Assembly (NCBI GenBank): GCA_002753275.1
Contig: PEAA01000006.1
Location: 1-64,000, forward strand
DNA from: Zetaproteobacteria bacterium
GTDB taxonomy: Bacteria > Pseudomonadota > Zetaproteobacteria > Mariprofundales > Mariprofundaceae
DNA: 64,000 bases
Direction: 5' to 3'
Below, piece after piece: positions 1 to 64,000 of the stretch (position 1 is the stretch's first letter; each line of letters opens with the position of its first letter). The translations under genes and the position numbers were made by a program. The notes beneath the pieces were generated by a model. That model was not told the DNA's origin and searched no databases. It saw nothing but the letters and a program-made list of their open reading frames with translations.

Positions 1-986
1 CTAGATAAATATTTATTTTTAGGTACTGCCGAAATCAGCCTTACTATAGGCACGTATGGACTATCCCTTAAACAAACAAAACCGACAGTTCCTCTTGCCG
101 ATACAGTAACACTTTCTTCAAAAACTTTTGGAGTGTCTGTATACCCATAAAGACCATCATTTGTGATGCCATTAGAATAAATAGGAATTTGATTGGTTAT
201 TGTCTTTTTATCAGTCGCATTTTTTGGTTTATCACCGCCTGCTGATAATGATGCAAATTCTTCCAGCTTTCCAACCCGCCAGCCTTTGGGGATTTCGCCG
301 AGTTCGGAATCGACCATTTCGCCGCCGCTGTCGCGGTATGGCTTACCCTGCTCATTCGGGAAATTGAAATTCACAAACCACTCTTTAAATATCGTTTGGG
401 CGAGGGTTTCCAATGTTTTGTTTTGCGCGCGTAACAGCTCTATTTTTTTTGAAAAAGCGAACACCGTAGATTCTATTTCTTCTTTCGTATCTCTTGGCGG
501 AATTATTATTGGAATATCACGCACATCTTTTAAATTCAGCGTTTTTTGTACTGTCGTATTGGCACGAACATCGAGAAAATGTTTTGTGTTTTTGGATTGC
601 AGACACAAATTTACCCAATCAGCACCAACAGTTTCATTTACTCGAATTACTGCAATTGCTCTTGGTACGTTCCATCCTTTAAGCTGATTAGGCGCAACAA
701 AACTTTGCCCCGTAGTGCCAACAAGAGTTAAGAGAACCTCTCCACCCTTTAGTCGAGTCCTTTTGAATTTACTCTCAATTTCAGGAGCAACTTTCAACAC
801 ATCTGATAGTTCAAGTTGACCATTGTTTACATTGTTAACGCGAATTACAGGCACGCCATCATCTACATGCTGCCCCGGCTGAACAATTCCATAAGGAATG
901 TTTCCATCAATAGTACAATCAGCCAGCCGCTTACAGCTCCAGCCATCTGGAATAGTGACAAATTCTTCAGGATTAAAATCAGACAT
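1..986 (-). CDS. hsdS: Type I restriction-modification specificity subunit HsdS (3' end cut by window edge)
   Basis: The reverse strand is open from an ATG at 986 to base 1, about 328 codons, with the C-terminus outside the window. HsdS gives a type I enzyme its DNA target through two target-recognition domains separated by long helices. The first recognition domain fills roughly residues 1-160. A conserved helical spacer follows (SKKIELLRAQNKTLE, then IFKEWFVNF). The second domain opens with the usual GEIPKGWRVG motif and is incomplete. The start codon overlaps the stop of a small hsdM-tail fragment, which is the coupling expected between hsdM and hsdS. No hsdR is visible; it may lie to the left or be absent. 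Confidence 0.93.
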   Translation of the reverse strand, partial: MSDFNPEEFVTIPDGWSCKRLADCTIDGNIPYGIVQPGQHVDDGVPVIRVNNVNNGQLELSDVLKVAPEIESKFKRTRLKGGEVLLTLVGTTGQSFVAPNQLKGWNVPRAIAVIRVNETVGADWVNLCLQSKNTKHFLDVRANTTVQKTLNLKDVRDIPIIIPPRDTKEEIESTVFAFSKKIELLRAQNKTLETLAQTIFKEWFVNFNFPNEQGKPYRDSGGEMVDSELGEIPKGWRVGKLEEFASLSAGGDKPKNATDKKTITNQIPIYSNGITNDGLYGYTDTPKVFEESVTVSARGTVGFVCLRDSPYVPIVRLISAVPKNKYLS

Positions 987-1122
987 CGAAACCAATCCTG
1001 GCAAGTTGGGTTTTGATTTGCTTATCCAGCTCTTTCTTCTCGAGGTGAATGCCTGCAAGGCAGAGAAAGCACCTTGGGGTGTTTTGCATTTGCGCTGCAA
1101 GCGTGGTGGTCATATCAATCAT
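979..1122 (-). pseudogene. Duplicated 3' tail of hsdM carrying a 42-nt in-frame insertion
   Basis: This 47-codon reading frame repeats the end of the complete hsdM: TTLAAQMQ, then KKELDKQIKTQLARIGFDV, against [28 protein letters not shown] in the intact gene. Between the two blocks it has a net extra 42 nt (14 codons). Its stop overlaps the hsdS start (ATGTCTGA), so this copy preserves what looks like the original hsdM-hsdS junction. Its ATG overlaps the stop of the upstream ORF6N remnant. I infer a recombination scar: an ORF6N cargo gene arrived or was retained between a complete hsdM and the old hsdM tail. It may now serve only to couple translation into hsdS. Confidence 0.75.
1039..1082. 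repeat. Inserted palindrome-containing segment in the hsdM tail fragment
   Basis: Compared with the intact hsdM tail at 1530-1620, this copy carries 44 nt in place of 2 nt, a net 42 nt, so the frame is kept. The insert contains short inverted repeats (CACCTTGGGGTG; TGCCTGCAAGGCA). It differs in sequence from the two larger elements nearby. Boundaries are ambiguous by a few bases. Confidence 0.6.
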
Positions 1123-1235
1123 GGCTTAGCCTCCCCAACACTTCCAAAGCGCCTTTATCAAACTTGGAGAATGCAAACCACTTCTTGCCCAAGTCTTTGA
1201 GGGATGCTCCGAAATGATAAACTTCGTTGTCATCA

Positions 1236-1331
1236 CGTAGGGGCAGGTCTTGTGCCTGCCCATGATCTTGTGCCTGCCCATGATCTTGTGCCTGCCCATG
1301 ATCAAGGGCACCCACAAGGGGCGCCCCTACG
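1236..1331. repeat. Inverted-repeat-bounded element, copy A (inside the ORF6N remnant)
   Basis: The outer ends are perfect 9-nt inverted repeats, CGTAGGGGC at 1236-1244 and GCCCCTACG at 1323-1331. Inside are further GGGCA/TGCCC palindromic blocks and three tandem 18-nt units. Read on the minus strand it encodes PVGAPLVGA-type sequence in frame with the surrounding gene. Copy B in hsdM has the same termini and is read in the same frame. Confidence 0.8.
1249..1302. repeat. Three perfect tandem 18-nt repeats
   Basis: The unit CTTGTGCCTGCCCATGAT occurs three times head to tail at 1249-1266, 1267-1284 and 1285-1302. The unit length is a multiple of three, so on the minus strand it adds six residues (DHGQAQ) per copy without shifting frame. 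No unique spacers separate the units. Confidence 0.95.
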
Positions 1332-1529
1332 GGGGCGGCGATGCTGTCCAAGCTATCTATCATCACCTGTAAGCCACGGATGGTGAAAATTCGGTTCTGA
1401 ATATTATTACTATTGATCACGCTCACTTCATGACTCATCGGACACCACCGTTGCCACTTACAGTCGCAAATTGCGACCACAAACAATGATCGTTAGGTGT
1501 CACAGCTTGTGATAGCTGATTTACATCAC

Positions 1530-3128
1530 TCATAACTCAAAACCAATCTTGGCAAGTTGTGTTTTGATTTGCTCATCCAGCTCTTTCTCTTTTTGCATTT
1601 GAGCGGCAAGCGTGGTGGTCAATTCCTTCATCTTATCTTCAAAGGGGATGCCATCATCCTCTTCATCTTCAATGCCTACATACCGCCCTGGTGTGAGTAC
1701 AAAGCTGTGTTTCTCAATGTCGGTCAGGGTTGCGGATTTGCAGAAGCCCTTGATGTCTTCATAGCCCACCGCCGTAGGGGCAATCCCTTGTGGTTGCCCT
1801 TCATCACGGGCACCAACGGATTGGGCACCCACAAGGGGTGCCCCTACGGGGGTGGCGTTGTTATGTTGTCGCCATTGGTGGTATGTGGTGACAATGTGAT
1901 GAATATCCGCATCGGAAAACTCACGATGAACCCTGTCTTTCATAAAGCCCATTTCTGAGGCATCAATAAACAATGTCTCACCACGGCGGACTTCTTTGCC
2001 ACGGCGCAAAATCCAGATAGTGGCTGGAATACCTGTGTTATAAAAAAGCTGTTTGGGCAGAGCTACGATACAATCCACAAGGTCGGCTAAAACGATGTTC
2101 TTTCTAATCTCACCTTCGCCCGATGTGTTGGAGCTAAGCGAGCCATTGGCAAGCACCGTCGCCATCACGCCCTTGGGCGCAAGATGATAAAGCATGTGCT
2201 GCATCCAGCCGAAGTTGGCATTGCCAGCAGGGGGAATGCCATATTTCCAGCGTCCATCTTCCTGCAAAATATCCTGACCCCATTCGGATTGATTGAACGG
2301 TGGATTGGCAAGGATGTAGTCCGCTTTCAGATCAGGATTCATATCCTTTAAGAATGTGCCTTCGGTGTTCCATGCCACGAACTGGGAGTTGATATTGCGA
2401 ATCGCCAGATTCATTTTGGATAGTTTCCAGGTGGTCTGGTTGGACTCCTGCCCGTAAATGGTGATGTCCTGAATGTTGCCCTGATGCTCTTGCACAAACT
2501 TCTCACTCATCACAAACATGCCGCCACTACCACAAGCAGGGTCATAGACTCTGCCCTTGTAGGGCTCAATCATTTCGACCATGAGTTTCACAATGGATTT
2601 CGGCGTGTAGAACTGACCACCTTTCTTACCCTCGGCATTGGCAAACTCACCAAGGAAATACTCATACACCCGACCAAGCAGATCTTTGGAGCTTTCATCC
2701 TGTGCTTTCAGCTCAATATCAGAAATCACATCAATAAGCTGACCAAGGGATGCTTTATCCAGGTTGGGCTTGGCATACACTTTGGGCAGCACATGTTTTA
2801 GCTCAGCATTCTCTTTCTCAATCGCGCTCATGGCATCATCAATGGCAACACCAATCTCTGGCAGCTTGGCTTTGGCTTGCAGACTCTTCCATCGCGCTTG
2901 CTCAGGCACAAAGAAGCAGTTCTCAGCGATATATTCATCCCTGTCTTCAGGATCGGAATACTCATCCGCCTCTAATCGTTCATACAGCTCCTGAAAGGAA
3001 TCAGAAATATATTTGAGAAAGATAAGACCGAGCACCACATTCTTATACTCTGCTGCATCAATGTTTTTGCGTAGTTTATCAGCCGTCTTAAACAAACTTG
3101 CTTCAAATTTCCCTGTTTCGTCTGCCAC
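1530..3128 (-). CDS. hsdM: Type I restriction-modification DNA methyltransferase subunit HsdM
   Basis: This N6-adenine methyltransferase subunit modifies the site chosen by HsdS. The 532-residue product has the N-terminal HsdM helical domain (about 1-140), the SAM-binding motif [10 protein letters not shown], and the catalytic motif NPPF in [12 protein letters not shown]. The C-terminal part contains GFCKSATL and LTPGRYVG. The start is GTG at 3128, preceded by AAAGGATC. Around residues 426-451 the protein carries an extra [20 protein letters not shown] stretch encoded by a palindromic element, falling in a loop just before [10 protein letters not shown]. The catalytic motifs are intact, so I expect a working methylase. 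Together with the rearranged region downstream, the locus looks horizontally acquired and still recombining. Confidence 0.95.
1773..1848. repeat. Inverted-repeat-bounded element, copy B (in frame inside hsdM)
   Basis: It has the same terminal 9-mers as copy A: CGTAGGGGC at 1773-1781 and GCCCCTACG at 1840-1848. The inside holds CAATCCCTTGTGGTTGCCC and GGGCACCCACAAGGGGTGCC, two smaller imperfect palindromes. It is translated through in hsdM as a Gly/Ala/Val/Pro-rich insert of about 26 residues without a stop. Confidence 0.8.
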
Positions 3129-3262
3129 TTATGATCCTTTGCCTGTGAATTAATCTTGGGTGAGTGTAGTTGAAAAAAACAACACATGGAAGCTGGCCTG
3201 CTTTTATGTTGAAACTGAAGTAGACCCACGAGAAAGGAAAAAGGTTCATGCGAAACAAGAAC

Positions 3263-3303
3263 AAGGGTGGACAACAAAACCAACGGGTTGCCCACCCTTT
3301 TTG
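3263..3303. terminator. Stem-loop downstream of cysN, probable bidirectional terminator
   Basis: AAGGGTGG at 3263-3270 pairs with CCACCCTT at 3292-3299, extended by CAAC/GTTG. On the plus strand it is followed by a short T run. On the minus strand, the direction of cysN, the following tract is only partly T-rich. It sits about 15 nt after the cysN stop and separates the sulfate operon from the restriction locus. The rest of 3129-3316 shows no gene. Confidence 0.55.
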
Positions 3304-3316
3304 TATTGCTTAGGTT

Positions 3317-4591
3317 TTAAATAATCATCCCTGCAGCAACCGTATTGTTGGTAAAGGTATCGATTAAGATAAAGCTGCCCGTTACACGATTATCGACATA
3401 CGCGTCATAAAAAAGTGGCTGTTGAAGTTTTAAGGTCACCTGCCCGATCTCATTCATCGCCAACTGATCTGCGTCATCTTTGGCCAAGGTATGAATATCG
3501 GTTTTATGGACAATCTCACTCACCACCACCTTAAAGGTATTGGTGGTATGCTTGATAAAATATCTATTTTTCTCTTCCAGCGGCTGTTCACCAATCCAAC
3601 AAATATTCGCTTGTAATGATTGATCATGGCGTGGAAGATCATGGTTTTTATGCACCAGCATCGTTCCGCGTGAGACATCAATTTCATCATTCAGCGTCAG
3701 CGTGACACTCATGGGAAAAAACGCCTCTTCAAGATTGCCATCAAAAGTAATGATCTCTTTCACGGTTGAAGATTGACCTGAAGGCAAACTGGTCACGGCA
3801 TCGCCAACACGCACGGTGCCAGATGCGATACGCCCCATAAAACCGCGATAATCGGGAAGCTCCGCCGTCTGTGGGCGATTAACCAACTGCACGGGAAGAC
3901 GGAAAGGTTGTTCATCGACATGATCGAGCGCAGACAACGATTCCAACACCCCCAACATCGTATCCCCCGTATACCATGGCATCGTATCACCACGGGTGAC
4001 CACCATCTCTCCGGAAAGGGCCGACATCGGCACACAGATCAAGTCATGCACGCCTTGCTTACGACAAAACTCCGTCAAATCAGCTTTGATGTTTTCAAAG
4101 ACGCTTTGATCGTAATCGACCAAATCCATCTTATTGACAGCAACAATCAGATGCGGAATGCCCAAAAGACTTAAAATATGGGTATGGCGTTTGGTTTGCG
4201 CCACTACGCCATTACGCGCATCGACCAAAATAATCGCGGCATTGGCCGTTGATGAGCCGGTCACCATGTTGCGTGTGTATTGCTCATGGCCTGGGCAATC
4301 CGCCATAATAAATTTGCGTTTCGGCGTTGCAAAATAGCGATAAGCGACATCGATGGTAATTCCCTGTTCACGCTCGGCCGCAAGTCCATCAGTGAGCATC
4401 GCCAGATCAATCTCTGCCGCAGATGCCGCACTCTTTTTACGCGTCACCGCCAACAATTGATCTTCAAATGCGCCCTTGGTATCGACCAACAAACGACCAA
4501 TCAAGGTTGATTTGCCATCATCCACACTTCCAACCGTCACCAAACGCAGCAGTTCAATTTCATTATTGATATTTAAATTCAATTCACTCAT
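3317..4591 (-). CDS. cysN: Sulfate adenylyltransferase subunit 1 (GTPase) CysN
   Basis: CysN is the GTPase that drives sulfate activation to APS by CysD. The 424 residues show the GTP-binding elements SVDDGKSTLIGRLL (about 22-35), DCPGHEQYTRNM (about 98-109) and NKMD, followed by EF-Tu-like domains 2 and 3. The length matches CysN alone: there is no C-terminal APS kinase (CysC) domain, in agreement with the APS-type reductase in the same operon. Its ATG overlaps the cysD stop (TAATG), so the pair is translationally coupled. It is the last gene of the operon. Confidence 0.96.
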   Translation of the reverse strand: MSELNLNINNEIELLRLVTVGSVDDGKSTLIGRLLVDTKGAFEDQLLAVTRKKSAASAAEIDLAMLTDGLAAEREQGITIDVAYRYFATPKRKFIMADCPGHEQYTRNMVTGSSTANAAIILVDARNGVVAQTKRHTHILSLLGIPHLIVAVNKMDLVDYDQSVFENIKADLTEFCRKQGVHDLICVPMSALSGEMVVTRGDTMPWYTGDTMLGVLESLSALDHVDEQPFRLPVQLVNRPQTAELPDYRGFMGRIASGTVRVGDAVTSLPSGQSSTVKEIITFDGNLEEAFFPMSVTLTLNDEIDVSRGTMLVHKNHDLPRHDQSLQANICWIGEQPLEEKNRYFIKHTTNTFKVVVSEIVHKTDIHTLAKDDADQLAMNEIGQVTLKLQQPLFYDAYVDNRVTGSFILIDTFTNNTVAAGMII

Positions 4592-5493
4592 TAGAAATAG
4601 CCCTCTTTTTTCTTATCTTCCATCGAGTTGGAGCCATGATCAATAATACGCGTTTCGCGCTCACTGCGTCGTGATGCAGCGGCCTCCGCGATAATTTGAT
4701 CAATCGTATTGGCATCAGAATAGACCGCGCCCGTGCATGGGCTGCAACCCAAGGTTCGGAATCGACACATCACATTGGTCGGCTCTTCGCCCTCTTGCAA
4801 CATACTGTTTTCATCGACAGGGATTAACATCTCACCCCGTTTAATCATCGGCTGCTCTTTGGCGTAATAGAGTGGAACAATGGGGATGTTTTCTTCACGA
4901 ATGTAGAGCCAAACATCCATCTCCGTCCAGTTGGAGATAGGGAAGACACGCACACTTTCACCCTCATGAATACGACCATTATAGATATCCCAAAGTTCTG
5001 GGCGCTGATTTTTAGGGTCCCATTGGCCAAACTCATCACGCATCGAAAAGACACGCTCTTTAGCACGGCTTCGCTCTTCATCACGGCGCGCACCACCAAA
5101 AGCTGCATCATAACCACCCTCTTCCAAAGCATCGAGCAGTGCTTGCGTTTTAAGGGCTCCACAACAACGAGCAACACCAAGATCTTTGGGATTGGCCCCT
5201 TTGGCAATGGCTTTTTCATTGCGACGAACAATCAACTCCGCGCCAACATCTTTGGCCACCTGATCACGAAATTCATACATCTCTTTAAACTTAAAGCCCG
5301 TATCGACATGCAACAATGCGAACGGTAACGGTGCGGGATAGAACGCTTTACGCGCCAAGTGCAGCATCACACTCGAATCTTTACCGACAGAGTAGAGCAT
5401 CACAGGATTGCGAAACTCAGCGACCACTTCACGAATAATGTGAATAGACTCCGCCTCTAACGCTTTAAGTTGGGTTAATTTATGGTTGGACAT
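4591..5493 (-). CDS. cysD: Sulfate adenylyltransferase subunit 2 CysD
   Basis: CysD forms adenosine 5'-phosphosulfate from ATP and sulfate, partnered by CysN. The 300-residue protein has the PP-loop pyrophosphatase motif [10 protein letters not shown] near residue 36, the [14 protein letters not shown] segment and the typical C-terminus [18 protein letters not shown]. Length is normal for the family. The start ATG follows GGGAGTG. It is preceded in the operon by a TusA-like gene after a 30-nt gap and runs directly into cysN. Confidence 0.97.
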
Positions 5494-5523
5494 GGTTGGA
5501 ACACTCCCATCTTGTTATTTCTC

Positions 5524-5748
5524 TTATTTTTGAATCATGATGCGATGCTTGCCATCACCACAATCATCAATTGATAACACTTGGTACCCCTGCTCTTCAC
5601 ATGAACGGGGGACATTTTGCAACGGTTCGCCTGCATTCAAAATGACTTCAAGCTGCTGACCTTTCTCCATGCGCGCCAATTTCAACTTCACCTTCACAAA
5701 GGTCATCGGGCATGTTTCACGGGTAATATCTAATAGTTGGATCATCAT
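5524..5748 (-). CDS. TusA-family sulfur carrier protein (stand-alone)
   Basis: This 74-residue protein of the SirA/TusA family has the N-terminal TCPMTFVKVKL motif, whose Cys (about residue 14) carries persulfide in characterised members. The remaining sequence (GQQLEVILN, GEPLQNVPRSCEEQGY) fits the two-layer alpha/beta fold. It is very similar in design to the TusA domain fused to the sulfite reductase of this operon (LQVILDDGAPIKNVPLSLEEQG). Its position between the DsrE-like gene and cysD suggests handling of reduced sulfur from sulfite reduction. The acceptor is unknown. Confidence 0.9.
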   Translation of the reverse strand: MMIQLLDITRETCPMTFVKVKLKLARMEKGQQLEVILNAGEPLQNVPRSCEEQGYQVLSIDDCGDGKHRIMIQK

Positions 5749-5764
5749 TAAACCTCAATATAAA

Positions 5765-6259
5765 TCAAATAAAAATGATATGGGCATCTTCCGATTCATT
5801 GAGAAATGTGGCAACGCCCACCACATCTGCAACAGAATCTTCAAGATCTTCGCGTTTTAAGCCCAAAATATGCATTGCCATTTCACAGGCGTAGATACGC
5901 ACACCCAAGGCATCGGCCGCTTCAAAAAGCTCTTCCAACGAGGCGACATTGTTTTTTTTCATCATCCCCGACATCAAGCCCGGACTCATGCCAGCAAAGT
6001 TCAATCGTGAAAGGGGCAGGTTCTTGCGCCCCCCCATAATAAAGTTAAACATGCGTGACAGAAAATCTTTCCCTAGCCAACTGTGCCCCTGCCTCTTTTT
6101 AAGCGCATTCAAGCCCCAAAAAGTAAAAAATAGCGTGACCTCACGGTTGGTTGCCGCAGCACCCGTTGCAATCGTATAGGCCGCAACAATTTTATCAAAA
6201 TCACCACTAAAGCAGACAATCGAAATTTTTTTATGTTCGCTCTTTATCTCTTGTATCAT
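5765..6259 (-). CDS. DsrE/DsrF-like (DrsE_2-type) sulfur-relay protein
   Basis: The 164-residue protein opens with a Rossmann-like strand (KISIVCFSGDFDKIVAAYTI), then ATNREVTLFFTFWGL. It has a conserved Cys in VRIYACEMAMHILGL, characteristic of DsrE-like proteins that pass persulfide sulfur to or from TusA. A well-placed AAAAGGAG precedes the ATG. It lies between cysH and the TusA gene, so DsrE-TusA pairing is likely. In sulfur oxidisers such pairs work with Dsr/Hdr systems, whereas here the setting is assimilatory. The direction of transfer is inference. Confidence 0.88.
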   Translation of the reverse strand: MIQEIKSEHKKISIVCFSGDFDKIVAAYTIATGAAATNREVTLFFTFWGLNALKKRQGHSWLGKDFLSRMFNFIMGGRKNLPLSRLNFAGMSPGLMSGMMKKNNVASLEELFEAADALGVRIYACEMAMHILGLKREDLEDSVADVVGVATFLNESEDAHIIFI

Positions 6260-6302
6260 CTTATGCTCCTTTTAACCACCCATTGCAAAGGTAACCCATA
6301 CA

Positions 6303-7025
6303 TTAAATCGAATAATTTCCGGCTGCGTTTTTGATAGGATTCATGTGTAATCCACACTCGGCAACGGCATCTTCTTGCTCCCACCACCAGCGGCCCGAAC
6401 GGGGATCTTCGCCCACAGAGACGGCACGAGTGCATGGTGCGCAACCAATCGAAGGGTAAAATTGATCGTGAAGTGCATTGTAAGGCACATGATGTTGACG
6501 AATATAGTTCCAAACATCGGCATCGCTCCACTCTATCAATGGATTGAACTTTTTCATCTGAAAGGCGGCATCGTCTTCAACCGCTTCCATCTTTGATCGT
6601 GACTCCGCCTGCTCACGACGCACCCCGGTAATCCATGCCGTTGAGCCCGCCAAAGCGCGCTTCAGCGGCTCAATTTTACGCACAGCACAGCACGCTTTCC
6701 GCGAAGCAATATCGTGATAAAAAAGATTTACACCCTGCTCACGAACCATCGCCTCTACCGCTTGCGCCTGCGGAAAATAGAGATGAATGGTTAAATCATA
6801 TTTTTTACGACATGCATCCATCACATCATAACTCTGCTGCGGCAAACGGCCCGTATCCAGAGTAATGATACGCACTTCGCTCGCATGCTTGGCAATAAGA
6901 TCAATTAACACCACATCTTCGGCGCCAAAACTACATGCAAAAGCCACGCCTGCATCAAAGGCCACCGCCGCTTGCAACAACGAAATCGCCTGTTGTTCCT
7001 TCGTTAAACTTCTATCTAAATCCAT
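6303..7025 (-). CDS. cysH: Assimilatory adenylyl-sulfate (APS) reductase
   Basis: It reduces APS to sulfite with thioredoxin-type reductant. The 240-residue protein has the [4Fe-4S] cysteine pairs CC at 112-113 (KACCAVRKIEPL) and CAPC at 195-198. These mark the APS-using class rather than the enterobacterial PAPS reductase. The catalytic Cys lies in ECGLH near residue 224. This agrees with the absence of a CysC kinase. The start ATG has GAGGGGTGAG just upstream and lies 10 nt after the stop of the preceding permease gene. Confidence 0.95.
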   Translation of the reverse strand: MDLDRSLTKEQQAISLLQAAVAFDAGVAFACSFGAEDVVLIDLIAKHASEVRIITLDTGRLPQQSYDVMDACRKKYDLTIHLYFPQAQAVEAMVREQGVNLFYHDIASRKACCAVRKIEPLKRALAGSTAWITGVRREQAESRSKMEAVEDDAAFQMKKFNPLIEWSDADVWNYIRQHHVPYNALHDQFYPSIGCAPCTRAVSVGEDPRSGRWWWEQEDAVAECGLHMNPIKNAAGNYSI

Positions 7026-7035
7026 CTCACCCCTC

Positions 7036-9696
7036 TCATGATGATTTCACACCAAAACCAATCCATGGCCACCAAAAGTTGATGGTTACAACAAATAAAG
7101 CAAAAGCGCTCAACATCAAGACAATACCAAAGCGCATCATATCTTTAAGCTGCACATAGCCTGTGCCAAAGACCATCGCATTGGCAGGCGTCCCCATCGG
7201 CAACATAAAGGCAAAACCTGAGACAATACCAATCACCAAAGCCATCGTAATCGGATCAATCCCTGCGATCGTTCCCATCGGGATACCAATCGGCAACATA
7301 ATCGCAACGGCTGCCGCATTACTAATCGATTCCGTCAATAGCATGGTGAGCAAACCAATCAATGCAAGCAGTGCAACGCCGACAATCGCCTCGGGTAAAA
7401 ATGAGTGCGCCACCCACTCCGCTGCACCCGTTTTCTCAAGCGATTTCGCCACCGCAATTGCGCCGCCATACATCAACACCACGCCCCAATCGATATGCGA
7501 TTGAATCTCTTTCCACCCGACAATACGCAAGGCAAACATCGCCACCACAGCAATCAACGCGATACTCGCCAAGCCAAAGGATTCGGCAAAACCGATCCAT
7601 GCCACCATCGTTGCCAACATCAACAGCGCCATGCTCTTGGCACGAATACCCATCAAACCCAATTTCAACCGCCGTTCATCAATACGATGCATCGCCCCTT
7701 GCATATCAATACTGTCATGCGGAACGGAACGCCACAACAGAACTGCAGCCACAGCCAGCACACCCAAAACAATCGGAAAAGCAGCCAAAGTCCACTCAAT
7801 AAATGAGAAGCTCTGCCCCGTCATCTCATCCACAATCGCCAAGGCCAGTGGCCCCCGTGCACCACCCAGAAGTGTCATCACACCACCAATAATTGCACCC
7901 CAAGCCATCGCCAAAAAGATCGCCATCGCATAACGGTTGCCAGGCTTAAGTCCCAAGCCATGGACCACGCTCCACACAATCGGCAATAAGACAGCCGCTA
8001 CCGCATGCTCTGGCATAAAACAAGCCATCATCGCAGGAAGAAAGAGCATGCTCATCAACAACATTCTGGGGGTATTACCAAACCGATCAAAAACAGCCAA
8101 CGCCAAATGCTCCGACAACCCCGATTTCATGATGCCTGCCGCCAAGATGAAGGCTCCCAAAATAAAGAAGACCGCTTTGTTACCAAACAGGGCATACACA
8201 TCCCCCGCCGACATCGCCCCGACAATGGGCAGCAGCGCCATTCCAAACAGCGAGGTCACCGATAGCGGCAACAGTTGTGTCACCCACAACAGTAAGCAGA
8301 GTCCAAAAACGACCAAAGCACGCCAGCCTGCATCCGTCAAACCTTGCGGCGGGGTGATCTGCAACAGAGCCAATGACACAATCGCCAACAGCGCTAAAGC
8401 CATAAACGGCAGGCTCTGCCGAATCAATAGCGACAATGCCCCCCGACTTGTGCGCTGCGCAGCCTCGCCATCATGGGCTTGGTGATGGTCAAATCGATCA
8501 TGATGCAAAATATGTCGGCGCAAACCATCAAACCACGCCTCAACCTTTCGCCCCATTGATGAGGTTGCAAAGCGTTGTTGCAGCGTCGGTTCAACCCCAT
8601 CAAGCACACGGCTCTCCATGGGGGTCAATACACGCCCCATGTCACGCAAACGGTGGGTGGGCAGCCCCGAATCAATCACCAACTCCGATTGTCGCAACAG
8701 AGCCTCTTCAACTTGATCGAGTGTCGGCAACGACTCTCCGCCCAGCCCCGTCCCTGCCAGTGGCCGAAATGGAATCAGTAGCGGAACAATCCCCCCCTCA
8801 ACCATCGCCTTCATTCCCTGCATCGTGGAAGACAACGGCTCCAACCCAACAATCAGATGGCTCACCACCGTACCGGGTCGAAAAACCTTGCGGGCATAAT
8901 GAAGCACTTGCCAAATACGATCTTGACCACCTTGCGCCGCTTTACCTGGGCAAACATTGGCAAAACGGTCTGCATCGGCAATTTCAAGATTGCAGACAAA
9001 GATATCGAGTCCCGAGTCGTAGAGTTCATCAATGATTGATAACCGCGATGGCGCTACCGTCTCAAGGGCAATCTGTTGATGGGGAAGATGCCGGCGAAGC
9101 AGTGCAATCAAGGGAATCAAACGCGACAACCCCACATCATCACCCGGGGCAAAACCATTATAGAGATAAACCGTGTCAATCTCTCGCTCAAGCAGCGCCG
9201 CGCGCACCACCTCAACCAAATCAAGCGGATCATGCATGGGCGGTTCGGCCTCATTCAACATCGAATCATATTGGCAATAGCGACATGCTGAATCGGGCTT
9301 GGCAAAGAAACCACACCCCATAGTTGGGTAGAGCATCAATAGCCGATCATGCAGCGATGAGATATTGCCCATCCGCGCACCACTGCGACTCTTTTTACGA
9401 TAAAACTTGGGGGTTTCAACCAGCGTCACCCGCTCAATTTCACCGGCACACTCAAGGTAAAAACCTTCGGCATCAAAGCGAAGATGATAGGTACTACGCT
9501 CGGTATAGGCTTGACCTACCGGCACCGTACAGAGATGGCCACTGGGAAGACGAATATCAATGACCGATTCCGTCGCATTGGCTTGCGCAATCCAACGCCA
9601 CGACTCAGGGAGACCATCTGGGAGCGCAACCCCGCGACTGACCAACGAAAGTTTGGTACGCCCCGGGTTCACAAAGGGGTGGAGATCAGTGGTCAT
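7036..9696 (-). CDS. Radical SAM domain fused to SLC13/DASS-family anion permease
   Basis: A single 886-residue product joins two unrelated modules. Residues about 1-395 resemble a radical SAM enzyme, with candidate cluster cysteines C128, C138 and C141 in MGCGFFAKPDSACRYCQYD, a CX9CX2C spacing instead of CX3CX2C. A His/Asp-rich linker follows (HHDRFDHHQAHD, about 400-415). Residues about 430-880 form a polytopic membrane domain of the divalent anion:sodium symporter type, with LTESISNAAAVAIMLPIG as a substrate/sodium-loop motif and MPEHAVAAVLLPI in the other half. No stop or frameshift separates the modules. Set between sulfite reductase and cysH, the permease half probably imports sulfate; what the radical SAM half does is unknown. 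Confidence 0.85.
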   Translation of the reverse strand: MTTDLHPFVNPGRTKLSLVSRGVALPDGLPESWRWIAQANATESVIDIRLPSGHLCTVPVGQAYTERSTYHLRFDAEGFYLECAGEIERVTLVETPKFYRKKSRSGARMGNISSLHDRLLMLYPTMGCGFFAKPDSACRYCQYDSMLNEAEPPMHDPLDLVEVVRAALLEREIDTVYLYNGFAPGDDVGLSRLIPLIALLRRHLPHQQIALETVAPSRLSIIDELYDSGLDIFVCNLEIADADRFANVCPGKAAQGGQDRIWQVLHYARKVFRPGTVVSHLIVGLEPLSSTMQGMKAMVEGGIVPLLIPFRPLAGTGLGGESLPTLDQVEEALLRQSELVIDSGLPTHRLRDMGRVLTPMESRVLDGVEPTLQQRFATSSMGRKVEAWFDGLRRHILHHDRFDHHQAHDGEAAQRTSRGALSLLIRQSLPFMALALLAIVSLALLQITPPQGLTDAGWRALVVFGLCLLLWVTQLLPLSVTSLFGMALLPIVGAMSAGDVYALFGNKAVFFILGAFILAAGIMKSGLSEHLALAVFDRFGNTPRMLLMSMLFLPAMMACFMPEHAVAAVLLPIVWSVVHGLGLKPGNRYAMAIFLAMAWGAIIGGVMTLLGGARGPLALAIVDEMTGQSFSFIEWTLAAFPIVLGVLAVAAVLLWRSVPHDSIDMQGAMHRIDERRLKLGLMGIRAKSMALLMLATMVAWIGFAESFGLASIALIAVVAMFALRIVGWKEIQSHIDWGVVLMYGGAIAVAKSLEKTGAAEWVAHSFLPEAIVGVALLALIGLLTMLLTESISNAAAVAIMLPIGIPMGTIAGIDPITMALVIGIVSGFAFMLPMGTPANAMVFGTGYVQLKDMMRFGIVLMLSAFALFVVTINFWWPWIGFGVKSS

Positions 9697-9705
9697 AAAA
9701 CAGAG

Positions 9706-12063
9706 TTATGCGCACTTCTCCACCAAAATCTTCCACTGGTTCTCCGAAATTTTCTCCTGAGCCAACACCTTCTGTCCCTGCTCTTCCAACGAGAGCGGCA
9801 CATTTTTAATCGGCGCACCATCATCGAGAATCACCTGCAATTGACTGCCAACGGACATCGTGGAGAGCTTAATTTTTGTCTTCACAAAATTCATCGGGCA
9901 AGCCACGCCACTCAAATCGAGCACCACAGCCGTCTCGACTTCAGGCGTCGTCATTGCAATGGAAGCTGGGGCTTGTTCAACTTCAACTGTCGCAGCAACA
10001 TATTCAGGCACCGCAGCAAAACGCTTCTCCGCCAGTGCCAACCATGTTGATTGTGCCTCTTTGAACTTCAACACACCTGCCGCAGGCTCCGCCAAATCAA
10101 TGCCCATCATTGCCGACTGAACAGCCTGAAAACCCTGAATCACCAGAGCATCTCCCATCGCATGCCCCATCAACATGCCCAACACCTCGGCATCATTGTC
10201 AGGCGCTTCGCCATATCCCACCAGGAATGCCCGCGCGGTCGAAGTCATTGAACGGCGCAGTGCCGTCAACGCTTCCGACCAGAACATCGCATCGATGTGG
10301 GCTCTGGCGATCAGCAACTCATACTCAGCTTCAGAGATTAACGCATCGGACATGCTCAACACAGCCCCCGCACACTCACCCTTTTTGTTGCCTTTGGTGT
10401 TAAACGCTTCGTTCTCACTCCAATCGTAGATCAACCCTTCAACTTCACCTTCATCCGCTTTAAAGGGGGCTAAAATGGTTGAAATTTCATCTTTACCCAC
10501 GCGTGTTACCCAAGCGTGCATCGTCTCCGCATCACTGAACCGTTGCGACTTATAGGCTTGCAATACTGCGATACCCGCTTCCGGAGCCGATTTTGCTGGC
10601 ACAGGATCCGTTGCATAAGCAAACGCTTGCCCCGCCACGCCCGAGCCACCCAAATGAAGTTGATAGTGCGGCACAGCCTGCCCCGCCACTTTCTTCGCCA
10701 TGCCATGAAAACCCAAATCAGCAATATGGTGACGACCGCAAGAGTGCTGGCACCCTGAAGCTTTAACTGTGAGTCCCGCCAAGGTCGGGTCCGCTTTTAA
10801 ATCGATCATCAACGGCTGCATCGCCGCAGCCAAACCACGGCTTGAGGTAATCCCCAATCGACAAGTTTCAGTGCCTGGGCAGGCGACAATATCCGAGATG
10901 CCGCGTGCATAAGAGGTTTGCAAATCGGCATGCGCAAGCATTTCAAGCACCACTTCAACCTTATCTTCATCGACCCCGGCAATCACCATCCCCTGTTCGG
11001 TCGTGACACGAAGATCTTTGCTGCCACCCAAGCGGGCTGCTTGCGCCACCGCACGACACTGCAAGGGGGTTAAGTCCCCACGGAACAGGTTAATCAAAAT
11101 AGCCCGTTGGCCATCGTGCTGCACCACCACACCAGAATCATCATAGGGTGCTCCCGTGGTCGTTGGCGCACGCCACTTCGCACCCAACGCCTCGGGTTGA
11201 TGTGTTCCGTCAATCACCGCGCGCTGTTTACGATACTCTTCAATAAAACCTTCAGCACCAAGTGTTTGCATCACATACTTCATGCGCGCCCGTGCTCGCC
11301 GTTTACGATCAGAGAACTTGAAGTGAATACGCATCAACGCCTCACCGACCAGTAAAATATCTGCTTCAGGCACAAATGATTCCAACAAGATCGCAGGGAT
11401 CGGTTGCGATGAAAGACCGCCAGCAGCCCAGACCTCAAAACCCACCGCACCATTTTCTGTTTTGGCAATAAAGCCAATATCATGCATGCCACTCATGCCA
11501 CAATCGGTTGCACATGCAGAGAAGGTCACCTTAAATTTTCGTGGAAATTGCTGCGCCAGAGGATGGCGTAAAAAAAACTCCGTAAAGCGTTGGGCATGTT
11601 GATTAACATCGACAAGTTCTGACGGACAACGCCCAGACAAAAAGCAAGAGGTCACATTGCGCACCGTGTTGCCACACGCTTCACGCGTAGTGAGCCCGAC
11701 CGCATCCAGACGGCGCAGAAAAGGCACCACATCATTCAAAGCGACAAAATTGGCTTGAATATCTTGCCGTGTCGTCACATGGGCAAACTTATGTGGCGGT
11801 GTCGTCAAAGTACCATCAGTCGGCATCTGCCCCGCATAGGCTTCAACACAGTCTCCAATCACATCCAACTGATCGGGCGTAAGCAAACCTCCGGGAAGCT
11901 TGACCCGCAGCATCTGCACACCCTCTTGCCGTTGACCATAAACGCCCATCTGCAAACGAAACGGGGTAAAGCGCTCTTCCGCCATACGCCCATCACAAAA
12001 GGCTTGATAGCCAGCTTCAAATTCATCCACATCTGCGGTTTGTGAAAAGGTAAACTCTCTCAT
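9706..12063 (-). CDS. Siroheme [4Fe-4S] sulfite reductase with C-terminal TusA domain
   Basis: Residues about 1-540 are a ferredoxin-type nitrite/sulfite reductase: the N-terminal half contains ACGNTVRNVTSC, and the siroheme/cluster cysteines are in CPGTETC (CX5C) and CQHSC (CX3C). About 130 helical residues of uncertain identity follow. Residues about 715-785 are a TusA domain with ACPMNFVKTKI. The total of 785 residues is long for the family because of this tail. No CysJ flavoprotein gene is nearby, so a ferredoxin donor is likely. Given the operon, sulfite is the expected substrate rather than nitrite. The fused TusA could take sulfide as persulfide directly from the active site. It is the first gene of the sulfate operon. 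Confidence 0.9.
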   Translation of the reverse strand: MREFTFSQTADVDEFEAGYQAFCDGRMAEERFTPFRLQMGVYGQRQEGVQMLRVKLPGGLLTPDQLDVIGDCVEAYAGQMPTDGTLTTPPHKFAHVTTRQDIQANFVALNDVVPFLRRLDAVGLTTREACGNTVRNVTSCFLSGRCPSELVDVNQHAQRFTEFFLRHPLAQQFPRKFKVTFSACATDCGMSGMHDIGFIAKTENGAVGFEVWAAGGLSSQPIPAILLESFVPEADILLVGEALMRIHFKFSDRKRRARARMKYVMQTLGAEGFIEEYRKQRAVIDGTHQPEALGAKWRAPTTTGAPYDDSGVVVQHDGQRAILINLFRGDLTPLQCRAVAQAARLGGSKDLRVTTEQGMVIAGVDEDKVEVVLEMLAHADLQTSYARGISDIVACPGTETCRLGITSSRGLAAAMQPLMIDLKADPTLAGLTVKASGCQHSCGRHHIADLGFHGMAKKVAGQAVPHYQLHLGGSGVAGQAFAYATDPVPAKSAPEAGIAVLQAYKSQRFSDAETMHAWVTRVGKDEISTILAPFKADEGEVEGLIYDWSENEAFNTKGNKKGECAGAVLSMSDALISEAEYELLIARAHIDAMFWSEALTALRRSMTSTARAFLVGYGEAPDNDAEVLGMLMGHAMGDALVIQGFQAVQSAMMGIDLAEPAAGVLKFKEAQSTWLALAEKRFAAVPEYVAATVEVEQAPASIAMTTPEVETAVVLDLSGVACPMNFVKTKIKLSTMSVGSQLQVILDDGAPIKNVPLSLEEQGQKVLAQEKISENQWKILVEKCA

Positions 12064-12110
12064 CTTGATGCTCCATTGTGTGGCTCTCTACTAAAAAGTA
12101 CGCCCATACA

Positions 12111-12124
12111 TTTAATACATTAAA
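12111..12124. promoter_or_regulatory. Palindrome upstream of the sulfate assimilation operon
   Basis: TTTAATACATTAAA has perfect 6-nt arms around a 2-nt centre, about 50 nt upstream of the sulfite reductase start in a 120-nt intergenic region that must hold the operon promoter. It may be an operator. I could not recognise a convincing -35/-10 pair or a known regulator site. Confidence 0.3.
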
Positions 12125-12183
12125 TCGTGAAATCTAAGAGACCCATCGCCCCTAGAAGTACAACTCTGAGGTTCAATTAAGCC

Positions 12184-13008
12184 TTAATGTTGTCCAAATT
12201 TGATTTCACACGCCTGTTCATAAGTGATCAAATCGGTAATTGTAGGTTGATCTCCACACAACGGACAACCGGGATCACGACGAAGTTTCAACTTCTTCCA
12301 CTCCATACGCAGGGCATCAAAAGTCATTAAACGGCCCGACAACGATTCACCAACACCCAGCAACTCTTTCACCGCTTCAACGGCTTGAATGGTCCCCACC
12401 GCTCCGGCAAGCGCACCCAAGATGCCCGCTTCTGAACATGAAGGAACAAGCCCTGCTGGCGGCGGCTCAGGGTAGAGACAGCGGTAACATGGGCCATCTT
12501 TATGCACATGCGGTTTATAGGTAGCGACCTGCCCCTCAAAACGGAACATCGCGCCTGAAATCAACGGTTTCTTCTCAAAATAACAGGCATCGTTGACCAA
12601 AAAACGGGTGGGGAAATTATCACAACCATCGATAATCAGATCATATTCACGAATGATCTCTCGAATATTCTCTTCATTAACAAAGTAGTTGTAGGTATTC
12701 ACCTGCACATCGGGATTCAATGCCTGCATCGTCTGTTTGGCAGACTCAACCTTTGGCATTCCGACGCGTGATTGATTATGAATAATTTGGCGCTGCAAAT
12801 TGGATAGATCGACAACATCAGCATCGGCAATGCCAATGGTTCCAACACCTGCGGCTGCCAAGTAATACGCCACCGGAGAGCCAAGCCCACCAGCACCGAT
12901 CATAAAGACTTTCGATTCAAGCAATTTGCTTTGACCTTCGGCCCCCACTTCGGGCAAAATAATGTGACGCGAATAGCGTTCGATCTGTTCTTCTGTAAAA
13001 TCAATCAT
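12184..13008 (-). CDS. moeB: MoeB/ThiF-family E1-like adenylyltransferase
   Basis: The 274-residue protein has the nucleotide motif GAGGLGSPVAYYLAAAG (about residues 37-53), the catalytic-loop context YDLIIDGCDNFPTR, and zinc cysteines in CYRCLYPEPP and CPLCGDQP. Members adenylate the C-terminal Gly-Gly of small ubiquitin-like sulfur carriers so that sulfur can be loaded as a thiocarboxylate. It is the last gene of the operon that also encodes such a carrier and cysteine synthase. It therefore more likely activates that carrier than MoaD for molybdopterin. There is no C-terminal rhodanese domain. The 79-nt gap to cysK is larger than other gaps in this operon. Confidence 0.9.
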   Translation of the reverse strand: MIDFTEEQIERYSRHIILPEVGAEGQSKLLESKVFMIGAGGLGSPVAYYLAAAGVGTIGIADADVVDLSNLQRQIIHNQSRVGMPKVESAKQTMQALNPDVQVNTYNYFVNEENIREIIREYDLIIDGCDNFPTRFLVNDACYFEKKPLISGAMFRFEGQVATYKPHVHKDGPCYRCLYPEPPPAGLVPSCSEAGILGALAGAVGTIQAVEAVKELLGVGESLSGRLMTFDALRMEWKKLKLRRDPGCPLCGDQPTITDLITYEQACEIKFGQH

Positions 13009-13087
13009 TGGAGAATCCTTTTAACATCCACTTTCATAAGAAATTAGTGATAAAACTGCGCTGATACGATGATATCAAGCGATGCGT

Positions 13088-14020
13088 TTACGCTTCAACA
13101 CCTTTAAATAAATCCGTCGACATATACCGCTCCGCCATCGATGGCACCATCACCACGATTCGTTTACCCGCCATCTCTTCACGCGCAGCGATACGCAGCG
13201 CAGCAGCAACCGCTGCACCTGATGAAATTCCACCAGGAATGCCCTCTTCATTGGCAAGGCGACGCGCCGTTGCAAAGGCGTCGTCATTACTGATGCACTC
13301 CACACCATCCAAAATCGCCACATTCAAATTGCCAGGAATAAATCCAGCACCAATCCCTTGAATCTTATGCGGGCTTGGCTTGCCCCCTGAAATCACCGGA
13401 GAATCGGCAGGCTCAACGGCAAAGGCTTTAAAATCGGGGTTGCGTGATTTGAGAACTTCCGCGATCCCTGTAATCGTTCCGCCCGTACCCACACCCGCGA
13501 CGATGACATCCACATTCCCATCACAATCAGACCAAATTTCTTCGGCGGTGGTTTCACGATGAACCTGAGGGTTGGAAGGATTTTCAAACTGCTGTGGCAT
13601 ATAAGCGCCATCAATGGTGGCAACAATCTCTGTCGCTTTGGCAATCGCCCCTTTCATGCCAAGTTCTGCGGGCGTTAATACCAGCTCGGCACCCAACAGT
13701 TGCAACAATTTCCGCCGCTCCATGCTCATCGACTCTGGCATCGTCAATAGACAACGGTACCCCTTAGAACGCGCAACAAACGCCAACGCAATGCCCGTAT
13801 TCCCTGAAGTGGGCTCAACAATCATCCCCCCAGGTTTTAACAATCCATCACGCTCAGCCGCTTCAACCATTGCCCGACCAATGCGGTCTTTGACAGAGTT
13901 GAGCGGATTAAAAAATTCCAACTTCAACAATATCTCTGCATGCAGCCCGTGCGACATCCGCTGCATCCGTACCAGAGGAGTATGGCCTATCGTATCTACC
14001 GGACTGTTATAAATTGGCAT
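13088..14020 (-). CDS. cysK: Cysteine synthase (PLP beta-family, CysK/CysM type)
   Basis: The 310-residue PLP enzyme has the Schiff-base lysine in [11 protein letters not shown] (about residue 44), the substrate loop [13 protein letters not shown], and the phosphate-binding [10 protein letters not shown]. It adds sulfide or a protein thiocarboxylate to O-acetylserine or O-phosphoserine. Its place between the NIL/sulfur-carrier genes and moeB resembles the mec-cysO-cysM arrangement, so a thiocarboxylate donor is plausible. The ATG is preceded by GAGGGG and lies 5 nt after the NIL gene stop. Confidence 0.93.
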
Positions 14021-14025
14021 ACTGT

Positions 14026-14268
14026 TTACCCCTCAACCACATTTTGTTCGATCGGCTCAACATGCACACCCTCTTGGGCATCCAGCCACTGAATCGCCTT
14101 TTCAACCACATCTTGGTCGCCCTCAATCTCAAGACCCACCAATCCCATTCCCTCACGCACCTCAGCGGTACGGATATTGGTCATCACCTCAAATTCTTTG
14201 GCCAAGCGCCAAATAATAGGCTCTGTGACAGTTTGTTGATTAAAGTTTAAATATACGCGTATTTTCAT
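14026..14268 (-). CDS. Small NIL-domain protein
   Basis: From ATG 14268 (GGGAG six bases upstream) the product is 80 residues: [36 protein letters not shown]. This is a stand-alone NIL domain, a ferredoxin-like fold found at the C-terminus of methionine transporter ATPases, where it binds methionine. Stand-alone copies recur beside MoaD-like carriers and threonine synthases. In this SAM-riboswitch operon it could be a ligand sensor or an accessory of the sulfur carrier. An in-frame start at 14292 exists but has a poorer ribosome site. Confidence 0.85.
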
Positions 14269-14312
14269 CGTGACTCCCAAGCCATAGGGCAAACATTGCT
14301 GTCAAAAAGATA

Positions 14313-14591
14313 TTACAAACCACCCGCGATTGCTGGAACGATTGAAACCTCGTCCCCTGCATTCAATGCCGTTTCACGCCCACTTAAAAAACGCACATCT
14401 TCATCGTTCACATAAACATTCACAAAACGGCGAATTTCGCCGGCATCATCACACAAACGCTCTTTAAGCCCTGGATGCGCTGCTTCCAGATTATCAATCA
14501 AAGCACCAATGGTTGCCCCTTCAATCGTCACTTCATCAGCACCGCCGGTTAATTTACGCAACGGCGTAGGAATACGAACTTGTACACTCAT
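14313..14591 (-). CDS. MoaD/ThiS-type ubiquitin-like sulfur carrier (CysO/HcyS-like)
   Basis: The 92-residue beta-grasp protein begins [17 protein letters not shown] and ends [13 protein letters not shown]. Family members are adenylated and thiocarboxylated at a C-terminal Gly-Gly; here one Leu follows the GG. In the Wolinella HcyS and related systems an extra C-terminal residue must be removed by a JAMM-type protease before activation, so a processing step is expected. No such protease gene is in view. The neighbouring moeB and cysK supply the E1 and a plausible acceptor enzyme. The strong GAGGAGAG site fixes the ATG. Confidence 0.88.
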
Positions 14592-14618
14592 CTCTCTCTC
14601 CTCGACTTGAATTTAAAA

Positions 14619-15872
14619 TCAATCTTTATTTAATACGCCATCAGCCGCAGCCAACAGATCAAACTCTTTCAGACTAGCCGCAATGATGCGCGGTTTTTCA
14701 ATGGCATCGACAACCGCCTCTTGTGTTTTCAAGCCATTGCCAGTGATACACAAAACAATCGACTCATCCCGTGGCAACTTGCCTGATTCGATCATCTTCA
14801 TCGCACAACCCAAGGTCACACCACCAGCCGTCTCGGCAAAAATACCTTCCGTCTCGGCAAGAAGTTTCATCGCAGCAATCACTTCAGCATCAGAGATATC
14901 TTCTGCAAAACCGCCTGAATCACGAATGACACGGTTGGCATAAAATCCATCAGCGGGATTACCAATCGCCAAGGACTTGGCAATGGTATCGGCATGAACA
15001 GGGTGAATCATATCGGTACCATCTTTGACCGATTTAGAGATCGGTGAACAGCCTGTTGCCTGTGCGCCATACACCGCTGTACCAGCATCTTCAATCAAAC
15101 CAAGCTTGATAAACTCTTTAATCGATTTATCGACTTTAGTACAGAGTGAACCCGAAGCCATCGGTACCACGATATGTTTGGGTGCTTTCCAACCGAGTTG
15201 CTCCATCACTTCATACCCCAACGATTTGGAGCCTTCCGCATAAAAAGGACGCACATTCACATTGACAAAGGCCCAGCCATATTTACCGGCCACTTCGGAG
15301 CAAAGACGATTCACATCATCATATTTCCCTTGAATGCCAATAATTTTCGTACCAAAAATACCAGCACCAAGAACCTTGCCCTGCTCAAGATCGTGGGGAA
15401 TAAAGACATAAGATTCTAAGCCTGCCGCAGCTGCATTGGCCGCCACAGAACCTGCAAGATTGCCCGTTGAAGCACATGCAACGGTGGTAAAACCAAACTC
15501 AACTGCTTTCGAGAGTGCCACAGAAACGACGCGATCTTTGAATGAGAGGGTCGGGTAACATACCGAATCATTTTTAATATAAAGTTCGGAGACGCCTAAA
15601 ACCTTCTCAAGATTTTTGGCACGCACAAGCGGCGTAAATCCATTTTGCGCACCTACGCTTGGCTCGCCATCAATAGGCAGAAGCTCTTTGTAACGCCACA
15701 TGTTTTGCCGACGCGATTCGATCAATTCACGGGTAAACTTACCTTGCAGCTTGTCATAATCATAAACAACTTCCAGCGGCCCAAAACAAAACTCACACAC
15801 ATGCGTTGGTTCAATCGCATACTCCTGACCACACTCACGGCACTTTAATGCTCGAACAATCGTTTCACTCAT
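14619..15872 (-). CDS. thrC: Threonine synthase-like PLP enzyme with N-terminal zinc ribbon
   Basis: The protein from ATG 15872 (AAGGGG upstream) is 417 residues. It has an N-terminal zinc ribbon (CRECG at 11-15, CEFC at 26-29), the PLP lysine in LSFKDRVVS, and the family motif ACASTGNLAGSVAA. Annotated members convert O-phosphohomoserine to threonine. As first gene behind a SAM-I riboswitch and followed by a thiocarboxylate system, it may instead sit at the homoserine branch between threonine and methionine, or make a sulfur-containing product. That is inference. A TTG start 21 nt upstream is less likely. Confidence 0.88.
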   Translation of the reverse strand: MSETIVRALKCRECGQEYAIEPTHVCEFCFGPLEVVYDYDKLQGKFTRELIESRRQNMWRYKELLPIDGEPSVGAQNGFTPLVRAKNLEKVLGVSELYIKNDSVCYPTLSFKDRVVSVALSKAVEFGFTTVACASTGNLAGSVAANAAAAGLESYVFIPHDLEQGKVLGAGIFGTKIIGIQGKYDDVNRLCSEVAGKYGWAFVNVNVRPFYAEGSKSLGYEVMEQLGWKAPKHIVVPMASGSLCTKVDKSIKEFIKLGLIEDAGTAVYGAQATGCSPISKSVKDGTDMIHPVHADTIAKSLAIGNPADGFYANRVIRDSGGFAEDISDAEVIAAMKLLAETEGIFAETAGGVTLGCAMKMIESGKLPRDESIVLCITGNGLKTQEAVVDAIEKPRIIAASLKEFDLLAAADGVLNKD

Positions 15873-15929
15873 GGTAATCAACCCCTTTTTCAATCCATAA
15901 ACAGATATGGATCCGCATCAATTTCAGGC

Positions 15930-15964
15930 AAAAAAAAACCTCCGTAGCAATGGCATACGAAGGT
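15930..15964 (-). terminator. Intrinsic terminator of the SAM riboswitch (expression platform)
   Basis: On the minus strand ACCTTCGTA (15964-15956) pairs with TACGGAGGT (15946-15938) around a 9-nt loop, followed directly by a run of T. Just upstream, GGTTGTTTA after the aptamer is complementary to TAAACAACC, which overlaps the 5' arm of this stem and forms a competing antiterminator. SAM binding would release the terminator and switch thrC and its operon off. Confidence 0.9.
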
Positions 15965-16002
15965 TGTTTAGAAAAAGAGTGTGTTACACTTGCTTAAACA
16001 AC

Positions 16003-16112
16003 CCGTATCTCATCGCTCCCTATTCGGGAAGGCATTGGCACCAGACACCATATTTGGCCGGTTGCCGCAGTTTCATCGGGCCCAAACCCTCCACTGCTCT
16101 TGATAAAAACGG
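16003..16112 (-). promoter_or_regulatory. SAM-I (S-box) riboswitch aptamer
   Basis: The minus strand carries the conserved core in order: ATCAAGAG, GTGGAGGG, GGCCCGATGAAAC, GGCAACC, GGTGCCAATGCC, a TCCC/GGGA hairpin, and GATGAGAT. P1 forms between CCGTTTTTATC (16112-16102) and GATGAGATACGG (16014-16003), 11 pairs with a single bulged base. GCAG/CTGC forms P2. These features match the S-box consensus. The antiterminator and terminator lie immediately downstream, ahead of thrC. The 300-base stretch between thrC and the kinase gene is thus a promoter-riboswitch-terminator leader. Confidence 0.93.
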
Positions 16113-16137
16113 ATCTATATTTTTTAACTTGTCGCGA

Positions 16138-16166
16138 TTTCTAACGATCCGCCTCACCGATGTCAA
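16138..16166 (-). promoter_or_regulatory. Sigma-70-type promoter for the SAM-riboswitch operon
   Basis: On the minus strand TTGACA (16166-16161) and TAGAAA (16143-16138) are separated by exactly 17 nt. Transcription would begin near 16130, shortly before the aptamer. The -35 is embedded in a perfect inverted repeat, CGATGTC / GACATCG at 16158-16174, which may be an operator or a stem at the end of the upstream kinase transcript. Confidence 0.65.
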
Positions 16167-16196
16167 CGACATCGCCGATACACCCTTGAATCTCAA

Positions 16197-17978
16197 TCAA
16201 ATATGATAATGGTCTGGCTCAGTTAAACATTGACGCAATACCCGCTTCAAATCCTCCTGTTTGTAGGGTTTGGACAAATAGCCATCCACCCGTCCATGCG
16301 AGAAAAACTGTTGCTGCAGCTCATTTTCAGCATAACCTGACGATAAAATAACTTTTACATCGGGGTTCATCTGTTTCAGTTTCAAAAAGCACTCATCACC
16401 CGACATAATCGGCATGGTCATATCCAAAATAACCAGATCAATCGTACGACCCTGCTCGCGATAAATATTAACGGCTTCAAGCCCATTGATCGCTTCAACC
16501 GAAGTACAACCCAGCGCCTTTAAGCGCATCGATAACAGTGTCCGAATAGTCAACTCATCATCGACAATCAACACATGCGCTGAGAAGGAATCATTGTTCA
16601 CTTCTACTTTTTTCTCAACGGCTTTCCATGTTCCTTTTGATGCAGGAAAAAGTACCGTAAATTGTGTTCCTTTGCCCAACTCAGTCTGCAAATGCAAAAT
16701 GCCATGGTGTTGATGCACAATACCCAAAACCGCAGACATCCCCAAACCTCGCCCCGTAAATTTGGTTGTAAAAAATGGTTCAAACATTTTTTCCTGCACC
16801 TCAGCTGAGATACCACTACCATTATCTTCAACCGTAAAGGCGATATAACGCCCCTCTGCAATCTCCTTGCGACAACGGGTTCTCGGATCTTTCAAAAAGG
16901 ATTGATCCACATCCATCGCTCGGGTGGAGACCCAGACATCGCCCTCATTCCCCTCCATCGCATCCGAAGCATTCACCACCATATTCAAAACAATTTGCTC
17001 AACCTCAGAAACATCGACCTCAATCGGAGGAAGCGACTTATCCAACAAAAAGTGAACGCGAACCCCCGTTGCCACCGATGAGGAGAGCACACTTTTCATC
17101 TGCGCAATCACCTCGCCTAAACCGACAACAGTCGACGAAAGCAGGCTACTTTCCGAGTAGGCAAGCATCTGCTTACAGAGCCGAGCTGCATGCGATGAAG
17201 CATCCATAATATGCTCCAGATGAACACGAAAGCTCGACCCTTTCTCCAATGATTCCAACATTATTTCAGCATTGCCCATAATAGGGGTTAATAAGTTATT
17301 GAAATCATGCGCAACACCACCCGCCATCAAACCGAGTGATTTTAAATGGCGTTGACGCTCCTGCTCTAACGACTCCTGCATCCGTTCACTGGCCAATCGT
17401 TCGGTAATATCAATGGCAAGCCCCACCAGACCAGAAACAACACCCTGCTCATCATGAATCAACACTTTAACAATATCAAAAATATGCGTTTGACCATCAG
17501 CACACGGTAATGCTTCTTGCACTTGAACACGCCCAGTCGATGCAAAACAGGCTTCATCAGAAGTTTGACATACCATTGCCTGCTCCGATGGAAAAAGACT
17601 CAAATAATTATCTACAGAAAGAAAACGCTCCTCAGAAATCCCCATCATTTGTGCAAACCATCGATTCACAAACTGCACACGAAAGTGGGTATCGATCATC
17701 CAGATACCAATCGGCGCATGGCTTAAAATCGTCTGCATCATCAATCGTTCACTCGATAAGCGCTCGTTGAGATGTTCGAGCTCCTGCGTGCGCTCACGCA
17801 CGCGCCCTTGCAGCAACACATTGGTTTCAAACATTGAAAAAGCATCACCCATCACGCTCATGCTGTTCTCAACCCGCTTCATCAACGCATTGCAGATCTT
17901 TTGTGAACGGGCCAATTCTGCCTCTAATACCACAACGCGTTGCTGATATTCCTCAATGGTTGTCGATGTTGAAGCCAC
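16197..17978 (-). CDS. PAS-domain hybrid histidine kinase with C-terminal receiver
   Basis: The 593-residue protein starts at GTG 17978, four bases after the FIST gene stop. It has an N-terminal coiled coil (about 5-75), a PAS domain (about 80-195), a HisKA region with phospho-acceptor His224 in GGVAHDFNNLLTPI, HATPase motifs NMVVNASDAM and VEDNGSGIS, and a receiver domain with Asp519 in VILDMTMP. No membrane segment is seen, so it is probably cytosolic and takes its signal through PAS or the partner FIST protein. Longer upstream starts overlap the FIST gene and encode unrelated sequence. Confidence 0.92.
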   Translation of the reverse strand: MASTSTTIEEYQQRVVVLEAELARSQKICNALMKRVENSMSVMGDAFSMFETNVLLQGRVRERTQELEHLNERLSSERLMMQTILSHAPIGIWMIDTHFRVQFVNRWFAQMMGISEERFLSVDNYLSLFPSEQAMVCQTSDEACFASTGRVQVQEALPCADGQTHIFDIVKVLIHDEQGVVSGLVGLAIDITERLASERMQESLEQERQRHLKSLGLMAGGVAHDFNNLLTPIMGNAEIMLESLEKGSSFRVHLEHIMDASSHAARLCKQMLAYSESSLLSSTVVGLGEVIAQMKSVLSSSVATGVRVHFLLDKSLPPIEVDVSEVEQIVLNMVVNASDAMEGNEGDVWVSTRAMDVDQSFLKDPRTRCRKEIAEGRYIAFTVEDNGSGISAEVQEKMFEPFFTTKFTGRGLGMSAVLGIVHQHHGILHLQTELGKGTQFTVLFPASKGTWKAVEKKVEVNNDSFSAHVLIVDDELTIRTLLSMRLKALGCTSVEAINGLEAVNIYREQGRTIDLVILDMTMPIMSGDECFLKLKQMNPDVKVILSSGYAENELQQQFFSHGRVDGYLSKPYKQEDLKRVLRQCLTEPDHYHI

Positions 17979-17982
17979 CCCT

Positions 17983-19110
17983 TTATTCTCCAATAGCCAC
18001 AGCAGTAAAGGTTTGATTGATATGCAAGGCATTGAGTTGCTCACCATAGGTGTGAAACCCCAACACATGGTAAGCGTTCATCAACATGCCCATCTCATCA
18101 CTCAAGCCACGCTCCTCAACCTCCAAACGACGCAAAATACAGTCACAACCAATCATCAATTTCAATGTATCAAATTGATCAGCGACCCGCTGCAGATCGT
18201 TACGAAGTTCCGTCAACATCTCTTGACTCTGTGCCAAAGTCAGCACCAAACCTTCATCAATGGCACAAAAAAAGGTTAAACTGCCATCACTGTTACATTG
18301 CTGAATCGAGCGCACAAACCATGAACCACCCACATTGAGCATCAATGGATAGCCCGAGAAAATCTGCGGCGTTAAGTTTTTAGGGTCAAAGCCAAGCATG
18401 TTGGCGTACTCTTCACCTGCAGGTAATCCATTGATTTCAAAAACCTGACGCTGGGAAGTATCCGCACCGGTAATCACCAATTTTTTATCGGAGGGTTCAA
18501 AGTGTTGTGTCTTAAATATATGAAAACGATGTTGACACTCAACCAATGCAAACACCCCTGCATTACTCACAAATTCACCATCGGCATACACAAAGGTCTT
18601 TTCAAACTGCAAATCATCCCCAGCGGATCCACCCACCATTTGAACACCGCCCAAATGGTAATTTAACAAAGCAACCGCACGCTCCTCCGCCATCGACAAT
18701 CCATCGATAAAAACCAATCCAAACATCGCGTGTTCATCAAATTCCTTACTAAACGCCATCTGATGATGCAACACTTCTACGAAACGCTCCGCCTTGGAAA
18801 CATCGAATTGATTAATATCGGGCAACAAGTGCACTTGTGCCGCAACTTTATCCGAGGCAATACTTGCTGCGGTACAACTCTGTTTTGAGAAACCATCCGG
18901 AGTAATCTCGCCTGAAGTAGTGCAACCAATCACAGGACAATTAAAAGCGGTCTTTATCGCAGCTCCCATCGTGATTAAATCATAGGTTGAAGCGCAAAAA
19001 AAGATCACCAACTTCATATTATCTTGCAAGATTTGATCACGAATTTCAGCAACAGCCGCCTGGCTATCTTGCAAATAAGAGACACCTCGTTTTACCGTCA
19101 AAGCACCCAT
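17983..19110 (-). CDS. FIST-domain sensor protein
   Basis: The 375-residue protein has the FIST N domain (GCTTSGEITPDGF, MFGLVFIDGLSMAEE, GGSAGDDLQFEKTFVY) and a FIST C domain (about 220-350, ending GFHTYGEQ). FIST modules are predicted small-ligand sensors, thought to bind amino acids or similar molecules, and often occur beside kinases and cyclic-di-GMP enzymes. That is the setting here: the gene lies 9 nt after a GGDEF-EAL gene and 4 nt before a hybrid kinase. A GGGGGG site precedes its ATG. Confidence 0.92.
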   Translation of the reverse strand: MGALTVKRGVSYLQDSQAAVAEIRDQILQDNMKLVIFFCASTYDLITMGAAIKTAFNCPVIGCTTSGEITPDGFSKQSCTAASIASDKVAAQVHLLPDINQFDVSKAERFVEVLHHQMAFSKEFDEHAMFGLVFIDGLSMAEERAVALLNYHLGGVQMVGGSAGDDLQFEKTFVYADGEFVSNAGVFALVECQHRFHIFKTQHFEPSDKKLVITGADTSQRQVFEINGLPAGEEYANMLGFDPKNLTPQIFSGYPLMLNVGGSWFVRSIQQCNSDGSLTFFCAIDEGLVLTLAQSQEMLTELRNDLQRVADQFDTLKLMIGCDCILRRLEVEERGLSDEMGMLMNAYHVLGFHTYGEQLNALHINQTFTAVAIGE

Positions 19111-19119
19111 GATCCCCCC

Positions 19120-21570
19120 CTACTCCATTATTTTTTTACATTCATGCATATTGTATCCAAAATAAAACTGCTCAAAGATATCGGCAGAAACTGCTTTTGA
19201 GTATAAGAATCCTTGTGCATAATCACAACCCGCCTGCAAGAGCATATCGCGCTGCATTTCGGTCTCAACACCTTCTGCAATCACCTTAAAGCCCAACTTA
19301 TGCGCCATGACGATAATTGCTTCACATAACACCAAATCGCTGGAATCTGAACCAAGGCCTCGCACAAATGATTGATCAATTTTGAGAAAATCGATATCAA
19401 ACTTTTTCAAATAGGAGAGCGATGAGTAACCTGTACCAAAATCATCAATGGCCACTTGAATGCCCGCATCACGGAACTTGAGCAACTTTTCATTCACACT
19501 CTGCTCTGCATGCAGCAACAACCCTTCAGTAATTTCAAGTTTAATCGCTTCACCCGCAAGCCCTTTACGCTCCAAATAATCTGACCAAGAAATACTGTCA
19601 TGATCATTGCGAATCTGCACAGGGGATTGATTAACGCTGATTTGGAAGTTTTCATGGATTAATTCACGCCAACGGGTGACTTGCGACACCGATTGCTCAA
19701 AAACCCAATTCCCAATGGGAATAATCAACCCTGTCTCTTCAGCCAAGCCAATAAAATCAATGGGAGGAATAATGCCATGAATCGGGTGATGCCAACGAAT
19801 CAACGCTTCCGCTTTATAAATTTCACCTGTCGCCAAATTGACAATCGGTTGATAAAACACTTCAAACTGCTTTTCGACCAGAGCGATGCGCAAATCACTG
19901 ATAATATGCTTGCGTTTTTGCGCCACCCGTTGCAGATCGGATGTAAAATAACGAAAGCGTTTCCGCCCCATACTTTTGGCCGCATACATTGCTTGATCGG
20001 CATTTTTAAACAATATATTCAAATCTTCACTATCATCAGGGTAAATCGCAATACCAATACTCGCTGAAATAAATATCTGCTCATCACCCAGGCTAAACGG
20101 CATTGATAGCGCTTCAATCACACGCTCAGCCGTTCGATCGATCTCTTTCATGGCATCAACATCTGAGATCACAACCGTAAATTCATCCCCCCCAAGGCGA
20201 GCGACCATATCATATTCATAAACACAGCTACGAATACGATGTGCGGCCTCGACAAGCAAGAGATCGCCTACTGCATGGCCAAGTGTATCGTTCACCTCTT
20301 TAAAACCATCAAGATCAATCAACAACAGTGCCATTTTCAATTGGTTGCCCATCACCTGCAATGCGGTGAGCTGTAAATGTTCATAAAACATTCTACGGTT
20401 AGGAAGATGGGTTAATTCATCAAAGTTTGCCTGCTTCCAAACCAGTTTCTCAATATTTTTTCGTTCAGTGATATCGGTAAAAAGACCCACAACCCGAAAA
20501 AGCTCGCCTTGACTGTCATTGACGGTATTCATCGTTAACAATTTCACGAAGGCTTCGCCATCTTTACGCAGCGCATGCGCTTCACCATGCCAGTGATTTT
20601 CAGTTTTTAATGTATGCCATATTTCATCATAAAATGACGCATCATTGAGATTGGATGAGAAAAAGTTTGGTTTCTTCCCAACAACATCCGCAAGGGAAAA
20701 GCCTGTCATCATCTCAAAGGCACTGTTCACAGCCATGATTTGAAATTCTGAATTCATCACCAAAATGGCTTCACTGCTATGGTGGTAAACCATAGCTGCC
20801 AATTGCAACTCATCAAGGGCATGACGGTACTGGGTTAAATCTGAGATAAATACAAAACAGCAACCGTCTGAAATGGCTGAATATGTGGTGGTGATTCGAA
20901 CTGGAAAGCGCTGACCATCACGATGACGATGGGTCGCCTCGAAGCTAAAATGTCCGCCAGATTCAACAATTTCAGCAATTCGCTTTTTCACCAATATATC
21001 ATCATGATCATCATCAATTTGGGAAATATGCATCTGCAATAACTGCGCATGGGTATAGCCTGACATGCGCACATAGGCATCATTGGTCTCTAAAATATTA
21101 CCTTGCAGGTCAATCATCCAGAAACCATCAACAGAGGTTTCGATCGCCGTACGATAGAGTTTATCTTTTTCCTCGATCAGCGTTTCCATCTGTTTTTGTT
21201 CCGTGATATCACGCACAATGCTTAAATAATATTTAGCGGCATCTATTTCAATGGTTCGTGCGTTAATTTCGACAGGCATAATGGAGCCATCTTTGCGCAC
21301 ATGGGCAGTTTCAAAAATTGCTGAAGCCTTGCTATCCACTTGCTCCAACCGTGATTGCACTCGCGCTGCAAATTCCGGTGGGTCAATCTCTGAAACATGC
21401 AGCCCTAAAAGCGCATCACGGGAATAACCTAGGCGTTGATCGAAGAGAGCATTGGTGCGAATAATATAGCCCTTGGCATCCAGAATAAGGACACCATCAG
21501 CAATGACTGAAAACAGGTTGATAGATATCGCATCGAGATGTGCCTGCACAACATGATTGTTGCTTAACAT
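19120..21570 (-). CDS. PAS-PAS-PAS-GGDEF-EAL cyclic-di-GMP protein
   Basis: The 816-residue protein has three PAS domains (about 10-130, 135-255 and 258-380). A diguanylate cyclase domain follows with an intact GGDEF motif in ARLGGDEFTVV, then an EAL phosphodiesterase domain with EALIRWHHP and DDFGTGYSSL. Both catalytic signatures look complete, so it could make or degrade c-di-GMP. The usual RxxD inhibitory site before GGDEF reads YEYD and is absent. No transmembrane helix is seen. It lies 64 nt downstream of the MamK-like gene in the same direction. Confidence 0.94.
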   Translation of the reverse strand: MLSNNHVVQAHLDAISINLFSVIADGVLILDAKGYIIRTNALFDQRLGYSRDALLGLHVSEIDPPEFAARVQSRLEQVDSKASAIFETAHVRKDGSIMPVEINARTIEIDAAKYYLSIVRDITEQKQMETLIEEKDKLYRTAIETSVDGFWMIDLQGNILETNDAYVRMSGYTHAQLLQMHISQIDDDHDDILVKKRIAEIVESGGHFSFEATHRHRDGQRFPVRITTTYSAISDGCCFVFISDLTQYRHALDELQLAAMVYHHSSEAILVMNSEFQIMAVNSAFEMMTGFSLADVVGKKPNFFSSNLNDASFYDEIWHTLKTENHWHGEAHALRKDGEAFVKLLTMNTVNDSQGELFRVVGLFTDITERKNIEKLVWKQANFDELTHLPNRRMFYEHLQLTALQVMGNQLKMALLLIDLDGFKEVNDTLGHAVGDLLLVEAAHRIRSCVYEYDMVARLGGDEFTVVISDVDAMKEIDRTAERVIEALSMPFSLGDEQIFISASIGIAIYPDDSEDLNILFKNADQAMYAAKSMGRKRFRYFTSDLQRVAQKRKHIISDLRIALVEKQFEVFYQPIVNLATGEIYKAEALIRWHHPIHGIIPPIDFIGLAEETGLIIPIGNWVFEQSVSQVTRWRELIHENFQISVNQSPVQIRNDHDSISWSDYLERKGLAGEAIKLEITEGLLLHAEQSVNEKLLKFRDAGIQVAIDDFGTGYSSLSYLKKFDIDFLKIDQSFVRGLGSDSSDLVLCEAIIVMAHKLGFKVIAEGVETEMQRDMLLQAGCDYAQGFLYSKAVSADIFEQFYFGYNMHECKKIME

Positions 21571-21634
21571 CTTTCCCCCTGTTCAAAGCTAAAGAAGCGC
21601 ATGCGTTCAATGGCAGCGTACTGAAATCATTTTA

Positions 21635-22642
21635 TTAAAGCTGCTCCCAATACGCATCCGGCATCTCCATCGACATGCTCAAGGCCCCGGTACTACCACA
21701 ATGCTCCGCATCTTGCACACATGTTGCATTGCCACCACCGTAGGCTTCCAAGCTATCTTCGATGGCTTTATCAATGCCTTTCAACCGTGAGCCACCACCG
21801 GCAACAATAATATTGTTACGCAGACGCTCTTGAAAATCTGGATCAAAGGTTCCGACCAACTCCTGCACCGCTGCCGTAATGGGATTGACCAACTCCAAAC
21901 AACTCGCCTTCAAGACATCACTGATATCATACTCGCCAATAATCCCCTTTTCGGTCAACTTGACCATGATCGGCAATGACACATCGGACACATATCCATG
22001 CTTCTCTTTAATCCGTTTTACAATCTGTTGGCTCAACTGAACCTTGGGAAATTTTTCTAAGATTTTCTTGGTCAACACCTCATCCAAAAAGTTTCCTGCT
22101 GTTGTTAAAGTCAACTGATCTTCATGCTCAGGCATCGAACCATGCATACGACACAGATCGGTTGTGCCCGCACCAATATCAACGATCAAACACTCATCAA
22201 AACGATCTACAGAATAGGCAACGGCAAAAGGCTCACTAACAATAATTAGACGATCAATAAAGGATTGACTCAACGCAATAATCGCCACTTTATTATTCTT
22301 ATTGGCTTGCGCAGGCACACCAATGGCTGCGTGCACACGGTCACCCGTTTTAAACTCTGGCAACGCCTCCGCAATCAAAGCCTTTAGCAAAAGGGCTGTC
22401 GCATCTAAGGATTGTTGATCTTCACACAACACCCCATCGGCAAGGGGCCAAATCAAATTCAACCCCAAGCGATTTTCAAGCGCCTCGTCACCCAATAAAA
22501 AATCACGGCCAAAACGCTTGTGTGACACCATATCTTTGGGAAAGCCAACACAACTACCAATGGTGAGCCGTTTTCCCGTTGAGGTTGCAATGGAACTACG
22601 ACTGGTTCCTAAATCAATACCAACATAAAAAGTTTGTGACAT
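21635..22642 (-). CDS. MamK-like bacterial actin
   Basis: The 335-residue actin-family ATPase carries phosphate-1 GIDLGTS (about 8-14), phosphate-2 DIGAGTTDLCRMHG, and the adenosine motif AGGGSRLKGID. Several stretches resemble the magnetosome actin MamK rather than MreB or ParM, as recalled: VGFPKDM, LIWPLADGVL, VSEPFAVAYSVD, EDQLTLTTAGNFLDEVL and the C-terminal DAYWEQL. MamK forms filaments that align magnetosomes. No other magnetosome genes are visible here, so filament formation is likely but the cargo is unknown. The partner may be the small membrane protein encoded 31 nt upstream. Confidence 0.82.
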   Translation of the reverse strand: MSQTFYVGIDLGTSRSSIATSTGKRLTIGSCVGFPKDMVSHKRFGRDFLLGDEALENRLGLNLIWPLADGVLCEDQQSLDATALLLKALIAEALPEFKTGDRVHAAIGVPAQANKNNKVAIIALSQSFIDRLIIVSEPFAVAYSVDRFDECLIVDIGAGTTDLCRMHGSMPEHEDQLTLTTAGNFLDEVLTKKILEKFPKVQLSQQIVKRIKEKHGYVSDVSLPIMVKLTEKGIIGEYDISDVLKASCLELVNPITAAVQELVGTFDPDFQERLRNNIIVAGGGSRLKGIDKAIEDSLEAYGGGNATCVQDAEHCGSTGALSMSMEMPDAYWEQL

Positions 22643-22673
22643 TCCCTATTTCCTATTCTGATTTACAAAAGCG

Positions 22674-23006
22674 TTATGCATTACGCAATTTCAGATTGTC
22701 ATCCATGATGCCTTTTAACATCGCCATTTTACGCTCATTACTGGTCGATTTAATCTCTGAATGGAAAGGTGATGACGCGACAGGTGCTGCAATAACCTTC
22801 ACAGGTTTTGCATATTCCAACTCAAGAATTTTATCATAGAGATCGGTCACTTGCATGGAAACATCGAGATGGTTTTCCGCCATCGTTTTTTTCAACTGCA
22901 TCAATTGCCACACGGCAAAACCACCCAATGCCAACAATCCTGCACCAGGAAAGAGCATCGCACCGATTTTAACCGAGCCAACCTTGATAACGCCATAATC
23001 AATCAT
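22674..23006 (-). CDS. Unrecognised small membrane protein upstream of the MamK-like actin
   Basis: From ATG 23006 (AGGGG five bases upstream) the product is 110 residues, or two longer from a GTG. I recognise no family. It has one hydrophobic helix near the N-terminus (about residues 15-33, MLFPGAGLLALGGFAVWQL). A predicted amphipathic or coiled-coil stretch follows (QLKKTMAENHLDVSMQV, DLYDKILELEY), then a Pro/Ala/Ser linker and a charged C-terminal helix. Such a layout would suit a membrane anchor or adaptor for the filament protein. It is the first gene of the five-gene cluster. Confidence 0.75.
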   Translation of the reverse strand: MIDYGVIKVGSVKIGAMLFPGAGLLALGGFAVWQLMQLKKTMAENHLDVSMQVTDLYDKILELEYAKPVKVIAAPVASSPFHSEIKSTSNERKMAMLKGIMDDNLKLRNA

Positions 23007-23034
23007 ACTCACCCCTGATTATTCCCCATAAAAA

Positions 23035-23049
23035 ATAATGGGACATTAT
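23035..23049. promoter_or_regulatory. Perfect palindrome upstream of the MamK-like cluster
   Basis: ATAATGGGACATTAT has 6-nt arms and a 3-nt centre, about 30 nt upstream of the first gene of the cluster, in the 137-nt gap after rnhB. A TTGAAT lies roughly 20 nt upstream on the minus strand, but no well-spaced -10 is clear. It is a candidate operator only. Confidence 0.3.
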
Positions 23050-23143
23050 GAAAACACTCAAAGAATTCAAGAACTATTTAACCTAACATAGTGAACCCTC
23101 TTTTTCACTGCGTAGAGAGCGGCACTAAAAACATTTCGCCAGT

Positions 23144-23707
23144 TTAGCGACAACAATTTCTCACAGGTGCAAAACTGAACCGATGGATGGGCGTTGGACC
23201 ATGCATACGCAACGCCTCAAGATGAACCTTTGTGCCATACCCTTTATGTTTTTCAAAACCATACTCAGGGTATTGCCTCGCATACGACTGCATCATTCGA
23301 TCACGCATCACTTTGGCGACAATAGAAGCCGCAGCAATGCACTGCACCGAATCATCGCCACCCACCACGCACTCAGCCGAGATCGACAAATCCGGAATTC
23401 GATTGCCATCCACCATTACATGCTCAGGTGCAATCCGAAGCCTCTCCACTGCCCGTCGCATGGCAACCATCGTCGCATGCAAAATATTAAGATGATCAAT
23501 CTCTTGCACACTCGCTGCGGCGACAGCATAAGCGATCGCATTGTGACGAATATGATGATACAAACGCAGTCGTTTTTTTTCAGAGAGCTTTTTTGAATCA
23601 CGGTAGTGGCCGAGCATTGGGTCATCATCCCTTAAAATCACAGCGGCACAGATGACAGGGCCGGCAAGCGGCCCCCGCCCAACTTCATCGACACCCGCCA
23701 ATAACAC
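23144..23707 (-). CDS. rnhB: Ribonuclease HII
   Basis: It removes RNA from RNA-DNA hybrids, including single ribonucleotides. The 187-residue protein starts [17 protein letters not shown] with the catalytic Asp-Glu pair, continues with [10 protein letters not shown], and ends with the family C-terminal [13 protein letters not shown]. The start codon is GTG, 10 nt after the pheT stop, with GAGGATAGGG upstream. It is the last gene of the thrS-infC-rpmI-rplT-pheST block. Confidence 0.95.
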
Positions 23708-23717
23708 CGCTTACGCC

Positions 23718-26084
23718 CTATCCTCGTAGTGTTGCGGAAAAGCGTGATGCAACCGCGTCAATCACCGCATTAAACACTGCCTCAGCATCTGTTTGAGAAA
23801 GCGTTCGATCCGATGATTGCAGCGTAAAACGCACGCCCAAACTCACTTTACCCTCAGGCACGCCTTGACCGACATAATGATCAAAAATGCGCGCATGGGT
23901 TAACAATGCCCCCCCCGCTTTGACCACCGTTTGCACAATGGCATCAGCCTCAACACCGCGATCAAACAAGAATACCAAATCCCGCTCAACACTCGGAAAC
24001 TCCGCCAACGGCTGAAACTTCATTGCTTTACCCATTGGCAATGCCGCCAAATCAATCTCTGCGACATAAACGGACGCAGTAATATCAAATGTATCGGCGA
24101 TACTGGCATCCACACGACCTATTGTGCCCACCTTATTTCGCCCAACCAAAATGGCCGCTGTCTGCCCCGCCTGCAATCCAAGCACATGATCATCTACGAC
24201 AAAGCGCGCGCTCAACTGCCGTTTGGACAACCATGACTCAACCAGCCCTTTCAAGTCATAAAAATCTGCACATCGCCCTTTGGCAAACCACTGGTCATCA
24301 TCAACAGAGCCTGCCATAAGCCAAGCCAAACGATCATGTTCATGATGCGTTACAACCTCTTCATGTGCACGCACATAGACCCGCCCATGTTCAACCAAAC
24401 AGACACCCGACTGCTGACGATTCAAATTACGCTGTGCAATGGCAAGAAGACCGGGCCATACGCTACGGCGCATCACAGCCATTTCTGCTGAAATAGGGTT
24501 TTGCAAACGAATGTCTAGCCCATCATCTTCCACAAAAAGACGCTGTTGCTCTTCCGAAATAAACGCATAACCAATCACCTGCATCGCACCATCATGGACA
24601 GCATCCGCAACTTCTCGACCAATAGGAAGCGGAACATTGGCATGAAGAGTAGGTAAAATCGTTGGAATGGCATCAAAACCAACAATGCGCGCAAACTCCT
24701 CGGAAATGTCTTCCATCTGCGTTACATCATGACGAAAACTTGGTACACCAATGCGCAACATCGACCCATGATGGGATAGATCAAATCCCATGCGCGCAAG
24801 CACGCCATCACACCCTTCAGGAAGGGTGATACCCAAACGCAACTCCACACGGGCAAGATCGACCGTCAGTTCTCGTACATTGGCAACTTCAGCGATATTT
24901 CCAAGCGAACGCACTGCGCCCACCGAACCGCCAAAAAAATGCACAATCATCTGAGAGGCTCGCTCCATTGCCACTTCAACCATCAACGGATCGACACCAC
25001 GCTCAAAACGCATCGAAGCTTCAGAAACCATCGCATAGCCTCGGCGTGTTGTGCTGATCCCTGCAGCACGGAAATAGGCCGACTCAAGAACAATCGTTTG
25101 CGTATTCTCGCTCACGCCTGTCTCTTCCGAACCCATCACTCCAGCCAATGCAATCACTTTCTCATCATCCGCAATCACCAAGTTGTGCGTGGCCAGATCC
25201 AAGTGTCGTCCATCCAGGGCATCAAAAGGCTCGCCCTCTTGCGCATGGCGAACGGTGATATCACCAGATAACTTCTCCGCATCAAAGGCATGCATCGGCT
25301 GCCCCATATCAAGCATAATATAGTTGAGAACATCCACAACACCATTGACCGAGCGCTGCCCAGCCGCACGCAATCGAGCCTGCAGCCACTCAGGCGCATT
25401 GCCTACTGTAACCCCTTCAATACGACGCGCCATATAGATCGAACAATCATCGATGGCTTGCATCGCCACGACAGGCAGTGCCACAGCCGCATCAACAGCC
25501 ACCGCATCCACACCCACGACTTTCAATGGCAGATCGGCATCGGCGGCCAAATCGCGGGCAATGCCACGCACGCTCATACAATCACCACGATTGGGTGTAA
25601 TGGAGAGATCAAAAAGTGCAGTTTCAAAGCCCAGATATTCACCCAACTGCATGCCAATCGGTGCATCTTCTGGCAAAATCAGTAACCCATCCGAATGATC
25701 GGCCAAGCCAAGTTCGGTCTCTGAGCAACACATGCCACAACTGGTCTCACCGCGAATCTTGCCTTTTTTAATGGTCAAACCACCGGGAAGCTGCGTCCCC
25801 ACCGTTGCAACAGGGATCTTATCACCGACCCCCATATTACTGGCGCCACAGACGATCTCCAATAGCGATTCGCCGCCCACATTCACCTTAAGCAGGCTTA
25901 AACGATCAGCATTAGGATGCTGGACTTTCGACTCAATCAAACCAACAACCACACCAAAAACCGCTTGCCGTGGCGATTCAACCGATTCAACCTCGTGCCC
26001 CAAACGCACTAGCGTATCGGCCAACACCTGCGGGGATGCCGTCACATCAACATAATCTTGCAACCATGAAAGTGAAATCTTCAT
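23718..26084 (-). CDS. pheT: Phenylalanyl-tRNA synthetase beta subunit
   Basis: The 788-residue protein shows the N-terminal tRNA-binding OB fold (VVVGLIESKVQHPNADRLSL), the B3/B4 editing region, the B5 domain, the catalytic-like core (LQNPISAEMAVMRRS) and the C-terminal anticodon-binding domain (KFQPLAEFPSVERDLVFLFD). Length is normal. Its ATG overlaps the pheS stop, as is usual for the pair. Together the subunits charge tRNA-Phe. Confidence 0.97.
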   Translation of the reverse strand: MKISLSWLQDYVDVTASPQVLADTLVRLGHEVESVESPRQAVFGVVVGLIESKVQHPNADRLSLLKVNVGGESLLEIVCGASNMGVGDKIPVATVGTQLPGGLTIKKGKIRGETSCGMCCSETELGLADHSDGLLILPEDAPIGMQLGEYLGFETALFDLSITPNRGDCMSVRGIARDLAADADLPLKVVGVDAVAVDAAVALPVVAMQAIDDCSIYMARRIEGVTVGNAPEWLQARLRAAGQRSVNGVVDVLNYIMLDMGQPMHAFDAEKLSGDITVRHAQEGEPFDALDGRHLDLATHNLVIADDEKVIALAGVMGSEETGVSENTQTIVLESAYFRAAGISTTRRGYAMVSEASMRFERGVDPLMVEVAMERASQMIVHFFGGSVGAVRSLGNIAEVANVRELTVDLARVELRLGITLPEGCDGVLARMGFDLSHHGSMLRIGVPSFRHDVTQMEDISEEFARIVGFDAIPTILPTLHANVPLPIGREVADAVHDGAMQVIGYAFISEEQQRLFVEDDGLDIRLQNPISAEMAVMRRSVWPGLLAIAQRNLNRQQSGVCLVEHGRVYVRAHEEVVTHHEHDRLAWLMAGSVDDDQWFAKGRCADFYDLKGLVESWLSKRQLSARFVVDDHVLGLQAGQTAAILVGRNKVGTIGRVDASIADTFDITASVYVAEIDLAALPMGKAMKFQPLAEFPSVERDLVFLFDRGVEADAIVQTVVKAGGALLTHARIFDHYVGQGVPEGKVSLGVRFTLQSSDRTLSQTDAEAVFNAVIDAVASRFSATLRG

Positions 26085-27148
26085 GCGCCCATCCTCCGTA
26101 AAAACCGCACATCATTTTCAAAAAACAACCTCAAATCAGGAATGCCATGTTTCAACATCACCAAACGCTCAACCCCTAGCCCAAATGCAAAACCGGAGAA
26201 CGCCTGCGCATCAATGCCCACCGCTTTAAGCACATTGGGGTGCACCATGCCACTACCGAGAACCTCAATCCAACCGCTTCCTTTACAAATACGGCAACCT
26301 TGACCCGCGCAAAAAACACAGCCGATATCCACCTCTGCCGAAGGCTCAGTGAATGGAAAATAGTGTGGACGCAAACGAATCGGTAGATCCTTCTCAAAAT
26401 AGGTGGTTAAAAAGTGTTGCAACACCCCTTTCAAATGGGCCAGAGAGAGCCCTCGATCTACGCTAAAGACTTCAACTTGATGAAACATCGGCGAATGCGT
26501 GACATCGTAGTCACACCGATAAACACGCCCAGGGGCCACGACCGACAAGGGGGGTTCTTGCCCCGACTCAAGGAACTTCTTCATGGTACGGATCTGCACA
26601 GGGGAGGTATGCGTCCGCAATAACATTGGCGCATCGGCAAGCGCATCAATAAAAAAGGTATCATGCATCGCCCGTGCAGGGTGAGATTCAGGAATATTGA
26701 GCGCATCAAAATTATGAAACTCATCCTCAATCTCTGGGCCTTCAGAGATATCAAAACCCATGTGGGCAAAAATTGCTGTCATCTCATTCAGACCTTGTTG
26801 CACAGGGTGAATTACCCCAGCGATTCGCCTCCGAGCTGGCATCGTGACATCAATACGCTCCGCCTCAATGCGTTGCTGCTGCGCCAACTTGCTCAACGCT
26901 GAACCCACACGATCAAGCGCATCACTCAAGGCATCTTTGACGGCGTTGACATGCTGACCAATCATGGGTCGATCCTCTGCTGAAAGCTTGCCAACGCCTT
27001 TCAGGATCAAGGTCAACGCCCCCTTCTTACCCAGATAGTTCACGCGTAGATCTTCGAGGTCAGCCACATTTTGAGCATGACCAAATGCTGTCAATGCTTC
27101 AACTTTCAATTCCTCTAACTGCGCTTTCAATCCCTCTACATCACCCAC
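26081..27148 (-). CDS. pheS: Phenylalanyl-tRNA synthetase alpha subunit
   Basis: The 355-residue class II synthetase subunit has motif 2 (VYRCDYDVTHSPMFHQVE) and motif 3 (GFAFGLGVERLVMLKHGI). It holds the ATP and Phe sites of the heterotetramer. The start is GTG at 27148 behind AAGGAG. That ribosome site begins right after the T run of an intrinsic terminator, so pheST expression may be set by read-through. Confidence 0.96.
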   Translation of the reverse strand: MGDVEGLKAQLEELKVEALTAFGHAQNVADLEDLRVNYLGKKGALTLILKGVGKLSAEDRPMIGQHVNAVKDALSDALDRVGSALSKLAQQQRIEAERIDVTMPARRRIAGVIHPVQQGLNEMTAIFAHMGFDISEGPEIEDEFHNFDALNIPESHPARAMHDTFFIDALADAPMLLRTHTSPVQIRTMKKFLESGQEPPLSVVAPGRVYRCDYDVTHSPMFHQVEVFSVDRGLSLAHLKGVLQHFLTTYFEKDLPIRLRPHYFPFTEPSAEVDIGCVFCAGQGCRICKGSGWIEVLGSGMVHPNVLKAVGIDAQAFSGFAFGLGVERLVMLKHGIPDLRLFFENDVRFLRRMGA

Positions 27149-27159
27149 AAAAACTCCTT

Positions 27160-27191
27160 AAAAAAAAACGGCAGAGCTCTCGCTCTGCCGT
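27160..27191 (-). terminator. Intrinsic terminator or attenuator between rplT and pheS
   Basis: On the minus strand ACGGCAGAG (27191-27183) pairs perfectly with CTCTGCCGT (27176-27168) around a 6-nt loop, followed by nine T. Its T run abuts the pheS Shine-Dalgarno. Either it ends the infC-rpmI-rplT message or it attenuates pheST. I found no Phe-rich leader peptide or T-box upstream. Confidence 0.9.
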
Positions 27192-27229
27192 ATCATGATT
27201 TAAACCACAAACCCTAAAATGGAAAAAAA

Positions 27230-27586
27230 TTATTGAATGTGTGATTTAGCCGTTTCTGCCAATTTCGCAAAGCCTGCAGCGTCACGAACAGCAATATCTG
27301 CCAACACTTTACGATCAAGCTCAATACCCGCCATCGACAAACCGTTCATGAATGTCGCATAGCTCAACCCATGCAAACGCGCTGCCGCATTGATACGCAC
27401 AATCCATAAACGACGGAACTCGCGTTTTTTAACTTTACGGTCACGGTAGGCATATTGACGCGCTTTATCAACAGCTTGAGTCGCTACGCGAAAACAGCTT
27501 TTACGACGACCACGGTAGCCTTTTGCTGCTTTAATAACTTTTTTATGACGCGCATGCGCCTGTACACCAGATTTTACACGAGGCAT
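27230..27586 (-). CDS. rplT: 50S ribosomal protein L20
   Basis: The 118-residue basic protein [20 protein letters not shown] is a standard L20, needed early in 50S assembly. It contains [11 protein letters not shown] and [17 protein letters not shown]. In several bacteria L20 represses its own operon by binding the mRNA. It lies 34 nt after rpmI and precedes the terminator before pheS. Confidence 0.98.
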
Positions 27587-27620
27587 TTTGCTCTCCTACT
27601 TAATTTCAAAAACTCAGGAC

Positions 27621-27818
27621 TTAAAGGCCAGGAATCAAACGGGTCAATGCTTTCGCATCGCTACGCGCGACCAACTCCGAACCACGAATATTGCGTTTAC
27701 GCTTTGGCGACTTCTTGGTTAAAATATGTTGACCAAATGCATTGTTACGCTTCCATTTACCGCTACCAGTTTTTGAAAAACGCTTTGCAGCACCACTATT
27801 TGACTTCATCTTTGGCAT
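27621..27818 (-). CDS. rpmI: 50S ribosomal protein L35
   Basis: The 65-residue basic protein [20 protein letters not shown] has the usual L35 length and composition, including [12 protein letters not shown]. It lies 15 nt after infC and before rplT, the conserved order. Confidence 0.98.
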
Positions 27819-27833
27819 TTCTTCTTACCTTCT

Positions 27834-28346
27834 CTACTTCTTTATTGGAGCGATGACAATCATCATCTGCCGCCCTTCTAATACAGGCATTTTCTCAGCT
27901 TTACCGCAATCTTCTACCTGTGACACAATAAACTGTAACTGCTCTTTTCCACGATCGGCATAAGCCATTTCACGACCACGAAAACGAATACTTACTTTCA
28001 CTTTATTGCCCGCATTCAAAAACTTACGAATACTCTTCAACTTGATCTCAAGATCATGCTGATCCGTTGTTGGACGAACCTTCACTTCTTTAATCAAAAT
28101 CACATGCTGCTTTTTCTTGGCTTCATGCGCTTTCTTACTCTGTTCATATTTATACTTACCGTAATCCATAATCTTACAGACTGGCGGCTTCGCATTGGGT
28201 GACATTAACATTAAGTCAAACCCAACTTCTTGCGCTTTGGCAATTGCTTCTGCCAAAGGTAAAATCCCTAACTGCTCCCCATCAGCTCCAATGACGCGAA
28301 CCTGATCGGCATCGATAGCGTGATTCGCTAACAACTCGTTCTTAAT
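27834..28346 (-). CDS. infC: Translation initiation factor IF-3, probable AUU start
   Basis: IF-3 keeps ribosomal subunits apart and checks the initiation codon. Both domains are visible: N-terminal GADGEQLGILPLAEAI and C-terminal RGREMAYADRGKEQL. The best start is ATT at 28346, giving 170 residues (IKNELLANHAIDADQV). It lies six bases after AGGGG, whereas no ATG fits. An AUU start is the classic signature of infC autoregulation, since IF-3 discriminates against non-standard starts. A TTG four codons later is the alternative. The AGGGG overlaps the thrS stop. Confidence 0.93.
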   Translation of the reverse strand: MKNELLANHAIDADQVRVIGADGEQLGILPLAEAIAKAQEVGFDLMLMSPNAKPPVCKIMDYGKYKYEQSKKAHEAKKKQHVILIKEVKVRPTTDQHDLEIKLKSIRKFLNAGNKVKVSIRFRGREMAYADRGKEQLQFIVSQVEDCGKAEKMPVLEGRQMMIVIAPIKK

Positions 28347-28355
28347 ACTTAACCC

Positions 28356-30260
28356 CTACTGGTAATCGTGTAGCATACTGGACATCTTCTCAATCCAAGC
28401 ATCCACAGACATTGACCCCAAATTTTCACCGGAACGCGTTCGAACAGAGACACTATTTTCTTCACATTCACGATCCCCAATCACCAAAATATAAGGGACC
28501 CTATCCAGCGTATGGGCGCGAACTTTATAGCCGACCTTCTCATTTCGCAAGTCCATTTCTACACGAAAGCCAAATTGTCGCATTTTTGACACAATTTCTT
28601 GCACATATTGCGACTGTGCATCAGAAATATTACAAACCATTGCCTGCACAGGAGCCATCCAAAAGGGAAACTTACCCGCATGTTGTTCAATCAGAATCCC
28701 AATAAACCGCTCCATCGAACCCAAAACAGCACGATGCAACATCACCGGCGTATGCCGTTCACCATCTTCGCCCACATACTCAGCATCAAGACGACCTGGC
28801 ATCGAAAAATCAACCTGAATCGTTCCACACTGCCAGACACGGCCCAAACAATCTTTCAATGAGAACTCAATTTTTGGACCATAAAAGGCCCCTTCACCAG
28901 GGTTTAGACCATACTCCAACCCTTTGTTGTTCAATGCAGTATGCAGCGCATCTTCCGCAGCGTCCCACTGTGCATCCGTGCCAACCCGCTGATCAGGTCG
29001 GTCCGACAAGAAGATAATCACCTCTTCGAAGCCAAAGCGCTTGTACACATTGAACACCAAATCAATAAACGCTTCAACTTCACCATTGATCTGCGCTGGG
29101 GTGCAAAAGATATGAGCATCATCTTGCACAAAATTACGCAAACGCATCAAGCCATGTAGGGTACCTGAAGGCTCATTGCGGTGACATGAACCAAACTCTG
29201 CCAAACGAAGGGGAAGATCACGATAAGAGTGCAACTTCTGATTAAAGACCTGCACATGGCACGGGCAGTTCATCGGCTTAATCGCATAATCACGATTATC
29301 CGTATGGGTTGTAAACATATCCTCACGGAATTTTTCCCAATGCCCCGACTTTTCCCACAGCTTACGATCAACAACCTGCGGTGTACGGATCTCTTGGTAT
29401 CCATGCTCACGCATCACACCACGAATTTCCTGCTCAACCACCTGCCAAACCTGCCACCCCTTCGGATGCCAAAAAATCATTCCAGGCGCCTCTTCTTGCA
29501 GATGAAACAGATCCAACGCTTTACCGATCTTACGATGATCCCGCCGTTCAGCCTCTTCCAAACGATGAAGATAGGCTTTTAAATCCTTATCATTGCTCCA
29601 CGCCGTGCCATAAATTCGCTGCAACTGCTCATTGTCTGAATTACCTTCCCAATAAGCCCCCGCGACACGCATCAACTTGAACGATTTCAAAAAAGAGGTA
29701 TTGGGGACATGCGGCCCCCTGCAAAGATCTCGCCAATCCCCCTGTGCATAGAGACTCACTGCCTCACCCTGAGGAATTCGATCAATCAATTTGGCTTTAT
29801 AGACCTCGCCAATCGAAGCAAAATAGGTAATCGCATCATCACGATCCATCACATGACGGACAACATCAACCTTGCGTTTCGCAATCTCGCCCATCCGCGT
29901 TTCAATCAAGGCAAGATCATCAGGAGTAAATGCCCGTTCAAAGGCAAAGTCATAATAGAAGCCATCTTCAATCACGGGACCAATCGTCACTTGCGCTGTT
30001 GGATAAATTTCTTTCACCGCTTGCGCCATCAAATGTGAAGTCGAATGGCGAATAATTTCAAGAGCCTCGTCCGACTTGTCGGTCACCAGAGAAACAACAT
30101 CGCCATCATGCAATGCCGTGCTTAGATCACAAAGCGTACCATTGATAACAGCAGCAATCGAAGCGCGTGCTAAACCTGCACCAATCGACGCCGCCAAATC
30201 ATAGGCTGTTTGGGATTCAGCAAGAGTACGGATAGAGCCATCAGGCAGTTGAATATTCAT
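28356..30260 (-). CDS. thrS: Threonyl-tRNA synthetase
   Basis: The 634-residue class II synthetase has an N-terminal TGS domain (1-60), the editing domain with [11 protein letters not shown], and the catalytic core with NCPCHVQVF. Motif 2 is [18 protein letters not shown], and the C-terminal anticodon-binding domain includes [12 protein letters not shown]. Length and domain order are normal. It follows tRNA-Val and runs into infC. No T-box or clear operator was recognised in its short leader. Confidence 0.97.
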
Positions 30261-30314
30261 AGTTCAGCCTCTCGCTATCAATTGATATCAATATCATATA
30301 TGTTTTTAAAAAAG

Positions 30315-30389
<75 letters not shown>

Positions 30390-30461
30390 ATATAAAAAAG
30401 TAAAAAGGATTTAACGCAGTAACCGCTTCACACTGCACCCACTTTCACAACAAGGTGCCGC

Positions 30462-30489
30462 ATCATACAAAACAAAATGCTCTTTTCAA
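30462..30489 (-). promoter_or_regulatory. Promoter for tRNA-Val / thrS
   Basis: On the minus strand TTGAAA (30489-30484) and TATGAT (30467-30462) are 16 nt apart. The bases after the -10 begin GCGGCACC, a GC-rich discriminator typical of stable-RNA promoters under stringent control. The transcript would start about 65 nt before the tRNA. Confidence 0.6.
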
Positions 30490-30531
30490 GTTCAATTAGA
30501 AGCAACGCTCAATAAGCCAAGAAAACACCGA

Positions 30532-30960
30532 TTAAACCAGTTTTGGAAAACCAACCATATCACGCAAAATATCCACATATGAGAGCACTCCAACCAAGTG
30601 CATCTCTGAATCAACCACAGGAAGCCATGAAATATCGCGCTCCAACATCATGGCTACAGCACTATCGAGCTCATCATCAACCGCCAATGTAGTCACATGA
30701 CGATTCATGATTTGGTGTACATGCTTATGAAGCGTTTGAACATCACGATGCTGCTCTGCAGCAGTATTTACAAACGGACTGACAGCAAGTGAGACATATT
30801 TGTCTGAAATTTCACCAATAAGTTTACCTTCATCCACGACAGCCAAATTATGAACATTCGCTAACTGGAACTTGTTCATAATGGACTGCAGTGTCTCGTC
30901 GGGTGTAACCACCATGAATCGTTCACACATCACATCTTTTACATGCCTCACCATAACCAC
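30532..30960 (-). CDS. CBS-domain pair protein
   Basis: The 142-residue protein consists of two CBS motifs: KDVMCERFMVVTPDETLQSI (residues about 8-27) through GEISD, then HQIMNRHVTTLAVDDELDSA ending LVGVLSYVDILRDM. Paired CBS motifs bind adenosyl nucleotides such as AMP, ATP or SAM and regulate partners; the partner is unknown. It lies 21 nt downstream of the pyrophosphatase gene and probably shares its message. GTG 30960 has AAAGGG upstream; ATG 30954 is an alternative. Confidence 0.9.
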   Translation of the reverse strand: MVMVRHVKDVMCERFMVVTPDETLQSIMNKFQLANVHNLAVVDEGKLIGEISDKYVSLAVSPFVNTAAEQHRDVQTLHKHVHQIMNRHVTTLAVDDELDSAVAMMLERDISWLPVVDSEMHLVGVLSYVDILRDMVGFPKLV

Positions 30961-30981
30961 TGCCGCCCTTTAAAACCTATT

Positions 30982-31521
30982 TTATTGGGACAATCCCATT
31001 TGTTCTCGCGCAATTGAATCCAAAATCTCTTTGCGTGCCGCTGCAGCATCTCCCCAGCCTGTCACCTTGACCCATTTGTTTTTCTCAAGGTCTTTATAAT
31101 GCTCAAAAAAGTGTTTGATTTGATTGCGTAGAAACTCTGGCAAATCTGTCACCTCTTTCACATGATCATAGATCGGTTTCAGCTTCGAGATAGGCACAGC
31201 AACAACCTTGGCATCCATCCCCGCTTCATCTTCCATCAACAACACACCCACAGGGCGACAAGGAACCACGCATCCAGGTATCAACGCATGACTGGTCACC
31301 ACCAAAACATCGACAGGATCACCATCATCAGAAAGGGTGTTTGGAACAAAGCCGTAATTGCATGGATAATGCATCGCGGTATGCATAAAACGATCCACAA
31401 AAATAGCCCCTGAAGCTTTATCCAGCTCATATTTGATTGGATCACCATGCTGCGGAACCTCAATCACCACATTGATCTCATCTGGAACATCGTTCCCCGC
31501 AGGAATTTTTTTAATATCCAT
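30982..31521 (-). CDS. ppa: Inorganic pyrophosphatase (family I)
   Basis: It hydrolyses pyrophosphate released by biosynthesis, including that from CysND and the tRNA synthetases. The 179-residue protein has the family I signature [10 protein letters not shown] and the other active-site residues in [13 protein letters not shown] and [16 protein letters not shown]. Length matches the bacterial hexameric enzyme. It is divergent from tgt across a 179-nt gap. Confidence 0.96.
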
Positions 31522-31700
31522 GTTTCAAACTCTCCATCCGTTCATTGATATAAGTTGTCACGACAACCCTTGAAAGTGCGCTCAACTATAAGGAAAGCAA
31601 TAAGAGGCACAAGGCAAAATCCAGCCAACCCCGATAGATCAACCCTACCGCTCGCTTCGAGATGATGGACATTATTGCCAACACGCTTATCGTTTGCGCA

Positions 31701-32834
31701 ATGGGCACACTTCCGCTTACTTTTGAAATCCTACATCAAGATCCCAACGGCTTTGCACGCAGCGGTCGATTATCGCTTGCGCATGGCACGATTGAGACAC
31801 CGATATTTATGCCCGTTGGCACGCAAGCAACGGTCAAAAGCCTCACGCCCACTGACTTAACGGATGACATTGAAGCACAAATTATTTTGGGAAATACCTA
31901 TCACCTCATGCTTCGACCTGGCGCTGACATTATTGAAAAGTTGGGTGGGCTGCATCAATTCATGGGCTGGGAGCGTCCCATACTTACAGATTCAGGTGGT
32001 TTCCAAGTATGGTCATTGGGAGATCTACGCAAAATCGAAGCCAATGGCGTTCGCTTCCGCTCGCATATTGACGGCTCTGAATGGTTCCTCGGCCCCAAAG
32101 AAAGCATGGAAATTCAACGCAAACTCGGCAGTGATATTGTCATGGCTTTTGACGAATGCACTCCCTACCCTGCCACTTACAGCGAAGCGCGAAGCTCTAT
32201 GGAGATGTCAATGCGTTGGGCCGAAGAGTGTCGCACAGCTCTGCCTCACAACGGCACACAAGCCCTCTTTGGTATTGTGCAAGGCGGTATGTACCCCGAT
32301 CTACGCCGCGAAAGTCTACATGCCATTCAAGCCATGGACTTTGAAGGTATCGCCATTGGCGGTCTCTCTGTCGGTGAACCCAAGGATGAGATGCTTGCCA
32401 TGCTTGATGCGCTCGCACCACATCTGGACAAAAACAAGCCACATTATGTGATGGGGGTAGGAACACCTGCCGACCTGATCGAAGGGGTTGATCGCGGCAT
32501 CGACATGTTTGATTGTGTCATGCCCAGTCGTAATGCACGCAACGGTACGCTGTTCACAGACCATGGCAAAATCAACATTAAAAATGCCAAGTATATGCTC
32601 GACCAGACGCCGATCATGGAAGACTGCAGCTGCTATACATGCAAAAATTTCTCGCGCGCCTATCTTCGACATCTCTTCATTGCCAAAGAGCTGTTAAGTT
32701 CGAGGTTGAATACTTTACACAATCTTCACTACTATTGCGATCTCATGAGACGGGTACGGCAAGCCATTCACGAACAACGCTGGCCCCAATTTCGCGACCA
32801 TTTTTTACAGCAGTACCGAAACACAACAATCTAA
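31701..32834 (+). CDS. tgt: tRNA-guanine transglycosylase
   Basis: It exchanges guanine 34 for the queuosine precursor preQ1 in tRNAs for Asp, Asn, His and Tyr. Motifs seen are the catalytic Asp in TDSGGFQVWSLG, the second Asp in DCVMPSRNARNG, and the zinc ligands CSCYTC with a downstream His. The start MGTLPLTFEILHQ at 31701 gives 377 residues, normal for the family. An in-frame ATG at 31662 would add 13 non-family residues; neither has a strong ribosome site. QueD, an earlier enzyme of the pathway, is encoded downstream. Confidence 0.95.
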   Translation: MGTLPLTFEILHQDPNGFARSGRLSLAHGTIETPIFMPVGTQATVKSLTPTDLTDDIEAQIILGNTYHLMLRPGADIIEKLGGLHQFMGWERPILTDSGGFQVWSLGDLRKIEANGVRFRSHIDGSEWFLGPKESMEIQRKLGSDIVMAFDECTPYPATYSEARSSMEMSMRWAEECRTALPHNGTQALFGIVQGGMYPDLRRESLHAIQAMDFEGIAIGGLSVGEPKDEMLAMLDALAPHLDKNKPHYVMGVGTPADLIEGVDRGIDMFDCVMPSRNARNGTLFTDHGKINIKNAKYMLDQTPIMEDCSCYTCKNFSRAYLRHLFIAKELLSSRLNTLHNLHYYCDLMRRVRQAIHEQRWPQFRDHFLQQYRNTTI

Positions 32835-32864
32835 TTTATAAATAATCAAAGGATCTTTTTTAAC

Positions 32865-33230
32865 ATGTCTACCCATAACTTCATCCGTCAAAGCAGCCAG
32901 GCTCTCGCTGCAGCAACCACTGCCATGCTCGCTACAACCACCATGGCACACGCCGAAGGTGCCGGTGGTGCATCTGAAGGATTCGCCTCATTGATTCCCT
33001 TGGTTTTAATCATGGTTATCTTCTATTTCCTATTGATTCGTCCACAACAAAAACGGGCCAAAGAGCACAGCAACATGGTCTCCGAACTCAAACGCGGTGA
33101 CAAAATCATCACCGGCGGTGGCATTCACGGCACCATCAGCAAAGTACAAGACAACACCTTGACCATTGAAATTTCCGATGGCGTCAACATCACCATTCAG
33201 CGCGACACCATCACCAGCCTACGCGTATAA
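32865..33230 (+). CDS. yajC: Preprotein translocase auxiliary subunit YajC
   Basis: The 121-residue inner-membrane protein has an N-terminal Ala-rich region, a membrane helix (LIPLVLIMVIFYFLLI), then RPQQKRAKEHSNMVSELKRG and GGGIHGTISKV, the YajC core. It associates with SecDF. The N-terminal stretch before the helix (QALAAATTAMLATTTMAHAEG) resembles a signal peptide and is longer than usual. It lies between tgt and secD. Confidence 0.95.
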   Translation: MSTHNFIRQSSQALAAATTAMLATTTMAHAEGAGGASEGFASLIPLVLIMVIFYFLLIRPQQKRAKEHSNMVSELKRGDKIITGGGIHGTISKVQDNTLTIEISDGVNITIQRDTITSLRV

Positions 33231-33312
33231 GTATAATTAAAATTCAAACCATCATCGGGTGCGGTGAACTTCACTGCACCCCACTTTAACGAAACTCAAA
33301 GGAACGCATCGT

Positions 33313-34890
33313 ATGCAACCATATCCACGCTGGAAAATCTGGATCATTCTCACCATCCTCATTACCTCAGCCATGAGCACACTTCCCAACTTCACCACGC
33401 CTCCCACATGGTGGCCATCAGCCATGAGTCAGCCTATGAATCTAGGCCTCGACCTTAAAGGTGGAATCCATCTGGTTCTTGATGTAGATGTAGAAAAAGC
33501 GGTCGAGCGTTCCGTTGAAGAAGATGTCGATACTGCGCGTAGAATTTTGCGTGAGAACCGTATTCGTTACAGCGAAATTGATGCCAAAGGGCGCCAGCTT
33601 AGCATCGCCATCAAAGACACTGATAAAATTGCTACAGCGAATACTTTAATCCAAGATGCTTTAACAGGATACAGCAGTGAGCAGATCGAAAACAGACTCA
33701 TGTTCACGGTTACAGAAACCGAAGCGAAAGAAGTTGAAACCTTTGCCGTAGATCAAGCCATTGAAGTGATTCGCAACCGTGTCGATGCCTTGGGCACAAC
33801 CGAACCTGTCATTGTTAAACAGGGTAAACAACGCATCCTCATTCAAATCCCAGGCTTTGAAGATTCAGCCCGTGCCAAGAGTTTAATTGGTCGCACAGCG
33901 CAATTGGAATTCAAACTTGTCGATGAAAAAGGTGATCTAGAAAAAGCCATGGCTGGCAACATTCCACCGGGAGATGCCATCTATTACGGAAAACAAGAGG
34001 CACGCGGCAATTCATTTACTAGCCAGCCCTACCTTCTGAAGAAACGCACTGAACTTTCAGGCTCTGAGGTTTCAGATGCCCGTGTCTCTATCGATTCGCG
34101 TTATAACGAATACGCAGTGACGCTCAAATTTAACAATAAAGGGGCGCATAAATTTGACCAACTCACCAATGATCATGTTGGCGAACGGTTTGCCATTATT
34201 TTGGAAGGGGTTGTGCAATCAGCACCCGTCATTCGTGAACGCATCTCTGGCGGCTCAGCACAAATCACCGGTAGCTTCTCACCCGATGAGGCGCGTGACT
34301 TGGCGATCGTACTTCGTGCAGGGGCACTACCCGCACCTGTGCAAGTGGTGGAAGAGCGTTCCATCGGTCCAAGCCTGGGGCAAGATTCAGTTGATCAAGG
34401 AATGAACTCGATCATCTACGGCTGTATTGCAGTGCTAATTTTCATGGTGATCTATTACCGCCTCTTTGGCGCCATTGCCAACATTGCGCTCATCTTCAAC
34501 ATCATTCTTATCGCCGCAGCCATGAGTATGATTGGTGCAACATTAACCCTACCCGGCATTGCTGGCATTGTACTGACGATCGGTATGGCGGTAGATGCTA
34601 ATGTGTTAATCTTTGAGCGCATTCGTGAAGAGCTTGCACTTGGCAAAACACCGCTATCCGCCATTGATAGTGGCTTCGCCAAAGCGTTCACCACCATTAT
34701 TGATGCCAATATCACCACCCTGATTGCTGCCATCGTACTGTTCCAATTTGGTAGCGGCCCTGTGAAAGGTTTTGCGGTGACGCTATCGGTGGGCATCATC
34801 GCCTCCATGTTTACCGCCATTATGGTGACGCGAGCCATCATTGTTCTATCTCACCAAAAACGCAATCGCAAACAAGCGCTCAGCATTTAG
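33313..34890 (+). CDS. secD: Protein translocase subunit SecD
   Basis: SecD and SecF use the proton gradient to help proteins leave the SecYEG channel. The 525-residue protein has an N-terminal helix, the motif LGLDLKGGIHLVLDVD, a large periplasmic domain, and five C-terminal helices with the RND-type GIAGIVLTIGMAVDANVLIFERIREE motif. Start ATG follows AAAGGAA. SecF is encoded 8 nt downstream. Confidence 0.97.
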   Translation: MQPYPRWKIWIILTILITSAMSTLPNFTTPPTWWPSAMSQPMNLGLDLKGGIHLVLDVDVEKAVERSVEEDVDTARRILRENRIRYSEIDAKGRQLSIAIKDTDKIATANTLIQDALTGYSSEQIENRLMFTVTETEAKEVETFAVDQAIEVIRNRVDALGTTEPVIVKQGKQRILIQIPGFEDSARAKSLIGRTAQLEFKLVDEKGDLEKAMAGNIPPGDAIYYGKQEARGNSFTSQPYLLKKRTELSGSEVSDARVSIDSRYNEYAVTLKFNNKGAHKFDQLTNDHVGERFAIILEGVVQSAPVIRERISGGSAQITGSFSPDEARDLAIVLRAGALPAPVQVVEERSIGPSLGQDSVDQGMNSIIYGCIAVLIFMVIYYRLFGAIANIALIFNIILIAAAMSMIGATLTLPGIAGIVLTIGMAVDANVLIFERIREELALGKTPLSAIDSGFAKAFTTIIDANITTLIAAIVLFQFGSGPVKGFAVTLSVGIIASMFTAIMVTRAIIVLSHQKRNRKQALSI

Positions 34891-34898
34891 AGGACTCT

Positions 34899-35843
34899 AT
34901 GCAACTCATTAAACCCAATACCCAAATTGATTTTCTTGGTAAAAAGAAAATTGCCCTGCTTTTATCTGCGACTATTGTCGCACTCTCCATCATTTTGGTC
35001 ATCGCCAAAGGGCTTAACTTTGGCATTGACTTTACTGGGGGAACACTGGTGGAAACCAAATTTACTCAACCACCTGCCATATCCTCGATTCGCGATGCGA
35101 TTAGCCCTGCAGGCTATGGCCAAGCCATTATTCAAGAGTTTGGCTCTCCCACAGAAATCATGATTCGCATTCAAAACGGCGAAGATGCCAATTCAGCACA
35201 AATTAGCACGGAAGTACTCGATGCACTGCATGGAACTTTTGGTATGAATGCCGTTGAGATGCGCCGTGTAGAATTCGTAGGGCCACAGGTGGGTGATGAA
35301 TTAACCCGTGCAGGCATCATGGCCGTTCTAGTCGCGATGATTGCTATTTTGATCTATGTCACCTTTCGCTTCGAATTTCGTTTTGCGCTGGGCGCCGATG
35401 CAGCGCTCATTCATGATGTAACCATCGTATTGGGTATCTTTGCCCTGACAGGAAAAGAGTTCACCCTTCCGGTTGTCGCAGCCATTTTGACAGTCATTGG
35501 GTATTCACTCAACGATACCATTGTGGTCTTTGACCGCATTCGTGAACGCCTGGCCGAAAACAAAAAGAGAAAAAATCCTGAAGATGAGATTGTCATCTGC
35601 AATCAATCAATCAATCAAACATTATCGCGCACTTTAATGACATCGCTCACCACACTCTTGGTGGTCATCTCTCTGTTCCTCTTTGGTGGTGAAATCATCC
35701 ACGACTTTGCTTTTGCGTTATTGGTTGGCATCTTAGTAGGAACCTACTCTTCTATCTTTATAGCCAGCCCTATCATGCTTGCACTACAAGGTCGCTTTGG
35801 CATGTCAGAAGAGGACATTAAAGCGATGGAAGCACGACCTTAA
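34899..35843 (+). CDS. secF: Protein translocase subunit SecF
   Basis: The 314-residue partner of SecD has a first helix, the motif GLNFGIDFTGGTLVETKF, a short periplasmic domain, and the C-terminal helix set with SLNDTIVVFDRIRERL. Length is normal and it is not fused to SecD. GAGGACTCT precedes the ATG. Confidence 0.97.
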   Translation: MQLIKPNTQIDFLGKKKIALLLSATIVALSIILVIAKGLNFGIDFTGGTLVETKFTQPPAISSIRDAISPAGYGQAIIQEFGSPTEIMIRIQNGEDANSAQISTEVLDALHGTFGMNAVEMRRVEFVGPQVGDELTRAGIMAVLVAMIAILIYVTFRFEFRFALGADAALIHDVTIVLGIFALTGKEFTLPVVAAILTVIGYSLNDTIVVFDRIRERLAENKKRKNPEDEIVICNQSINQTLSRTLMTSLTTLLVVISLFLFGGEIIHDFAFALLVGILVGTYSSIFIASPIMLALQGRFGMSEEDIKAMEARP

Positions 35844-35846
35844 CCG

Positions 35847-36236
35847 ATGTTACAAACAGAGATCATTGCGGGTCAAATTCATGGAAGGGCGCTTTTTCAA
35901 GCCTACGAAGAGGGTTACATCCAAATCAAGGGGATAACCCACCGATCAGGATTACAGATTCATCGCAATGAAATCACCACCCCATGGGGCCCTGAAAACA
36001 TTGCCACCTTAACAGTAGAGCAACTTCAACCGATTCTTGAATCTCCTCCGGAAGTGCTCATTATCGGAACAGGGCGAAAAACAACCTTTCCAAGCCGTGA
36101 CTTGATGATCGCCTTAGACAACCTCCATATTCCCACCGAATATATGGATTCACGCGCGGCTATGCGCACCTATAATATTCTTGTTGATGAAGGTCGAGAA
36201 GTCTCGGCCTGCATACTTCTACCACGCGCAGGTTAA
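35847..36236 (+). CDS. Mth938/NDUFAF3-like domain protein
   Basis: The 129-residue protein fits the DUF498/Mth938-like family: YIQIKGITHRSGLQIHRNEI, VLIIGTGRKTTFPS, GIPTEYMDSRAAMRTYNIL-like C-terminus. These proteins commonly follow secF in proteobacteria; a human relative assists complex I assembly, but the bacterial role is unclear. The start lies 3 nt after the secF stop. Confidence 0.85.
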   Translation: MLQTEIIAGQIHGRALFQAYEEGYIQIKGITHRSGLQIHRNEITTPWGPENIATLTVEQLQPILESPPEVLIIGTGRKTTFPSRDLMIALDNLHIPTEYMDSRAAMRTYNILVDEGREVSACILLPRAG

Positions 36237-36241
36237 CAGCA

Positions 36242-36616
36242 ATGCCCCGTTATGAATTAGTGATTGAAACCGACTTTGCCGCTGCCCACCAACTGCGTGA
36301 CTACCCTGGTGACTGTGCTCGCCTACATGGTCACAATTGGCGGGTTGAACTCTATGTTTCTTGTGAAGAACTTGACCCTCTGGGGCTCGCTGTTGATTAT
36401 AAAATATTGAAGCGCGAACTTAAGGCGGCTTTAGCCCCTTGGGACCATTATTTCCTCAATGAAATAAAACCCTTTGATACAATCAACCCAAGTAGCGAAA
36501 ATGTCGCCCGAGTCCTTTATGAAGCGATGGCAGAGCGCTTAAACGATCATCGTGTACAGGTTTCACGCATCGTTATTGGCGAAACTTGTACCGCCAGAGT
36601 TACATATTGGCCTTAA
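36242..36616 (+). CDS. queD: 6-carboxytetrahydropterin synthase
   Basis: It converts dihydroneopterin triphosphate to 6-carboxytetrahydropterin for queuosine. The 124-residue protein has the zinc histidines in FAAAHQL and LHGHNW, the catalytic Cys in GDCARLHGH, and VDYKILK. It lies 5 nt after the Mth938-like gene and in the same block as tgt, so the first and late steps of queuosine synthesis are linked here. Confidence 0.93.
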   Translation: MPRYELVIETDFAAAHQLRDYPGDCARLHGHNWRVELYVSCEELDPLGLAVDYKILKRELKAALAPWDHYFLNEIKPFDTINPSSENVARVLYEAMAERLNDHRVQVSRIVIGETCTARVTYWP

Positions 36617-36657
36617 TCTTGCTTAGGGGATTCTAATAACATTAAAAGGAGGGTTTC

Positions 36658-38304
36658 ATGGCAGATATTGATCCACGACTGAACCAAGGTACCTTGGATA
36701 CAAATGAAACCACCGATTTAAACAACTTGAATCAAGCGCTTGATGATCTTGACCTGAAAAGTGAATTTGATGATTTTGAGGATTTTGATCTCTCGGACCT
36801 GGACCACGACCCTTTCGCCGATGAGCCTGGAGCAATGCCGGACGGCGATCCTCTACTGATTGAATCAGCGCCCCCCGCTCAAGCGCAAAAAGATGAAACA
36901 TCAGCACCCTTTTCAAATGATCCATTTGCTCAAGCGATGGCTGAAACATCAACAACAAATATCGAACCTGCCCTTTTTGATGATGGTCAAGAAGCGACAA
37001 AAGCGAATCAAATGATGGTAAGCACTGATGAAGAGCCTGCACTGTTTGATGATTTTGACAGCTCTTTCGCAGATCCTTTTGAATCCAGTGATACTTCCAC
37101 ATCACCTCTCCTTGATAAGGAAAAGCCGACGCTGTTTGATGAACCCGGTCGGAACTCCCATGATATTGAATTATCGTCACCTTCAAACTCACAACTTGAC
37201 TTTGATCTCTCAGATCTTCAAGTTCTAGAACAAGCTTCAAACTCAACCGCACAGGCAAATCTCGATGAACCTATGGGGCTACTGGATGACTTTGCCCTAC
37301 TCAATACACCAGCTGCTGCCCAATCCAAACCGCACGCCCCTTCAGCATCGAAAGGGCTTCTTGATGACATGGATGACTTCACCCCTTCATCCCCAAAAAA
37401 TCATGTACCTTCCGCACACAAGGAGAAACTCAATATGAATGCAGAGCATACCTCAACCGGTAAAAACAAAACGAATTCAGTGACATCATATCTCCCATGG
37501 GTTGCAACCATTATCGCTGTTGTTGGCATGGCTATTGGTGGCTTTGGTGCTTGGATGGTCACCCAAGATCGTAATGATATCGCAGCGTTGGATGATATGA
37601 TCTATGACATTCAAAACAATCTTAACAAACCCGATGCCCACAAAGATGCATCCATTACGGAAATGAAAGATCAAATTATCTATCTAGAAAAACAACTCAA
37701 TGAGATCAAAGAAGATAATCGAACCATCAACACAACAAGCAGCAACCAAAATAGGGGGCAACAAGCAGCTACGATGCCGATAAACACAACGCCCATCGCA
37801 CCTGAAGCCAATGGAAACATGGCATCACCACTATCACAAGCGGCCACTCCACCTATCATAGCGGTTGCGGATGAGCCATTTAAACCGATTGAAAAACCAG
37901 CTGAAAAAGAACCTGAACTGCAATTAAACTTGTTACAATTTGACCACAATACTGCCGCAAAACAACCCGAGAGCATGGAGAATACACAAATCGCAACAAC
38001 GCAACCTGCAAGCGTTTCTCCCCCCAGAGCCGTAACCAACACCACGCCAAAACTCAATGGTCAACCTATCTACATTATTAACATTGCCTCCTTTATTGCA
38101 GAGAGCCGTGCATTGATGGAACAGAAGCGTTTGCATGATTTGGGCGTTGATACCACCATTTCTACACATCTTGCCAAAGGCAAAACATGGTACCGCTTGC
38201 AATATAAAAAAACCTTTACCGACCAGGCTTATGCCAAAGAGACCATGGACCAAATTCGTTTAGCTCCAGGGGTTGAGAGCATGTGGTTAGAAAAGCGCTC
38301 TTAA
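36658..38304 (+). CDS. Large SPOR-domain membrane protein with repeated acidic motifs
   Basis: The 548-residue protein has three parts. Residues 1-275 are acidic, low-complexity and probably disordered. They carry recurring short motifs: EPALFDDGQ, EEPALFDDFDSS, KPTLFDEPG, MGLLDDFALL and KGLLDDMDDF. A single membrane helix follows (about 278-298, LPWVATIIAVVGMAIGGFGAW), then a coiled-coil segment and a Pro/Gln-rich linker. The C-terminus (about 460-548, PIYIINIASFIAESRALMEQ to APGVESMWLE) is a SPOR domain, which binds denuded septal peptidoglycan. An AAAGGAGGG site fixes the start. The repeated cytoplasmic motifs could dock a division or polarity protein; the partner is unknown. Confidence 0.8.
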   Translation: MADIDPRLNQGTLDTNETTDLNNLNQALDDLDLKSEFDDFEDFDLSDLDHDPFADEPGAMPDGDPLLIESAPPAQAQKDETSAPFSNDPFAQAMAETSTTNIEPALFDDGQEATKANQMMVSTDEEPALFDDFDSSFADPFESSDTSTSPLLDKEKPTLFDEPGRNSHDIELSSPSNSQLDFDLSDLQVLEQASNSTAQANLDEPMGLLDDFALLNTPAAAQSKPHAPSASKGLLDDMDDFTPSSPKNHVPSAHKEKLNMNAEHTSTGKNKTNSVTSYLPWVATIIAVVGMAIGGFGAWMVTQDRNDIAALDDMIYDIQNNLNKPDAHKDASITEMKDQIIYLEKQLNEIKEDNRTINTTSSNQNRGQQAATMPINTTPIAPEANGNMASPLSQAATPPIIAVADEPFKPIEKPAEKEPELQLNLLQFDHNTAAKQPESMENTQIATTQPASVSPPRAVTNTTPKLNGQPIYIINIASFIAESRALMEQKRLHDLGVDTTISTHLAKGKTWYRLQYKKTFTDQAYAKETMDQIRLAPGVESMWLEKRS

Positions 38305-38343
38305 TGCGACCGCAGCCGCAGCCATGAACCCACACAGGACATT

Positions 38344-38988
38344 ATGACGCTCCAACAACACCCCCCAGCCCATCTCCTTGAACGAACCCTTGCGCTTGCA
38401 GCATTGCTGCAAGCTGTGCAACTCATTGAATCGATTTCTCGTACAGGTCTTTATGATGCGGTGCAATTTAATACATCCATTGAAAGTATTTTCGCAACAG
38501 CAGATCAACCCATGATCCAAATATATCAGAGCGCAGAGCAGTTACGCGGCGGTTTATTGCTAGGTTCAAAAGTGTTACAAGGTTTACAAATTGACAAAGC
38601 AAAATCGATCATGACCTATTGCAGCACCATCATGGCGCTTGAGAAAAAATTACAAAAACAACCTGAAACATTAAAGCAGATCGCCCAAGGCTTTCAAAAT
38701 ATCCAGAAGCAACAACAATATTTTGCTAGCTACACCCATCACAATATCTTAGCAGCTATCTCCAATCTCTATGGCGAGACTGTGAGCCAAGTTAAACCGC
38801 GGATTATTATTCATGGAACCACCGAGCATCTTGGCCTTTCAAGCAATAAAGACCGCGTACGCAGCCTGCTCTTTGCTGCGATTCGCGCCGCCTATCTATG
38901 GAGAAAGCATGGTGGAAACCAAATACAATTACTTATCAGTAGAAAAAAAATTGTGAACACCATAGAATACTTATTAAAGAAGTGCTGA
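38344..38988 (+). CDS. hflD: HflD-like lysogenization regulator homologue
   Basis: The 214-residue helical protein matches HflD along its length: RTLALAALLQAVQLIESI, STIMALEKKLQ, VKPRIIIHGTTEHL, and RSLLFAAIRAAYLWRKHGGN before QLLISRKKI. In E. coli HflD binds phage lambda CII and is encoded next to mnmA; here mnmA is absent and the neighbour is maeB. An AGGA site precedes ATG 38344. Confidence 0.85.
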   Translation: MTLQQHPPAHLLERTLALAALLQAVQLIESISRTGLYDAVQFNTSIESIFATADQPMIQIYQSAEQLRGGLLLGSKVLQGLQIDKAKSIMTYCSTIMALEKKLQKQPETLKQIAQGFQNIQKQQQYFASYTHHNILAAISNLYGETVSQVKPRIIIHGTTEHLGLSSNKDRVRSLLFAAIRAAYLWRKHGGNQIQLLISRKKIVNTIEYLLKKC

Positions 38989-39007
38989 CTTGATTTGCAT
39001 GGTGCAA

Positions 39008-39036
39008 TTGAAAAGTCACTTTCTTATCCGAATAAT
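39008..39036 (+). promoter_or_regulatory. Sigma-70-type promoter for maeB
   Basis: TTGAAA (39008-39013) and AATAAT (39031-39036) are separated by 17 nt and lie 36 nt upstream of the maeB start, in the 83-nt gap after hflD. No operator was recognised. Confidence 0.5.
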
Positions 39037-39071
39037 GATCACCCATCTCGTTTACCATAAAGGATTTGTAT

Positions 39072-41348
39072 ATGTCCAACGACTCATTTCGTGAAGAGGC
39101 ACTTGCCTACCACCGCTCACCGGTTCCTGGAAAAATCACCGTTAAAGCAAGTAAGCCATGCATCACCCAGCGTGATCTGGCGCTCGCATACTCCCCTGGT
39201 GTTGCGGAGCCCTGTCTTGAGATCGAAAAGAATCCTGATCTTGCCGATGAATATACCTCAAGAGCCAACCTTGTCGGTGTCATCAGTAATGGCACTGCCG
39301 TTTTAGGACTTGGTGATATTGGCGCTCTTGCTTCCAAACCGGTCATGGAAGGAAAAGGGGTACTCTTTAAGCGTTTCGCAGATGTGGATGTTTTCGATAT
39401 CGAAATCAATGAGACAGATCCGATGGCTTTTGTTGAGACCGTTGCACGCCTTGAGCCCACCTTTGGCGGCATCAATCTTGAAGATATCAAAGCACCTGAA
39501 TGTTTTATTATTGAAGAAGAGTTAAAAAAACGGGTCAACATTCCTGTTCTTCACGATGATCAGCATGGCACGGCAGTGATTACCGCGGCAGGCATGATTA
39601 ACGCCCTTCATATTCAAAAGAAAAATTTGGATGAGGTGCGCATTGTTTGTCTCGGTGCAGGCGCCGCAGGCTTTGCATGTATGCGTCTTCTGGAAGATCT
39701 CGGAGCCAAGAGAGAAAACATTCTTTTTGTCGATCGCAAAGGTGTCATTCATCAAGGTGATGAGAACCTTCCGCCGCACAAAGCCTATTTTGCTTCAACC
39801 AACCCCGCCAAAACCTTGGCCGATGCAATGCAAGGTGCCGATGTGTTTGTAGGTTTATCACAAGGCAACATGGTTACCCCAGACATGTTACTATCCATGG
39901 CGGATCGTCCTATTGTCTTTGCAATGGCCAACCCTACGCCCGAAATTGCTTATGATCTAGCCAAAGCAACACGAGCAGATCTGATCATGGCAACCGGCCG
40001 GTCCGATCACCCCAACCAGGTCAACAATGTGCTTGGCTTCCCATTTTTATTCCGAGGAGCCCTTGATGCTCGGGCGACCACATTCAATACCGAGATGAAA
40101 ATTGCGGCAGTGCATGCGTTAGCAAAACTTGCTCGCAAAGATGTTCCCAGCAGTGTGCTGCTCGCATATGGTAAAAAATCACTCCGTTTTGGCCCCGACT
40201 ATATTTTACCCACCCCCTTTGATCCTCGCTTAATTGAAACCATCCCGACAGCTGTTGCCCATGCGGCAACGGAAACTGGTGTTGCGCGCAATCCAATTAC
40301 GGATCTTCAAGCCTATGCACAAAAATTGAGCGGTCGTATCGATCAATCACGCTCATTGATGCGTTTGGTTTTGGACAAAGCCAGACAAAATCCTCTACGC
40401 ATGGTATTACCCGAAGGAGAAGACCCTATCGTAATTCGCGCAGCAACCATCATGCGTGATGAAGGTATTTCTCGCCCGATATTGATTGGGGAACCCAAAG
40501 CCATCGCTCAACATGCACAAGAGTTACACTTGCAATTGGACAATATTGAGATCATCGACCCCAATATCACTGACAGTCGTTTTGAAAGCTTAGCCGATGC
40601 CTATTACTTTGATCGCAATCGTCATGGTGTTTTGCGTCAAAATGCGCTCGACACATTAAAGAACAATCGCAACATTTTCGCCTCCATGTTAGTTCGCCGA
40701 GGCTTTGCTGACGGTTTACTTGCTGGGCGCAACAGCCACTATGCCGATGTCTTACGCCCTGTTCTACAGATATTGGCACACAACCAGACCGGTGCACATC
40801 TGCATACTTTTGGGCTCTATATTTTAGTGATGGAGTCAGGGGCTTATATCTTAGGCGACTGCACAGCGAATTTAACGATGGATGCGCAGAAGCTCTCGCA
40901 ATTGGCTGTTCATGCCGCGGATCTTGCCACATCCTTGGGAATGGAACCACGCGTTGGCATGCTCTCTTATTCCAATTTTGGCAGTGCTCAACATGATGCG
41001 ACCCTTTGTGTAGCAGAAGCTGTGAAAATATTGCACCGTGATCACCCCAATCTTATGGTCGATGGTGAAATGCAAGCGGATACTGCCATCAACCAGGCCG
41101 TTTTGAACAACTACCCTTTCTCAAAACTTAAAAATAGTGCAAATATCTTGATTTTCCCCGATATGCAATCAGGAAACATCGCCTATAAACTCTTACGCGA
41201 ACTTGGCAATGCGACCGCCATCGGTCCTGTTTTGGTCGGTCTGCCCAAGCAAGCCCATATTTTACAAACAGGAGCCTCCACCGATGACATCGTCAACATG
41301 GCTGCACTTGCGGCAGCACGGACTGTCAAATCTGCGACACACTCTTGA
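39072..41348 (+). CDS. maeB: NADP-type malic enzyme with C-terminal phosphotransacetylase-like domain
   Basis: It oxidatively decarboxylates malate to pyruvate. From ATG 39072 (AAAGGA upstream) the protein is 758 residues. Residues about 1-430 are malic enzyme, with [22 protein letters not shown] and the nucleotide motif [13 protein letters not shown]. Residues about 435-758 resemble phosphate acetyltransferase ([23 protein letters not shown]). In MaeB proteins the second domain is regulatory and responds to acetyl-CoA. Full length and intact. Confidence 0.95.
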
Positions 41349-42460
41349 GCCAATCAATCCATCACGCCCCAACACGCGAGAAACTTGCCCTGCCCAGCGC
41401 ATCACTTGATGCGCTGCAACAAGAGATATTGGCGTGGAAGATGCCTAAATTTCGTGCCAAGCAAATTCTTGACTGGCGCAACAAAGGTATTACAACGCCT
41501 TCACTGATGCGCAACTTGCCACTGGACCTCCAGGAGAAACTCCATGCCGAAATGGTATGTGAACCCTTAACCTTGGTACGCAAAATGAGCTCCAATGATG
41601 GCACACGAAAATATCTATTTGCATTAACCCGCCGACCTTATGTTGGAAAAATGGTCGAAGCCGTATTCATCCCCGATGAGCGCCGTGGCACCGTATGCAT
41701 CTCATCGCAAATGGGCTGTGTGCTTGACTGTCCTTTTTGTCATACAGGAACACAAAAATTTGAAGGAAACATCAACAGCAGTGAAATCATCGCTCAGGTT
41801 TTAGCGATTAAGCATGATCTGTTAAATGATCCTCTACCGAGCGCATTATCACTGCACGGAGAGGTTTCTCATATTGTCTATATGGGCATGGGAGAGCCTT
41901 TGGCCAATGAACACTCGGTCTATCAAAGCCTTGAGATCCTTCTTTCTGAAGAGGGGCTCAATCTTTCTCGCAGAAGAGTTACCCTCTCAACTTCAGGATT
42001 GGTTCCTCAAATTGACCGCTTAGGCCTGCAATCTCCGATCAATCTCGCCATCTCATTACACAGTGCGAATGACATCTTGCGCGACACCCTTGTTCCCATC
42101 AATCGTAAATACCCGCTACAGGATCTTCGCCAATGTTTAAACCGTTATCCATTACCGCAACAACGCCACATTACTTTAGAATATGTGATGCTTGCAGGTG
42201 TGAATGACCGTCAAGAAGACCTTGAAGCATTGGTGAAATTCACCAACCCTGCACGCGAACGCATCAATCTGATTCAATTTAATCCATATCCAGGCAGCCC
42301 CTACCAAGGCACGCCCTCCGAGCAACTACATCGATTTGCAAAAAGGTTGATCAAAAAAGGAATTCGTGCAACCCTTAGACGATCACGCGGTCAAGATATT
42401 ATGGCAGCATGTGGGCAATTAAAAGCAGCGACTGATCCAACCATGATCTTGGCGCGTTAA
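41345..42460 (+). CDS. rlmN: Dual-specificity 23S rRNA/tRNA adenine-C2 methyltransferase RlmN
   Basis: This radical SAM methyltransferase modifies A2503 of 23S rRNA and A37 of some tRNAs. It has the cluster motif CVLDCPFC, a second conserved Cys in MAACGQLK, and the family helices PKFRAKQILDWRNKGI. The 371-residue frame begins with TTG at 41345 overlapping the maeB stop; no ATG lies near the expected N-terminus, so the exact start is uncertain. Confidence 0.94.
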   Translation: MSQSIHHAPTREKLALPSASLDALQQEILAWKMPKFRAKQILDWRNKGITTPSLMRNLPLDLQEKLHAEMVCEPLTLVRKMSSNDGTRKYLFALTRRPYVGKMVEAVFIPDERRGTVCISSQMGCVLDCPFCHTGTQKFEGNINSSEIIAQVLAIKHDLLNDPLPSALSLHGEVSHIVYMGMGEPLANEHSVYQSLEILLSEEGLNLSRRRVTLSTSGLVPQIDRLGLQSPINLAISLHSANDILRDTLVPINRKYPLQDLRQCLNRYPLPQQRHITLEYVMLAGVNDRQEDLEALVKFTNPARERINLIQFNPYPGSPYQGTPSEQLHRFAKRLIKKGIRATLRRSRGQDIMAACGQLKAATDPTMILAR

Positions 42461-42511
42461 CCCAATAAAAACGCCCCATGCAACCTGATGAGACTTAATT
42501 TGAGAGGATTT

Positions 42512-43375
42512 ATGCAGCGTATCGCAATTATTGGTGGAAGCGGCCTCTATCAATTGGAAGGGTTAGAGATCATTGATGAACTTGATATCGAGACCCCGTA
42601 TGGTTCACCCTCTGATAAAATTTGCCTTGCGCGCATGCATGATCATGAATTGATTTTCCTTCCTCGCCATGGTCGCCATCACCATATTCCTCCCCATAAA
42701 ATCAATTACCGTGCCAACATCTATGCCCTTAAAGTCGTGGGTGTTACCAAGATTATCTCCATTTCGGCGGTTGGTTCACTCAAAGAGGAGATTGCCCCTG
42801 GGCACTTTGTCATGGTTGATCAATTTGTTGATCGTACCCATGGGCGTGCAAGCAGCTTCTTTGATGGTCCTGTTGTTGCGCATGCTTCTATGGCTGAGCC
42901 AACCTGTCATGGGCTACGGCAACAATTGTTGCAAGCGTGTCAACAGGTCAACATCACCACCCATGCACAAGGATCATATCTTGCCATGCAAGGGCCTCAA
43001 TTCTCATCAAAGGCTGAATCCAACCTCTACCGAAGCTGGGGAATGGATGTAATTGGCATGACCAATATGCCTGAAGCGAAACTGGCCCGTGAAGCGGAAA
43101 TCTGTTACGCCACGGTTGCGATGAGTACAGACTATGATTGTTGGCGAGAAGAAGATGAAGCCGTCTCAGCAACCTCTGTCATCGAAGTGATGCAACGCAA
43201 TACATTAAAAGCCAATCAAATGCTTTCGTCACTCTTTCAATCCCTTGCTGATACCTATGCCGCAGAGCCATGCAAATGTCAGCACATTTTAGAACAGAGC
43301 CTGTTTACTAACCTTCACCATCTTACTGATGAGGAGATTCGCCCAGTTTATGCGATTGTAAAACGATTACTATGA
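42512..43375 (+). CDS. mtnP: 5'-methylthioadenosine phosphorylase
   Basis: It splits methylthioadenosine into adenine and methylthioribose-1-phosphate. The 287-residue protein from ATG 42512 (GAGAGGA upstream) begins MQRIAIIGGSGLYQLEGLE. It has LPRHGRHHHIPPHKINYRAN, MQGPQFSSKAES and DVIGMTNMPEAKLAREAE, the MTAP-type signature with the substrate-binding Asp in STDYDCW. An in-frame ATG at 42488 lacks family similarity. Its stop overlaps the next gene's ATG. Confidence 0.93.
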   Translation: MQRIAIIGGSGLYQLEGLEIIDELDIETPYGSPSDKICLARMHDHELIFLPRHGRHHHIPPHKINYRANIYALKVVGVTKIISISAVGSLKEEIAPGHFVMVDQFVDRTHGRASSFFDGPVVAHASMAEPTCHGLRQQLLQACQQVNITTHAQGSYLAMQGPQFSSKAESNLYRSWGMDVIGMTNMPEAKLAREAEICYATVAMSTDYDCWREEDEAVSATSVIEVMQRNTLKANQMLSSLFQSLADTYAAEPCKCQHILEQSLFTNLHHLTDEEIRPVYAIVKRLL

Positions 43376-44172
43376 ATCACAAGCCGATCATCAAGCAATC
43401 TTTTTTTATTGCTATTGTCACCGCACTTGCGCTTTCAAGCTGTCAATCAACGCCCAGCTCAACCCCACATGATGCTGCTCATCGAGCCCACCTTCACTAT
43501 CAATTGGGGTTGGAGGCTCTGCATCAAAACATGCTTCCCAAAGCCTTTAGTGAGCTTATCCAAGCCAATGATCTCCTTCCAGATCAACCCGAGACGCTCG
43601 ATGCACTCGCCTACGCATGGCGAATGCGTGGGGACTTTGAGCAATCAGAAAGGCTCTACCAACAGGCCATTTCACACCATCCTGATAGCGCGATTTATAA
43701 CAATTACGCCAATCTATTGCTTGAAATGAAGCGCTATGACGATGCCAAAGTACAGTTGGATATCGCGCTCAATGATCCAACCTATGCCCATCAAGACATC
43801 GCTTACACCAACTTAGGCGATGTATTGATCGGCATGGGACAGAGAGGGGCTGCGCAACACGCCTACCAAATCGCGATCAATATCGAACCTCAACAGCGTT
43901 CCGCTCGACTCAAACTGGCACGAAGCTTCATCGAGCAGGGTGATAAAAGTTCAGCATTGACACAATACATGTATCTCTTGAAGCAAGCGCCAGCGGATAT
44001 GGAGCCCTTACAAGAGATTGTTGTACTTCTCAAACAACAACAACATTGGCAGCAACTACGCACACTACTACGCCATGCTCAACAAGAACCGATCGCTAGC
44101 CATGATATGGCATGGATCGAAGATGAACTCACCAGCCTTGAACGCGCAGAAAAAAATGACCGTAGCCAATGA
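43372..44172 (+). CDS. TPR lipoprotein, PilF/PilW-like type IV pilus biogenesis protein
   Basis: The 266-residue protein has a lipoprotein signal (FFIAIVTALALSSC, Cys about 24) and five or six TPR repeats (HYQLGLEALHQNMLPKAFSE, ETLDALAYAWRMRGDFEQSE, YNNYANLLLEMKRYDDAKV). The fold and the position between rlmN and rodZ match PilF/PilW, an outer-membrane pilotin for the PilQ secretin. No other pilus genes are visible, so the role is inferred. Confidence 0.82.
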   Translation: MNHKPIIKQSFFIAIVTALALSSCQSTPSSTPHDAAHRAHLHYQLGLEALHQNMLPKAFSELIQANDLLPDQPETLDALAYAWRMRGDFEQSERLYQQAISHHPDSAIYNNYANLLLEMKRYDDAKVQLDIALNDPTYAHQDIAYTNLGDVLIGMGQRGAAQHAYQIAINIEPQQRSARLKLARSFIEQGDKSSALTQYMYLLKQAPADMEPLQEIVVLLKQQQHWQQLRTLLRHAQQEPIASHDMAWIEDELTSLERAEKNDRSQ

Positions 44173-44208
44173 ACATGACGATATTTTATACATTTGGATT
44201 CAAAAGCC

Positions 44209-45171
44209 ATGACAACTGATTCTCCTATACAAGCACAAACATCCGACGAAGATATTTCACAGCCAGGGAATCCCCTCTCCGCCGAAAATGAGATGGACAA
44301 AAACAAATCAGCGCCCCAAAGCTCAGCGTCGATTCAACAACATCTCGGTAGCCATTTAGCTCAAGAACGACAACGACTCGGAAAAAACATCAATCAAATC
44401 TCTTCGATTCTTCGCATCTCCACTACGCATCTTCATGCCATTGAAGCGGGGGACTGGTCTGTTCTTCCTGGTGAAACCTATGCCCTTGGCTTCGCCAAGC
44501 AATATGCCAAACATCTACAGTGTGATATTGCCGATGAACTGGAAGCCCTTCGCTCTAACCAAAAGGGTTTTACACGCCCGCTAATTTATCAAGATCAACC
44601 GACCTCTCCCAATAAAAAACTGGCGATCATGGCCGGAGTTTTTTTTCTTATGCTCTTTATTGGAGCCAATATCTTTTTTTATCAAAGTGAGGAGCAAGGC
44701 AGCCCCGATGCATCTATGCCCATTGCCAACGAAAACATTATTGCGCCTTCGAATTTGGCTGAACTGATAATATCAGACACCAGCACACCCACAGAAAACA
44801 GTGACAACAACCAGCAACAACCCTTCAATGAAGCAACGGTCAATAATGAGGCTACAAGCAACCTCGATGAAAACCTACAAAAGCAATCTACAGGGCATCA
44901 TTATCTATTTGCAGCCAACAATGATATTGTATGGCTGCAATTGTATGCCATACAAGGTGATGAACGGACCCAACTTCACGATGTGGTTTTACAAATCGGT
45001 GAAAGCTTAAATGTTACCAGTGATGCCGCGTATCTCGAACTCACAACAGGTAATGCGGCTGAACTTAAGGTGACCATCGACAATCAACCGATACAGATAT
45101 TAGATGAAAAAAATAAAAAACAACAAGTGTTGCGTGGCTTTAAACTTATAGCCAATGGTAATCAACCTTAA
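44209..45171 (+). CDS. rodZ: RodZ-like cytoskeletal membrane protein
   Basis: The protein from ATG 44209 is 320 residues: an N-terminal helix-turn-helix domain (LAQERQRLGKNINQISSILR, about 50-115), a membrane helix (LAIMAGVFFLMLFIGANIFFY, about 142-162), an Asn/Thr-rich linker, and a C-terminal DUF4115 domain (NDIVWLQLYAIQGDERT). RodZ links MreB to the wall-elongation machinery. A TTG 15 nt upstream is a weaker start. MreB itself is not in the window. Confidence 0.92.
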   Translation: MTTDSPIQAQTSDEDISQPGNPLSAENEMDKNKSAPQSSASIQQHLGSHLAQERQRLGKNINQISSILRISTTHLHAIEAGDWSVLPGETYALGFAKQYAKHLQCDIADELEALRSNQKGFTRPLIYQDQPTSPNKKLAIMAGVFFLMLFIGANIFFYQSEEQGSPDASMPIANENIIAPSNLAELIISDTSTPTENSDNNQQQPFNEATVNNEATSNLDENLQKQSTGHHYLFAANNDIVWLQLYAIQGDERTQLHDVVLQIGESLNVTSDAAYLELTTGNAAELKVTIDNQPIQILDEKNKKQQVLRGFKLIANGNQP

Positions 45172-45252
45172 TTACAACACAGATCAATGTTGCTATCATT
45201 TGCAAGCTCATGCAGCGTTGCATGCGAAAAAATAGAGTGAGAGGAGATGCGA

Positions 45253-45924
45253 ATGCGTTCTGATATTTATGCACACGCACGCCGGAATATGGTCGAATAC
45301 CAAATTCGCTGCTGTAAAGTTTTGGATATGGATCTACTCAACATGATCGAATCTCTGCCGCGTGAGCAGTACCTCCCCGATTATCTCAAGAGCTTGGCCT
45401 ACATGGAAGGACATGTTCCCCTCCCTTGCAATCAAGAGATGATGTCCCCTTTGCAAGAAGCATCTATTTTACAACAACTTGATCTCAATGAAACAAGCCG
45501 TGTGCTTGAAATCGGGACAGGAACAGGTTTTCTCACAACCCTATTGGCCATGCGTTCAGGGCATGTGACCAGTTGCGAAATCCATCCTGAATTGGCCAAA
45601 ATGGCGCGTGCAAACTTGAATCAACATGGCATCGATGATGTCGAGATTGTCACTGTCAATGCGATGGATGAAGATGCACTTGCAACAGCAATCCATGGGA
45701 CATTTGATGCTATTATTCTTGGTGCCACTCTTAAAGAGATCCCTCAACATCTACACAACTACTGCAATCCCAATGGACAAATTATTGCGTTTTTGGGCAG
45801 TGACCCCATCATTAAGCTCACGCACATTCACTACCATGATCAAACGGCAACCCAAACCGTACTATTTGAAACACTGTTACAATCGATGGAAGGTTTGCCC
45901 GTGATTCAAGAGTTTGTTTTTTAA
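45253..45924 (+). CDS. Protein-L-isoaspartate O-methyltransferase family protein
   Basis: The 223-residue protein has the SAM-binding motif VLEIGTGTGFLTTLLA, preceded by MSPLQEASILQQL in place of the usual isoaspartate-binding segment, and DAIILGATLKEIP. Divergent Pcm-like proteins of this kind often precede envelope or tolC genes; the substrate is uncertain. ATG 45253 lies six bases after GGAG; ATG 45247 is too close to the site. Confidence 0.85.
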   Translation: MRSDIYAHARRNMVEYQIRCCKVLDMDLLNMIESLPREQYLPDYLKSLAYMEGHVPLPCNQEMMSPLQEASILQQLDLNETSRVLEIGTGTGFLTTLLAMRSGHVTSCEIHPELAKMARANLNQHGIDDVEIVTVNAMDEDALATAIHGTFDAIILGATLKEIPQHLHNYCNPNGQIIAFLGSDPIIKLTHIHYHDQTATQTVLFETLLQSMEGLPVIQEFVF

Positions 45925-45966
45925 GTCCGCATCACGCCTGTTTGCAATACGACACCTCTCACTTTT

Positions 45967-47013
45967 GTGAATTACAACCACTGTAACGACCCGTCTCGCA
46001 GGACACTCATCAAACAAGGTTTGATGGGAGTAGCTGCCGTCGCCATCACAAGTAGCACGCTACCCTCACCGCTGTTCGCTGCAGCAAAAGAGGCGCTTAA
46101 CCATCAACGCTTAATTGAACAACTGCACAAACAGACCTCGATTCCTAAAGAGCGGCTGCATGCTTATTTGAAAAACGCCACCTTCGATGAGCAAATCATT
46201 CGTAAAATGAACACCCCTTACGAATCGAAAACCTATGGGCAATACCGTCCTCTTTTTGTTCATGAGCGACTCGCTGCAAAAGGGCGTGATTATTTGGCGA
46301 CACATCATGATATCTTCATCAAGTGTTACCAGCGCTACGGTGTGCAACCTGAAATTATTGCCGCCATTTTAGGCATGGAGACACGCTACGGTGCCTACCG
46401 AGGAAAAGATCGCGTACTGGATGCACTCTATACCTTGGCCACGGGCTACCCAAGACGCGCCGAGTTTTTTGCCAACCAACTGGGTGAATTCTTCTTACTG
46501 TGTGAAGAAGAAAAGTTAAATCCTCATGAGGTGCAAGGCTCCTATGCCGGAGCCTTTGGCACCACGCAATTCATACCCTCATCGTATCGCGCCTTTGCCG
46601 TGGATGCTGATCACGATGGAAAACGCGATGTCTGGAACTCACCCAGTGATATTATTTTCAGTGTAGGCAACTACTTCAACCGCCATCAATGGCGTGATGA
46701 TCGACCGATTGCACAATGGATTCCTGATCTTCCTTCGCATCCACTCACCAACCAAATGCTTAACGATGAAACAAAAAGTTGGAAAAAATTACAAGAACTT
46801 CGCGATGCAAACATTGCAAACCTACCCCAATCATGGCACGATGATGACCGAGTCGCTCTGATTCAACGCGAAACCGAAACGGGGAAACGAACGGCATTGG
46901 TTCACTACAACTTCTATGTCATCACCCGTTGGAATCGATCATATAACTATGCGCTTGCGATCTCTGAACTTGCCCACCTTCTTGGCTGCCCACAATGCAA
47001 CATCGAATCATAA
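45967..47013 (+). CDS. mltB: Membrane-bound lytic murein transglycosylase B-like, Tat-type signal
   Basis: It cleaves peptidoglycan glycan strands to 1,6-anhydro products. The 348-residue protein has the catalytic Glu in LGMETRYGAYRG, the LATGYPRRAEFF helix, and YAGAFGTTQFIPSSY. The N-terminus reads PSRRTLIKQGLMGVAAVAI, a twin-arginine (SRRxLxK) signal, instead of the lipoprotein signal of E. coli MltB, so folded export is predicted. The start is GTG. Its 3' end overlaps rlpA by 19 nt. Confidence 0.92.
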   Translation: MNYNHCNDPSRRTLIKQGLMGVAAVAITSSTLPSPLFAAAKEALNHQRLIEQLHKQTSIPKERLHAYLKNATFDEQIIRKMNTPYESKTYGQYRPLFVHERLAAKGRDYLATHHDIFIKCYQRYGVQPEIIAAILGMETRYGAYRGKDRVLDALYTLATGYPRRAEFFANQLGEFFLLCEEEKLNPHEVQGSYAGAFGTTQFIPSSYRAFAVDADHDGKRDVWNSPSDIIFSVGNYFNRHQWRDDRPIAQWIPDLPSHPLTNQMLNDETKSWKKLQELRDANIANLPQSWHDDDRVALIQRETETGKRTALVHYNFYVITRWNRSYNYALAISELAHLLGCPQCNIES

Positions 47014-48020
47014 AACCAATATGCCATCATACGGCAACCCTCATCCTCTCATCATTGCTATTGACAGTCACCGCATGCTCACCCAATCACTACATTATTG
47101 GTCAAGGCTCTGATCAACGGGGAGACATTGGCACGCCACATCATCGTTCCACTGAGCAGAACAACGCTGAGCCTCAACTCCCGAGCGGAGAAGGTGGTTC
47201 ATTCAAAATTGGCACCCCTTATAAAATTGCTGGAATTTGGTATCAACCGATTGAATCGGCAGAAGGTTATAGCGAAACAGGTATTGCCTCCTGGTATGGT
47301 GATGAATTTAATGGTCGAAAAACTGCCAATGGTGAAACCTTTGATATGTATGCCTTGTCAGCAGCACATAAAACATTACCTCTTCCCACACTTGCCCGTG
47401 TCACCAATTTAGACAATGGAAAATCGATTGTGGTGCGCATTAATGACCGTGGTCCTTTTGTAAAAGAGCGGTTGATTGATCTATCGCATGCCGCTGCCAA
47501 CGCCTTAGGTTTTTTAGACATAGGTACAGCACATGTGCGTGTTGAAGTGATCAGTGAACATTCACCCTTTTCATCCAGATCCAGGACACCATTACCCACA
47601 GCCTCTGATGAGACAGAACCTTCCAGAAAGGCGCATCAAAGCGCCTACACAACCGCCATCAAAAACCTTGGAATTACGACTGCCTCAGCGGCTCCAGTGC
47701 AACCGGTTCAAGAGATTGCGATGCCAACAACACCCGTTGCCAACAATACACCCATCCAGACATTGCCACAGCCCCGACCTGCAGCTCCACAGCTGATTTT
47801 TATTCAATTGGGAGCATTTTCTTCGCAAGAAAACGCACTGCGTATGCGCGATTTGTTCGCAACACATCATCCAGATATCCATATTCAACGCACCAATCAT
47901 ACCCCGCCGATGTTCCGTGTTCGCATAGGTCCATTCTCCAATCGTCCGCAAGCAGAACAAGCCATCGTATCACTTGAGCGCGAAGGGATTCAGCACGCTA
48001 TTGTGGTAACCAACGAGTGA
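46995..48020 (+). CDS. rlpA: RlpA septal lytic transglycosylase / lipoprotein with SPOR domain
   Basis: The 341-residue protein has a lipobox near residue 28 (LLLTVTAC), the double-psi beta-barrel with GIASWYGDEFNGRKTANGE and the catalytic Asp in RINDRGPF. A Pro/Ala-rich linker leads to a C-terminal SPOR domain (about 265-341, FIQLGAFSSQENALRMRD). RlpA cleaves denuded glycan strands at the septum in pseudomonads. Overlap with mltB suggests coordinated production. Confidence 0.94.
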   Translation: MQHRIIKPICHHTATLILSSLLLTVTACSPNHYIIGQGSDQRGDIGTPHHRSTEQNNAEPQLPSGEGGSFKIGTPYKIAGIWYQPIESAEGYSETGIASWYGDEFNGRKTANGETFDMYALSAAHKTLPLPTLARVTNLDNGKSIVVRINDRGPFVKERLIDLSHAAANALGFLDIGTAHVRVEVISEHSPFSSRSRTPLPTASDETEPSRKAHQSAYTTAIKNLGITTASAAPVQPVQEIAMPTTPVANNTPIQTLPQPRPAAPQLIFIQLGAFSSQENALRMRDLFATHHPDIHIQRTNHTPPMFRVRIGPFSNRPQAEQAIVSLEREGIQHAIVVTNE

Positions 48021-48535
48021 CACGACACATCACCATCTTTGGCTCCAGCCGCATTCCCAACAACGATCCACAATATATTGATATTCAACAACTGGCGAAT
48101 GCCATTGGCCAGCGAGGTTGGCATGGTATCGTCGGCGGCCACCAAGGAGCCATGGCAGCTTTTTCACAAGGCATGCGTGAAGCGGGAGCCCATGTCCGTG
48201 GCTATACCGTTTCCTGCTTTCCAACACCTAGCAACCACACATTGACAGAAGAGATCTCCACGGATCATTTCTTCCAGCGCATGCAATTATTGATCGAAGA
48301 AGCTGATGCCTACCTGGTTTTGCCTGGCGGACTTGGAACACTCGCTGAATTGGCCATGGTTTGGGATCTTCTCGCCATTGGAGCCTTAAAAGCGCGCCCC
48401 TGTATTCTCTACGGCGATCAATGGCCCGCCATTATTGCAATCCTCAATAATAATCTATATTTATCGGTTGATCATGCAGCGCAGATGTTAACATTATGCA
48501 CCACCCATGATGAGGTTTTGGCACATTTAACATGA
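48017..48535 (+). CDS. LOG-family (TIGR00730-type) nucleotide-binding protein
   Basis: The 172-residue Rossmann-fold protein has ITIFGSSRIP, GIVGGHQGAMAAFSQG and the family motif LPGGLGTLAELAMVW (PGGxGTxxE). Members with this motif are nucleoside 5'-monophosphate phosphoribohydrolases in some species; others are called lysine decarboxylases only by historical error. Start GTG overlaps the rlpA stop. Confidence 0.85.
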   Translation: MTRHITIFGSSRIPNNDPQYIDIQQLANAIGQRGWHGIVGGHQGAMAAFSQGMREAGAHVRGYTVSCFPTPSNHTLTEEISTDHFFQRMQLLIEEADAYLVLPGGLGTLAELAMVWDLLAIGALKARPCILYGDQWPAIIAILNNNLYLSVDHAAQMLTLCTTHDEVLAHLT

Positions 48536-49395
48536 AACAGTTCACAGACTTCAATCACCGCGTCTGCGATGCGCAACCGACATGCTTAAATCGCTACCTC
48601 GCCAATCACTCGCCATTTTCACAACAACGCATTGAACGCGCCATTGTAGAGGGCGGTGTTTATATCAACAAAAAGCGCTGCGACCAACCCGAAACAGCGC
48701 TACAGATGGGCGATCAACTACGCATGGTGCTGCTTAATCAAGAGATTCTCGTCCCCTTCTCACATGCGCAACTGATTTGGGTTCATCGTGATCTATGTAT
48801 GATTCACAAACGATCTGGGCAATATGCACAAGAGGCGCTACACCGTGCACGCGGCACACTTCCGGATGAAATTTCCTCTTATTTTGCAACCCTTCGCGGC
48901 ATAGAAAAAAACTTTCGTCCGGTGCACCGTCTTGATCGGGAGACCTCAGGGCTGATGCTTTTTTCTGCCAATCCCAAGCAGTTATGCCAACTGCAAACCC
49001 ATTGGCAAGGCTCGGCAAACAAAGTATATCTTGCCGTAATTTCGCCCGCTCCCAAATGGGATATGCAAACCATCGACCTACCTCTTTCAACCAAAGCCAA
49101 TCAAAAAGGGCAATACACCGTAGATCAACAGGGTCGATATGCGACCTCAATTGTGCAAGTATTGCGGCGTGAACAACATCGTGCCCTCGTCCAACTTATA
49201 CCCAAAACTGGTCGAACACATCAACTGCGTGTCCATCTCTCCCATATCGGACATGCGATCATTGGAGATCAACGCTATGGTGGCGAATCTCACCACCGTT
49301 TGATGCTCCATGCACATAAATTAAACATAACGGCACCTGCGCTTCCCCAGCCCCAACAGTGGATTGCAGAACCGGAAAAGGATTGGCAATGGTAA
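48532..49395 (+). CDS. RluA-family pseudouridine synthase
   Basis: The 287-residue protein has an N-terminal S4-like segment (RIERAIVEGGVYINKKRC), the catalytic Asp in HRLDRETSGLMLF, and KTGRTHQLRVHLSHIGHAI. The RNA target (rRNA or tRNA position) cannot be read from sequence. Its ATG overlaps the LOG gene stop. Confidence 0.9.
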   Translation: MKQFTDFNHRVCDAQPTCLNRYLANHSPFSQQRIERAIVEGGVYINKKRCDQPETALQMGDQLRMVLLNQEILVPFSHAQLIWVHRDLCMIHKRSGQYAQEALHRARGTLPDEISSYFATLRGIEKNFRPVHRLDRETSGLMLFSANPKQLCQLQTHWQGSANKVYLAVISPAPKWDMQTIDLPLSTKANQKGQYTVDQQGRYATSIVQVLRREQHRALVQLIPKTGRTHQLRVHLSHIGHAIIGDQRYGGESHHRLMLHAHKLNITAPALPQPQQWIAEPEKDWQW

Positions 49396-50612
49396 CAACA
49401 TCGACATATTTTAAACTCCTCATCTTCACACTCCTCGCATTGATTTCAACTGCGACGATGGCAGCGACAACCCCGCAATCTCCACGGTTAGAGGCCAAAT
49501 CATGGATACTGCTTGATGCGCAAACCCAACAAGTCTTAGCCTCAGAAGATGCTGATCATGAACTTCCCCCCGCCAGTTTAACCAAACTGATGACCCTCTA
49601 CCTGCTCTTTGAAGATATTAAACTGGGGCGCCTCAACGAAGATGAGAATGTACGCGTGAGTGAAAAAGCATGGAAAATTGGTGGCAGCACCATGTTCCTT
49701 GATCCGCGCATGAGCCCCAAAGCGGGTGATCTGATTCATGGTATCTCCACTTTTTCTGGCAACGATGCCTGTATCGCTATGGCTGAGCATGTCTCTGGCT
49801 CAGAAGAAGCCTTTGCGATGCGCATGAATGAAAAAGCGGCAAAATTAGGGATGACCCACTCCCACTTTATCAATGCCACAGGCTTTCCTGCCAAAGATCA
49901 TTACAGTTCAGCTGGGGATATGGCCAAGCTTGCGGCAGCCCTTTGGCGTGACTTTCCTGACCATTACAAACTCTTTTCAGAAAAAAGTTTCACCTATGAT
50001 GGCCGTACACAGTGGAATCGCAACCGTCTTCTTTGGACCATGCCCGAAGTCGATGGCTTAAAAACAGGACACACAGACGAAGCTGGCTACTGCCTGGTCT
50101 CCTCTGCACAAACAGGTAACACCCGTTTTGTTTCTGCGGTCTTTGGAACATCCTCTGACAAAGCACGCCAACAACAATCTGCCGTTTTACTTAAGTACGG
50201 TTTTCGTAATTTTGTCACCATTCGCCCAACCGAGCGCGATCTTCGCCGCCAGGTTGAGGTCTATGGCGGCAAAGAAGAGAGCGTTTGGCTCAAACCTGAA
50301 AACGCAGTCATGGTCACCGTCCCTAAAGGCTATGAAAATCAACTGACATTCCGTCTACAATACGAAACACCACTCATGGCACCTATTGCTGAAAACCAAC
50401 CCATAGGCATCATTGAGGCTGTCGTCAAAGAGAAAAATGGTACATTCTCCGAGCCGCTATCCGCCATCAACATGGTTGCAACGCGTCATGTTGAAGAAGC
50501 GTCATGGATTGGCCAACGCATCGATGTGATGCGCTTATGGTGGCAAAATAAAAATGAAGAGACCAACAACGAAACAGCCCCTGAGGGTGATGGAGATCAT
50601 GCCAAACCATAA
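49389..50612 (+). CDS. D-alanyl-D-alanine carboxypeptidase (PBP5/6 type)
   Basis: The 407-residue protein from ATG 49389 (AAAGGA upstream) has a signal peptide (about 1-27), the catalytic Ser-Lys motif SLTKLM, the SGN motif in TFSGNDACIAM, and the KTG motif in GLKTGHTDEAG. The C-terminal beta domain includes VTVPKGYENQLT. It trims the terminal D-Ala of peptidoglycan stem peptides in the periplasm. It is followed with overlap by a D-amino acid aminotransferase. Confidence 0.94.
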   Translation: MVTTSTYFKLLIFTLLALISTATMAATTPQSPRLEAKSWILLDAQTQQVLASEDADHELPPASLTKLMTLYLLFEDIKLGRLNEDENVRVSEKAWKIGGSTMFLDPRMSPKAGDLIHGISTFSGNDACIAMAEHVSGSEEAFAMRMNEKAAKLGMTHSHFINATGFPAKDHYSSAGDMAKLAAALWRDFPDHYKLFSEKSFTYDGRTQWNRNRLLWTMPEVDGLKTGHTDEAGYCLVSSAQTGNTRFVSAVFGTSSDKARQQQSAVLLKYGFRNFVTIRPTERDLRRQVEVYGGKEESVWLKPENAVMVTVPKGYENQLTFRLQYETPLMAPIAENQPIGIIEAVVKEKNGTFSEPLSAINMVATRHVEEASWIGQRIDVMRLWWQNKNEETNNETAPEGDGDHAKP

Positions 50613-51471
50613 TTCACAACCACTAATTGCCTATGTAAATGGCCATTTTTTACCTCTTGATGAGGCCACCGTGCATATTGAAGACCGCGGCTTTCAATTT
50701 GCCGATGGTGTCTATGAGGTTGTCGCCTGTTTCAATGGCACATATCTCGATTTAGAGCCCCACCTCAAACGGTTGGAGCGCTCATGCCAAGCCATTAGCA
50801 TTGAGCCTCCCTTCACCCTCGCAGAAATGCGTCAATGGATTGAGCATCTTTATGCAATGAACAATATCCCCTGCGCGATGATCTATATTCAAATCACTCG
50901 AGGCGTCGCCGCGCGTGCCCATTACACCCGCGAGAAACTTACCCCTACGGTCGTAATGACACTGCGTAAACTGCCACAACCTACCCATGAAAAAATTCAA
51001 GCGGGACTCACCACGATCACCATGCAAGATATTCGATGGAAACGCTGTGATATCAAATCGATTGCCATGCTTGCAAGTGTCATGGGAAAATACGAGGCCG
51101 TCGCCCAAGGTGCCGATGAAACCATCTGGCTTGATGAAGAAAATCATGTGCTTGAGGGATGTTCAACCAATCTCTTTGCCATCATCGATGGTGCACTGGT
51201 CACCCACCCGCTTGACCATCAAGTGCTGGGTGGCATCACCCGGGACATGGTGATTCGCTTGGCCAAAGCCAATCATCTTGAGGTACAAGAACGGCAATGG
51301 ACACTCGATGAGCAAGGGCTCTCAGAGGTGATGCTCAGCAGTACCACCAATGCGATCATGCCGATTACCCGTATCAATCATCAACCACTTTTAGAAGGAA
51401 AACCCGGCGCTCGAACACTGCAAATCCGTCAATGGATGATTGAAGAATTGGACAAGCTCGCCGCATCGTAA
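50599..51471 (+). CDS. D-amino acid aminotransferase (class IV PLP)
   Basis: The 290-residue protein has the family start IAYVNGHFLPLDEATVHIED and RGFQFADGVYEVV, the PLP lysine in RWKRCDIKSIAMLAS, and GCSTNLFAI. It interconverts D-alanine and D-glutamate type amino acids in the cytosol. Several in-frame ATGs exist (50554, 50590, 50599); 50599 best fits the family length. The 5' end overlaps the carboxypeptidase gene. Confidence 0.9.
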   Translation: MPNHNSQPLIAYVNGHFLPLDEATVHIEDRGFQFADGVYEVVACFNGTYLDLEPHLKRLERSCQAISIEPPFTLAEMRQWIEHLYAMNNIPCAMIYIQITRGVAARAHYTREKLTPTVVMTLRKLPQPTHEKIQAGLTTITMQDIRWKRCDIKSIAMLASVMGKYEAVAQGADETIWLDEENHVLEGCSTNLFAIIDGALVTHPLDHQVLGGITRDMVIRLAKANHLEVQERQWTLDEQGLSEVMLSSTTNAIMPITRINHQPLLEGKPGARTLQIRQWMIEELDKLAAS

Positions 51472-52121
51472 TGGTTCCCCATCCCTTAAAAGGTGTACTC
51501 TTTGACATGGATGGAACGCTGGTAGATGCGTTCCATCCAATCATTTTGGCCATCCATGCCACATTGCAACACTTTGGTCGTCAACGCATTGAAGCGGATG
51601 AGATCCGCCGCCAAACAGGACGGGGTGATTGCACCATGCGTGCTCTGTTTGGTGACGATAAAGAGGCGGCAACCGAGCACTTTCTAAAAATTCATGATGA
51701 CTATCTGCTTGAGGGTATTGCCACACTGGATGGGGTTGAACCCCTCTTACAACATCTACAAACACGCGCAATTCCCATGGCGATTGTTACGAGCAAGGGA
51801 CAACTGCGCGCCGAAGCACAGATTAACCACCTTGGCTTAAGCGATTACTTCGATTGCATCATCGGCAAGCAGCCTGGCTTGGCCGAGAAGCCCAGCCCTG
51901 AACCTATTTTACGCGCTTGCTCCGTGCTGAAATGCTCACCATCTCAAGCGATCATGATTGGTGATGGCATCTCCGATACACGCGCTGCCAAAGCGGCTCA
52001 AGTGATGAGCTTAGCGATCACATCGAGCTTTAGCGTTGAGGAGCTCACACAAACAGGTGCAGCACACTGTTTTCCAACCCTTTCCGAGGTCTCTACATGG
52101 CTTATGACGCAGATTCGCTAA
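51471..52121 (+). CDS. HAD-superfamily phosphatase, phosphoglycolate phosphatase-like
   Basis: The 216-residue protein has the catalytic FDMDGTLVD motif, motif II in AIVTSKGQ, the lysine in EKPSPEPIL, and MIGDGISDTRAAKAA. A cap domain lies at about 20-85. The substrate is not determinable; Gph-like and PpaX-like enzymes share this pattern. The ATG overlaps the stop of the aminotransferase gene. Confidence 0.88.
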   Translation: MVPHPLKGVLFDMDGTLVDAFHPIILAIHATLQHFGRQRIEADEIRRQTGRGDCTMRALFGDDKEAATEHFLKIHDDYLLEGIATLDGVEPLLQHLQTRAIPMAIVTSKGQLRAEAQINHLGLSDYFDCIIGKQPGLAEKPSPEPILRACSVLKCSPSQAIMIGDGISDTRAAKAAQVMSLAITSSFSVEELTQTGAAHCFPTLSEVSTWLMTQIR

Positions 52122-52966
52122 TTCGATTTATGCTTCCCAAAACATCCACCCGTGGTGTGATTATCCGCGGCAATCATATTGCTGCGGCTGCCTGCAAGAT
52201 TCATGGATTAAATCATGAGGTCGGTGAACTCTTTATCCAAACCTTACTCGCATCCATTTTACTATTGAGCGTCAACAAAGGGGGAGTCCGTCAAGTCTTA
52301 CAACTCGATGCGCAAAACAATCAAAACACCCCCATCCAACGCATCTTATCTGAAGCACGCGCCGGCGCTGTACGCGGCTACATCAATTGGAAAGAGGAGA
52401 GCATTCTTCAACGCAGCGAACAGCCTCACCACCAAAACAACATTGCCGAATGGATGGGGGTCCCTGTTCATGTCTCCACCGTACGCGATTTAGGCATTGA
52501 TCAACCCTACATCTCCACCATTGAGTCTGATCACACCTTTTTGGCCGATCACATCAATCACTATCTGGCGCAATCGGTACAAACCCGTGCCGATGTGGTT
52601 CTCATCGATAAAACAGCAATTATGCTCGAAGCAATGCCAGGCTGTAGCGATGATGACTGGTTTGAAAGTGTTGAGGCGCTTGCAAAAATCACCTCCAATG
52701 AGATCGTGCATGACGATCCTGAAACCGTCATGCTGCGTGGGTTTGCTGCACAGCAGTGCCATTTACTGGGGCACGACCACTACCGCTACCAATGCCAATG
52801 TTCCGAACAAAAGATGCGTGCCATTTTTGAAAGCATGGATATTGCCCAACTTCAATCGATGCAAGACTCCGATGGTTTTATCTCAATCAGTTGCCAATAT
52901 TGTGAACAAAGCTTTCGTATGAATGTCGGCCATTGCCAAGCCCAAGAATCACACCGTGAGCAGTGA
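52097..52966 (+). CDS. hslO: Redox-regulated chaperonin Hsp33
   Basis: The 289-residue protein has the Hsp33 core (ELFIQTLLASILLLSV, VRGYINW-like segments) and a C-terminal redox switch with CQC and CQYC, the CXC...CXXC zinc ligands, which release zinc on oxidation. It protects proteins under oxidative stress. Its start overlaps the phosphatase gene and its end overlaps a small membrane protein gene. Confidence 0.92.
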   Translation: MAYDADSLIRFMLPKTSTRGVIIRGNHIAAAACKIHGLNHEVGELFIQTLLASILLLSVNKGGVRQVLQLDAQNNQNTPIQRILSEARAGAVRGYINWKEESILQRSEQPHHQNNIAEWMGVPVHVSTVRDLGIDQPYISTIESDHTFLADHINHYLAQSVQTRADVVLIDKTAIMLEAMPGCSDDDWFESVEALAKITSNEIVHDDPETVMLRGFAAQQCHLLGHDHYRYQCQCSEQKMRAIFESMDIAQLQSMQDSDGFISISCQYCEQSFRMNVGHCQAQESHREQ

Positions 52967-53150
52967 GCAATCTGAACAAAAAGTGATCATCACCGACATT
53001 CGCATGTCGTTCATCTCAATGGTGGTTTTCATGGTTAAATGGAGCATTGCTGCCATTCCCGCCCTATTTATTCTCTTTTTACTTGGCAACCTATCGATGC
53101 TTTTACTCGCCAAGGTCTTCTCCAACGGATCCATACAGATGCTGTTTTGA
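52923..53150 (+). CDS. Unrecognised small single-helix membrane protein
   Basis: The 75-residue frame overlaps the hslO end by 44 nt. It has a polar N-terminus (SEQSEQKVIITDIRMSF) and one or two hydrophobic stretches (SMVVFMVKWSIAAIPALFIL, FLLGNLSMLLLA). No family is recognised. The overlap with hslO, a possible GTG start further in, and the lack of a clear ribosome site keep confidence moderate. Confidence 0.55.
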   Translation: MSAIAKPKNHTVSSEQSEQKVIITDIRMSFISMVVFMVKWSIAAIPALFILFLLGNLSMLLLAKVFSNGSIQMLF

Positions 53151-53232
53151 TGTTATACGCGCATTGGACTTTTACGCACGCACTTCAACACAACATCCAA
53201 TACACTCCCGTGAACCCTCCCAGCACCTTCAC

Positions 53233-54270
53233 TTACGGTGCAGGATTCATAAACCGTAACTGCAACTGATCAATCTCACTTAAAATGTCATCCGAGAGTG
53301 GTTGTTCCCACGCATCAATATTCTCTTTGAGTTGTGCCATTGTTGTCGCTCCAATAATGGTGCTACCGACAAACCAACGCGAATAGACAAACGCCAGCGC
53401 CAAGGTTGCCGGTGTCATCGCACACTTGTTCGCCAACTCCACATATGCCGCGACAGCGGGCGCAACAGCTGGTTTGACATAACGCTGACCAAAGCCAGGG
53501 AACTTTTTCACCCGCCCCTCCGCCATCTCATGGAGCAAATATTTACCGCTCAGATGGCCAAATGCGAGTGGCGAATAAGCCAAAAGCGGCACATCTTCAC
53601 GGTAACTGATCTCAGTCATTCCCGACTCAAAAGTGCGATTGATCAAACTGTACGCATTTTGAATTGAAACCACCCGTGGCAAATTCAACCGCTCCGCCGC
53701 CTGTAAAAACTGCATGATGCCCCACGGATGTTCGTTGGAAAGCCCTACATAACGGATTTTCCCTTCATCCACCAACTCACCCAATGCCTGCAACTGTGCA
53801 ACGATCGAAGTCGCCTCAACCTCCTGATCCGGTTCAAATTGATAGCGACCAAACATCGGCACATTGCGCGCCGGCCAATGCAATTGATAAAGATCAATAT
53901 AATCGGTCTGCAACCGCTTTAGCGATCCTTCAACCGCCATGCGGATGTTGTCACGATCGAGCGATTTCGGGCCACTGCGAATCCAATCCATGCTGCGATT
54001 GGGTCCTGCAACCTTGGTTGCCACCACCAAATCCTCGCGCCGCTTGGTGTGCAGCCATTCGCCGACCATGGTCTCGGTCCGCGTCACCGTCTCTCCCCGT
54101 GGTGGCACAGGATACATCTCTGCCGTATCAATAAAGTTGATCCCCCGCTCGACGGCGTAATCGAGCTGCGCATGCGCCTCAGCCAAACTGTTCTGCTCTC
54201 CAAAGGTCATGGTTCCCAGACAGATCGCAGAAACCTTCAAATCACTTCGTCCCAACAGTCGATATTCCAT
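53233..54270 (-). CDS. Aldo/keto reductase (Tas-like)
   Basis: The 345-residue protein has LGTMTFGEQNSLAEAH, the catalytic tetrad context DTAEMYPV (Asp, Tyr), VVATKV (Lys) and QLHWPA (His), and the NADPH-binding SLINRTFESGM and GATTMAQLKENIDA segments. It most resembles Tas, an E. coli aldo/keto reductase. The substrate is unknown. It is convergent with the gene before it and divergent from yaaA. Confidence 0.92.
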   Translation of the reverse strand: MEYRLLGRSDLKVSAICLGTMTFGEQNSLAEAHAQLDYAVERGINFIDTAEMYPVPPRGETVTRTETMVGEWLHTKRREDLVVATKVAGPNRSMDWIRSGPKSLDRDNIRMAVEGSLKRLQTDYIDLYQLHWPARNVPMFGRYQFEPDQEVEATSIVAQLQALGELVDEGKIRYVGLSNEHPWGIMQFLQAAERLNLPRVVSIQNAYSLINRTFESGMTEISYREDVPLLAYSPLAFGHLSGKYLLHEMAEGRVKKFPGFGQRYVKPAVAPAVAAYVELANKCAMTPATLALAFVYSRWFVGSTIIGATTMAQLKENIDAWEQPLSDDILSEIDQLQLRFMNPAP

Positions 54271-54283
54271 TTGATACTCCTAG

Positions 54284-54309
54284 GGTTGATCTGTTTTGGC
54301 AGACCAACC
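54284..54309. promoter_or_regulatory. Inverted repeat in the divergent AKR / yaaA intergenic region
   Basis: GGTTGATCTG and CAGACCAACC form 10-nt arms with one mismatch around a 6-nt centre, just upstream of the aldo/keto reductase start. It may be an operator for a redox regulator or a transcript stem. No promoter elements were assigned with confidence. Confidence 0.3.
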
Positions 54310-54415
54310 ATGGCCTGCACGGATACGCTAACTTATTCAGTGTATCCCTGGCATACAAAAGTTTACAGAAGCCATCCTCTCTTGAAAAAAGGCCCCAACC
54401 ACGCAACAGTTGCGT

Positions 54416-55180
54416 ATGCTGATGATCATCTCCCCTGCAAAAAAACTCGCTGCCAACCTTGCAACCTCACTCCCCGTCACGCAACCCTTGTTGCTTGATA
54501 AGAGTCAACAGTTGATTGAAATTTTGCGTACGCACAATGCTGTTCAAATCGCCGATCTCATGAAACTGAGTATGAATCTTGCCGATCTCAATGTGCAGCG
54601 TTATCACGATTGGCATCAACCCTTCACGACAGACAACGCTTCTGCCGCCCTGTTGATGTTCCAAGGGGATGTTTATCAAGGAATGGATGCCGCCTCATTG
54701 GATGGCGATGATATGCACTTTGCCCAACAACATCTGCGCATCTTGTCCGGCTTGTATGGGCTGCTCAAACCCCTTGACCTTATGCAAGCCTACCGCCTTG
54801 AGATGGGCACCCGCCTGCGCAATGCGCGTGGTGAAAATTTGTATCAATTTTGGGGGGAGATCATCACCCAACATTTAAATACCGCCCTGCACGAACAAGG
54901 CGATGATACGCTCATCAACCTCGCTTCCAGTGAATATTTCAAGGTCATTCAACCCAAGGCATTGCAAGGGTCAATCATTACACCACACTTTAAAGAGCGC
55001 AAAAATGACACCTATAAAATCATCGGCATTCATGCCAAAAGAGCGCGCGGCTTAATGGCACGCTTCATCATTAAGAACCGTTTGCAACACCCCGATGCAA
55101 TCAAGCGATTTGATCTCGCCGGTTATCGCTACAACGAAGCGTTGTCCTCAGCCCATGATTGGGTCTTTGCCCGTGGTTGA
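54416..55180 (+). CDS. yaaA: Peroxide stress protein YaaA
   Basis: The 254-residue protein begins MLMIISPAKKL and has QGDVYQGMDAAS, LRILSGLYGLLKPLDLMQ and LINLASSEYFKV, the DUF328/YaaA signature. In E. coli YaaA limits unincorporated iron and DNA damage during peroxide stress. ATG 54416 matches the family start; a TTG six bases earlier is also in frame. Its 3' end overlaps earlier possible starts of rmuC. Confidence 0.93.
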   Translation: MLMIISPAKKLAANLATSLPVTQPLLLDKSQQLIEILRTHNAVQIADLMKLSMNLADLNVQRYHDWHQPFTTDNASAALLMFQGDVYQGMDAASLDGDDMHFAQQHLRILSGLYGLLKPLDLMQAYRLEMGTRLRNARGENLYQFWGEIITQHLNTALHEQGDDTLINLASSEYFKVIQPKALQGSIITPHFKERKNDTYKIIGIHAKRARGLMARFIIKNRLQHPDAIKRFDLAGYRYNEALSSAHDWVFARG

Positions 55181-55196
55181 TGCCACCGCATCCCCG

Positions 55197-56651
55197 ATGG
55201 CTAGCATCGCCTTTGATCCCAGCTTACTGCTTTTGTTGGCAATCATCGTTCTCGTCATTCTATTGTGGCGAAAAATTCCGCAGAGTGATCCTGCACAACT
55301 TCAACAACAGAACCATGCGTTGATGCAAGCGATTCGCGAAGAGTTTCGCTTGGGTCGTGAAGAGAGCAATCAATCGGCCAAACAGTTGCGTGAAGAGGTA
55401 GCTCTTAGCCAAAACAACTTCTTGACCGGTACCACCCAACGCATGGGCGAGATGGCCGCACAACAAGCCCAGCAATTGACCACCTTTGAAAAACGCATTC
55501 AAGCCTTGGAAGCATCCAATATTGCCCATTTTGAAACCATGCGCACAACGCTGGAGCAGCAACTCAAAAGCATCCAACAAAACAATGAGACACGACTGGA
55601 GCAGATGCGTACCACCGTTGATGAGAAGCTACAATCATTTGAGAAATCAAACATGGTCAACTTTGAAAGCGTGCGAACAACCCTTGAAAAGCAACTCACC
55701 ACACTGCAGCAAAACAATGAGAAAAAACTCGATCAGATGCGTGAAACGGTTGATGAAAAACTACAATCCACCCTTGAAAAACGCTTGGGTGAATCCTTCA
55801 AATTGGTGAGTGACCGTCTCGAATCGGTGCAACAAGGGCTGGGTGAGATGAAAAATCTCGCCACAGGTGTAGGCGATTTGAAACGGGTACTGACCAATGT
55901 TAAAACCCGTGGAACTTGGGGTGAATTTCAACTGGGCGCGATTCTTGATCAAATTCTCACCCCTGAGCAGTACGGTGCCAATGTCAAAGTGAAACATCAC
56001 TCCAACGATCATGTGGAATTTGCTATCAAACTCCCCGGTGCATCCGATGAGCCCAATAGCCAAGTGTGGTTGCCGATTGATTCGAAGTTTCCCCATGAGG
56101 ATTATGCGCGGCTGGTTAACGCTTCGGAGATTGCCGATCCAGAGGCGGCCAAAAAAGCACTCAGCGCACTACTTCGCGCCATCAAAGAGTCAGCCAAAGA
56201 TATTGCTGGAAAATACATTGATCCTCCCCACACCACCGATTTTGCCATTCTCTTTCTGCCCACCGAAGGTCTCTATGCTGAAGTGCTGCGTGAAGCGGGA
56301 TTTGTAGAGTCGATCCAAAGTGAATTTCGTGTCGTCATCACCGGCCCCACCACCCTATCCGCCACGCTCAACAGCTTACGCATGGGCTTTCGCACCCTCG
56401 CCATTGAGAAGCGTTCATCCGAAGTGTGGCAAGTATTAAGCGCCGTAAAAACTGAATTCGGCAAATTTGGCGGCGTGCTCGAAAAGGTTAAAAAGCAGCT
56501 GGACACCGCCTCGCGCAGCATTGAAGAGACAGGAACACGCACCCGCGTCATGAGCCGCAAGCTGGCCAATGTCGAGAGCATGGATGATGCGCAGAGCCAA
56601 ACCCTTTTGGGGATCGATGCCCCACATTTAAACAACAACGACGAGGAGTAA
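55197..56651 (+). CDS. rmuC: RmuC-domain DNA recombination protein
   Basis: The protein from ATG 55197 is 484 residues: an N-terminal membrane helix (LLLLLAIIVLVILLWR), a long coiled coil (about 30-200), and the RmuC nuclease-like domain (NVKTRGTWGEFQLGAILDQI, LPIDSKFPHEDYARL, FAILFLPTEGLYAEVL). The coiled coil contains near-duplicate segments (IAHFETMRTTLEQQLKSIQ and MVNFESVRTTLEKQLTTLQ, each followed by a NNE motif), evidence of internal duplication. RmuC limits DNA inversions at short repeats. Upstream in-frame starts overlap yaaA. Confidence 0.88.
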   Translation: MASIAFDPSLLLLLAIIVLVILLWRKIPQSDPAQLQQQNHALMQAIREEFRLGREESNQSAKQLREEVALSQNNFLTGTTQRMGEMAAQQAQQLTTFEKRIQALEASNIAHFETMRTTLEQQLKSIQQNNETRLEQMRTTVDEKLQSFEKSNMVNFESVRTTLEKQLTTLQQNNEKKLDQMRETVDEKLQSTLEKRLGESFKLVSDRLESVQQGLGEMKNLATGVGDLKRVLTNVKTRGTWGEFQLGAILDQILTPEQYGANVKVKHHSNDHVEFAIKLPGASDEPNSQVWLPIDSKFPHEDYARLVNASEIADPEAAKKALSALLRAIKESAKDIAGKYIDPPHTTDFAILFLPTEGLYAEVLREAGFVESIQSEFRVVITGPTTLSATLNSLRMGFRTLAIEKRSSEVWQVLSAVKTEFGKFGGVLEKVKKQLDTASRSIEETGTRTRVMSRKLANVESMDDAQSQTLLGIDAPHLNNNDEE

Positions 56652-56655
56652 CATC

Positions 56656-56967
56656 ATGTTTATTGCAATGAACCGTTTTCGTATTCACCTGGGCCGTGAG
56701 GAAGATTTTGAAACCATCTGGCGTGCGCGCGACTCACACCTCACGGGCGTACCCGGCTTCCAATACTTCAACCTGCTGCGCGGCGCGACCGATGAAACCT
56801 GCACCACCTACATTTCGCATAGCACTTGGGAATCCCAAGATGCCTTTGTCGCATGGACACAATCTGAAGCATTCCGCCAAGCCCATGCCAAGGCAGGACA
56901 CAAATCTGAAGGCATCTACATCGGCGGCCCACGCTTTGAAGGATACACCTCGGTTTTATCCAAATGA
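56656..56967 (+). CDS. Antibiotic biosynthesis monooxygenase-fold protein (HmoA-like)
   Basis: The 103-residue dimeric alpha-beta barrel protein has FIAMNRFRIHLGREEDFE, FQYFNLLRG and YISHSTWESQDAFVAWTQS followed by FRQAHA. Members include heme-degrading monooxygenases and quinone-type oxygenases. The Asn, Trp and His positions look compatible with an IsdG-type site but were not verified. Its stop overlaps the polA ATG. Confidence 0.85.
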   Translation: MFIAMNRFRIHLGREEDFETIWRARDSHLTGVPGFQYFNLLRGATDETCTTYISHSTWESQDAFVAWTQSEAFRQAHAKAGHKSEGIYIGGPRFEGYTSVLSK

Positions 56968-59771
56968 ATCAAGCGGCGAAAAGCCCACCCCATCTCGTCC
57001 TCATTGATGGGCCCAACTATGTTTTTCGCGCCTTTCATGCCATTCGTCACTTAACGACCAAGGCGGGGCGTCCGACCAACGCCATCTACGGCTATGTGCA
57101 GATGTTGCGCAGCGTGCTCGAAAAACTTCAACCGAGCCATGTTGCTGTCGCCTTTGACCCCAAGGGAGGCACCTTCCGCAATAGGATCTACTCCGAATAT
57201 AAAAGCCACCGCCCACCGATGCCTGAAGAGCTGGCGGAACAGTGGCCGGTGGTGATTGAAGTCACCCAGGCGTTCAACTTTCCGCTCATCTGCATCGACA
57301 ATTATGAGGCCGATGATGTCATTGCCACCTTGGCGCAACAGGCGGAGAAGCAAGGTTTTCGCGTCACCATTGTCTCCACCGACAAAGATTTGATGCAACT
57401 GGTCAATGACAATATTCACATGCTCGATACGATGAAAGATCAGCACTACGATCGCGAAGCTGTAAAGGTGAAATGGGGCGTCTATCCCGAACGCATTCAA
57501 GATCTTCTTGCCATGACAGGAGATACAGCGGACAACATCCCTGGCATTCCCGGCATTGGCCCCAAAACTGCAACCCTGCTTTTGGAGAGCTACGGAACGC
57601 TTGAAGATGTTTTAAACCATGCGCATGAGATCAAACAGACCAAGCGACGCGAAACGATTCTTGCTTCCATCGAAACTGCGCGTCTCGCTTACCGATTGGT
57701 TGCACTCGATGATCAAACTCCGATCGATCAAAAGATCAGCGATTTGGTCATGCAATCCCCTGATCGTGAACATCTCGCACGACTCTTCCAAGCGTTGGAA
57801 TTTCATCGCCTCTATCAGGAATTTGCAAGCGATGAGCCTGCAACAGGGTTTGCACTCCAACCACAAACTTCGCAACAACAGCCCCAAGCTGCCAATGATG
57901 CACATGATGCACATGCAAAGCATGCTTCTCAAAACAGCTCAAATCCAATCACCCGACATGATCATCTGGTCGATACCCCCGCAGCATTGCACACGCTTAT
58001 TGAGCAGTTGACCCTCTGTGATTCCTTTGCCGTCGATACAGAAACCACCTCGCTTGATCCCCACGCCGCCGATCTGGTGGGCATCTCAATTGCCATCACT
58101 GAGGGGGAAGCATACTACATTCCCGTCGGTCATCGTGCCGCGGACCTCCTCACACTGCCTCCCACGCAGCTCTGCAAAGAAGAGGTTCTTAGCAAACTCA
58201 GGCCTCTTCTTGAAAACCCACTTCTGCATAAAACGGGTCAGAACCTCAAATATGATGCCCAGGTCTTACGCCGCGCAGGCATTGAGCTTCAGGGGATTCG
58301 CGCCGATGCCATGCTACTCGCCTACTGTTTACAAGCGGGAAAATATGCGCCAAACCTGGATGCGCTCGCCAAAGATTTTTTTGATTATCAATGCATAGCG
58401 TATGAAGATGTGGTGGGCAAAGGTCAGAAACAGATCAACTTTTCCCACGCCACCATTGCTGCGGCCACACCCTATGCCTGTGAAGATGCCGATATCAGCC
58501 TTCGTTTGGTCAACCATTTAACCCAGATCTCACCGCCCGAAGCGATTCAACGCCATCATGCGATTGAGTTGCCTCTCTCGCGTGTTTTGGCCGATATGGA
58601 GTGGCAAGGGACAAAGGTCGATCGCAACAAACTGATCGAACTCTCCACCACCTTTGGCGCACAAATTGGTGAAATCCAATCCGCTATACACCAACGGGCC
58701 GGCTTTGAGATCAACATTCAGTCACCCAAACAGCTGGGCGAACTTCTCTTTGAGACCCTTGCGCTACCGGGCGGCAAAAAAACCAAATCGGGTCAATGGG
58801 CTACCGGTCAAAGTGAACTTGAAAAATTAGCAGATACCCATGAAATTCCCCGCTTGATTCTTGAGGTACGCCAACTCTCCAAGCTCAAATCAACCTACAC
58901 CGATGCGCTACAAAAATTAATTCAAGCTGAAACAGGGCGGGTACACACCTCCTACAATCAGGCCATTACTACGACAGGTCGCCTCTCTTCATCCAACCCG
59001 AACCTGCAAAACATCCCAATTCGTAGTGCGGCTGGGCGTGAGATTCGTAAAGCCTTCATTGCCGAAGCGGATTGCTCGCTCATTGCCGCCGACTATTCTC
59101 AAATTGAATTGCGCTTGATGGCTCACTTCTCTGAAGATGAAGCACTGTTGCATGCCTTCGATTCAGGCATCGACATTCACACGGCAACGGCGGCATCGGT
59201 TCATCAATGCAGCAGCGCGAGTGTCACGGGAGAGATGCGTCGTCATGCCAAGGTGATCAATTTTGGAATTTTGTATGGCATGAGTGCATTTGGACTTGCC
59301 AAACAACTTGGAGTGAGCAACGGTGAGGCCAAACTCTTTATCGAAGCCTATTTTCAACAATACCCTAAAGTTCGTGACTTTATGGAAGCGATGCCCGAGT
59401 TAGCACGCCGGCAGGGCTATATCGACACCCTGCTTGGCCACCGTGTCCACATTCCCGATATTCGCGCCAGCAACGGCATGAAACGCCAATATGCGGAGCG
59501 AACCGCCATTAACGCCCCACTGCAAGGTTCAGCGGCCGATATTATCAAAGTGGCAATGATTCAACTGCATGCGCGGCTACAAGAAGAGCTGCCGCAAGCA
59601 CACATTATTTTACAAGTCCATGATGAGTTGGTCGTGGAGTCTCCCGATCATCTTCTTGATCAAACCACCGCAATCATGCGCGAAGTGATGCAACAGGCCG
59701 TGCAACTTAAAGTCCCCCTGATTGCTGACATTGGCGTAGGAAAAAATTGGTTTAACGCGCACCAATTATAA
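56964..59771 (+). CDS. polA: DNA polymerase I
   Basis: The 935-residue protein has a 5' nuclease domain (LVLIDGPNYVFRAFHA, DNYEADDVIATLA, IPGIPGIGPKTA). A 3'-5' exonuclease domain follows, with the proofreading acidic residues kept (SFAVDTETTSLDP). The polymerase domain has DYSQIELRLMAHFSED, RRHAKVINFGILYGMSAFGL and QVHDELVVE. It fills gaps in repair and removes Okazaki primers. A linker of about 40 residues rich in His/Ala/Gln (about 300-340) is longer than in E. coli. Confidence 0.97.
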   Translation: MNQAAKSPPHLVLIDGPNYVFRAFHAIRHLTTKAGRPTNAIYGYVQMLRSVLEKLQPSHVAVAFDPKGGTFRNRIYSEYKSHRPPMPEELAEQWPVVIEVTQAFNFPLICIDNYEADDVIATLAQQAEKQGFRVTIVSTDKDLMQLVNDNIHMLDTMKDQHYDREAVKVKWGVYPERIQDLLAMTGDTADNIPGIPGIGPKTATLLLESYGTLEDVLNHAHEIKQTKRRETILASIETARLAYRLVALDDQTPIDQKISDLVMQSPDREHLARLFQALEFHRLYQEFASDEPATGFALQPQTSQQQPQAANDAHDAHAKHASQNSSNPITRHDHLVDTPAALHTLIEQLTLCDSFAVDTETTSLDPHAADLVGISIAITEGEAYYIPVGHRAADLLTLPPTQLCKEEVLSKLRPLLENPLLHKTGQNLKYDAQVLRRAGIELQGIRADAMLLAYCLQAGKYAPNLDALAKDFFDYQCIAYEDVVGKGQKQINFSHATIAAATPYACEDADISLRLVNHLTQISPPEAIQRHHAIELPLSRVLADMEWQGTKVDRNKLIELSTTFGAQIGEIQSAIHQRAGFEINIQSPKQLGELLFETLALPGGKKTKSGQWATGQSELEKLADTHEIPRLILEVRQLSKLKSTYTDALQKLIQAETGRVHTSYNQAITTTGRLSSSNPNLQNIPIRSAAGREIRKAFIAEADCSLIAADYSQIELRLMAHFSEDEALLHAFDSGIDIHTATAASVHQCSSASVTGEMRRHAKVINFGILYGMSAFGLAKQLGVSNGEAKLFIEAYFQQYPKVRDFMEAMPELARRQGYIDTLLGHRVHIPDIRASNGMKRQYAERTAINAPLQGSAADIIKVAMIQLHARLQEELPQAHIILQVHDELVVESPDHLLDQTTAIMREVMQQAVQLKVPLIADIGVGKNWFNAHQL

Positions 59772-59788
59772 AACGCCACCAATCAAAC

Positions 59789-59827
59789 GGGTGCGCCGCA
59801 AGCAAAGCAAACAGCAAACGCGCACCC
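59789..59827. terminator. Stem-loop between convergent polA and redoxin genes
   Basis: GGGTGCGC (59789-59796) pairs perfectly with GCGCACCC (59820-59827) around a 23-nt loop. It lies in the 70-nt gap between convergent genes. There is no T run on either strand, so a Rho-independent terminator is not certain. Confidence 0.4.
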
Positions 59828-59841
59828 AATACGCTCCCCGT

Positions 59842-60402
59842 TCAATGGTGCCCATCAAACCATTTAATTGAACATCCTATCGTCGGATATTGAACCTTCG
59901 GCGATTCTGCGCCCTCAACCATTAACGCGGCGGCAGGCATCAACTCCTCTTTGGTGACACGCGCTTCATCTTTCCAGTAATCATCAATACGACCATGGTA
60001 AAAAAGCTCACCTTCGCCATTAAAAAGGTAGAGGTCAGGGGTACACTGTGCATCAAAGGCTGCAGCCACCGCTTGTGTATCATCAACCAAATAGGGGAAA
60101 TGGATCCCCCACTCGACAATTTTTTTCTGCATTTCCGGAACAGAATCATCAGGGAAACGAGGATTGATATTGGGATTAATCGCCACCGTGTTGACCCCCA
60201 TCGTTTGCAAGGTTTGCGCATGACGAATCAAACGGGGCCATACCGCTTGTGCATAGGGGCAATGGTTGCAGGTAAAGACGACCAATAACCCTTTTTTCCC
60301 CGCCAATGCGCTTAAATGGTGGGTTTCACCCTGCGCATCTTGCAGCGTAAATTCCGGCATTTTCCAACCGTTTTCCACATGAATGGATGCTACCAGTGCC
60401 AT
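59842..60402 (-). CDS. Thioredoxin-fold redoxin (AhpC/TSA-like)
   Basis: The 186-residue protein has FTLQDAQGETHHLSALAGKK, LLVVFTCNHCPYAQAVWPRL with a CNHC active site, NPNINPRFPDDS and FDAQCTPDLYLFNGEGEL. It is a periplasm- or cytosol-facing redoxin without a visible signal peptide. The CXXC suggests thiol-disulfide exchange; the substrate is unknown. GGAG precedes its ATG. Confidence 0.85.
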   Translation of the reverse strand: MALVASIHVENGWKMPEFTLQDAQGETHHLSALAGKKGLLVVFTCNHCPYAQAVWPRLIRHAQTLQTMGVNTVAINPNINPRFPDDSVPEMQKKIVEWGIHFPYLVDDTQAVAAAFDAQCTPDLYLFNGEGELFYHGRIDDYWKDEARVTKEELMPAAALMVEGAESPKVQYPTIGCSIKWFDGHH

Positions 60403-60520
60403 ATTTAAATCTCCTTGGTAAAAAAATAGTCGATAAACATAGTCAAGAATGGCAAATTATGCACCTTGAAAAGTTCCTTTTCCCTGTTCTAAACATGATA
60501 CATTGCATCCCAAGACACCC

Positions 60521-60895
60521 TCAATGCAACATCGCCAACGCAATCATACTCCCCAGCACACCTATCGCAGCGACGGATGCCCACTTTCGTACGCGCGCTG
60601 TTTTGCCACGATGCAGCGCGACCGCACCCAAAACGATATAAAGAAGCAATAACAATAGCTTAAAAAACATCCACAGATATGTGGTTGGATATTGGGCTGA
60701 AAGAACCATCAAAGTAATCCCCGATATCAACAGCAGCGTATCAATCGCATCGGGCAGATAACGCGAACCCAATGTGCGCCCAAGCACCGCATTCGATCGC
60801 CACATCATCCAACAACGCCCCAAAAAAAGCGTTGCGCTGATTGCGACCAGAAGCTGATGCACGCCCTTCATAAAGCCATAATCCCATGCAATCAT
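60521..60895 (-). CDS. SirB-family inner-membrane protein
   Basis: From ATG 60895 the product is 124 residues with four hydrophobic helices (GVHQLLVAISATLFLGR, LLLISGITLMVLSAQYP, YLWMFFKLLLLLLYIVLGAVAL, WASVAAIGVLGSMIALAML). This matches the SirB/invasion-gene-regulator family of unknown function. The ATG overlaps the stop of the aldolase gene. A longer frame to 60994 runs through that gene and is rejected. Confidence 0.85.
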   Translation of the reverse strand: MIAWDYGFMKGVHQLLVAISATLFLGRCWMMWRSNAVLGRTLGSRYLPDAIDTLLLISGITLMVLSAQYPTTYLWMFFKLLLLLLYIVLGAVALHRGKTARVRKWASVAAIGVLGSMIALAMLH

Positions 60896-61458
60896 GAACG
60901 AATCGTCCCCGCTTGCCCCGCAATAAATGCGGTTTTGGCTGAAAGTTCCAATGAGCAGGTCCATTTGTAAGCTTGATTCAAATCGCTTCCCCACGCATAC
61001 ACACCATGACCGCGCACAATCACAACCGGATAATCACGCAACGCTTCCGCCACCTTGCCCGCAGCCTCTTGAAAATAGACCGCATAAGGGACGCTAATCA
61101 CCGGCACTTTGGGAAAATAGAGTTGCCCCTCAAAATCTGGCGGGACAAAATCCTCCCCATTGAGCGTCAAGGCGACCGCATGGGGGCAATGGCTATGGAT
61201 GATTGCGCCTGCTTTCGGATTGTGTTGATAGATAGCCAAATGCAAATTGGTATCGCCCGAAGCGTGTTTGGGAGGTGCTTGATCACAGGATGCAGCAATA
61301 AAATCATCGGCAAGCAGTGTATCGGCACACGCCCCCGTGGGTGTGATCCACACCGTTCCACCCTCGCGTGCTGAAATGTTGCCACTATGGGAATCATTGT
61401 AACCAAATTGGCGCAACCAGCGATAATATTGTGCCAACTGTTCGCGAACTGTTTCCAT
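60892..61458 (-). CDS. Class II aldolase/adducin-family protein (MtnB-like)
   Basis: The 188-residue protein has the zinc and active-site motifs NDSHSGNISARE, GDTNLHLAIY, HSHCPHAVAL and RGHGVYAWG. The pattern fits methylthioribulose-1-phosphate dehydratase and the aldolases of the 5-deoxyribose/MTA dihydroxyacetone-phosphate shunt; these cannot be separated without alignment. MTA phosphorylase is encoded at 42.5 kb but not nearby. It is divergent from the DHH gene with a 31-nt gap. Confidence 0.87.
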   Translation of the reverse strand: METVREQLAQYYRWLRQFGYNDSHSGNISAREGGTVWITPTGACADTLLADDFIAASCDQAPPKHASGDTNLHLAIYQHNPKAGAIIHSHCPHAVALTLNGEDFVPPDFEGQLYFPKVPVISVPYAVYFQEAAGKVAEALRDYPVVIVRGHGVYAWGSDLNQAYKWTCSLELSAKTAFIAGQAGTIRS

Positions 61459-61489
61459 TTTTTCACCTCACCGTTAGTCTGCGCAACCT

Positions 61490-62449
61490 ATGACACATTA
61501 TGACATTTTCAATGGCGATGCTGATGGCATCTGCGCTCTTATTCAACTTCGATTAGCCCACCCTGTTCGCGATGAAATCCTCATCACCGGGACCAAACGC
61601 GACATTCAACTGGTTCAACAGGTCAAAGCCAAACATGGCGATCATTTAACCATTTTGGATATCTCAATGGCAAAAAACCATGACCCGCTGGTCTCTGCCA
61701 TCGCACTGGGCGCCACCATCGACTACTTTGACCATCATGATGCAGGTAATATCCCAACCTCTCCTCAACTCAATGCGCACATTGATACGGCTGCGGAAAC
61801 CTGTACAAGTCTGATCGTCAATACGCATCTCAAAGGACAATTTCTCCCTTGGGCCATTGTAGCCGCCTTTGGTGACAATATGCATGAGCAGGCGATTGAA
61901 GTCGCCAAACCGTTGAACTACACCGAAACGCAACTTGAGTCGCTCAAAATCTTAGGAGAATTGCTCAACTACAATGCGTATGGTGAAACAGTGCATGATC
62001 TCCATTTTAAACCAACCACCCTCTATCGCACTTTAGTTCGCTACCGTGATCCCTTTGATTTCATCAACAACGATGTTGCGTTTACCACACTCAAAGAGGG
62101 TTTTGAAAGCGACATGAAACAAGCCATGGAACTCAAGCCCATTGATAGCAATGATAAAACCGCCACATACAAACTCCCGGATGCACGCTGGGCACGACGC
62201 ATTTCAGGAGTCTATGGCAACTTATTGGCACGCGAACATCCCAAACGCGCCCATGCAATCATCACCGTGGACGGTGATTCCGGCTATCGCGTCAGTGTAC
62301 GGGCTCCATTAAATCATCGCCTGCATGCCGAAACCCTCTGTTCACAATTTGCAACAGGTGGGGGGCGCTCAGCGGCCGCAGGAATCAACCATCTTCCTGC
62401 ACATGAACTTGACCGTTTCTTCACAGCCTTTCGCAAAACCTACGCCTAG
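61490..62449 (+). CDS. DHH-family phosphoesterase
   Basis: The 319-residue protein has the metal motifs [26 protein letters not shown] and [10 protein letters not shown] (the DHH triad), plus a C-terminal DHHA1-like glycine motif [17 protein letters not shown]. It belongs to the NrnA/RecJ-like superfamily; a nanoRNA or cyclic dinucleotide substrate is possible but not shown. It runs into prfC with an 11-nt gap. Confidence 0.88.
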
Positions 62450-62460
62450 AGTCAAAAATC

Positions 62461-64000
62461 ATGTCCGAAACCACCATCCAAGAAGAAATTTTCAAACGCC
62501 GTACCTTTGGCATCATCTCCCATCCTGATGCAGGGAAAACGACCTTGACAGAAAAACTACTGCTGTTTGGGGGAGCCATTCAGATGGCAGGCGCTGTCAA
62601 AGCCCGCAAATCAAGCCGACACGCCACCTCGGATTGGATGAAAATCGAGCAACAGCGCGGCATCTCTGTCAGCTCATCGGTGATGAAATTCAACTACCGC
62701 GATTTTGAGATCAACCTGCTTGATACCCCAGGACATGAAGATTTCTCAGAAGATACCTACCGCGTGCTTACTTGTGTCGATTCCGCCATGATGGTGATCG
62801 ATTCAGGCAACGGCGTGGAGCCACAAACCGAAAAACTTATGGGTGTCTGCCGCATGCGCAACACCCCCATCGTCACCTTCATCAACAAACTCGATCGTGA
62901 AGGGATGGAGCCGCTCGATATCATTGCTGATATCGAAGAGAAACTGCAAATTGAGTGCGCTCCGATGTCTTGGCCGATTGGCATGGGCAAACGCTTTCGC
63001 GGTGTCTATAACCTCTATAAAAAACAGCTTCACCTCTTCACTGCCGGCGCTGAAACTCGCCTTGATGCGGGCATTACCATCTCCGATCTTGAAGACCCTA
63101 AACTCGACGAACTCCTCGGCTCCCAAGCCAATGATCTGCGTGATGAGATTGCATTACTCGAAGGCGCTGCCAACCCCTTTGATCTTGAGGCATTTCTTAA
63201 AGGGAGCCAAACACCGCTCTTCTTTGGTAGTGCAATCAACAACTTTGGGGTTCAAGAACTTCTTGATGCCTTTGTCGAGTTTGCCCCACCTCCCGGCGCC
63301 CGTGAAGCCAAAGAGCGTATGGTTCAACCCAATGAAAAAGATTTTTCAGCCGTAGCCTTCAAAATTCAAGCCAACATGGACCCCGCGCATCGGGATCGAA
63401 TTGCTTTTCTCCGCGTCTGCTCAGGCAAGTTTGAGAAAGGGATCAAGGTTCGCCACCATCGCATTGGCAAAGAGATCGCATTGAACAAAGCGATTGTCTT
63501 TATGGCTCAAGATCGTTCCCAAGTCGAAGAGGCGTATGCAGGGGATATTATCGGTATTCACAACCATGGCAGCATCCGCATTGGTGATACATTTACAACC
63601 AAAGAGGCGCTTAGTTTTACAGGCATCCCCAACTTTGCCCCCGAACTCTTTCGCCGCATCAGGCTTAAAGACCCCATGCGCCGCAAACAGTTACACAAAG
63701 GGTTGGTGCAACTCTCAGAAGAGGGAGCCGTGCAAGTCTTTCGCACTCTGCTTGGTGGCGATTATATTTTAGGTGCGGTGGGTGCATTGCAGTTTGATGT
63801 TACCGTGGAACGGCTCAAAACGGAGTACAATGTCGATGCCGACTACACTGCAACAGATTTTCAAGTTTCCCGCTGGATTGAATCTGACAATGAAAAAAAA
63901 CTCACAGAATTCAAACGAAGTTTTGAAGTCAACCTCGCCACAGATGCTGAAGAGAGCCTCACCTTTCTCGCTCCAAGCTTATGGAAACTGAACTACACCA
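62461..64000 (+). CDS. prfC: Peptide chain release factor 3 (3' end cut by window edge)
   Basis: The frame is open from ATG 62461 to the end, 513 codons. RF3 is the GTPase that recycles RF1 and RF2 from the ribosome. Visible motifs are G1 [15 protein letters not shown], the switch region [16 protein letters not shown]3 [14 protein letters not shown] and G4 FINKLDREG. The family-specific C-terminal domain runs to [12 protein letters not shown]. About 15 residues should remain outside the window. Confidence 0.96.

Follow-up and report, generated by a model that had tools for sequence, protein, structure and literature searches.

A Bbp-type actin and its conserved, putatively membrane-anchored partner gene in a Zetaproteobacteria genome

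Is an actin gene that lies among sensor genes in a member of the Zetaproteobacteria a MamK, and which of its neighbours belong with it? The question is raised by five genes in the window, as we call the whole 64,000-nucleotide stretch of DNA analysed. A preliminary description of this DNA had reported five co-directional open reading frames with gaps of 31, 64, 9 and 4 nt. All five are present on the minus strand, the gaps are exact, and Pfam and NCBIfam matches far above chance bear out the domains it named (Table 1). An alternative call of the first open reading frame gives 112 aa (22674-23012). Purine-rich ribosome-binding sites precede all four of the starts checked among the five genes. 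In a consensus scan, the sites of which were no commoner than in shuffled sequences, the sole terminator-like stem near the start of the cluster was the one after rnhB, and none was found in the gaps between the five genes. Elsewhere in the window (9706-15893) there is an ordinary-looking, co-directional set of sulfur-assimilation genes, judged by eye (sulfite/nitrite reductase-like, MoeB/ThiF-like, cysteine synthase-like, ThiS/MoaD-like and threonine synthase-like).

Table 1. Positions of the cluster genes and of their parts in the window, with the basis of each assignment.
Feature	Position	Strand	Basis and remarks
Terminator-like stem just past rnhB, setting rnhB apart from the cluster	23136..23150	-	Consensus scan
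Small bitopic membrane protein, 110 aa (conserved Bbp partner)	22674..23006	-	Without Pfam or NCBIfam match
Predicted transmembrane helix of the partner, approx. aa 14-36	22899..22967	-	Hydropathy; topology inferred
Conserved C-terminal tail of the partner, MLKGIMDDNLKLRNA	22677..22721	-	Invariant N/L/R; AlphaFold2 helix
Actin-like protein Bbp, 335 aa	21635..22642	-	Clade, identity, AU test
PAS3-GGDEF-EAL protein, 816 aa, GGDEF and EAL motifs intact	19120..21570	-	Pfam and motif check
FIST/FIST_C protein, NosP-like nitric-oxide sensor, 375 aa	17983..19110	-	NCBIfam NosP NF041558 and Pfam
PAS-HisKA-HATPase-REC hybrid kinase after nosP	16197..17978	-	Pfam; GTG start at 17978

The actin had been described as MamK-like. 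It is indeed an additional actin and belongs to the MamK superfamily, with MamK 5ljw as its closest solved structure (E 1e-75), but it is not MamK itself. On the NCBIfam MamK model it scored 375 bits, below the curated cut-off of 400; the true MamK of the same genome scored 427 bits. It is 63-70% identical to proteins from relatives of Beggiatoa and Thiomargarita, with 65-67% for those in Thiomargarita, Beggiatoa and Parabeggiatoa, 57-60% identical to those of other Gammaproteobacteria, and then about 39-47% identical to those of Planctomycetota, with 37-42% identity to true MamKs. A tree built from 86 actins placed the window protein in a 10-row clade with Thiomargarita and Beggiatoa sequences (support 100), and the MamKs of the window genome (G000) and of a second genome of the class, G062, in a separate 14-row MamK clade (support 100). 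The AU test rejected a topology with the window and G062 actins inside the MamK clade (p = 0.0003). Nor does the actin group with MreB, an outcome that the preliminary description had set against its own reading: it scored 62.5 bits on the MreB model, compared with 484 for the MreB that the genome encodes in addition (contig C53), and its best NCBIfam MreB model gave 58 bits against a cut-off of 293. Mad28 is reported to form a distinct and far more divergent clade (PMC10653835); as the window actin is 38% identical to MamK, it is, by that published description, unlikely to be a Mad28.

The clade that does hold the window protein is that of Bbp ('big bacteria protein'), which Geelhoed et al. 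(2023) found in Ca. Electrothrix gigas, Thiomargarita, Beggiatoa and others, and to which they assigned Zetaproteobacteria genes formerly named MamK (PMC10580974). On these sequence comparisons the window actin is a Bbp and not a magnetosomal MamK. The actin itself is already described and is not new, and the reassignment corrects what is likely a recurring misannotation, Bbp labelled as MamK, in the class of the window genome. The neighbourhoods differ: in Ca. Electrothrix gigas the actin is clustered with a hypothetical and a Kelch protein, and in the window with NosP, kinase and GGDEF-EAL genes. A literature search returned no later work on Bbp.

The absence of a mam gene core, as had been claimed, holds for the window only, because a magnetosome cluster lies on another contig of the same genome (C2), with mamB, mamQ, mamZ, feoB, mamT, mamA, mamM, true mamK, and a mamE that carries CxxCH motifs. 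As C2 carries these genes, the source organism is probably a magnetotactic member of the Zetaproteobacteria. Among the 78 genomes of the class, MamQ was found in just two, the window genome and G062; the latter has a magnetosome cluster syntenic with C2, and its bbp and partner gene lie about 330 nt upstream of that cluster, on the same strand.

With a magnetosome cluster and its own MamK in the genome, bbp adjoining such a cluster in G062, and a second MamK known outside the magnetosome island of Magnetospirillum AMB-1 (PMC2818848), the window gene might be read as a duplicated magnetosome MamK that, like the AMB-1 MamK-like protein, aids MamK in aligning the magnetosome chain. We consider this unlikely. 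Identity between the window actin and the MamKs of G000 and G062 is 37-39%, compared with 54.5% between AMB-1 MamK-like and MamK, and membership of the MamK clade was rejected (p = 0.0003). A recent duplication of MamK as the origin of the gene is likewise rejected by the tree and the AU test. In addition, Bbp is present in relatives of Beggiatoa and Thiomargarita and in two genomes of the class, G004 (93% complete) and G006 (81%), in which MamQ and a magnetochrome-bearing MamE were not found; searches for magnetosome-cluster markers found none in G004, G006 or the Beggiatoa relatives. Bbp shares with MamK and MamK-like its superfamily, and 5ljw and 5ljv are its best sequence and fold matches, but it has its own clade and a different partner.

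Three features of the magnetosome loci may be recorded here. The MamO-position gene of C2 consists of two overlapping open reading frames of 390 and 322 aa (L012:16727-18752), where that of G062 is a single one of 639 aa, pointing to a frameshift or split gene in G000. The MamJ-position protein adjoining mamK has a long Glu-Ala repeat (L013:2608-3030). Large Ala/Glu/Arg-rich repeat proteins, probably coiled coils, are encoded near bbp and the magnetosome cluster of G062 (L016:3390-7306).

Do the sensor genes belong with the actin? The FIST protein matched the NosP model NF041558 with 425 bits (E 2e-127), just below the curated cut-off of 450. With FIST and FIST_C domains, this strong match, and a kinase gene 4 nt away, it has the defining features of NosP and is predicted to bind heme and nitric oxide. 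NosP was found in 20 of the class's 78 genomes. Outside the window genome, its neighbour matched a kinase or GGDEF protein in 17 of 19 cases; of the other two neighbours, one had no match and one was cut by a contig end. NosP plus kinase is thus a common nitric-oxide-sensing pair in the class. A circuit of this kind, NosP-NahK-NarR, joins NosP to a kinase and a GGDEF/EAL protein (PMC8846402), and the window resembles it in that the NosP-like protein adjoins a hybrid kinase and a GGDEF-EAL protein. It differs in that the window GGDEF-EAL protein has PAS domains and lacks a receiver domain, the NosP score is just under the cut-off, and the module adjoins an actin module.

Such circuits, together with five co-directional genes, short gaps and the lack of a terminator-like site in those gaps, would fit a single signalling-cytoskeleton system in which nitric oxide (through NosP and the kinase) and c-di-GMP (through the GGDEF-EAL protein) control the assembly or position of Bbp filaments. 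The comparison across genomes makes this unlikely, as the arrangement was seen in one genome only. No actin was found beside NosP in the 19 other genomes of the class. The remaining Bbp and partner loci examined, 260,847 bases in all, contain generic kinases in four cases but no homologue of NosP or of the GGDEF-EAL protein. The genes downstream of Bbp at those loci vary from one to the next. The preliminary description had made co-conservation the test of its own reading, and on these grounds the sensor genes fail it: conservation of the five genes as one system was rejected, their order having been seen in this genome only. As far as tested, the five-gene arrangement therefore appears specific to the window genome, and the sensor genes stand beside Bbp either by local coincidence or as an addition specific to the species. 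Co-regulation of Bbp with them in this genome is possible, because the 64-nt gap contains no terminator; a coupling of nitric oxide and c-di-GMP to Bbp is unproven and would be lineage-specific at best.

The gene upstream of the actin behaves differently. The preliminary description had the actin encoded with a small membrane protein, and this pairing is borne out well beyond the window: a homologue lies directly upstream of Bbp in 25 of the 27 non-redundant Bbp loci with upstream sequence. The 25 comprise those of G000, G062, G006 and G004, six further loci (L021-L026), 14 more from genomes of the order of Beggiatoa (a frame disruption splits one of these), and one from a genome of the Desulfobulbus family. 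The two exceptions both have a partner, about 3 kb off on the same strand in L123 and elsewhere in the genome in L125.

Presence and absence of the two genes follow each other closely. In Beggiatoa's order, a partner profile at E<1e-10 matched 19 of the 20 genomes with Bbp compared to 1 of the 23 without it, and the lone Bbp-bearing genome without a match has its Bbp at a contig edge. In the class of the window genome the profile matched 4 of 4 Bbp-bearing genomes and, at E<1e-4, none of the other 74, where the best match was E 1.8e-4. Because Bbp-adjacent genes went into the profile, its matches where Bbp is present are partly circular, which does not apply to the absences. In one genome (G091) the partner is present and Bbp was not detected. 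Judged from gene order and co-occurrence, the small membrane protein and the actin together form the unit that is conserved across genomes, and probably the functional one. The partner is not described in the main text of the Bbp paper (PMC10580974). We found no published description of a tailed membrane partner of Bbp, and this near-obligate partner appears to be undescribed so far.

Some partner genes have other surroundings. Those of G091 (L152:4852-5364) and G095 (L155:3928-4449) have no adjacent Bbp, and their neighbourhood is common to both. In G084 the partner gene adjoins an AmiC-like gene (L153:8260-8691 and 8843-10039), which echoes the amidase link of another actin clade (below).

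What would such a partner do? Its N-terminal segment is hydrophobic, with a hydropathy peak of about 1.6-2.3 where the N-terminus is complete. Alignment of 23 partners showed a variable linker and a C-terminal tail with invariant N, L and R residues and a consensus of roughly h-K-x-h-h-x-D/E-N-h-x-L-R. Of 80 actin loci, 30 have the tail motif on the gene in the upstream position, compared to 10 of 7231 other ORF C-termini, and the same tail ends the upstream genes of many MamK-superfamily actins of Planctomycetes and Hydrogenedentes. Among magnetosome proteins, whether in the MamJ position or others, no bearer of this tail was found but the partner itself. AlphaFold2 modelled the G006 homologue alone with one long N-terminal helix and with the tail as a helix (pLDDT about 93). 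In a fusion of the G006 partner and Bbp, made by in-frame read-through and read from pLDDT, the tail was again a helix (about 90) and the actin fold was recovered, matching MamK best (5ljv, TM 0.92 by target length). The fusion model does not demonstrate docking, since the partner alone gives an equally confident tail helix.

This anatomy matches that of known actin partners. Arcadin-2 binds the groove of crenactin with nanomolar affinity through a conserved C-terminal helix that follows an unconserved linker, and ParR has a comparable anatomy on ParM (PMC5173319). The Bbp partner shares the conserved C-terminal helix after a variable linker, and differs in that it is predicted to be membrane-anchored and not soluble or DNA-binding; we claim no sequence relation to either. 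On the strength of this match we propose a two-gene unit, which we regard as fairly probable, of Bbp and an inner-membrane protein whose C-terminal tail binds, anchors, nucleates or caps Bbp filaments. In the proposed unit, the partner would be held in the inner membrane by its N-terminal helix, its variable linker would reach into the cytoplasm, and its conserved amphipathic C-terminal helix would bind Bbp, probably by entering the groove between actin subdomains IA and IIA as in the analogous pairs. By anchoring, nucleating or capping filaments at the membrane, it would position cell structures. In this organism Bbp would be a second actin beside the true MamK. Its cargo here may be magnetosomes, because Bbp adjoins the magnetosome cluster in G062, the other magnetotactic genome of the class. 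The genes for NosP, the kinase and the GGDEF-EAL protein would form a nitric-oxide/c-di-GMP module that only this genome has next to Bbp, perhaps on the same transcript.

Bbp has been associated with giant bacteria. Following the proposal of Geelhoed et al. (PMC10580974), and given that Bbps of this clade occur in Thiomargarita, Beggiatoa and Parabeggiatoa, Bbp could instead support large cell size or intracellular transport, with the small protein as a minor accessory. We consider this somewhat unlikely, since the same paper lists normal-sized carriers, and Bbp is present in small genomes of the class of the window genome (1.6-2.6 Mb), for which nothing known suggests giant cells. The near-strict co-occurrence of the partner with Bbp also argues that its role is central rather than minor. 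As part of the two-gene unit proposed above, a predicted membrane protein that almost always accompanies Bbp and ends in a short conserved tail offers a specific and cheap entry point to Bbp function, and could explain how MamK-type filaments attach to membranes outside magnetosomes.

The occurrence of the tail beyond Bbp raises the question of how general the unit is. We entertain, tentatively and as a real possibility, an undescribed and widespread two-gene cytoskeleton in which non-magnetosome MamK-superfamily actins (the Bbp clade and several Planctomycetes and Hydrogenedentes clades) each work with a cognate protein, membrane-anchored in the Bbp clade, that binds them by one conserved C-terminal tail. 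Magnetosomal MamK would then be a specialised branch that has lost or replaced the partner.

A separate clade of MamK-like actins (25 rows, SH-aLRT 92) is encoded directly downstream of a gene resembling AmiC-type cell-wall amidases. It is found in Nitrospirota, Acidobacteriota, Desulfobulbaceae, Myxococcota, Gammaproteobacteria, Bacteroidota and Rhodothermota (loci L055, L057, L059, L061, L063-L065, L067-L069, L071-L073, L075-L078, L080, L085, L086, L089, L091 and L093-L095). A literature search returned no publication on it. Amidase_3 was confirmed by Pfam for L055, L065 and L075, and the other loci were assigned by tail similarity. This gene order suggests that these actins may be tied to wall hydrolysis or division.
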